Source of the DNA: Bacteroidales bacterium | GTDB lineage: Bacteria > Bacteroidota > Bacteroidia > Bacteroidales > DTU049 | Assembly (NCBI GenBank): GCA_016937255.1 | Contig: JAFGWG010000147.1 | Coordinates: 1 to 32,213, forward strand | DNA length: 32,213 nt | Direction: 5' to 3' | Part shown: piece after piece, positions 1 to 32,213 of the stretch | Layout: each line of letters begins with the position of its first letter | Position numbering within the stretch: the first letter of the stretch is position 1 | Translations under genes and position numbers: made by a program | The notes under the pieces: generated by a model | What the model was told of the DNA's origin: nothing | Databases searched by the model: none | What the model saw: the letters and a program-made list of their open reading frames with translations, nothing else

Positions 1-60
1 AAAATGATGACTTGTCGTCATTTTGAATATCCGTCTAAATGAAGTATGATGCTAGTCAAA

Positions 61-265
61 AGCCATCCGTGAATCTGTGGCAAAAAAATCGTGGATAGGC
101 AATAAATTTTGAGCTTACAACACAAATTGATTATTAATAGCCACTGATGCACCGATGCAATTTCCTTGGTTTTTACTTCAATGAATACGGATATACATTA
201 TAATTGCAAGCAATAATAATGCATCACTGATTGGTGAATAATTTAATCTATGAATCTGTGGCGAA
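61..265. repeat. Degenerate dispersed intergenic repeat
   Basis: GAATCTGTGGC occurs at 71-81 and again at 252-262. Between them lie related phrases such as 'gccactgatgca' and 'gcatcactgattgg'. I recall similar wording (an 'ATCCGTGAATCTGTGGC' style) as a dispersed intergenic repeat in this phylum, but cannot verify that here. No convincing gene was found in 1-437; the stretch is otherwise AT-rich and featureless. Confidence 0.4.
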
Positions 266-437
266 TAGTATTTTTAATGCTCTATAATCATCGCCCTACT
301 CCAATCTATTGACATTTTTTATTATTTTTTGTCGTTAAAATATGGGCATAAATCGGGAGATAAATGCTTTCTGCCAAGTTATCGAATTATGTCGATGCGA
401 AACGCTCATTTTTCTGTAAAAGCTATTTATTTTCTAT

Positions 438-445
438 TAAATTTG
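438..445 (+). promoter_or_regulatory. -7 box of the POT transporter promoter
   Basis: TAAATTTG matches the Bacteroidetes TAnnTTTG consensus and lies 28 nt before the ATG at 474. No clear -33 TTG is present at the usual 17-23 nt spacing. Confidence 0.5.
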
Positions 446-473
446 CAGACTAAATGCTTTAAATTCAGAAATT

Positions 474-2012
474 ATGTTTAAAGGACACCCAAAAGGACTC
501 ATCGCAGCTGCCCTTGCTAATATGGGCGAGCGATTTGGATTCTACACCATGATGGCAATTCTTGTATTGTTTCTACAGGCTAAATTTGGCTTGAGTGGCA
601 CAAATGCAGGATTGATTTATTCCATCTTCTATTTTTCAATTTACATTCTAGCCTTTGTTGGAGGTTTAATTGCCGACAGAACCAGAAAGTATAAGGGAAC
701 CATTTTAATGGGTATTCTTGTAATGGCGTTAGGATATATTATTCTATCCATTCCTACACCTACACCGGTTCCAAATCAGACCTTATTCTTGATTCTGTCT
801 TGTTTCGGTTTATTCACTATTGCTTTTGGTAATGGTTTGTTTAAAGGTAACCTTCAGGCTCTCGTAGGTCAGATGTATGACAATGAAAAGTATGGTAAAA
901 ATCGTGACAACGGTTTTTCTTTGTTCTACATGTTTATCAATGTTGGTGCTCTCTTTGCCCCTTTTATGGCCGTTGGTATGAGAAACGGTTGGTTGCAAAG
1001 TCATGGACTAGGATACAATTCTGATCTTCCTGAATTATGTCATTCTTATTTAGATGGAACCATTTCTGGCGATGCAATGACCAGATTAAGCACACTTGCT
1101 ACTGAAGTTTCTAGTGGTCCTGTAACAAGCATGGATGCTTTTGTAAACAACTACTTAAATGTATTTACAACAGGTTTCCATTATGCATTTGCAATTTCGT
1201 TAGGTGCCATGGCAATTTCTCTGATTGTTTATCTAGTAAACAAGAAGTTCTTCCCCAATCCTGCTCCTAAAGTTTCTAAAGAAGAAGCTGCTAAAGATAC
1301 CAGCGTTGTACAAATGGATGCTAAAGAAATCAAGCAGAGAATTTATGCTCTTATTGCTGTTTTTGGCGTTGTAATTTTCTTCTGGTTCTCCTTCCATCAA
1401 AACGGACTTACACTTACGTATTTTGCAAAGGATTATACTGATTTAAGCGGAATATCGATAGACCTCGGCTTTGTGACAATTGTCGGGGCGGAAATATTCC
1501 AATCGATAAACCCAATCTTTATTGTACTTCTCACACCAATTATTATTGGAATATTTGGCTGGCTAAGAGCCAAAGGGAAGGAACCTTCAACTCCAAGAAA
1601 GATTGCCATTGGTATGTTTATCGCTGCATTAGCTTATGTTCTTATGGCGTTTGGGTCATTTGACTTACCGCTCAAAGATGAGGTAACCGCAATGGGTGGT
1701 CTCGAGGCTTCTCAGCGTGTAACACCATTCCTGCTAATTGGAACTTATTTCATTCTCACATTGGCTGAACTCTTTATCAGTCCCCTTGGAATTTCATTTG
1801 TGTCTAAAGTAGCTCCACCTCACCTTCAGGGTGTAATGCAAGGTGGCTGGCTTGGTGCAACTGCACTGGGTAACCAATTGCTCTTTATCGGTGCTATTTT
1901 ATACGATAGTGTTCCAATCTGGATGACATGGAGTGTATTCGTTGTAGCTTGTCTTATTTCTATGTTCACAATGATCTTTATGCTGAAATGGCTTGAGCGT
2001 GTTGCCAAGTAA
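474..2012 (+). CDS. POT/PTR2-family proton-dependent oligopeptide transporter
   Basis: A 512-residue inner-membrane protein of the major facilitator superfamily, predicted to import di- and tripeptides with protons. Its N-terminus has the family block ERFGFYTMMAILVLFLQ in the first helix. The second family signature, around residues 121-160, reads FGNGLFKGNLQALVG followed by FSLFYMFINVGALFAPF. About 12-14 hydrophobic segments run through the protein, and the length is normal for bacterial POTs. The usual ExxER motif of helix 1 reads NMGER, so the first Glu is replaced by Asn; I believe this is a trait of a Bacteroidales subgroup rather than damage. The gene stands alone between its own promoter and a strong terminator. 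The family call is secure; the substrate is inferred. Confidence 0.93.
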   Translation: MFKGHPKGLIAAALANMGERFGFYTMMAILVLFLQAKFGLSGTNAGLIYSIFYFSIYILAFVGGLIADRTRKYKGTILMGILVMALGYIILSIPTPTPVPNQTLFLILSCFGLFTIAFGNGLFKGNLQALVGQMYDNEKYGKNRDNGFSLFYMFINVGALFAPFMAVGMRNGWLQSHGLGYNSDLPELCHSYLDGTISGDAMTRLSTLATEVSSGPVTSMDAFVNNYLNVFTTGFHYAFAISLGAMAISLIVYLVNKKFFPNPAPKVSKEEAAKDTSVVQMDAKEIKQRIYALIAVFGVVIFFWFSFHQNGLTLTYFAKDYTDLSGISIDLGFVTIVGAEIFQSINPIFIVLLTPIIIGIFGWLRAKGKEPSTPRKIAIGMFIAALAYVLMAFGSFDLPLKDEVTAMGGLEASQRVTPFLLIGTYFILTLAELFISPLGISFVSKVAPPHLQGVMQGGWLGATALGNQLLFIGAILYDSVPIWMTWSVFVVACLISMFTMIFMLKWLERVAK

Positions 2013-2040
2013 TTGTCAGACATTATAAATCTTTACACTA

Positions 2041-2070
2041 AAGGCTGTTGAATTTCAACGGCCTTTTTTT
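2041..2070 (+). terminator. Rho-independent terminator of the POT gene
   Basis: A 12-bp stem (AAGGCTGTTGAA pairing with TTCAACGGCCTT, one G-U pair) with a very short loop is followed by a run of seven T. It starts 28 nt after the stop codon. Confidence 0.85.
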
Positions 2071-2077
2071 ATATTTG
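2070..2077 (+). promoter_or_regulatory. -7 box of the secreted hydrolase promoter
   Basis: TATATTTG is a perfect TAnnTTTG match that begins in the T-run of the preceding terminator, 22 nt before the ATG at 2100. Confidence 0.5.
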
Positions 2078-2099
2078 AACAATAATTTAAACTGCTGGT

Positions 2100-3245
2100 A
2101 TGAAAATTTTATTTCTTCTTTTGTTTACATTGATTAGCGTACAGCTTTTCTCTCAATATGCTATTGGGCATAGGCAAATTACTTTCAACGATCCTTCTCG
2201 TTCTCGAAATATCGATTGTGAAGTGTATTATCCTGCAGCAGTAGCCGGCGATGATGTGGCTTGTGCATCGGGGTCATTCCCGGTCATTATTTTTGGACAC
2301 GGCTTCAGTATGGGTGTTGATGCCTATGATAATTTTGTCGATACTTTGGTGCCCAGAGGATATCTTATTGTATTACCCGCTACAGAAGCAGGAACTATTG
2401 GGGTTGATCATGAGGATTTTGGTCTCGATTTGCGGTTTTTAAATGAGGAAATTAAATCGGAAGCCACCACCAATGCTTCATTTTTCCTTTACGGTCATTT
2501 TAATGGAAATACAGCTTTAGCAGGGCATAGTATGGGCGGCGGTTCTTCGTTCCTGGCAGCTGAAAACAATACCAATATTAATTGTCTTTTTAATTTTGCC
2601 GCAGCCGAAACCACTCCATCAGCGGTAAGTGCGGCGGCTAATATTTCTGTCCCGGTTCTGGTTTTTGAGGGAGAAAATGATGGTGTTGCGCCTCCTGCCT
2701 CTCATCAAGAACTAATGTATAATGCACTTACAACTTCTTGTAGGTATAAAGTGATTATTCTTGGCGGAGGCCATTGTTATTTTGCAAATTATAATCTGGC
2801 ATGTTCTACAGGTGAATTTTTTACCAGTCCACAACCTACTATCGATAGGGCTGAACAGCATGATTGTCAGTTTGATATGCTTTTGCCTTTTCTTGATTGG
2901 CAGCTCAATGGAAATTCTTCTGCAAAAACACTGTTTGAAGATAGTTTGCAGAATTCGCCCAGAGTATCGGCTACGTTTTCTTGCCCATCCGTTGGGATTG
3001 AGAACAACATGACTGAAATGCAGATTTATCCTAATCCAGCATCAGAATTTTTGAATATTGAATTGCCTCAAACTAGCAATTTTGACATGGAAGTATTTGA
3101 TATGCAGGGAAATATAGTGATGTGTACATCTTTTTCACAGACAAATAGAATTCAGTTGAATCTTTCTGGTATTGCTAAAGGAATGTATCTTCTTAGTGTA
3201 AATTCCCGTGATTTCCATTTAATCCATACTTTTGTGCTGCAATAA
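2100..3245 (+). CDS. Secreted alpha/beta hydrolase with T9SS type A sorting domain
   Basis: A 381-residue secreted protein. Residues 1-19 (MKILFLLLFTLISVQLFSQ) form a signal peptide. Residues 35-275 form an alpha/beta hydrolase of the dienelactone-hydrolase/chlorophyllase/cutinase-like group: an oxyanion-type loop FGHGFS near 65-70, the nucleophile elbow GHSMGG with Ser144, a likely acid Asp in EGENDGVAPP, and a likely His in LGGGHCYF. The last ~80 residues (IYPNPASEFLNIEL ... GMYLLSVN) are a T9SS type A C-terminal domain, so the enzyme should be exported by the Por system and anchored or released at the cell surface. The Cys-rich core suggests disulfides. The ester substrate cannot be told from sequence. 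The radical SAM gene follows after 10 nt. Confidence 0.88.
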   Translation: MKILFLLLFTLISVQLFSQYAIGHRQITFNDPSRSRNIDCEVYYPAAVAGDDVACASGSFPVIIFGHGFSMGVDAYDNFVDTLVPRGYLIVLPATEAGTIGVDHEDFGLDLRFLNEEIKSEATTNASFFLYGHFNGNTALAGHSMGGGSSFLAAENNTNINCLFNFAAAETTPSAVSAAANISVPVLVFEGENDGVAPPASHQELMYNALTTSCRYKVIILGGGHCYFANYNLACSTGEFFTSPQPTIDRAEQHDCQFDMLLPFLDWQLNGNSSAKTLFEDSLQNSPRVSATFSCPSVGIENNMTEMQIYPNPASEFLNIELPQTSNFDMEVFDMQGNIVMCTSFSQTNRIQLNLSGIAKGMYLLSVNSRDFHLIHTFVLQ

Positions 3246-3255
3246 GCAGTGCAAA

Positions 3256-4194
3256 ATGATTCAATTTCTTGGCGACCGACCTTATAATTCCTTATCTGTT
3301 CACTTGCGTGAAAAGAATAAACACCGTTTGCAGAAAATTTCTGTAAATGCCGGATTTACATGCCCAAATCGTGATGGAAAAGTTGCCACTGGCGGTTGTT
3401 CGTTTTGTAATAATAAAGCGTTCAATCCTTCGTATTGCGATTCTGCCAAAAGTGTAAAAACTCAGGTAGAGGAGGGATTGTCTTTTCTGCGTAAGCGGTA
3501 TAAAAATGCAGGTGAATTTATTGTGTATTTTCAGCCCTATTCCAATACGTATGCAAGTGTAAGTGAGTTGGAAAGATTGTGGGTAGAAGCGTTAAGTATT
3601 CCGGAAGTATCTGGCATTGTGGTGAGTACACGTCCCGACTGCATCGATGAGAAAAAACTTCAAGTTTTATCGGACTTATCAAAATCGCACCATGTTTTTT
3701 TGGAAATGGGTATTGAGAGTGTATATGATAATAGTCTGAAGCGCATGAATCGGGGGCATAATTTTCAAACCGCTGTAAAAGCTTTTGAGATGACAGCCCA
3801 ATATGATTTGTTCACCACAGGACATTATATTTTGGGTTTGCCTGGCGAGAGCAGGGAAGAGATGCTGAAAAGTGCAGGGATATTATCTGAAATTCCAATG
3901 AATGCCATTAAGCTTCATCAATTACAGATTGTAAAAGGCACTGCTATGGCCGATGATTTTCAAGAGAATCCTTCCGACTATCATCTTTTTGAAAGAGAGG
4001 AATATATTGATTTTGTAGTTGCTTTTTGTGAAAGATTACGCCCGGATTTGCTTATAGACCGTTTTGCCGGAGAAGTTCCTTTGCCATATTTGATAGCTCC
4101 AAATTGGGGGCTATTTAGATATGACCAAATTATGCAGATGATTGAGAAGAGGTTTTATGAGAAGAATGCATGGCAGGGTAAACTATTTGAATAA
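3256..4194 (+). CDS. YhcC-type radical SAM protein (TIGR01212 family)
   Basis: A 312-residue cytosolic radical SAM protein. The 4Fe-4S motif is the unusual C-x11-C-x2-C of this family (Cys36, Cys48 and Cys51 in CPNRDG...GGCSFC) rather than CxxxCxxC. Downstream are the SAM-binding blocks QPYSNTYA, STRPDCID, EMGIES and HYILGLPGE, typical of YhcC and Elp3-like enzymes. I place the start at the ATG of MIQFLGDRPYN. An in-frame ATG at 3232 would lie inside the preceding gene and add eight unconserved residues. The gene is 10 nt downstream of the hydrolase and probably co-transcribed, though a functional link is not obvious. The reaction of the family is not established to my knowledge. Confidence 0.9.
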   Translation: MIQFLGDRPYNSLSVHLREKNKHRLQKISVNAGFTCPNRDGKVATGGCSFCNNKAFNPSYCDSAKSVKTQVEEGLSFLRKRYKNAGEFIVYFQPYSNTYASVSELERLWVEALSIPEVSGIVVSTRPDCIDEKKLQVLSDLSKSHHVFLEMGIESVYDNSLKRMNRGHNFQTAVKAFEMTAQYDLFTTGHYILGLPGESREEMLKSAGILSEIPMNAIKLHQLQIVKGTAMADDFQENPSDYHLFEREEYIDFVVAFCERLRPDLLIDRFAGEVPLPYLIAPNWGLFRYDQIMQMIEKRFYEKNAWQGKLFE

Positions 4195-4224
4195 AAAAAA
4201 GCTGCCCGGAGGCAGCTTTTATAT
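4193..4224. terminator. Bidirectional terminator between convergent genes
   Basis: A perfect 10-bp stem (AAAAGCTGCC / GGCAGCTTTT, 4197-4206 with 4211-4220) closes a CGGA loop. A-runs on the left and T-runs on the right allow termination on both strands. It lies between the radical SAM stop (4194) and the giant gene's stop (4226). Confidence 0.85.
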
Positions 4225-4225
4225 T

Positions 4226-7200
4226 TTAATGAAGAATTGTAAATCTTCGTGTGAGTATTACATCCTCGTATTCGATTGTGTAGAAATAGATTCCTTGTTC
4301 GTAATTAACGGTATTGATTACCAGTTTGTTTATACCAAGTTCACCAGATGTTTCTACGTCGTAAATTATTTCACCAAGAGCATTGCGAACCGTAAATTTA
4401 CATGTTCCGGGTTGAGGTAATGTATAGCGAATTTCGGTTTCATCGTTTGCAGGATTTGGCCTGTTTTGTAGTAGAACAACGCCATTGGCACTGGCACTCT
4501 CAATGCCAGATGTTATGGAAGAGCAAATTTCATCATTACTTGAAACCTGATCACCTACAAGGTTTGTTTTTACGCAGAAGTTGTACTGACTAATTGGCCC
4601 TTGGTAAGTAGTAGTGAAAGTATAATCTACAGAGTCACCACTATTAAGAGTACCTGTCCATACTTCATTAGCCTGTGTAATGGAATTGATTTTATAAATC
4701 ACAGGAATACTTGTTAGAGTAGTAAGCCCAAAGTTTTTAATTCTGGCTTGAACAGTAACAGTTTGTCCACTACTTGTTGATGTATTTGGGCTAAGTATAG
4801 CACTAATTCCTGCATCAACATTTGCTTGTCCCATCGGGATGTATAAGCAAGCAGAATCGTTGCTTGGATATGGGTCTCCTGTAACTTTGGTAAAGGCACA
4901 GAGTCTGTAATTTTGTGCAGGTCCGTTATAAGTTGGAGTAAATGCAAAGGTGGTTGTTGCTCCTGGAGCAAGTGAGCCTGTCCATGTACCATTTTGAGGA
5001 GGGTATCCGGTATTAATTGTATAGGTAACAGGAATTGAGGTTAATGTAGTTGACCCAAAGTTTTGGATTGTAACATTAACGTTTATAGGATCTCCGGGTG
5101 TTGTTGCTCCTGTAGGTTGGTCAATGCTTATTACACCAGCATCAACTGGAACTTGTAGTGCAAGAATTTCAATGTCATCTAGCGCGAATCCATTTGCCAC
5201 TATCGTGGAATTGGATTTGAATCCGAATCGAATTTTAACATTGCTCATTCCATTTAGTGAGCTTAATTTAATGAAAGCTGGTTGCCATCCGTTGGTCGGA
5301 GTAGACCAACCAGGAGTAGCACCGGTTATATATGATTCGTACCAGTTTAAGCAATCGGTTTGACCCAATCCGCCAAGCGATAACCAAGTGAATCCATTAT
5401 TTAGTGAATACTGAATAAATCCACCATCTGAATTTTCTTCAGCATCCATCCAGTAGTAGAAACTTAAGTATGCATCATTTATGCCAGCAAATGACATTGT
5501 AGGCATTTCAAGATATGTTTCTATATTATTTGCATAATTTGTAGTTAGCATGGTGGTCCAAACGGAATCACCACTATGAGCATAGTTAATGGTTGATGCA
5601 GTTGGTTTTCCTCTTTGCCAGTATGTGGTTCCTGAAGCAGGGGAGAGTATTGTTCCATTTTCCATGTCATCTTCAAAGAGCACAACAGGTGGTAAACCAT
5701 AGAATTCTCCACAGGTATTGTCGTTGAATGTATTTGAATCGCCGGTTAATACTGTATATGCACAAATATCATTGGCGTCAACTTGAACGGTTACATTGGG
5801 TAGTGTTACCGAAACAGTATCGCCCGGTACAAGAGTTCCATTCCAAGTATATGGAACAGGAGCTCCACTATTGGCAACATATTCAATAGGAATACTATGA
5901 AGAGTATCTGTCCCGAAGTTTTTCACGTCAACTTCAACAGGAATACTGCTTCCTTCACTTTGAATATAATCTGGAGCTGTAATCGCAATTACACCTGCGT
6001 CATTTGGAATTGGAGGAATAATCATAACCATATAGTCTTCTACTTCACCCCATGTCCATGTACCACAAGGACCAGTGTTGAGTTGAGTTCCGCTTTCACG
6101 AAATGCAACACGAACCCGGGTTAGGCCTAAGTGAGGGTTTGATGGGATGGTAAAAGTGCCAAAAGCTGTACTGGAAGATAGTGTTGATGCACCATAAACC
6201 AATTCGCCAACATCGTCAAAATCTCCATCGTAATTATAATCAATAAATACATTTACCCAGCAGGAGTATTGATATGAATAGCCTGGTGCAAAGTCACTCA
6301 TTACAGAAATGTCATATGTTGCATTTGGTGCTACAATAAATGGAGGTAATGAGGTATAATCTGTATACATTGCTCCGGTAGCTGCATTTGTATATACAGT
6401 CGTCCCAATGCCAAGCCCTGTTAGGTCTTCATATGATCCTGATGTAGCATTAGCGGCACAATAAATCAACATTGAGTTTGTAACAGTTTTAAAAGCAGTA
6501 TCGTTAACCAATGTAGTGTCGCTAGATAAAGTTGTATAAGCAGCTAGATTATAAGTAGTATAAGCGCTTAAGTCAGCACCAGCACCAAAGTTAAAGGTAA
6601 TGGAGTCGCCTGCATGAAGGGTAGTTGTTATCGTGTCTGTAATGATAGTTGTTCCATTAATACTTAGATTAACAGGAATTGTATTCTGATCAGATGATCC
6701 CCAGTTTACTACTCTTATTGAAATGGGTTCTGAGTTTGTTAGATCTATACCAGAATTTGGATTTATTATTTCAATTACACCAACATCATCACTAGGGAAT
6801 CCGGTTATAAATACAGTGTCTTCACTAATTGATCCAGGACAGCCTTCTTTGCTTATTTTAACTTCATCGATATACCATCCAGTGCCTTGAATACTTCCAT
6901 CACTGGAAAATGCAAATGCAACTTCCAATGTAGTAGCGCCATTCAGTGGAATTTTGCCTGTAGATATCATGTAGCCTGAACTACTGCCGCTAAAAACCCC
7001 AACAGTGGGACCATAGGCACAGCTTGCGAAAGGATCGACGCTGAGACCTGCAGAGCCTGTATATAACCCGCTTGTTGGTGTGAAATGCGTCCAAGCACCT
7101 CCATCAATTCTATAGGCCACATAACCTTTATCACAACAACTTTCGGTTTCAAACTTATGTCTGAATTCTAAAGAAACAGAATCACCAAACACAGGTAATG

Positions 7201-10200
7201 GAGGAGAAATAAGTACTGCACTGGATGTTGTTGAAGGATCAATCATGAATGCAGTTCCATTACCACCATCAGGATCATAAGCCCAGTTGTATGTTGTGTA
7301 TGAAGGACAAGGTGTTGAGCCGATCCAGCCTTGAAGGTCAGTGTCAAATGAATAAATGTATTCAACTCCTGATGTAGAAGCTACATAATAAATAGTTGTA
7401 TCATACAAAATAGGAGTTGTAAATGAACTTCCTGTATGAAGAAGCTGTGTTAATAATGCATCTGCATACCATTGAATGGTATCTGAGCTTGTGGCATTAA
7501 GGGTTGTAGAAGTCCCATAAGGAGTAGTTGCATTACTTACTGTAACAGGCTGTGGAGAGTGAAGTGAAATAATAGTATAGTTTATGCTGTCATTCGTTTG
7601 TATGGGGTCACCTGTAATATTTACATAGAATTCAAAATTGAATACACTATCTGTAGATCCAGCAGTTAAATCAACGGTAGTGCTAAAAGTGAAAACAATA
7701 GTGTCACCCGGAGGAATAGGAGTTCCAACTACTTGAGAAACAGGTCCAGTGCCATTTATGGTATAGAAAGCTGTAAGACCACTATTTATGGTGTCAATCC
7801 CATTATTGGAAATTTTAATGTTAACACTGTCAACTCCCAGTGAACAGCCTCCAAGTGGAGAGATCACTGATGTAATAATTGCATCATATGGTGGAGGAGT
7901 AAATTCATCTGCACCCATATCTGGGTTTGTTAAACTTCTTATATCACCGTCAATATCTACGGTAATACCAATTGGAGATCCAAGGTTATTCAAAGGTGCC
8001 GTAATAGTGTGTAAGTCATTCATTCCAAAGAAATTTGGATAAATACTTACAGAGTTTCCATCTTGAGAAGTAGCCGTTTGCCATGCAGCCAAATTTACAC
8101 GGTTAGCGCTGTTATAATACCCCAAATTAGTGCCTTGGCTGTAAAGGTCATTATAATTCGAAGTAATGCTTGTGGTAGTTGAATAAATGGCATAACCAGC
8201 ACCTAAATTACTTAAAATATTATTGATCAGCACATGGTTTGTTCCACCTACAAGATACAAAGCTCTACTGGTAGTATTGGTGCTATAAGAATTAATGGAG
8301 TTGTAGTAGAAATTATTGTAATAAGATGTATTGCAATAAAAAGCATAAGAAGTTGTTGTGCCCCCAATACTAATGAAGTTATTATTGATTTCATTTTGTG
8401 TAGTGGCATCACCATCACAATAGTATAAGTAAACACCATAATATTGTGGAACATATATTTCATTTTCAGACAAAACAACTTTGTCATTGTAGTATAATCC
8501 AAGACCATAGGGGCTACCATAAGTAGTATTTGTTTTTATAGTATTGTTTTTTATTTGGAAACCATCTTGATAATAACTATAAATACCAAAGTAATAGAAA
8601 TTTTCTAAGAGATTATTTTCAAAAACATTACCTGATTCAAGTAAAACAGAAGAACTTCCATACATATAAAGTCCATAGGAGTTATTGTACATTTTGTTGT
8701 TTCTGATTACCAAATTGGTGTCCTTGGAAGAACTATAATTATAAATGTGAGTCAGGTCAGAAGAAGTGCTTGATACAACCGGGCCATTAAAAATATTAGA
8801 ATCAACTAATATATTGTTGGTTGAGTTGTTAATTACAATAGACCTAGCATATGATGAACTTCTTGGCTCAAATGTTAAATTCTTAAAAGCCATGAAACTT
8901 GCACCATTCAAATTGATTATATAGTTATTGCCAGTACTAGTTGCTGAATCTGTGAGAATAACATCTGTAGCATTCCCAGTTGATGATTGAAAAATAACCC
9001 ATGCGGTATCTGCCCCGCCTGGTATTGTGCTGAAAGTAAGCAATTCGTTGTATGTTCCAGGCACAATATTAAATATTGTTGTATCACTGATTCCACAATA
9101 GCTTAATGCGTTTTGAACCTCACTAAAATACTGAAAGTTTGTGCCACCAGTAGGTGATAACGGGTCGATAGTGTAATCTCCAGCTAAAATACCGGGGCAT
9201 ACAAAATAGCTTTTATTCACTGTGTCGTTCAATGGTTGTTCATCTGCAAAACCGTCAGGATCCGTAGAATAGACTCTAATATTGTTAATACCAGGGTTTG
9301 TAAATGATACAGAACCAAGTGTGATTTCAGTTGAACTTTGATCCTGCAATAGTGATCCAACCCAACTATATGGAGTTTGCGGTACTCCATTCACTTCCCA
9401 ATGTATTGTTAAGTTGGTAAGTGTATCTGAACCAAGGTTTTTAATGATTGTTTTAACGTTGTATGGAGTGCTAATTGTAGGAATTGGGCTTGTTAAAGGC
9501 TCTGTAATACTAACAACCGAAGCATCATGCACATTATTGTTAATTTGAAATGCGATTTTAATATTTGGTCGGCTATATGTTAAATATCCTGTGGTAGGTA
9601 GTGATACATCAGAATAAGCATAAACATCTTTATAAGATGGGGTTGTGCTTGTATACTTAAATGTAGGGTAGCCGCTGTAATAGGATCCGTCATTATTAAC
9701 CCAAACAACATGAAGATGATCGATGCCGTTATAATAATATGGTGTAGATAAAGCTATTTTACTCCATCCTGTAGCAGTGAAAGTGTAAGTCCCATCAAAA
9801 ATCTTTGTCATTAATGTTGTATCTGGTAAGCTTGTTGAGGATAATAAACTATCGCCAGTATACAAATATATTTGTTGGTTGTCAAATGTGTGAGGAGCAG
9901 TTACTGTTGCTACTTCAAAGAAGATGGAATCGATTACACCACTCGTGGCAATCTCAGTATTTGAGTATACAATATCACTCCAAGAATAATTATATAATCC
10001 ATTCACAGGTGAGGAGTATGATGAACTTGTTCCTGTACCAATAATAACAATTGGAGGGGCTTGTTTGATGTAAAATGAATCAATAGGTGTTGTTGCCATA
10101 TTTGCAGATGCAGAAAGGTCGATAGCAACGATATGGTAATCAACGTGAGTGTTATACGCTTGAGCGGGAATGTCAACACTAAATGTATCCGGAGCAGCAG

Positions 10201-10981
10201 TAACTGTCATTCCAAGTGTGTCGTTGCTTCCGCCATTTGTGCTATAGACTACATACGCAGTGTCAATTCCAGAGGCATCAGTTATTTTTGCGTTTACAGT
10301 GAATGGACCTGTATTATAGATGGTGTCTGTCCAAATAGTTGAAACTTGAGTAATTGAAGGCGGTGTGAGCTCTGATGGAGCAATGGTAACTTTAATATCA
10401 TCAATATACCAACCTGCATTTTGGTTGGGACCGTTATTATTACCATCTGTTAACTTAAAACGAATACGTAAGTCGGCTTGATTACCCGCTAAAGCACTCA
10501 AATCGAATTGTTCAGTTTTCCACCATGTATTTTGCGGTAAAGCTGTATGGGTGGAAGCTTGCCAATCGCCAGCATAACTCTGTGCTGTAAATTTGTTGCT
10601 TGTAAAAGAGCCAGCTCCAAGGTATTCGGTACTGGTAAGAGCAACCCATGTAATACCACCATCAAGACTGTATTCGATTTGTCCTCCATCAAAAATGGGT
10701 TCAATTTTGCAAATATGCTTGAATTCAAGTATAACACTTGAATTTCCAGTAGTTACAATTTGGTTTGTTGTTAGGTAAGAAGAACTGGCAAATGCTACTA
10801 CGCAAGAATCAGAATAAAGACCCCCTGCCTGAATTCTTGAATTGATATCCCAAGTAGTAGAACCTGATGATGTAACAACGTAAGAACCACTTTCAAAGTC
10901 TTCCTCAAAAGCAATGGTTTGAGCAAAACCAACCAAAACACTAAGTGTTAGTACTGCAAAAAGCAATAATGATTTTTTCAT
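4226..10981 (-). CDS. Giant T9SS-secreted multidomain surface protein (beta-helix, GEVED, jelly-roll and CARDB-like domains)
   Basis: About 2,251 residues from the start MKKSLLLFAVLTLSVLVGFAQ, a clean signal peptide; an upstream in-frame ATG would add 12 residues and spoil it. Approximate order: jelly-roll domain ending WYIDDIKV (27-210); Ig-like region (to ~490); CARDB-like domain; right-handed beta-helix rich in Asn/Tyr (600-1030); CARDB-like and Ig-like domains; second jelly-roll ending WYIDEVKI (1217-1385); CARDB-like; GEVED domain (1500-1665) with FIDYNYDGDFDD and WGEVEDYMV; CARDB-like; third jelly-roll ending FALDDIEIL (1764-1945); two more CARDB-like repeats; T9SS type A sorting domain (last ~85 residues, starting LLQNRPNPAND). 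No catalytic signature is evident. I infer an adhesin or matrix protein, possibly glycan-binding. It is transcribed alone. Confidence 0.9.
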   Translation of the reverse strand: MKKSLLLFAVLTLSVLVGFAQTIAFEEDFESGSYVVTSSGSTTWDINSRIQAGGLYSDSCVVAFASSSYLTTNQIVTTGNSSVILEFKHICKIEPIFDGGQIEYSLDGGITWVALTSTEYLGAGSFTSNKFTAQSYAGDWQASTHTALPQNTWWKTEQFDLSALAGNQADLRIRFKLTDGNNNGPNQNAGWYIDDIKVTIAPSELTPPSITQVSTIWTDTIYNTGPFTVNAKITDASGIDTAYVVYSTNGGSNDTLGMTVTAAPDTFSVDIPAQAYNTHVDYHIVAIDLSASANMATTPIDSFYIKQAPPIVIIGTGTSSSYSSPVNGLYNYSWSDIVYSNTEIATSGVIDSIFFEVATVTAPHTFDNQQIYLYTGDSLLSSTSLPDTTLMTKIFDGTYTFTATGWSKIALSTPYYYNGIDHLHVVWVNNDGSYYSGYPTFKYTSTTPSYKDVYAYSDVSLPTTGYLTYSRPNIKIAFQINNNVHDASVVSITEPLTSPIPTISTPYNVKTIIKNLGSDTLTNLTIHWEVNGVPQTPYSWVGSLLQDQSSTEITLGSVSFTNPGINNIRVYSTDPDGFADEQPLNDTVNKSYFVCPGILAGDYTIDPLSPTGGTNFQYFSEVQNALSYCGISDTTIFNIVPGTYNELLTFSTIPGGADTAWVIFQSSTGNATDVILTDSATSTGNNYIINLNGASFMAFKNLTFEPRSSSYARSIVINNSTNNILVDSNIFNGPVVSSTSSDLTHIYNYSSSKDTNLVIRNNKMYNNSYGLYMYGSSSVLLESGNVFENNLLENFYYFGIYSYYQDGFQIKNNTIKTNTTYGSPYGLGLYYNDKVVLSENEIYVPQYYGVYLYYCDGDATTQNEINNNFISIGGTTTSYAFYCNTSYYNNFYYNSINSYSTNTTSRALYLVGGTNHVLINNILSNLGAGYAIYSTTTSITSNYNDLYSQGTNLGYYNSANRVNLAAWQTATSQDGNSVSIYPNFFGMNDLHTITAPLNNLGSPIGITVDIDGDIRSLTNPDMGADEFTPPPYDAIITSVISPLGGCSLGVDSVNIKISNNGIDTINSGLTAFYTINGTGPVSQVVGTPIPPGDTIVFTFSTTVDLTAGSTDSVFNFEFYVNITGDPIQTNDSINYTIISLHSPQPVTVSNATTPYGTSTTLNATSSDTIQWYADALLTQLLHTGSSFTTPILYDTTIYYVASTSGVEYIYSFDTDLQGWIGSTPCPSYTTYNWAYDPDGGNGTAFMIDPSTTSSAVLISPPLPVFGDSVSLEFRHKFETESCCDKGYVAYRIDGGAWTHFTPTSGLYTGSAGLSVDPFASCAYGPTVGVFSGSSSGYMISTGKIPLNGATTLEVAFAFSSDGSIQGTGWYIDEVKISKEGCPGSISEDTVFITGFPSDDVGVIEIINPNSGIDLTNSEPISIRVVNWGSSDQNTIPVNLSINGTTIITDTITTTLHAGDSITFNFGAGADLSAYTTYNLAAYTTLSSDTTLVNDTAFKTVTNSMLIYCAANATSGSYEDLTGLGIGTTVYTNAATGAMYTDYTSLPPFIVAPNATYDISVMSDFAPGYSYQYSCWVNVFIDYNYDGDFDDVGELVYGASTLSSSTAFGTFTIPSNPHLGLTRVRVAFRESGTQLNTGPCGTWTWGEVEDYMVMIIPPIPNDAGVIAITAPDYIQSEGSSIPVEVDVKNFGTDTLHSIPIEYVANSGAPVPYTWNGTLVPGDTVSVTLPNVTVQVDANDICAYTVLTGDSNTFNDNTCGEFYGLPPVVLFEDDMENGTILSPASGTTYWQRGKPTASTINYAHSGDSVWTTMLTTNYANNIETYLEMPTMSFAGINDAYLSFYYWMDAEENSDGGFIQYSLNNGFTWLSLGGLGQTDCLNWYESYITGATPGWSTPTNGWQPAFIKLSSLNGMSNVKIRFGFKSNSTIVANGFALDDIEILALQVPVDAGVISIDQPTGATTPGDPINVNVTIQNFGSTTLTSIPVTYTINTGYPPQNGTWTGSLAPGATTTFAFTPTYNGPAQNYRLCAFTKVTGDPYPSNDSACLYIPMGQANVDAGISAILSPNTSTSSGQTVTVQARIKNFGLTTLTSIPVIYKINSITQANEVWTGTLNSGDSVDYTFTTTYQGPISQYNFCVKTNLVGDQVSSNDEICSSITSGIESASANGVVLLQNRPNPANDETEIRYTLPQPGTCKFTVRNALGEIIYDVETSGELGINKLVINTVNYEQGIYFYTIEYEDVILTRRFTILH

Positions 10982-11006
10982 AATAGAAATAGTTATTTTA
11001 TGACCA

Positions 11007-11014
11007 CAAAAATA
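11007..11014 (-). promoter_or_regulatory. -7 box of the giant surface protein promoter
   Basis: Read on the minus strand the octamer is TATTTTTG (TAnnTTTG), about 25 nt upstream of the ATG at 10981. This supports that start over the longer reading frame beginning at 11017. No good -33 element was seen. Confidence 0.45.
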
Positions 11015-11102
11015 CAAAATAGTTCATAGCATAGACACTAGTTATTTGTATAAGTTGCATTATTTATCATATTGTATAATTAGATTGAAGAAAAAATAGT
11101 GC

Positions 11103-11110
11103 TATTTTTG
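11103..11110 (+). promoter_or_regulatory. -7 box of the rel/spoT promoter
   Basis: TATTTTTG matches TAnnTTTG 16 nt before the ATG at 11127, implying a very short leader. TTG at 11085-11087 is a possible -33 element, with 15-nt spacing, slightly short. Confidence 0.5.
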
Positions 11111-11126
11111 TGCAAATATCTTTTGA

Positions 11127-13364
11127 ATGGAATTTGGCTTAACAGAACAGGAAAGAAAAGAATTGCTAAAACGATATCGCAATTTGCTTAAAGTGAGCAA
11201 GCCATATATTGATTTGAAAGATAAAAAGTTGATTCGTAAAGCTTTTAACCTTGCTGCCGAAGCGCATAAGGGTATGCGACGTAGATCTGGCGAACCTTAT
11301 ATCTTTCATCCAGTTGAGGTTGCTAATATTGCTGCCGGTGAAATTGGGCTAGGAACCACATCTATTGTTTGTGCTCTTTTGCACGATGTTGTAGAGGATA
11401 CCGATTACTCTCTTGAAGATATTCGCGGACTTTTTGGCGATAAAGTGACTCTCATTATTGATGGTCTGACAAAAATGTCGGGGGTTGTAGATAATTCAGG
11501 GGTTTCTCCTTCACTTCAGGCAGAGAATTTTAAAAAGATTCTTCTGACAATGTCCGAAGATATCAGGGTTATTCTCATAAAACTTGCCGATAGATTGCAT
11601 AATATGCGTACTTTATCGGCTCTGCCTTCAACAAAACGTCTTAAAATAGCATCCGAAACTTCATTCCTCTTTGCTCCTTTGGCACATCGCTTGGGTTTAT
11701 ATGCTGTGAAAAGCGAGATGGAAGATCTGGTTTTAAAATATACCGAGCCCGAAATTTTTGAGGGAATTACCCAAAAGCTAAAGGAGACAGAGGAAGAACG
11801 AAATAGATTTATTCGTAGCTTCATTGCTCCATTAAAAAACCAATTGAGTGAAACTGGATTGAGATTTAGGGTTATTGGCAGAACCAAGTCCATCAATTCC
11901 ATTTGGAATAAAATGTTGCGGAAGAAAATACCTTTTGAAGAAGTTTACGATCTGTTTGCGATTAGAGTGGTATTGGATTCAAAACGAGATGAAGAAAGAG
12001 TTGATTGCTGGAAAGCTTATTCGGTAATAACCGATACGTATCGCCCTAATCCAGATCGTTTGCGAGATTGGATTTCAGTACCCAAGGCAAATGGATACGA
12101 AGCATTGCATACCACTGTTATGAGTGATGTTGGAAAGTGGGTGGAAGTGCAGATTCGTTCAGAGCGAATGAACGAAATTGCAGAAAAAGGATATGCAGCT
12201 CATTGGAAATATAAGGAAGATCATGAAGGAATTGAAAGCACACTCGATGATTGGTTGGCTCGGATTCGCGAATTATTGCAGAGATCAGAATCCAATGCTC
12301 TTGATTTTCTCGATGATTTTAAGCTAACCCTTTTTACCGACGAAATATTTGTGTATACTCCAAAGGGCGAAATGAGAAATATGCCTAAAAATAGTACAGC
12401 ACTAGATTTCGCATATCATATTCACACCGATCTCGGCAATAAATGTATTGGAGCTAAAACAAATCATAAACTGGTTTCTCTCAATCATGTACTAAAAAGC
12501 GGTGATCAGATTGAAATTCTTACCAGTGAACGTCAAAGCCCAAAAGAGGAATGGTTGAGTTTTGTAATTACGGCTAAGGCAAAATCACAGATTAAACAAG
12601 CTGTGAAAGAAGACAAAAAGAAACTTCTGCTGAGGGGTAGGAATATTCTCGAACGTATGTTTGCTCAGGTTAAAGCCGAAGCAGATGAAAAAACTCTGAG
12701 GGAATTTATTAAGTATGTTGGGGTAAACTCTGAACAGGAGCTTTTTTTGGAAGCCTCAAAAGGAAATATTGAGGTGAAAACCGTTAAATCTTTTGTGACT
12801 ATTAAAGAACGCAGCGGATGGTTGAATTATCTACGTAAACCTTTCGTTAGGGGAAAAAGCACTATTCACTCGGAGGCCATACCCGAACAAAATAATGATT
12901 TGAGCTCCTTGAAAACCATTGAACTTGATACCAATAATAGTATCGTTTATAAAATCGCAGAATGTTGTAATCCTATTCCTGGTGATTCTGTAATCGGATT
13001 TGTTAGTTCAGAGACTTCTCTCGAAATTCATAGAGCCAATTGCCCAACAGCTATCCGCTTAAATTCTCGCTATGGCGAACGAATGAAAAAAGTGAAGTGG
13101 AACTCGGCAGATGATATTACTTTTAAAACAGGAATTCAGATGTATGGTATTGATCGACAGGGTATTGTTCGCGATATCAGTAAGCTTGTTTCCGAAGAAC
13201 TTAATATCAATATCAGCGCGTTTCATTTGGAAAGTACAAGCGCTAGCGGAACGTTTGAGGGCACTATTTTGCTCTATGTCAACGATACCGAAAATCTAAA
13301 AAAATTAATTGGTAAGATAAGAAAGGTTGATGGGGTTCGTAAAGCATATAGAATCAGACAATAA
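11127..13364 (+). CDS. Bifunctional (p)ppGpp synthetase/hydrolase, RelA/SpoT family
   Basis: A 745-residue long RSH enzyme that makes and degrades (p)ppGpp in the stringent response. The HD hydrolase domain (~50-200) keeps the histidine and HD motifs (FHPVEVANI, LLHDVVEDT, KLADRLHNMRT). The synthetase domain (~240-360) has RDWISVPKANGYEALHTT and VEVQIRSERMNEIAEKGYAAHWKYK. A TGS domain (~400-465) and a C-terminal ACT domain (~665-745) follow. The loop before FEEVYDLFAIRVV is basic (LRKK), as in bifunctional Rel rather than synthetase-only RelA. Both active sites therefore look intact. It heads a co-directional run with fur and purA. Confidence 0.95.
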   Translation: MEFGLTEQERKELLKRYRNLLKVSKPYIDLKDKKLIRKAFNLAAEAHKGMRRRSGEPYIFHPVEVANIAAGEIGLGTTSIVCALLHDVVEDTDYSLEDIRGLFGDKVTLIIDGLTKMSGVVDNSGVSPSLQAENFKKILLTMSEDIRVILIKLADRLHNMRTLSALPSTKRLKIASETSFLFAPLAHRLGLYAVKSEMEDLVLKYTEPEIFEGITQKLKETEEERNRFIRSFIAPLKNQLSETGLRFRVIGRTKSINSIWNKMLRKKIPFEEVYDLFAIRVVLDSKRDEERVDCWKAYSVITDTYRPNPDRLRDWISVPKANGYEALHTTVMSDVGKWVEVQIRSERMNEIAEKGYAAHWKYKEDHEGIESTLDDWLARIRELLQRSESNALDFLDDFKLTLFTDEIFVYTPKGEMRNMPKNSTALDFAYHIHTDLGNKCIGAKTNHKLVSLNHVLKSGDQIEILTSERQSPKEEWLSFVITAKAKSQIKQAVKEDKKKLLLRGRNILERMFAQVKAEADEKTLREFIKYVGVNSEQELFLEASKGNIEVKTVKSFVTIKERSGWLNYLRKPFVRGKSTIHSEAIPEQNNDLSSLKTIELDTNNSIVYKIAECCNPIPGDSVIGFVSSETSLEIHRANCPTAIRLNSRYGERMKKVKWNSADDITFKTGIQMYGIDRQGIVRDISKLVSEELNINISAFHLESTSASGTFEGTILLYVNDTENLKKLIGKIRKVDGVRKAYRIRQ

Positions 13365-13381
13365 GTTTATTTTTTTTATTT

Positions 13382-13409
13382 ATTCTAAATAACAATAGAA
13401 TTTTTTTTT
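13382..13409 (+). terminator. Weak AT-rich terminator after rel/spoT
   Basis: ATTCTA (13382-13387) pairs with TAGAAT (13396-13401) around an 8-nt loop and runs into nine T. The stem is short and lacks G-C strength, so it may be only partial. Confidence 0.35.
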
Positions 13410-13416
13410 AATTTTA
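13409..13416 (+). promoter_or_regulatory. Possible -7 box of the fur promoter
   Basis: TAATTTTA matches TAnnTTTG at 7 of 8 positions, 17 nt before the ATG at 13434. The poor last base makes it tentative. Confidence 0.35.
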
Positions 13417-13433
13417 CAGCAAATATCTTTCTG

Positions 13434-13910
13434 ATGAATAAAACAAATAAGATTCAACAGCCCAATGAATCATACGAAATGGTGAAGCAAATCTTTACCG
13501 AGTATTTGGAAAAGTCAAAGCATCGTAAGACTCCCGAGCGTTTCACTATACTGAAGGAGATTTATGCTCATGATGGTCATTTCGATATTGAATCGCTCTA
13601 CATCAGAATGAAAAATAATCGTTATCGCGTTAGCCGTGCCACACTTTATAATACTATGGATTTATTGTTGGATTGCGGTTTAGTGGTGAAGCATCAGTTT
13701 GGGCAAAACTGTTCGCATTACGAGAAAAGTTATAAGTTTCATCAGCACGATCACGCTATTTGTTCACAATGCAATAGTATTATTGAATTTTGTGATCCCC
13801 GTATTCAAGAAGTTGAGGATTCCCTCAAAAAAATGTTTAACTTTGAACCCATTAATCATTCGCTTGTTTTTTATGGTATTTGTGAAAAATGTCGCTCAAA
13901 GAAATCATAA
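13434..13910 (+). CDS. Fur-family transcriptional regulator
   Basis: A 158-residue metal-responsive repressor. The winged-helix DNA-binding half (~25-100) has RKTPERFTILKEIY and the recognition region YRVSRATLYNTMDLLLDCGLV. The dimerisation half has the metal and zinc ligands HQHDHAICSQC and, near the C-terminus, GICEKC, giving two CxxC pairs for the structural zinc. Fur, PerR and Zur cannot be separated confidently from this. It sits between rel/spoT and purA; I recall this neighbourhood as common in Bacteroidetes. Confidence 0.92.
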   Translation: MNKTNKIQQPNESYEMVKQIFTEYLEKSKHRKTPERFTILKEIYAHDGHFDIESLYIRMKNNRYRVSRATLYNTMDLLLDCGLVVKHQFGQNCSHYEKSYKFHQHDHAICSQCNSIIEFCDPRIQEVEDSLKKMFNFEPINHSLVFYGICEKCRSKKS

Positions 13911-13959
13911 TAATAAGTTGATTGATAGAATTTTTGTACTTGTTTACAGTTAGACACTG

Positions 13960-15255
13960 ATGAATATGAATGTTGACGTTATTTTGGGTCTTCAATGGGG
14001 TGATGAGGGCAAAGGCAAAATCGTAGATGCTGTTGCTAAAGATTACGATGTTATTGCACGTTTTCAGGGAGGTCCCAACGCTGGCCATACTATTGAATTT
14101 GAAAATAAGAAATTTGTTCTTCATACCATTCCTAGTGGTATTTTTCATGAAAATATCAGCAATGTTATTGGTAATGGGGTAGTGCTCGATCCTTTTGTTT
14201 TTATGAAGGAGATTGAGAAAATTCAAAGTGCTGGGTACGACCCGCATAAAAATCTTATCATTTCCGATAAAACTCATTTAATTTTTCCGGGTCATCGATT
14301 GCTGGATGCAGTTTGTGAAATGGCTCTAGGAAACAAAAAAATTGGCAGTACACTCAAAGGTATTGGTCCTGCATATACAGAGAAATTTCAGCGTAAAGGA
14401 TTTCGTACTGGCGATATTTTTGCTTCAGATTTTGAATCGAAATTTAAGTTTCATCGTGATGAGCAAGTAAAAAGGGCGAAAGAAATTCATCCTTCTATTT
14501 CGGAAATACTAATCGACGGGCTCTCTTACGATGAGTATGAAAGCAAATGGCTTGAGGCTGTTAAGGATTTACAAACTTTCCGCGTAGAAGCAACCGAAAT
14601 TTATCTCAATCGTCTCTTGCAGAACGGTAAAAGAATTCTTGCCGAAGGCGCTCAAGGTTCATTGCTCGATATCGACTTCGGTTCTTATCCTTATGTTACA
14701 TCATCAAATACCACTAGTGGTGGCGTTTGTACTGGTCTCGGAATTCCTCCTACAAGTATTGGTAAGGTTTTTGGTATCTTTAAAGCTTATTGTACTCGGG
14801 TTGGAAATGGACCTTTCCCGACTGAATTGCATGATGAAATGGGTGAAGAATTACGAAAAAATGGCCATGAATTTGGCTCCACCACTGGGCGACCTCGCAG
14901 ATGCGGATGGCTTGATTTGCCTGCATTACGGTATGCAATTATGATTAATGGCGTAAGCGATTTGGTGATGACAAAAGCAGATGTTTTAGATTCTTTAGAA
15001 ACCATTCAGGTAGCAAACACGTATATATCTCAAAATCATGAGTATATGTTTCCAGAGTTTCGTTTTGGAGAGAATTTTGAACCAAAATTGTCTAACCACA
15101 ATGGCTGGAAAATGGATATTACCAATATGACGCAAAAAAGCGAGCTCCCATCAAAATTTCTTGAGTATTTCAATTTTATTGAAAAGGAGTTAAATTCCAA
15201 AATTTCATATGTTTCCGTTGGTCCCGGAAGAAGTCAAATTATTAAAACACAGTAA
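13960..15255 (+). CDS. purA: Adenylosuccinate synthetase
   Basis: A 431-residue cytosolic enzyme that joins IMP and aspartate using GTP to form adenylosuccinate, the first committed step to AMP. The N-terminal signature GLQWGDEGKGKIVD (residues 10-23) has the catalytic Asp and GTP loop. GGPNAGHTI, GIGPAY, GAQGSLLDIDFGSYPYVTSS and TTGRPRRCGWLD are also intact, and the length is standard. Start MNMNVDV is used; MNVDV two codons later is equally possible. A near-consensus -7 box (AATTTTTG at 13929-13936) precedes it. The next gene starts 2 nt after the stop, so PurA is probably co-transcribed with the envelope genes that follow. Confidence 0.97.
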   Translation: MNMNVDVILGLQWGDEGKGKIVDAVAKDYDVIARFQGGPNAGHTIEFENKKFVLHTIPSGIFHENISNVIGNGVVLDPFVFMKEIEKIQSAGYDPHKNLIISDKTHLIFPGHRLLDAVCEMALGNKKIGSTLKGIGPAYTEKFQRKGFRTGDIFASDFESKFKFHRDEQVKRAKEIHPSISEILIDGLSYDEYESKWLEAVKDLQTFRVEATEIYLNRLLQNGKRILAEGAQGSLLDIDFGSYPYVTSSNTTSGGVCTGLGIPPTSIGKVFGIFKAYCTRVGNGPFPTELHDEMGEELRKNGHEFGSTTGRPRRCGWLDLPALRYAIMINGVSDLVMTKADVLDSLETIQVANTYISQNHEYMFPEFRFGENFEPKLSNHNGWKMDITNMTQKSELPSKFLEYFNFIEKELNSKISYVSVGPGRSQIIKTQ

Positions 15256-15257
15256 AA

Positions 15258-16793
15258 ATGAAAACTTATATTTATTTTCTGATTTTCTTTTTTCTCCTGT
15301 CGGCTAATTTCTATGCTCAGGCTCAGGAAGATGTGGACGAAAAGGATGTTCCTGAAGTAGTTGTTACTAAACTCGGTAACTTATTCCCTGGCGCTGAAAG
15401 TGTTGCTTGGCAAATGGAGGATAAAGAGTACTATGCTAACTTCACTTATGAAGGAAGTACTTCTTTTTGTGCTTTTACATATACCGGTCGTTGGTTGGTT
15501 TCAAAAACCGATTCAAAGTTTGAGGATGTGCCTCGTTCTATGCAAAGAAGTTTGAGTAGCGATTTTGGACAATGTGTAATTGAGAAAATTTCGTTACGCG
15601 AAACCAAAGATGTTTCAGAGTATATTGTATCCTTAAACGATACGATAGAGAAGGCTAAACTCTTGGCATTTTTTGATATTTCTGGTAATTTTGTAAAGAA
15701 AACAGATGGCGCAGGTAACGATCTTGATATTTCTCTGACCAATAATGGAGGTGATAATAGTAATGATAACGATAAAATGCAGCCTGTCCATCCTAAAGAA
15801 TTGCCTTCATCAATAAATTCTTATGTGATTGTAAATTATCCAGAGCATAAAATTAATGAAGCATTTTTTCTGAATAATGACGAGTATTCAAATACCTATT
15901 ATTTGATACTTGGGGAAGATCTTAGTGCAAAAACAATTGAATTATGGTTCGATTTTCAGGGAAAACTTATAAAATCAACAGGACTTGTTGTTGAAAACCC
16001 TGATAATAATAATCCAGACGATAAAACAAACAGAAATAATGTAAGAAATAAAGAAGTGAAGCCTCCTTATCCTGAAAATAAAGTACCTGCTAATGCGGTA
16101 GAGATTTTTAAGAAAAAGGAAGCGCGTGCTGAAGAAATTCGTTGGGATACTGTTGGAACAGAATTTATGGTTTCTTATTATAACCCCAGTCGTGATTGGG
16201 ATTGTAGAATGTATTTCAATAAAAGTGGAGTTTGGACAAAAACAGTTGTGATGAACGATGTTCGAGATTTGCACCCACTTATTCAGCGTAATCTTGAAGA
16301 GAATTATGGAGATTTGGATATTTATACTGCAGAGTACTTTACTTTTGCTGATAAATCAAAATACTACTTGGTAAAAGTATATAATAAAGATTGGCTCAAT
16401 GATCCTATGGTTTATACTGAATTGTACTATTCCCGTTCAGGTCGTTTGGAAAAGGAAGTTCTCGCCAATTACATCGATCCCGATGACGAATATTACAAGG
16501 AAAAACGCCAGAATGAGATTGAAAACCTTCAAAATGTTATTGATGGTGACGATATTTCCCTCGATGATGGGGATATGGTTGATGGTCAGAATATCTCTCA
16601 AAAAGAATTGCCCAGTGCAGCTAATCAGTATATAAAAGAAAACTATTCTGAATATCGTTTTCTTGAAGCAATGACGCTGAGCGATGATGGTCAATACATG
16701 TATAGCGTTTTTATTAAGCGTGAAGGTTACGATGAACGTAAACGTGTATTGTTTGACCTGCAAGGAAAATTTATTAAAGAGGAAGATATCTGA
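15258..16793 (+). CDS. Secreted PepSY-like repeat protein
   Basis: A 511-residue exported protein with a signal peptide (residues 1-22, ending NFYAQAQ). The mature part contains several modules of the Bacteroidetes PepSY-like (BLIP-like) fold, each beginning with a V/LP...A.....FP/YP helix followed by beta strands and a G.(W/F)(L/I)K turn. Modules start near residues 29, 182, 276 and 451; the first reads LGNLFPGAESVAWQMEDKEY. Acidic Asn/Asp-rich linkers separate them. Such proteins are periplasmic or outer-membrane associated; a molecular function is not established. It follows purA by 2 nt and precedes the OstA-like gene by 11 nt, so the three probably form one transcript. Confidence 0.75.
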   Translation: MKTYIYFLIFFFLLSANFYAQAQEDVDEKDVPEVVVTKLGNLFPGAESVAWQMEDKEYYANFTYEGSTSFCAFTYTGRWLVSKTDSKFEDVPRSMQRSLSSDFGQCVIEKISLRETKDVSEYIVSLNDTIEKAKLLAFFDISGNFVKKTDGAGNDLDISLTNNGGDNSNDNDKMQPVHPKELPSSINSYVIVNYPEHKINEAFFLNNDEYSNTYYLILGEDLSAKTIELWFDFQGKLIKSTGLVVENPDNNNPDDKTNRNNVRNKEVKPPYPENKVPANAVEIFKKKEARAEEIRWDTVGTEFMVSYYNPSRDWDCRMYFNKSGVWTKTVVMNDVRDLHPLIQRNLEENYGDLDIYTAEYFTFADKSKYYLVKVYNKDWLNDPMVYTELYYSRSGRLEKEVLANYIDPDDEYYKEKRQNEIENLQNVIDGDDISLDDGDMVDGQNISQKELPSAANQYIKENYSEYRFLEAMTLSDDGQYMYSVFIKREGYDERKRVLFDLQGKFIKEEDI

Positions 16794-16804
16794 TAAACTC
16801 TACG

Positions 16805-18373
16805 ATGCAACGCATCCTCCTTTTCTCGGGCCTCTTGTTATTATTTGTCTGCGTACATGCGCAAGAGAAAAAAAAGATTCTACTCAAATCTGCAGAAATT
16901 CTTGAATATAACAGGGAAGTAAATCCTGATGTTCAGATTTTAAAAGGCAATGTTGTTTTTCAGCATAAGGAAACTTATATGTATTGCGACTCTGCGTTTC
17001 TGTATATCAATAAAAATAGCATGGATGCATTTGGCAATGTGCATATTAAAGCATCTGATACTACTAATATTTATGGCGAAAAACTACATTATGAAGGCGA
17101 TTCACGTATTGCTGTAATGGAGAAGGATGTCGAATTAATTGATAATCAGATTATTCTTAGAACAGACAAGCTTACCTACGATTTAGGCGAACATACGGCC
17201 TTCTACTTAAATGGGGGCAAAATTGAGGATCCCAATAATCAACTAACCAGTACCAAGGGATATTATAATAGTGACAGTAAAGAGTTTTTCTTTAAGGATG
17301 ATATTTTGGTAGAGGGCAATAATTTCAATATGGAATCAGATAGCCTAATGTATAACACAAATACAGAAATTGTTGACTTCTTTGGAAATACAAAAATTAT
17401 TACTGATAGCACGACCATTTATTGTAATTATGGTTGGTACGATACTAAACAGGATATTACACGACTGCACGGGAAAGCTAGAATGTACAATGGCTCGTCA
17501 ATTTTGGAAGGCGATACTTTGTATTATGAACGTCGCAAAGGAGCTGGGCAGGCATATAAAAATGTGTCTTTTCGTGATACAACTGAGAATATTATGCTCA
17601 CCGGGCAATACGGTCTTTTCAATGAAGCAGATAGTTCGGTTTTGGCGACCGACAGTGCTGTTTTTATGAATTGGGAGGCCAATGATACCCTGTATTTGCA
17701 TGGGGATACACTTTTTAGTATGAAAGATACGCTCTCGCAACGAATTATCAGGGTGCATTATAATGTGCGTTTCTACAGGAATGATATGCAGGGCGTTTGC
17801 GATTCACTCTATTACACTGAAGATGATTCTTTGATGCGAATGTATGTAAGTCCTGTTTTATGGTCTGATTCCAGTCAGCTAAGTGCCGATTATATGCATT
17901 TCAAGGTAAATAGGAGTGAGATCACTTCACTTTTTATGGATGAGAATGCTTTTATTATTTCCCGAGTTGAAGGAGAAAATTTTCAGCAGATTAAAGGGAA
18001 GAGAATGTATGGGTATTTTCTTCAAAATGAGCTCGACAGGCTTGATGTAAAAGGAAACGCTGAAACCATATATTTTATAGAAAATGAGGATGGAACGAAA
18101 ACAGGCATTAATAATTCAACCAGTGCTGAACTGAAAATTCACTTTAGTAATCGTGAAGTTGAAATGCTTCGTATGATGGGTGCGCCAAAAGGCACAATAT
18201 ACCCCTATGAGCAATTACCCGCGGAGAGACGAAAACTAAATGGTTTTGTATGGCATGAAAACATTAGACCTCTGAATGCGGCCGATGTTTTGAGAAATAC
18301 CAATAATAATACTATCACTATTGAAGTGAATAGGAGTGGGAGAAGTATTGAAGATAATAGCGGGGAAAATTAA
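16805..18373 (+). CDS. OstA-like (LptA-like) LPS transport protein
   Basis: A 522-residue exported protein. Signal peptide MQRILLFSGLLLLFVCVHAQ (1-20), then an OstA-like domain: repeated short beta strands of the jelly-roll type seen in LptA/LptC/LptD, for example VQILKGNVVFQHKETYMYCD, MDAFGNVHIKA and NIYGEKLHYEG. The pattern of about 20-residue strand repeats continues over most of the length, making it longer than E. coli LptA (~185 residues). It would carry LPS across the periplasm to LptD, which is encoded nearby at 20647. The stop codon is separated by a single base from the stop of the convergent mlaD-like gene. Confidence 0.85.
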   Translation: MQRILLFSGLLLLFVCVHAQEKKKILLKSAEILEYNREVNPDVQILKGNVVFQHKETYMYCDSAFLYINKNSMDAFGNVHIKASDTTNIYGEKLHYEGDSRIAVMEKDVELIDNQIILRTDKLTYDLGEHTAFYLNGGKIEDPNNQLTSTKGYYNSDSKEFFFKDDILVEGNNFNMESDSLMYNTNTEIVDFFGNTKIITDSTTIYCNYGWYDTKQDITRLHGKARMYNGSSILEGDTLYYERRKGAGQAYKNVSFRDTTENIMLTGQYGLFNEADSSVLATDSAVFMNWEANDTLYLHGDTLFSMKDTLSQRIIRVHYNVRFYRNDMQGVCDSLYYTEDDSLMRMYVSPVLWSDSSQLSADYMHFKVNRSEITSLFMDENAFIISRVEGENFQQIKGKRMYGYFLQNELDRLDVKGNAETIYFIENEDGTKTGINNSTSAELKIHFSNREVEMLRMMGAPKGTIYPYEQLPAERRKLNGFVWHENIRPLNAADVLRNTNNNTITIEVNRSGRSIEDNSGEN

Positions 18374-18374
18374 T

Positions 18375-19358
18375 CTATTTTCTAGGTTTATATGAATTTT
18401 GTTTGGCATTGCGGCCAAAAATGCTAAAGTGCATATAACGTCGTGGGTTTAACCGAAGATCTTCCATTAGGAGATTTAGTTCGTAGGCAGAGTTGTTTAG
18501 ATTATTGTATAGCGAATCGTTGTTAACAAGCATGCCCAAACTGCCGTCACCATTGTCAATTTTAGTCATAATACGGTTGAACTTATCTAGCGATTCATTC
18601 GCGTTATTAATCACATTAACAAATGGAACATCTGCCAGCGAGTCACTAATAGAGCTGATATTGCTAAAAATATTACTTATTTTTTCGTTATTGTCCTTAA
18701 GATTGGTGGTAATCGATTCAACGTTTGCAAAAATTATCCCCAAGCGGTTACGCTGCGAAGACATGAGCGTATCAATATTGTAAGATGCATGTTCAAGGCT
18801 GAGAATTGTGTTTTCAATGCTTTGGAAAGATCGGGAAAGATTTTGACGGGTATTCTCATTAAAAATGCCTTGAAGAATAATCAAGACCGAATCAAAGGAT
18901 GAAATCAGTTCTTCTGCCTTGTTTTTTAGCGGCAAAATTTGCATGCTTACTTCTTCTTTCAGATCTCGTTCAATATCAGGAAGAAGATAATCACCTCCTT
19001 TGGCCATAGTGGGCGAATCACCAAGGTAAATTACCACAGCTTTGCTGCCTAAAAGGTCACTACTTTCAATGCGTGCAATAGAGTTAGATGGAATATTAAC
19101 GTCTTCCGTAATTAATAAACTCACTTTGAGTTTTCCGTTTCCATTTTCAATAAATTCAATCGTAGATACTTGCCCAATTTTGAAACCATTAAGATAAATA
19201 GGATTAGCTTCCTGCAGGCCTGCAACATGATCGTATTCGGCATAAAAAATTTCCTGACTGGAAAAAATATTTTTCCCTTTCAGGTAGTTGATGCCCCAGT
19301 ACACAACAAATAGTCCAACAACAAAAACCAGTGCTATTCTTATCTCTTTTTTCTTCAC
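18375..19358 (-). CDS. MlaD/MCE-family lipid transport protein
   Basis: A 327-residue protein with an N-terminal transmembrane anchor (~7-26, IALVFVVGLFVVYWGINYL) and one MCE domain (~36-115; YDHVAGLQEANPIYLNGFKIG, IPSNSIARIESSDLLGSKAV). The C-terminal half is a long helical coiled-coil region. MCE proteins form periplasmic rings or tubes that move phospholipids between the membranes; ABC partners are not in this window. The start is GTG at 19358, supported by a good promoter only 19 nt upstream. It lies 104 nt downstream of the amidase gene on the same strand; I recall this order beside lptD in other Bacteroidetes. Confidence 0.9.
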   Translation of the reverse strand: MKKKEIRIALVFVVGLFVVYWGINYLKGKNIFSSQEIFYAEYDHVAGLQEANPIYLNGFKIGQVSTIEFIENGNGKLKVSLLITEDVNIPSNSIARIESSDLLGSKAVVIYLGDSPTMAKGGDYLLPDIERDLKEEVSMQILPLKNKAEELISSFDSVLIILQGIFNENTRQNLSRSFQSIENTILSLEHASYNIDTLMSSQRNRLGIIFANVESITTNLKDNNEKISNIFSNISSISDSLADVPFVNVINNANESLDKFNRIMTKIDNGDGSLGMLVNNDSLYNNLNNSAYELNLLMEDLRLNPRRYMHFSIFGRNAKQNSYKPRK

Positions 19359-19376
19359 TCTCTATTGAAATTTGTA

Positions 19377-19407
19377 CAAACCTACATGAAATTTCTGAAA
19401 TATGCAA
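19377..19407 (-). promoter_or_regulatory. Promoter of the mlaD-like gene
   Basis: On the minus strand: -33 TTG (19407-19405), 20-nt spacer, then -7 box TAGGTTTG (19384-19377), a full consensus match. The predicted transcript start lies just before the GTG at 19358, excluding any longer reading frame. Confidence 0.65.
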
Positions 19408-19462
19408 AAGCATTTATAAACAGTGTCTGCAATAAAATGCTCTAAAAAATACAGTTTCTTTA

Positions 19463-20569
19463 TTATTGTCCACTAATATTTCTCGCTTCTGAAACACTAA
19501 TGCGTTTACCGTTTTGATAAGCAACTAAAAAGGCGTCTTTATAGCCTTTATTTTGTACACTTAAAAGTTCTTCTTTTGCCTTGCTATACGACGTATTGCT
19601 TCCACACATATATTTGTAGTATGTTCCATCCTTAATATAATGAACATCCGTCATCCCATTGAAACGAGAATCTTCAGTTGGGATAATTTCTTTGAATGAG
19701 GCAAATTGAACTTTGAAAACGATTTCTCCGCTATTTTTTGCAATATTATTTGTGGTGGAGCTGCTTCCTGATGTTTTGGCAATTTCCATTGGAATATAAT
19801 TGCTCCCATCTACAACATTGCGATAATCTACAAAGGCTTTGTAAATGGAATAGGCCATTTCATTTTTGCCGGCAGCACTCATCAGGTAAGTTTCGTCGTC
19901 GTAATTGGAAATAAATGCGGTTTCAATAAGAATAGAAGGCATTCCTGTTTTATACAAAACAAAAAATGGTGCTTGTTTAATTCCACGATCATTTCTTTTT
20001 ACGGTTGTATTGAATGCTTCCATTGTTTTTTGAGCCATGAGTAAACTCAAATCCAGATGCATGTTGGTGTAAAGGCTAAAAGCTATATAGGCTTCGCTTG
20101 AATTTGGATCTATCCCATCGTAATTGTCGCTGTGATCATCTTCCATAAGCACCGATGTATTCTCTTTTATGGCGACTTGCAGGTTGGCTTCGGTTTTATT
20201 TAATCCCATAACAAAAACTTCGGTTCCGTTGGGACTTGTTTTTGCGTTGGCATTACAATGCACTGAAATGAAAAGATCGGCATGTGCCTGATTGGCAATC
20301 TCTGCACGTCGATATAATTCTACAAATCGATCAGTACTTCTTGTATACACTACTTCAACATCTTTGAAGTGATTATTGATATATTCTCCTGTTTTGAGAA
20401 CGATTTCTAGGGCAATATCTTTCTCATGAGAGCGTTTTCCCACTGCACCGGGGTCTTTGCCTCCATGTCCGGCATCGAGAACTACTACCCAGTTCTTCTG
20501 GTAAGGAGCTTGAGCAAAAACACCAAAAGCGCTGAAAAAGAGTAAAATGATTAAAATTGTCTGTTTCAT
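19463..20569 (-). CDS. N-acetylmuramoyl-L-alanine amidase (Amidase_3) with SPOR-like C-terminus
   Basis: A 368-residue exported zinc enzyme that cuts the bond between MurNAc and the stem peptide, for daughter-cell separation. Signal peptide 1-20 (ending GVFAQAPYQ). The Amidase_3 domain (~28-240) has DAGHGGKDPGAVG with the first Zn ligand, KDIALEIV with the Zn Glu region, FISVHCNAN with the second His, and ILIETAFISN with the catalytic Glu. After a Ser/Asn-rich linker (~255-270) residues ~280-362 (FKVQFAS ... GYKDAFLVAYQNGKRIS) look like a SPOR-type domain, which would bind denuded septal glycan. It is divergent from lptD; the two starts lie under 80 nt apart. Confidence 0.94.
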   Translation of the reverse strand: MKQTILIILLFFSAFGVFAQAPYQKNWVVVLDAGHGGKDPGAVGKRSHEKDIALEIVLKTGEYINNHFKDVEVVYTRSTDRFVELYRRAEIANQAHADLFISVHCNANAKTSPNGTEVFVMGLNKTEANLQVAIKENTSVLMEDDHSDNYDGIDPNSSEAYIAFSLYTNMHLDLSLLMAQKTMEAFNTTVKRNDRGIKQAPFFVLYKTGMPSILIETAFISNYDDETYLMSAAGKNEMAYSIYKAFVDYRNVVDGSNYIPMEIAKTSGSSSTTNNIAKNSGEIVFKVQFASFKEIIPTEDSRFNGMTDVHYIKDGTYYKYMCGSNTSYSKAKEELLSVQNKGYKDAFLVAYQNGKRISVSEARNISGQ

Positions 20570-20589
20570 GACTGAAATAACTATTTTTG
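20557..20589 (+). promoter_or_regulatory. Promoter of lptD, overlapping the amidase start
   Basis: TTG at 20557-20559, a 22-nt spacer, then TATTTTTG (20582-20589), a perfect TAnnTTTG box. The -33 element lies inside the first codons of the divergent amidase gene. The longest lptD reading frame would begin at the TTG inside this -7 box, arguing against that start. Confidence 0.55.
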
Positions 20590-20607
20590 TACCTTGTGAA
20601 CAGGATA

Positions 20608-20615
20608 CAAATTTA
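20608..20615 (-). promoter_or_regulatory. -7 box of the amidase promoter
   Basis: Minus-strand TAAATTTG (TAnnTTTG), 38 nt upstream of the amidase ATG and inside the likely lptD leader. No clear -33 TTG at the expected distance. Confidence 0.45.
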
Positions 20616-20646
20616 TAAGGTATCCCGATACATTAATTGTACCAGA

Positions 20647-23154
20647 TTGAAATTCTTTCAACAACATAGTGTTCTCTTTTTTCTACTACTGCTTTCTGTT
20701 GTAAGCTACGGACAGGCAGATTCCCTTAGTATGCAAACTGATTCCATAAGTAACGACAGTATTAATGTGCATGTAAATATTGAAAAATCTGCGTTGGAAG
20801 AACAAATTGATTATCAGGCCCGCGACTCCATTTTATATTATGTAAAAGATATGTATGTGGAACTATATGGTGAGGCTGTGGTCGACTATTCTACAATACA
20901 CCTTGAAGCCGCTTATATTCGTATTGATTTTAAGAATTTTATGATTTTGGCCTATGGTATGAATGACACAAATGGGGTAGTGCAGGGAATACCTTTTTTT
21001 AAGGATGGAGAACAGGAGTTTGAGTCGGATACCATCTCATATAATTACGAAACTAAAAAAGGTATTATTCAGCATATTTTCACAAAGCAGGGAGATGGAT
21101 TTTTGCATGGTGATCGCGTGAAGAAGCTGGAAGATAATACCATTCTTGTGCGTAATGGATCTTTCACTACTTGCTCGTTAAAAGATCCACATTTCGAAAT
21201 TCAATTCAATAAAGCCAAGGTTATTCCAGATGATAAAATTGTAACCGGGCCTGTGTGGCTGGTTATTGAAGGTATTCCAACCCCTCTGGCATTACCATTT
21301 GGCTTTTTCCCAAATAAAAAAGGGCGTGCGTCTGGAATATTAATTCCCACGTATGGAGAAAGTGCAAATCGTGGTTTTTATCTCGAGAATGGGGGATATT
21401 ATTTTGGCTTAAGCGATATGGTAGATCTTAGCGTACGAGGCGATATTTATTCGCGTGGATCATGGGCGTTGAAAACCGAAAGCAATTATAAAAAGCGCTA
21501 TAAATATGAGGGAAATCTCAACGTGTCTTATGCTGTAAATTTATTGGGTGAACGCAATACGAGCTCCTTTGAAAAAAGCAAGGCGTTTTTCATTAAGTGG
21601 AAACATGTTCAAGATCCAAAAGCCAGACCCAATAGCCGCTTTTCTGCCAATGTGCAGTTGGGAAGTTCCGACTATAATACCTATAACCCATCATCATCGC
21701 AGGATTATCTGAGTTCTAACTATTCTTCTAGTATTTCATATAGCACCCGTATTGCTTCTGTTTTTAATTTAACGGCCAATTTGAGTCAGACGCAGAATAC
21801 ACAAACCAATACTTTTAGCATCAGCCTTCCAGATATCGCGCTCACATCAAACCGATTTTATCCGTTTCGCTCTAAAAAGAAATCGAGGAATAAGTTTCTT
21901 GAAAGTGTAAACCTGTCGTATTCTCTTTATGCAAGAAATTCGCTCAATACCATCGATTCACTTTTGTTTGATAATTTAGATTGGGTAAATTTTGATAATG
22001 GGGTAAAACACACCGTTCCTGTTTCATCGTCTTTCAAGTTGTTTAAGTATGTCAATGTAACCAATTCTATTGCCTATACGCAACGCTGGTATTTTCAAAG
22101 TATTGAAAAACATTGGAATGCACTTGATTCTTCATTGGTAACGGATACTATTCAGGGTTTTAATATCGCACACGATTTTTCAGTTTCGAGTAGTTTGAGC
22201 ACTAAACTTTATACTTTTCTGAGCTTTAAAAGAGGACCCATTTCTGCCTTTAGGCATGTACTGACCCCTACGGTACGCTTCTCGTGGCGCCCTGATTTTG
22301 GAGAGCAACAATGGGGCTATTATAAGTATTATATTACACCAGGAGCAACAGAAGCTACCCGATATTCGGTGTTTGAAGGCGGAATTTACGGCTCACCTTC
22401 TGCTGGAAAATCTATGCTTTCGACTTTTGCACTGAGCAATAATGTGGAAATGAAAGTGAGAAACCGTAAAGATACTCTAAGTGGATTTAAGAAGATTGCT
22501 TTGATCGATGATTTAACCTTAAGCTCCAGCTATAATTTTGCAGCAGATAGTCTTAATTGGGCTAAAGTATTGCTCTCGGGGCGTACACGTTTATTCAAAA
22601 GTCTCGATTTGCGCTATGCGGCTACTTTCGATCCATATATTGTCGATTCCACCGGTCGTAACCTCAATCAATTTGAATGGGATGTAAATGATCGCTTGCT
22701 TAGACAAAATAGTGGGGAATGGGGAGTAAGCTTGAACTGGAATCTTGGACCACAGACTTTTAAGAATAAGAATAAACCGATTGACACAACTCATGTGTCT
22801 GTCGTTGATAAAATTCCTTGGTCGTTAAATTTGGCCTATACCATGCAGTATATTCACGATTATCGTGAAACATCGCTCGAACCAAAAACTTTTATTCAAA
22901 CCATTTCCATTAATGGAAGTATAAATCTTACACCAAATTGGCGGGTAAGCTTAATGACCAACTATAATTTTGTAGATCACGAATTCATTTATACTTCGGT
23001 AAATATTTACCGTGATATGCATTGTTGGGAAATCAATTTTAACTGGATTCCTACCGGATTCCGTAAGAGTTATAATATGACCATTCGTGTCAAATCAAGT
23101 ATCTTGCAGGATTTGAAGGTCACCAAGAAAACAGATTGGCGTGATTATTATTAG
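20647..23154 (+). CDS. lptD: LPS-assembly outer-membrane protein LptD
   Basis: About 835 residues. It inserts lipopolysaccharide into the outer leaflet. An OstA-like periplasmic domain (~45-200; LYGEAVVDYSTIHLEAAYIR, HGDRVKKLEDNTILVRNG) is followed by the LptD entry strands (VWLVIEGIPTPLALPFGFFP) and a large beta-barrel of alternating strands. I suggest the TTG at 20647 as start: it gives LKFFQQHSVLFFLLLLSVVSYGQ-type signal peptide sequence, whereas the frame opening at TTG 20587 sits within the -7 box and GTG 20596 at the predicted transcript start. ATT at 20632 is another option; there is no in-frame ATG in this region. The family call is strong, the exact start weak. It is convergent with the next gene. 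Confidence 0.9.
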   Translation: MKFFQQHSVLFFLLLLSVVSYGQADSLSMQTDSISNDSINVHVNIEKSALEEQIDYQARDSILYYVKDMYVELYGEAVVDYSTIHLEAAYIRIDFKNFMILAYGMNDTNGVVQGIPFFKDGEQEFESDTISYNYETKKGIIQHIFTKQGDGFLHGDRVKKLEDNTILVRNGSFTTCSLKDPHFEIQFNKAKVIPDDKIVTGPVWLVIEGIPTPLALPFGFFPNKKGRASGILIPTYGESANRGFYLENGGYYFGLSDMVDLSVRGDIYSRGSWALKTESNYKKRYKYEGNLNVSYAVNLLGERNTSSFEKSKAFFIKWKHVQDPKARPNSRFSANVQLGSSDYNTYNPSSSQDYLSSNYSSSISYSTRIASVFNLTANLSQTQNTQTNTFSISLPDIALTSNRFYPFRSKKKSRNKFLESVNLSYSLYARNSLNTIDSLLFDNLDWVNFDNGVKHTVPVSSSFKLFKYVNVTNSIAYTQRWYFQSIEKHWNALDSSLVTDTIQGFNIAHDFSVSSSLSTKLYTFLSFKRGPISAFRHVLTPTVRFSWRPDFGEQQWGYYKYYITPGATEATRYSVFEGGIYGSPSAGKSMLSTFALSNNVEMKVRNRKDTLSGFKKIALIDDLTLSSSYNFAADSLNWAKVLLSGRTRLFKSLDLRYAATFDPYIVDSTGRNLNQFEWDVNDRLLRQNSGEWGVSLNWNLGPQTFKNKNKPIDTTHVSVVDKIPWSLNLAYTMQYIHDYRETSLEPKTFIQTISINGSINLTPNWRVSLMTNYNFVDHEFIYTSVNIYRDMHCWEINFNWIPTGFRKSYNMTIRVKSSILQDLKVTKKTDWRDYY

Positions 23155-23196
23155 TCTTCGCACTCGTTTTCACACTTGCTCTGATTAATGAGATAT

Positions 23197-23850
23197 CTAT
23201 TTCGGCGCTTGTGTGCCTAATCGCAATTCAAGAAAGACGGCAATTTTTTCCAGTAAGATTATTTTAAGCCTGCAGTGCTCAACATCATTGTCATTAACCA
23301 ATCCATGATAGTTTGATGTATACAGGATTTGCTTATCCAATACGATTTCAAAATTCTTGGTTTCTAACCATAATTTGATCAGTTCCAATTTGATCTCATC
23401 GCTGAATGCTAAATCGGTTTCTTTATTATTCACAGTGATTTTGAAATATGCTTGAAAATCGTTTAGTTCGATTTCTTTTCTGAAAACTTTTCGATTTATT
23501 ATATTGAAACTTTGATTTTCAGGGATTTTAAGCTTGGTTGAAATTTTAAGTATCCATTTTGTTCTGGATGTTGTTGAGTTTGTTGCAGAATTATATATGC
23601 GAAACTTGCCTGCAACAGCTTTTTGAACTATAAAGTAATGATCTTGAAAGAAACCTTTGATAATAGGAAAATTTGGTTTTAGGCTAACCTTTCCTGGTTT
23701 AATTTCAAATTTGAATTTTTCTGCAAGGTTAGTAAATGCTTTGATTTCTTTTTTCTGATATCCCATCATGGGTATAGCAATAAGGATATAGAGTATTACT
23801 CCAAAAGCCAGTAAACCGCCGACAATTATTAATATTGATAAAGCGTCCAT
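23197..23850 (-). CDS. Hypothetical membrane-anchored protein
   Basis: A 217-residue protein I do not recognise. Residues ~5-30 form one hydrophobic segment (ALSILIIVGGLLAFGVILYILIAI region), then a basic stretch YQKKEIK. The remaining ~180 residues are soluble alpha/beta, Lys-rich, with no cysteine or metal motif except isolated residues. Predicted topology: a single N-terminal anchor with the domain on the cytoplasmic side if the positive-inside rule holds. It has its own probable -7 box (23875-23882) and lacks the shared activator motif of the genes that follow. Real gene by length, anchor and position; function unknown. Confidence 0.7.
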   Translation of the reverse strand: MDALSILIIVGGLLAFGVILYILIAIPMMGYQKKEIKAFTNLAEKFKFEIKPGKVSLKPNFPIIKGFFQDHYFIVQKAVAGKFRIYNSATNSTTSRTKWILKISTKLKIPENQSFNIINRKVFRKEIELNDFQAYFKITVNNKETDLAFSDEIKLELIKLWLETKNFEIVLDKQILYTSNYHGLVNDNDVEHCRLKIILLEKIAVFLELRLGTQAPK

Positions 23851-23874
23851 AGATTAATAAGTTTTAATGCTAAC

Positions 23875-23882
23875 CAAAGGTA
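23875..23882 (-). promoter_or_regulatory. -7 box of the hypothetical gene at 23850
   Basis: Minus-strand TACCTTTG matches TAnnTTTG, 24 nt upstream of the ATG. No -33 TTG at normal spacing. Confidence 0.45.
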
Positions 23883-23949
23883 ATGATTTTTTTTACGCTT
23901 CTAATCTAGGTTTGTCATGAGTATTCTAATTTAAATTGCAATTATTATT

Positions 23950-23975
23950 CATTGAAAGGTTGAAGATTTTCAATG
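23950..23975 (-). terminator. Hairpin directly after the GSP17M-like gene
   Basis: CATTGAAA and TTTCAATG form a perfect 8-bp stem with a 10-nt loop, beginning one base after the stop codon. The downstream minus-strand sequence is AT-rich but has no clean T-run, so it may stabilise the 3' end rather than terminate. Confidence 0.4.
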
Positions 23976-23976
23976 G

Positions 23977-24453
23977 CTATTTGCTTTCCAATTTATCTTT
24001 ATTAAGGATGGCTTTTGCTTTATTGATCTCTGCATTATTACCATGGGCAATTACCTGAAATCCTTTTTCTACAACATGTTCACGGTATTTTAAAACCGCC
24101 CGGTTTCTGATGACGATGATAGCAATTAGAGTAATGGTGCCCCCACCAACAAGACCAAGGGAAAAGCCAGCCAATGCACCCAGAATTGGGCCTATTCCGT
24201 AGAGAAATCCCAATCCGGGAATGGTAAATAATTCAATCCCGGAGAGTAGTCCCAATATAGGTCCTACAATAGCACCTACGATTGCCGGTATATTCTTTTT
24301 CCATCTATTATACTTGACATGCATGAGATCATCTATAATTACCGACTTCCCGATAAGAGAAATCTGCTGAATGGGATATCCCGTGCTTTTTAGTTTTTCA
24401 ACAGCTTCGAGTGCTTTTTCATGGGTGCTATAAACGCCTACAATAGTATTCAT
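23977..24453 (-). CDS. GSP17M-like general stress protein with glycine-rich membrane segment
   Basis: A 158-residue protein. The first ~45 residues (IVGVYSTHEKALEAVEKLKSTGYPIQQISLIGK) fit the YflT/GSP17M general-stress domain, a ferredoxin-like fold also found in YtxH-type stress proteins. Residues ~60-115 are two glycine-rich hydrophobic segments (IVGAIVGPILGLLSGIEL ... GIGPILGALAGFSLGLVGGG) typical of glycine-zipper membrane insertion. The C-terminal ~40 residues are soluble and charged. Function is unknown in the family; stress induction is known for relatives. Its promoter carries the bipartite activator motif shared with three other genes here. Confidence 0.75.
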   Translation of the reverse strand: MNTIVGVYSTHEKALEAVEKLKSTGYPIQQISLIGKSVIIDDLMHVKYNRWKKNIPAIVGAIVGPILGLLSGIELFTIPGLGFLYGIGPILGALAGFSLGLVGGGTITLIAIIVIRNRAVLKYREHVVEKGFQVIAHGNNAEINKAKAILNKDKLESK

Positions 24454-24541
24454 TATGTGTTGTTTTTTAATTAATAAGATTAATGCAAACCTGTAAACTA
24501 ATTACAGGGTGCATGTATCTATGGCTTTATTAACCGCACAG

Positions 24542-24613
24542 CAAAATTAGCTTAGATGGAAGCCATTTGCGTTATACGATTCTGAATTTATCTTACATCA
24601 TTCACACATTATT
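24542..24613 (-). promoter_or_regulatory. Activator-type promoter of the GSP17M-like gene (shared bipartite motif, copy 1)
   Basis: In gene direction: TGTGAATGATGTAA ending at 24593, 15 nt, GTATAA (24577-24572), 22 nt, -7 box TAATTTTG (24549-24542, perfect TAnnTTTG). The leader to the ATG is ~85 nt and contains a small hairpin (24490-24508, CCTGTAA/TTACAGG). The rest of the gap up to 24884 shows no gene, repeat or clear terminator. Confidence 0.7.
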
Positions 24614-24884
24614 CCTCTAACGCATTATGTTTTTGCTTCTGGTGGGTGGGCAGTGAAAGATATACGCAGATAGCTCATATTTTACAATCGAGAATTAAGA
24701 ACAATCTCGAAGCATTTTATGTCGCATTGCTACTGTAAATAGTTAGTAAAATAGATGTGCTTAATGTTCGGCATATATCAACCCAAAGATGTAAGCTAAA
24801 TAAAAAACACCGTGCGATAAAGATAAGTACAGTTTGCACTTGCCTCTTTCACCCAGTGTTTGCTTTTATATAGTTATGGATAGG

Positions 24885-25391
24885 TTATAGTTTTATAGAA
24901 AGGCCAAATTTACCACCGGAAAATGTATTCCCTCCGCCAAACTCAAGGTTTAATCCAATTTTATTGGATATATAATATCTTCCACCAATTTGTGCACCTA
25001 AGCCAATACCGGAAGTGTGATTCCCATCATAAATATCGGGAGATGTCCATACAAAGAATCCTAAATTTAATCCTGCGTAGAAATCCCATTTTTGAGGAAT
25101 ATTCAACAAGCTGTTTAAGTGGTAATTGCCATTGCCGGAGAATCCCATTATATCATGATTATAGTAATGGTCATTCCAGTGTTCCTTATAAGAACGATAA
25201 GAAAATTCAGCACCTACAGTAATGTCTTTATGCACACTATAGTCGAAGCCTATATAAAATGGGATACCCCATTCTGATAAGCCAACGCCTAGATTAACTT
25301 GGGTGTTACCAACTGGTAAAGGACTTTGGCTAAATGCAAAGCCTGAAAATAGTAGCAAAGCAATGGTTGCAATCAAATATTTCTTTTTCAT
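24885..25391 (-). CDS. Outer-membrane beta-barrel protein
   Basis: A 168-residue exported protein. Signal peptide MKKKYLIATIALLLFSGFAFSQ. The mature part shows alternating strands with aromatic girdles (WGIPFYIGFDYSVHKDITVGAEFSYRSY, WDFYAGLNLGFFVW, GIGLGAQIGGRYYISNKIGLNLEFGGG) and the terminal GLSIKL, as in small eight-stranded OmpA/OmpW-like barrels. No plug or enzyme motif. It lies 131 nt downstream of the broken barrel gene; no separate consensus promoter was found, so it may depend on the upstream promoter at 26213-26278. An inverted repeat (TATTGGA/TCCAATA, 25451-25472) lies in the gap. Confidence 0.75.
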   Translation of the reverse strand: MKKKYLIATIALLLFSGFAFSQSPLPVGNTQVNLGVGLSEWGIPFYIGFDYSVHKDITVGAEFSYRSYKEHWNDHYYNHDIMGFSGNGNYHLNSLLNIPQKWDFYAGLNLGFFVWTSPDIYDGNHTSGIGLGAQIGGRYYISNKIGLNLEFGGGNTFSGGKFGLSIKL

Positions 25392-25522
25392 AAAATCATT
25401 TTTTTATTTCATTTCCGATTATTTGGCTATTCGGACTCGCCTCGATTTTTTATTGGAATCTGAACTCCAATATTGATTTGAAACATTATTCATGTTTCTT
25501 ATGTTTTACATTTGTTTCTTTT

Positions 25523-26170
25523 TTAAAATCTGTAGCCAAATGTAAGTTGATACCACATATTCTTATAGCGTGGGGTAGTTGAAGTTCCATCACCAAGATT
25601 TTTCTGAAAATCCCATCCGCCTCTTGCAGACACAACAATGCTTTTCATGGTGATATCAACGCCTCCAATAAAACTTAAAGTGTTTTTGCGGATATTGTCA
25701 TTCTAAAATTCTGTTTCTTGTTCAATGGTTGTACTTGCATTTTCAAATGCATCTTTCTGCATCAATAAGTATGAAAATTCGGGACCGGCTACGAGAGTGA
25801 AAAACTCGCTTGGTTTAAAGGCAAAGTATAGAGGAATATCTAGATAGCTGGTCGTTCGGGTTAGCTTATAAGTACTACCTAAAATGACGCCATCTGCTTT
25901 GAATCCTTTTTGTGAAAACAGAATTTCAGGTTGAATCCCTATATATGCCCCAATTGGAATGGAGACAAAACCACCTGCTACTAAGCCAAATTTTGGATCT
26001 GCTTTAAATTCTTCGCCTTGCGCATCATACACATTCGAATAGTTTGTGCCTATTTTAACTCCAAAGGAAAGATCTTCACGAAAATCAGTTTTATTATCTT
26101 GTGCAAAAATTAATGATGGAAGAAACATTAATGCAACTATTGCTACAGTAAGGAAATTTTTATTTTTCAT
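25523..26170 (-). pseudogene. Outer-membrane beta-barrel gene interrupted by an in-frame TAG
   Basis: The first 155 codons encode a signal peptide (MKNKNFLTVAIVALMFLPSLIFAQ) and a porin-like barrel of the PF13568 type (FGVKIGTNYSNVYD, FGLVAGGFVSIPIGAYIGIQPEILFSQKGFK, YLDIPLYFAFKPSEFFTLVAGPEFSYLL). A TAG at 25705-25703 ends that frame at ...TEF. The same frame stays open for 59 more codons with plausible final strands (NTLSFIGGVDITMKSIVVSA, WYQLTFGYRF) and a natural TAA at 25525-25523, with barrel-like terminal Phe. The restored length is 215 residues, usual for the family. A single substitution is the simplest explanation; read-through or a sequence error are alternatives. The promoter carries the shared activator motif. 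Confidence 0.7.
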
Positions 26171-26212
26171 TGCGATTATAATTTATTGTAATAACGGAAT
26201 TGTTACTACTAG

Positions 26213-26278
26213 CAAAGGTGAATATCTTTTGTGTGATTTGTATTATACTATTTATGCTATAAGTTACATCATTCACAC
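26213..26278 (-). promoter_or_regulatory. Activator-type promoter of the interrupted barrel gene (shared bipartite motif, copy 2)
   Basis: In gene direction: GTGTGAATGATGTAA ending at 26264, 15 nt, GTATAA (26248-26243), 22 nt, -7-like box CACCTTTG (26220-26213; first base deviates from TAnnTTTG). The spacings equal those of copies 1, 3 and 4. The ATG follows ~42 nt further on. Confidence 0.7.
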
Positions 26279-26290
26279 AATAATTAATAT

Positions 26291-26425
26291 TAACCCGTTG
26301 TGCGGTTTAACTTTAACTCAATATTCTTTTTGAGGTATTAGTTTTGAGTATCAAAACATCTAATGCGTTAAAATACAATGATATATTGAGCGAAAATTAA
26401 ATATATCAAACCGCACAACAGGTTA
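26291..26425. repeat. 135-nt inverted-repeat element (attC-like or MITE-like)
   Basis: Left arm TAACCCGTTGTGCGGTTT (26291-26308) and right arm AAACCGCACAACAGGTTA (26408-26425) are inverted repeats with one mismatch in 18. The 99-nt interior contains a further weak match (CTCAATAT near 26317 and its complement near 26390), so the element can fold into one long imperfect hairpin. The ends read TAAC...GTTA, as in integron attC sites, and the length is within the attC range, but the RYYYAAC/GTTRRRY core is poor and no integrase is visible. Confidence 0.6.
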
Positions 26426-26460
26426 TAATTAATCTAAATTATCAGTGTCTATTTTGAGTT

Positions 26461-26622
26461 TTATAGATGCTTATTGAAAAGTACCCTAAATAGAATCATT
26501 AAGAGTGCAAATACTAGCCATATGTGATTAATTGATGAGGATTGATATGTAATTATCCAGATTAGAATAAATATTGCTGCAGTTAGATACAGTAGGTTTT
26601 TAAGAACAAAAATGTTTTTCAT
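26461..26622 (-). CDS. 53-residue membrane protein, lmo0937/DUF5670-like
   Basis: Too short for usual gene callers. ATG at 26622, TAA at 26463-26461. The product is MKNIFVLKNLLYLTAAIFIL..., with two hydrophobic helices (residues ~9-26 and ~33-48) joined by a short polar turn and a basic end (FRVLFNKHL). The spacing LLY..A.I..IW.I ... I.HI.LV.A...IL.RV fits the small lmo0937-type membrane proteins common in Bacteroidetes and Firmicutes, whose function is unknown. It has its own promoter with the shared activator motif at exactly the same spacing as three neighbours, which is strong support for it being real. Confidence 0.75.
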   Translation of the reverse strand: MKNIFVLKNLLYLTAAIFILIWIITYQSSSINHIWLVFALLMILFRVLFNKHL

Positions 26623-26658
26623 AGTGTGTTTTGTAAGTTCGTAAATTATGATCGGGGA

Positions 26659-26724
26659 TAAATTTAGGTATCCTTCTTCGGGAAAATGTTACACTACTTT
26701 CAGATTAACTTACATCATTCACAC
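26659..26724 (-). promoter_or_regulatory. Activator-type promoter of the 53-residue protein gene (shared bipartite motif, copy 3)
   Basis: In gene direction: GTGTGAATGATGTAA ending at 26710, 15 nt, GTGTAA (26694-26689), 22 nt, -7-like box TAAATTTA (26666-26659; last base deviates). The ATG lies 36 nt beyond the box. Confidence 0.7.
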
Positions 26725-26746
26725 ATTTTCAGGGAAACAATAGTAT

Positions 26747-26782
26747 GAAAAAAACACCTTACCCGAGTTTTGGGTAAGATGT
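26747..26782 (-). terminator. Rho-independent terminator of the DUF3494 gene
   Basis: ACACCTTACCC (26754-26764) and GGGTAAGATGT (26772-26782) form an 11-bp stem with one mismatch. On the minus strand it is followed by seven T (26753-26747). It begins 28 nt after the stop codon of the ice-binding-like gene. Confidence 0.8.
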
Positions 26783-26810
26783 TCTATAGGGTTTAATGTT
26801 TTTGTGTCAA

Positions 26811-27554
26811 TTATTGTACTACAAAAGTATTTCCTTCCATGGTAACTGATCCGTTTCTAGCCAATGCTCTGCCTTCTAATTCTGCCCCAGTGTCGAAGGT
26901 GATGGATTCTAAAGCGATTATTGTTCCTTTAAAAGAGGTGGTCGTTCCAAATGATGCTGAACTGCCTACTTGCCAGAAAATATTAGATGCTTGTGCTTCT
27001 CCGCTAAGTATTACTTGTCGCCCAGGAGTAGTTGTAAGGGTGGATGCAATTTGTATAATGAATATTGCACTTGAATCTCCCAATGCATCGAAAGTAAGAT
27101 CTCCTGAAGAAATAGCCAATGACGAAGTTGATTTATAAAGTCCCGGAGTCAATGTTAATCCTCCAATATTGCCCGATAATGTTACAATATCGGTTGCGAC
27201 TCTGGCTGCTAAATCATTGTATGCGGCAATAATATCAACTTTTGCCTGATTTGCAGTGGCGTCATTAATGTGAAGTGTACCGTTTAAAATACCGGGAGGG
27301 AAACCTCCAATAGATGTACCGGGACTTAAGCCTAAATCGCCCGTGATAATGGTTGCGCCGGTATTGGTAACAGATGATCCGGCAATGATAGCAAAATTAT
27401 TGGCTGACCCCAATGCTACATCTGCTTGCACTGTTGTTTGAACGGGTATTACAATAGGATCTGTACTTACATCTGTATCGTCATCTTTTTTACATCCGAC
27501 AATAAGAATGATCGCGAGAATACTAAAGAAACTTAATAGTTTTATTTTTTTCAT
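26811..27554 (-). CDS. DUF3494 ice-binding-like surface lipoprotein
   Basis: 247 residues from MKKIKLLSFFS; an upstream in-frame ATG at 27614 lies within the promoter and is rejected. Lipobox LIVGC with Cys21, followed by KKDDD, an acidic stretch resembling the Bacteroidetes lipoprotein export signal, so surface exposure is likely. Residues ~55-247 form a DUF3494 (PF11999) beta-solenoid: FAIIAGSSVTNTGATIITGDLGLSPG, then the Ala-rich helix NQAKVDIIAAYNDLAARV, then GNIGGLTLTPGLYKS, SSAIFIIQIAS, NIFWQVGSSASFGTTTSFKG and ELEGRALARNGSVTM. The family includes true ice-binding proteins but many members act as adhesins; ice binding is not shown here. It is transcribed alone under the shared activator motif. 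Confidence 0.88.
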   Translation of the reverse strand: MKKIKLLSFFSILAIILIVGCKKDDDTDVSTDPIVIPVQTTVQADVALGSANNFAIIAGSSVTNTGATIITGDLGLSPGTSIGGFPPGILNGTLHINDATANQAKVDIIAAYNDLAARVATDIVTLSGNIGGLTLTPGLYKSTSSLAISSGDLTFDALGDSSAIFIIQIASTLTTTPGRQVILSGEAQASNIFWQVGSSASFGTTTSFKGTIIALESITFDTGAELEGRALARNGSVTMEGNTFVVQ

Positions 27555-27585
27555 GTTTTGTTTTTTAATGATCGCTCTTGGCAAA

Positions 27586-27595
27586 TCACATGTGA
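27586..27595. promoter_or_regulatory. Palindrome in the DUF3494 leader
   Basis: TCACATGTGA is a perfect 10-bp palindrome lying between the predicted transcript start and the ATG at 27554. It could be a repressor site; a palindrome this short can occur by chance. Confidence 0.25.
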
Positions 27596-27611
27596 ATGAA
27601 TTTTCACAAAA

Positions 27612-27677
27612 CAAAGGTGCGCCATATCTTAATGAAATGTATTACACTATATTATAAATATCTTACATGATTCACAT
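27612..27677 (-). promoter_or_regulatory. Activator-type promoter of the DUF3494 gene (shared bipartite motif, copy 4)
   Basis: In gene direction: ATGTGAATCATGTAA ending at 27663, 15 nt, GTGTAA (27647-27642), 22 nt, -7-like box CACCTTTG (27619-27612), identical to the box of copy 2. The first element differs from the others by one internal base and one flanking base. Confidence 0.7.
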
Positions 27678-27723
27678 ATATGGAAGGGAAGTAGTCGTTT
27701 AGCAAACTTAGCATTAAAGCGAT

Positions 27724-27820
27724 TTTCAAAAATAACTATGAGATAAAACAATTGATTATCTCTTCCGCCCAAACTGAGATTTATTCTTTTTTCTAGTCGT
27801 AAAAAAACTCTTGACATTTT
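27724..27820 (-). repeat. Direct repeat copy 1, with relic of a helicase gene 3' end
   Basis: This ~97-nt stretch is about 90% identical to 29711-29807 (around nine differences by eye). Its right part (27763-27809) resembles the 3' end of the DEAD-box helicase gene at 30775 (CGCCCAAACTGAG..TTATTCTT), i.e. codons for the KNKPQFGRKR-type tail. The relic has frameshifts and stops, so it is not coding. It abuts the 3' end of the beta-helix gene. Confidence 0.7.
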
Positions 27821-27825
27821 GTCAA
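27801..27825 (-). terminator. Terminator of the beta-helix gene, built across the repeat junction
   Basis: TTGACA and TGTCAA (27811-27816, 27820-27825) form a 6-bp stem with a 3-nt loop. On the minus strand it is followed by GAG and seven T. The TGA stop (27824-27822) lies inside the stem. Confidence 0.6.
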
Positions 27826-29546
27826 TTTATAATAATAATTTTGTTTGTATAGATGACTTTCTCAGCTTCTGATAGATTAATGAAATATATGCCAGCCGGC
27901 AAATCGCCTCGATGCAGAGTTACAGTATTTCCTGAAATGTCCGTTATTTGCCTGACAAGTTGACCATAATAATTGTAGATAGATAAAATAGCATTTTCAA
28001 AGCATCTGTCTGAATTTATGGTTGTTGTGGTTGAGAATGGGTTAGGATAAATGGTCACTATATCATCGTTATTATGCCCAATAATATCTGTTGAGTGTCC
28101 AGATTCATAAGATCCTATGTCAATTCTTAATGGAATTCCTTGAATGCGTGTATTGTAAGCATAATCAAAATCTCCTACTGGTATTCCAATTGTGTCTGGT
28201 GTGCCTGCATTTACGCATGGACTCGAAAAATGAAGTTGGTAATCTTCATTGTTAATATCCACAAATACTGGGTTTTGTGCTATAGAATTTAAGTCTTGTT
28301 GATAGGTCGCTTGATAATTGGAAAATTGAGCCATGGTATATGAATTAACTGTTGCAGTGCCCCATTTTATATCAATCAAAGTGTCATTTTCTGTTTGATA
28401 CCAAGTATTATAATCTAATGTTAGCGAATCAAGGTCTGAATATCTCAATACATAAAGACCGGCAGATGATGCTTCGTAGAAAATATTGTTTAAAATATAG
28501 AAATTGTGTGTAGCAGCATCAATTTGAAAAAAATTAAGATGTCTGCCTCGCTTTTCGGGGCGTTGATCATGGGCCCAAGTATTGCCAGCATATAGGCAAG
28601 TATTATTGATGAAAAAGATGTTTTGTGTTAAAGAACCAATTGGACGATTCCAATACTCAAATGACCATTCAGCGTTATAAATTAGATTGTTTCTATAAAT
28701 TATATTTGTTTGAGTTGCTATGTTTCCCTCATTTTGATTGGTCATAGCAGCATCATAGATTTCCCATACTTTACATTGCTCTACTAAATGATTAGATGCA
28801 TTAGCCCAGAATTCAATTCCGTTGCCATAGCGCACCCATCCATGCACGGGGTGATTAATTGCACCTCCTCCAATATATGAAATATCGCAAGAACGAATTA
28901 TAATATTATCGGTATTTCCACCTCCAATACCATGGCCGCCACCATATTTTAAAGCGAGGTTTTCATAAATGATGTATGATTTATTTTCCTGATGAATGAT
29001 ATTGTAAGCTAATGCACATTCAATATCATTGTAAAATGTAGCGGGATTGGAAGTACTAAACAAATTTACTTTTTGGTTAATAGTGTCATACCAGTAATCT
29101 CCTTGCTGCAATAAATTAGTTTCAGACCATTTTTTTACTCCAAATGAACTTGAAGAATCAAAAATTATATTGCCTATATCAAGTGGGATTGTGAATACTG
29201 TTGACCATATATTTCCACTAGGATTCTCCCAGTATGTTGTGTCGCTAATATTCCATGATCCCATAAACAAAGGCTTGTTGCCTGTGCCATAAGCTCCATA
29301 ATATAGATGATCATTAATGTCTCCGCTTTGTGGAATTAGTTGGCCACGCCAAATATCATTTCTTTTGAATAGCACTGAATCTCCAGGGGCATAAGAGAAG
29401 ATGTTGACTTTATCAAGCGTTGCCCAGGGAGAAAGAGTTGATGTGCCGTTATTGGAATCATTACCCGTGTTGGAAATATAATATGTAGTTGCTTCTAAGG
29501 TATTATTAGCAAGCATAATAATGAAAGCAAGGAAAAAAGTTCTCAT
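27822..29546 (-). CDS. Secreted right-handed beta-helix protein with T9SS type A sorting domain
   Basis: 574 residues from MRTFFLAFIIMLANNTLEA, a signal peptide; an upstream in-frame ATG would add 13 polar residues. The mature protein starts with the motif TTYYISNTGNDSNNGTS..PWATLDKVN, typical of secreted pectate-lyase-like and parallel beta-helix proteins. Residues ~170-420 carry repeated beta-helix turns (NIIIRSCDISYIGGGAI, HLVEQCKVWEIYDAAM, TNIIYRNNLIYNAEWS, FYILNNIFYEASSAG). The last ~80 residues (IYPNPFSTTTTINS ... GIYFINLSEAEKV) are a T9SS type A domain. A polysaccharide-degrading or binding role is plausible, but no catalytic site was identified. It is flanked by direct repeats containing helicase relics. 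Confidence 0.88.
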   Translation of the reverse strand: MRTFFLAFIIMLANNTLEATTYYISNTGNDSNNGTSTLSPWATLDKVNIFSYAPGDSVLFKRNDIWRGQLIPQSGDINDHLYYGAYGTGNKPLFMGSWNISDTTYWENPSGNIWSTVFTIPLDIGNIIFDSSSSFGVKKWSETNLLQQGDYWYDTINQKVNLFSTSNPATFYNDIECALAYNIIHQENKSYIIYENLALKYGGGHGIGGGNTDNIIIRSCDISYIGGGAINHPVHGWVRYGNGIEFWANASNHLVEQCKVWEIYDAAMTNQNEGNIATQTNIIYRNNLIYNAEWSFEYWNRPIGSLTQNIFFINNTCLYAGNTWAHDQRPEKRGRHLNFFQIDAATHNFYILNNIFYEASSAGLYVLRYSDLDSLTLDYNTWYQTENDTLIDIKWGTATVNSYTMAQFSNYQATYQQDLNSIAQNPVFVDINNEDYQLHFSSPCVNAGTPDTIGIPVGDFDYAYNTRIQGIPLRIDIGSYESGHSTDIIGHNNDDIVTIYPNPFSTTTTINSDRCFENAILSIYNYYGQLVRQITDISGNTVTLHRGDLPAGIYFINLSEAEKVIYTNKIIIIN

Positions 29547-29710
29547 TTTGTAGATTTTAGTTTTCTGCTCGTTTGAGTTTCGCAATCTTTTAAATTGACC
29601 TTTCTACTGCACTTACATAATTCAATGGTTGAAATTATGCTCTGTAGATGTTTGTGTTTTACTATTTGCTAAGGTCCCAACGTTAAACATACTTAACCCA
29701 AAGATACGAA

Positions 29711-29838
29711 TTTCAAAATAACTGTGAGATAAAGCAATAGATTATCTTCTACGCCCAAACTGAGATTTATTCTTTTTTCTATTCGTAAAAAAAACTCTTG
29801 ACATTTTTTATTTTTCTCCTTTTCAAATTCCTGCTTCT
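29711..29838 (-). pseudogene. Relic of a helicase gene 3' end (direct repeat copy 2)
   Basis: 29745-29838 aligns with the last ~30 codons of the DEAD-box helicase gene (30775-30869), roughly 80-85% by eye. On the minus strand it reads EFEKEKNKKCQEFF, then a 2-nt frameshift, then QFGRRR and a stop, against QFEKEKNKKRQEFF...QFGRKR in the intact gene. Similarity stops abruptly at 29838. 29711-29807 is the direct repeat of 27724-27820. The rest of the 29547-30082 gap shows only the hairpins at 29880-29937. Confidence 0.7.
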
Positions 29839-29879
29839 GTCAACAAATTCATTTGCCAAAAAGCAAGATTATTATAAAA

Positions 29880-29937
29880 AATATCCCCGCAGTCGCTTGG
29901 CTCATACGGGGATATTAATATTGGACCCTGCGGGGTT
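29880..29937. repeat. Two mutually exclusive GC-rich hairpins
   Basis: AATATCCCCG (29880-29889) pairs perfectly with CGGGGATATT (29907-29916). The overlapping CCCCGCAG (29885-29892) can instead pair with CTGCGGGG (29928-29935). The GC-rich arms stand out in an AT-rich gap. Neither arm is followed by a T-run, so a simple terminator is unlikely. It could be an RNA switch-like structure or part of a decayed mobile element. Confidence 0.5.
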
Positions 29938-30082
29938 GATGCTCTAAACCATGCAATAATGCTCATGATTAAGAAACTTTTTATGGAATGAATGGCATAA
30001 TGCTAAATACCAATCATATATAATGCATTCAATTTAAGGTAAAGTGTTAATCAATCCGCAGAAAGGGTTTGCAAGTTAAACT

Positions 30083-30490
30083 CTACATCTTTTCAAAAGT
30101 CAGCAATTCCGTTCCGTTGTCACTATCATCACTAAGCTCAATTATACTTTTGCTCTGGCTGTCGATAATCCAATCATCAGAAATCTCAACCAAAGATGTT
30201 GGTGAGGAAAAAGTGATATAGAATTTCTCCTTGCTGTCGTCGTTGCCAGTGCTCCATGTGCCGCTATAGCTAGATGTGCCTGATGCCACGATTACATTTC
30301 CGTTATCGTTGAATGTAAACGACATATCCGCGTAGGATGAGGTTTCATCGTGATCCTTGTCATAATAATATGAGATTTTCCAGTTGCCGTCAACAATATT
30401 ATTGGATACTTTTACTGAATCGTCTTTCTTGCAGGAAGCCATTATGAAGGCTGCTGAAATAATTACGGTGAAAAAAATATTGTGTTTCAT
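30083..30490 (-). CDS. Small lipocalin-like lipoprotein
   Basis: A 135-residue lipoprotein. Signal MKHNIFFTVIISAAFIMASC with lipid Cys20, followed by KKDDS, resembling the Bacteroidetes surface-export signal. The mature part is a small beta-barrel of the lipocalin-like type found in many Bacteroidetes lipoproteins: IVDGNWKISYYYDKD, then MSFTFNDNGNVIVASG, SGTWSTGNDD, KEKFYITF and SIIELSDDSDNGTELLTFEKM. The GxW near the first strand and the GTW in the middle are the usual landmarks. Very acidic. No ligand can be predicted. The upstream gap to 30774 is AT-rich without a recognisable gene. Confidence 0.75.
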   Translation of the reverse strand: MKHNIFFTVIISAAFIMASCKKDDSVKVSNNIVDGNWKISYYYDKDHDETSSYADMSFTFNDNGNVIVASGTSSYSGTWSTGNDDSKEKFYITFSSPTSLVEISDDWIIDSQSKSIIELSDDSDNGTELLTFEKM

Positions 30491-30748
30491 TTTTTCTTGT
30501 AAAGATATAATATTAATATGCTAAATATATTTATTCATGATAAAAATCAGTATGATAATATGTAATAAAATGTAAAATATATTTTTTTATCAAAATAGTT
30601 AAATTTTTAAGGTTGTAATGATCCTGATAAAATTCAAGAATGCTGTTTTATCTAATTCCGTATTTTGGAAGCTGGTGCATTTTTGAGGATAGATTCGGGT
30701 AAACACAAAATCAACACAATAAACGTAATGGGTAAATAAACGGAAAGT

Positions 30749-30776
30749 AAAAAAAAGATTCAATGCCAAATAATCT
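30749..30776 (-). terminator. Weak terminator after the DEAD-box helicase gene
   Basis: On the minus strand AGATT pairs with AATCT across an 11-nt loop and runs into a T-stretch. The stem is only 5 bp and overlaps the stop codon. Confidence 0.3.
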
Positions 30777-32028
30777 ACCTCTTCCGCCCAAACTGAGGTT
30801 TATTCTTCTTTCTGGCCGCAAAAAACTCCTGCCTTTTTTTATTTTTCTCCTTTTCAAACTGCTGCTTCTCTTTGGAAGTCATAGGTTTCTCTGTTTGAGG
30901 GAAAGGATTCTTTTCGACGACTTCTATTTTTTGTTTGATTAGTTTTTCAATGTCTTTTATGTAGGCATTTTCTTCGGGTTCACACATGGAAATGGAAATT
31001 CCTTCGTCACCGGCACGACCTGCACGACCGATTCTGTGTACATAAGTTTCGGCAATATTTGGAATGTCGTAATTGATTACATAATGCAGTTTGTCTATAT
31101 CGATGCCTCTGGCTGCAATATCGGTTGCTACTAGAACCCTGATCTCGCCATCTTTAAAGTCTTGCAGAGCTTTTTGTCGCCTGTTTTGGGCTTTGTCACC
31201 ATGAATGGCTGATGCTTTTATTCTTTCTTTGGCTAATATCCGGGTAATTCTGTCGGCACCGTGCTTGGTTCTTGAAAACAATAGAACCTGATCAATGCGT
31301 TTGTCTTCGAGAATATACAGCAGCAAATCTTTTTTGGTGGCTTTGTTTGTGTAATATAAGTATTGTTTCAGTGTTTCGGCAGTAGATGAAACCGGGCTCA
31401 CTTCAACTTTCTTTGGGTTTTTCAGAATTGTTTTTGAAAGTCCAACAATATTATCGGGCATGGTGGCCGAAAAGAACAATGATTGGCGCTTTTGCGGTAA
31501 TTTGGCAATGATCTTCTTTATATCGTGAATAAATCCCATGTCGAGCATGCGATCGGCTTCATCCAGTACAAAATATTCAATGTCTTTTAGCTTTATAAAA
31601 CCCTGATCCATAAGATCGAGAAGCCTGCCGGGAGTGGCTACCAGAATATCAACGCCTCTTTTAACAGCTGCGGTTTGGGAATTTTGATTCACTCCACCAA
31701 AAATGACTGTGTTTTTAAGTCCTGTGTATCTGCCGTAGGTAGAAAAACTCTCTCCAATTTGAATGGCCAATTCACGGGTAGGTGTAATAATGAGCGCATT
31801 CATTTTGCGCGGGCTATTGTTTTGCCTGCGATCATTAAATAAATGTTGTAGTATAGGAATGGCAAAGGCTGCGGTTTTTCCGGTGCCGGTTTGCGCACTG
31901 CCCAGTACATCTTGTCGGCTTATTATTAATGGAATCGCTTTTTCCTGTATGGGTGTAGGTATCGAATATTCTTCTTCTTTCAGCGCCCTTAATACAGGCT
32001 CAATAATGTCCAGTTCTTCAAATTGCAT
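30775..32028 (-). CDS. DEAD-box ATP-dependent RNA helicase, RhlE type
   Basis: A 417-residue cytosolic RNA helicase for ribosome assembly or RNA turnover. All core motifs are present: Q motif (YSIPTPIQEKAIP), I AQTGTGKT (45-52), Ia PTREL, Ib TPGRLLDLMD, II VLDEADRMLDMGF, III FFSATMP, IV LLFSRTKHGADRI, V ATDIAARGIDI, VI HRIGRAGRAG. The C-terminal tail after ~residue 375 is short, very basic and glutamine/lysine-rich (FEKEKNKKRQEFFAARKK) as in RhlE proteins, likely for RNA contact. Two decayed copies of this tail region lie downstream, at 29745-29838 and 27763-27809, suggesting a former paralogue. Cold or low-temperature roles are known for some relatives; none is shown here. Confidence 0.93.
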   Translation of the reverse strand: MQFEELDIIEPVLRALKEEEYSIPTPIQEKAIPLIISRQDVLGSAQTGTGKTAAFAIPILQHLFNDRRQNNSPRKMNALIITPTRELAIQIGESFSTYGRYTGLKNTVIFGGVNQNSQTAAVKRGVDILVATPGRLLDLMDQGFIKLKDIEYFVLDEADRMLDMGFIHDIKKIIAKLPQKRQSLFFSATMPDNIVGLSKTILKNPKKVEVSPVSSTAETLKQYLYYTNKATKKDLLLYILEDKRIDQVLLFSRTKHGADRITRILAKERIKASAIHGDKAQNRRQKALQDFKDGEIRVLVATDIAARGIDIDKLHYVINYDIPNIAETYVHRIGRAGRAGDEGISISMCEPEENAYIKDIEKLIKQKIEVVEKNPFPQTEKPMTSKEKQQFEKEKNKKRQEFFAARKKNKPQFGRKR

Positions 32029-32086
32029 TCTTCTCGTTTTTAATCCCCGGACAAATGAAGCTTTGTGCGATGATATTTTGAAGGTG

Positions 32087-32094
32087 CAAAGGTA
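32087..32094 (-). promoter_or_regulatory. -7 box of the DEAD-box helicase promoter
   Basis: Minus-strand TACCTTTG matches TAnnTTTG, giving a ~50-nt leader before the ATG at 32028. No -33 TTG at standard spacing. 32095-32213 shows no further feature. Confidence 0.45.
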
Positions 32095-32213
32095 GTGTAT
32101 TCTATTGTTTATTTGTCATTGGTTTCCCAGGGCAAACGCATTAAAACATTTTGGGTTTTCGATGGCTATTAACAATTGTGGCGGTGTTGTTAACAATGGG
32201 TGTGTCGCAATAT

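Follow-up and report, generated by a model that had tools for sequence, protein, structure and literature searches.

How did the degenerate ends of a helicase gene come to lie on either side of a gene for a secreted protein? The question is raised by the contig of a Bacteroidales bacterium analysed here over its full 32,213 nt (the window), in which an intact rhlE-like gene is followed by two relics of such a gene, with a T9SS beta-helix gene between them. The initial annotation had read the relics as the remains of a former second helicase copy whose tail was duplicated when the beta-helix gene arrived or was amplified.

Organization of the locus

All of the features concerned lie on the minus strand. 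The helicase gene (30775..32028) is intact and encodes a DEAD-box protein of 417 aa with Pfam DEAD and Helicase_C domains; its top NCBIfam models were RhlE2, RhlE, and RhlE1, each scoring under its cut-off. We refer to its last ~31 codons (30776-30869) as tail copy C. Downstream follow, in order, a 135-aa ORF (30083..30490), a terminator-like hairpin with 9-bp arms and a T-run that was found by reading the sequence (29875..29915), relic B (29707..29838), the intact beta-helix gene (27822..29546; 574 aa from Met, T9SS beta-helix-type secreted protein), relic A (27720..27820), and a gene for an ice-binding-like protein (26811..27554). Relic B preserves ~31 codons from the end of an rhlE-like gene and relic A ~21; both are frameshifted and include the stop codon and a 3' extension. 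Relic A starts one nucleotide past the stop codon that ends the beta-helix gene. Behind the three tails stand three different genes: the 135-aa ORF after C, the beta-helix gene after B, and the ice-binding-like gene after A.

The 135-aa ORF appeared lipoprotein-like by eye only; it matched no Pfam family and showed a weak NCBIfam resemblance to BSAP-5i immunity (E 3e-5, 24 bits, cut-off 150). The ice-binding-like protein matched Pfam Ice_binding (E 5.7e-62) and NCBIfam IBP_CFB (E 1.6e-36, 126 bits against a cut-off of 400). Both relics lie outside ORFs of at least 100 aa. The ORFs of at least 80 aa in 26811-32028 were the genes described above and two ORFs antisense to them, with no recombinase gene seen among them, within or beside the inserts, and the window contained no tRNA or Rfam RNA as an insertion target.

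Two kinds of short repeats were observed nearby. The motif GTGAATSATGTAA occurs on the minus strand at 24592-24605, 26263-26276, 26709-26722, and 27662-27675, which makes four of its five occurrences in the 3.85-Mb genome, where a control pattern occurred 0 times. These sites lie ~90-140 nt upstream of the ORF starts at 24453, 26622 (a 53-aa ORF), 26170, and 27554, and in all four a first half, ATGTAAS, is followed, starting exactly 21 nt on, by a second half, GTRTAAY, a direct-repeat arrangement that resembles that of LytTR-type regulators. Our guess is that they mark a local envelope-gene regulon. The window's only further match at up to two mismatches (29612-29625, minus strand; 1.06 expected by chance) lies upstream of the beta-helix gene and lacks a clear second half. 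Separately, the segment 26281-26425 has inverted ends, TTGTGCGGTTT...AAACCGCACAA, with partial matches at four other places in the genome, and is perhaps MITE-like.

Comparison of the three helicase tails

Self-comparison of the window revealed that A and B share 90.196% identity over 102 columns (27720-27820 vs 29707-29807, E 1e-31), B and C 84% over 94 (29745-29838 vs 30780-30869, E 7e-21), and A and C 84.4% over 64 (27757-27820 vs 30776-30838, E 3e-12), all far above chance. The ~97-nt direct repeats of about 90% identity that had been described on either side of the beta-helix gene were thus recovered, with coordinates and identity correct to within a few bases, and the matches to C bear out that both contain a decayed helicase 3' end. 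When the 3.85-Mb genome was searched for the repeat, 40 places were scored at E ≤ 10; three were strong (E ≤ 3e-21), namely A, B, and C, and the fourth-best had an E of 0.02.

The relics contain gene ends only, including the stop codon, and the helicase body is absent. Their 5' ends lie ~30 nt apart within the gene (B at 29838, A at 27820), so that the break points differ; the same pentamer, TTGAC, precedes both as read from the sequence, which could be chance. The 160 nt 5' of each relic resembled the helicase at chance level, the score being reached by 366 of 500 shuffles for B and 228 of 500 for A. Past the stop codon, A and B have ~36 nt in common, and A there bears no likeness to C. Over ~120 nt after the stop, the A/B score exceeded every one of 500 shuffles, the C/A score was at chance level (489/500 shuffles reached it), and the C/B score was marginal (18/500). 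This is the extra sequence that the initial annotation had described as not found beside the intact helicase; for B the contrast with C is marginal. A possible extension of A/B homology into the leader of the gene downstream of each relic was also scored: the global score was reached by 12 of 1000 shuffles and the local scores by 630 and 128 of 1000.

Measured against C and in its register, 10 positions have changed in relic A (4/0/6 at first, second, and third codon positions; chi-square p 0.06) and 16 in relic B (5/2/9; p 0.10). These counts rest on 63-93 nt and are suggestive only; they weakly suggest that the A/B lineage may have diverged from C while still coding. All ten of the A-vs-C changes are also present in B. 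The four substitutions that separate A from B within the shared codons all fall on the B side, where A equals C, although the sample is tiny and three of the four lie within four positions. The helicase stop codon is kept in its original register in both relics, and a T-run has lengthened from 6 in C to 7 in A and 8 in B, which shifts the frame in the relics; these lengths could stem from one slip common to A and B and a further one, or from slips that occurred separately. The two relics resemble one another more than either resembles C, which places the split between them after their separation from C.

The beta-helix gene between the repeats

The reading frame of the beta-helix gene is open over its full length. 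Its product begins with a hydrophobic N-terminus that looks signal-peptide-like by eye and ends in a C-terminal sorting domain (Por_Secre_tail, E 5.7e-11, 43 bits, cut-off 27; TIGR04183, 41.2 bits, cut-off 23). Residues 28-123 matched PDB 7v6m (E 1.3e-11) and residues 34-108 matched lacto-N-biosidase 6kqs by sequence (E 1.5e-6); the Pfam search returned no beta-helix family. A structure model built from 5 sequences was of low confidence (mean pLDDT 50.7), and its best fold matches were beta-helix enzymes, GH136 first (E 1.4e-5), with TM-scores of only 0.2. The name "beta-helix T9SS gene" is fair on this evidence. The likeness to GH136 lacto-N-biosidases consists of the sequence match to 6kqs and the best fold matches of the low-confidence model, whereas the fold-match identity is 11-14% and the score against NCBIfam LctobiosidLnbX is 33.6 bits against a cut-off of 2500; enzyme activity cannot be deduced.

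Because the G+C content of the gene (0.349) is close to that of the window (0.367), composition is silent on its origin. Another contig of the same genome carries a paralogue (42% identity), and homologues were found in four further genomes among the 295 of the order at E ≤ 1e-60. In three loci (L073, L075, L076), homologues of the gene stand among direct repeats of their own, the best pair in each being 143-242 nt long and 80-92% identical, and by coordinates the strongest pairs have one copy at or near the C-terminal end of the gene; it is possible that neighbouring genes there exchange T9SS C-terminal regions. Loss of the window's beta-helix gene through recombination between A and B is possible.

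Distribution of rhlE and search for comparable tails

The genus of the window is represented by one genome. Among the 11 other genomes of its family, three carried an rhlE match at E ≤ 1e-130, with 58-60% identity; across the order, 72 of 295 genomes had a match at E ≤ 1e-150, one per genome, with six candidates scored per genome. The nearest match among these 295 genomes (81%) belongs to another family. In a 33-row tree (4 rows from the window's family, 29 others), the window's rhlE grouped with a row from another family, and the AU test rejected a single clade for the family (p 8.7e-9). This pattern fits lateral movement of rhlE DNA, as judged from the tree; ancient or hidden paralogy followed by loss could also be its source. 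The window's rhlE type is distributed patchily over the families of the order, as if one type replaces the other.

Comparable tail copies were sought beside helicases in two sets of loci, 32 from the order and family and the best 80 of at least 593 candidates, which may overlap in genomes; none was found at these 112 loci, 73 of which have at least 3 kb downstream. Within the first set (12 of 32 with at least 3 kb downstream), where each locus was compared with its own helicase tail at E ≤ 0.01, seven loci showed further matches of at most 35 nt. The best of these, in L063 (E 9e-6), is an A-rich stretch of lysine codons, those in L062 are likewise A-rich, and those in L039, L044, L045, L050, and L070 had E values of 0.003-0.008; all are unlike the 64-102 nt copies of the window. 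None of the best 80 candidates, 61 of which extend for at least 3 kb downstream, gave a further match at E ≤ 1e-4. When relic B was used as a DNA query against 393 genomes of the order, eight had matches at E ≤ 1e-4, the own genome included: in two of the others (G051 and G064) the match was the rhlE gene itself, and in the other five it fell at sites where the helicase protein gives nothing better than E 0.29.

Comparison of the window's 35 ORFs of at least 90 aa with 95 helicase loci at E ≤ 1e-8 matched only the helicase and an antisense ORF, so there was no synteny to compare. As a yardstick, we applied the filter used for the window's three repeat pairs to 41 stretches of the same genome (571,219 of 3,854,161 bases), which were partly picked by T9SS hits and are not random. 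Thirteen direct-repeat pairs passed, ten of them within ORFs on both sides; the three with a non-coding side were in L184 (two) and L197, and the L197 pair reads as a palindrome. A literature search for rhlE as an insertion hotspot in Bacteroidetes found no papers.

Origin of the relics

The intact helicase end is itself the first of three related tails in a row, each with a different gene behind it, so that displaced versions of one gene end explain the layout at least as well as a decayed second copy. The reading that we place first, tentatively and with somewhat less than even confidence, is repeated insertion by recombination anchored in rhlE, with the previous tail left behind each time. 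The three tails would then represent, one after another, the 3' ends that a single rhlE locus has had. DNA from a relative would bring an rhlE end with a different gene behind it and would join the resident rhlE by homology on the rhlE side, the far side of the insert being closed by an unspecific or single-crossover join. The new end and new gene would occupy the site beside rhlE, while the old tail and its neighbour would move downstream and decay. In a first event the beta-helix gene would have come in, leaving tail A before the ice-binding gene; in a second, the 135-aa ORF would have entered and left tail B before the beta-helix gene.

Several features agree with this route. Repeated one-sided recombination in a conserved gene would leave tails and genes in alternation, with nothing copied but the gene ends, and relics that begin at different codons (~31 from the end in B, ~21 in A) are as expected of unspecific joins. 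The codon-position counts, which weakly suggest that the relics diverged while coding, also speak for it. That the window's rhlE does not fall in one clade with its own family fits lateral arrival of rhlE DNA, although hidden paralogy would produce a similar tree. The inserts measure ~0.9 and ~2.0 kb, the same order as in homology-facilitated illegitimate recombination, for which an average of 1 kb is reported (PMC3240628), and this counts for displacement. Several points count against it: all four A-B substitutions in the shared codons (three of them within four positions) lie on the B side, although A should be the oldest tail, and A is not the more decayed; the shared lengthened T-run is simpler from a single decayed ancestor; the DNA downstream of C is unlike that of A and only marginally like that of B; and an intermediate was seen at none of the 112 helicase loci compared (32 plus the best 80 of at least 593).

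The decayed-copy reading of the initial annotation is a close rival, nearly as good, and we regard it as a real if less probable possibility. It holds that a second rhlE decayed to its tail and that this relic was duplicated, either as the beta-helix gene arrived or in a segmental duplication; entry of a circle bearing the relic and the beta-helix gene by a single crossover is an example. A and B share ten changes relative to C, the lengthened T-run, and ~36 nt past the stop codon, which indicates a common ancestor of A and B already separate from C, and a decayed copy accounts better for the lengthened T-run in both relics and for how recently A and B diverged. Of the proposed second helicase, the rhlE-like tails closely related to the intact gene, with A and B closest to each other, were confirmed, but a complete copy was not: only the last 20-30 codons exist, and no helicase body was found within 160 nt on the 5' side of A or B. 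This reading also requires two different processes for two similar arrangements, and the codon-position counts point weakly to divergence while the sequence was still coding, ahead of its decay.

Direct repeats of a gene 3' end around an insert are the usual mark of site-specific integration, and small elements might have integrated in the rhlE 3' end, restored it, and pushed the old end downstream. Such repeats are present here, as is the TTGAC before both relics (which could be chance), but the relic starts lie ~30 nt apart in the gene, the ORFs of at least 80 aa in 26811-32028 include no visible recombinase, and the 112 other loci (32 plus the best 80 of at least 593) lack tail copies; we therefore judge it improbable. 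An interspersed REP/MITE-type element resembling the helicase tail by chance is more improbable still: such repeats do seem present in the genome, a gene in L197 being flanked by a 75-nt repeat that is a palindrome by eye, but the match to the helicase tail tracks codons up to the stop, and this candidate was rejected on the three strong places in the 3.85-Mb genome, all in the window.

The relics have the appearance of scars left by earlier gene insertions, a minor and mostly unremarkable episode in the history of the genome; the locus records local history and has no evident function. If displacement by rhlE-anchored recombination is true, the order in which genes were gained next to a conserved gene can be read from the tails, and gene-end relics before accessory genes would be a simple signature of one-sided recombination. 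The broader proposition that the rhlE 3' end is a recurrent landing place in this lineage, with alleles travelling between Bacteroidota with the gene behind them and so anchoring the successive gain of surface and secreted genes, we consider unlikely.

Comparison with known systems

Integration into gene 3' ends by tyrosine recombinases leaves a second copy of the 3' end past the inserted DNA. The window shares the duplicated gene end beyond the insert with such integration and differs from it in that no recombinase was seen and the relic starts differ. Homology-facilitated illegitimate recombination (PMC3240628) resembles the proposed route in using homology on one side only, in closing the other side unspecifically, and in inserts of ~1 kb; it usually comes with a deletion, which only an ancestral genome would reveal, and for the window the process is a proposal.

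The nearest published case that we found is that of the orphan immunity-gene arrays of the Vibrio cholerae T6SS, in which new modules displace older ones downstream (PMC5361080). Its authors propose a mechanism similar to homology-facilitated illegitimate recombination, and one step that they describe moves back the 3' end of an older effector (PMC5361080). In the window, by contrast, a housekeeping helicase would be the anchor, and the genes beside it encode unrelated proteins that have no obvious cause to be kept together; if displacement is true, an array of this kind lies outside the toxin-immunity loci where we found such arrays described. The two cases share a constant upstream part, with what in the window would be older pieces following downstream in order: the 3' ends C, B, and A stand in sequence, each with a different gene, as successive displacement would leave them.
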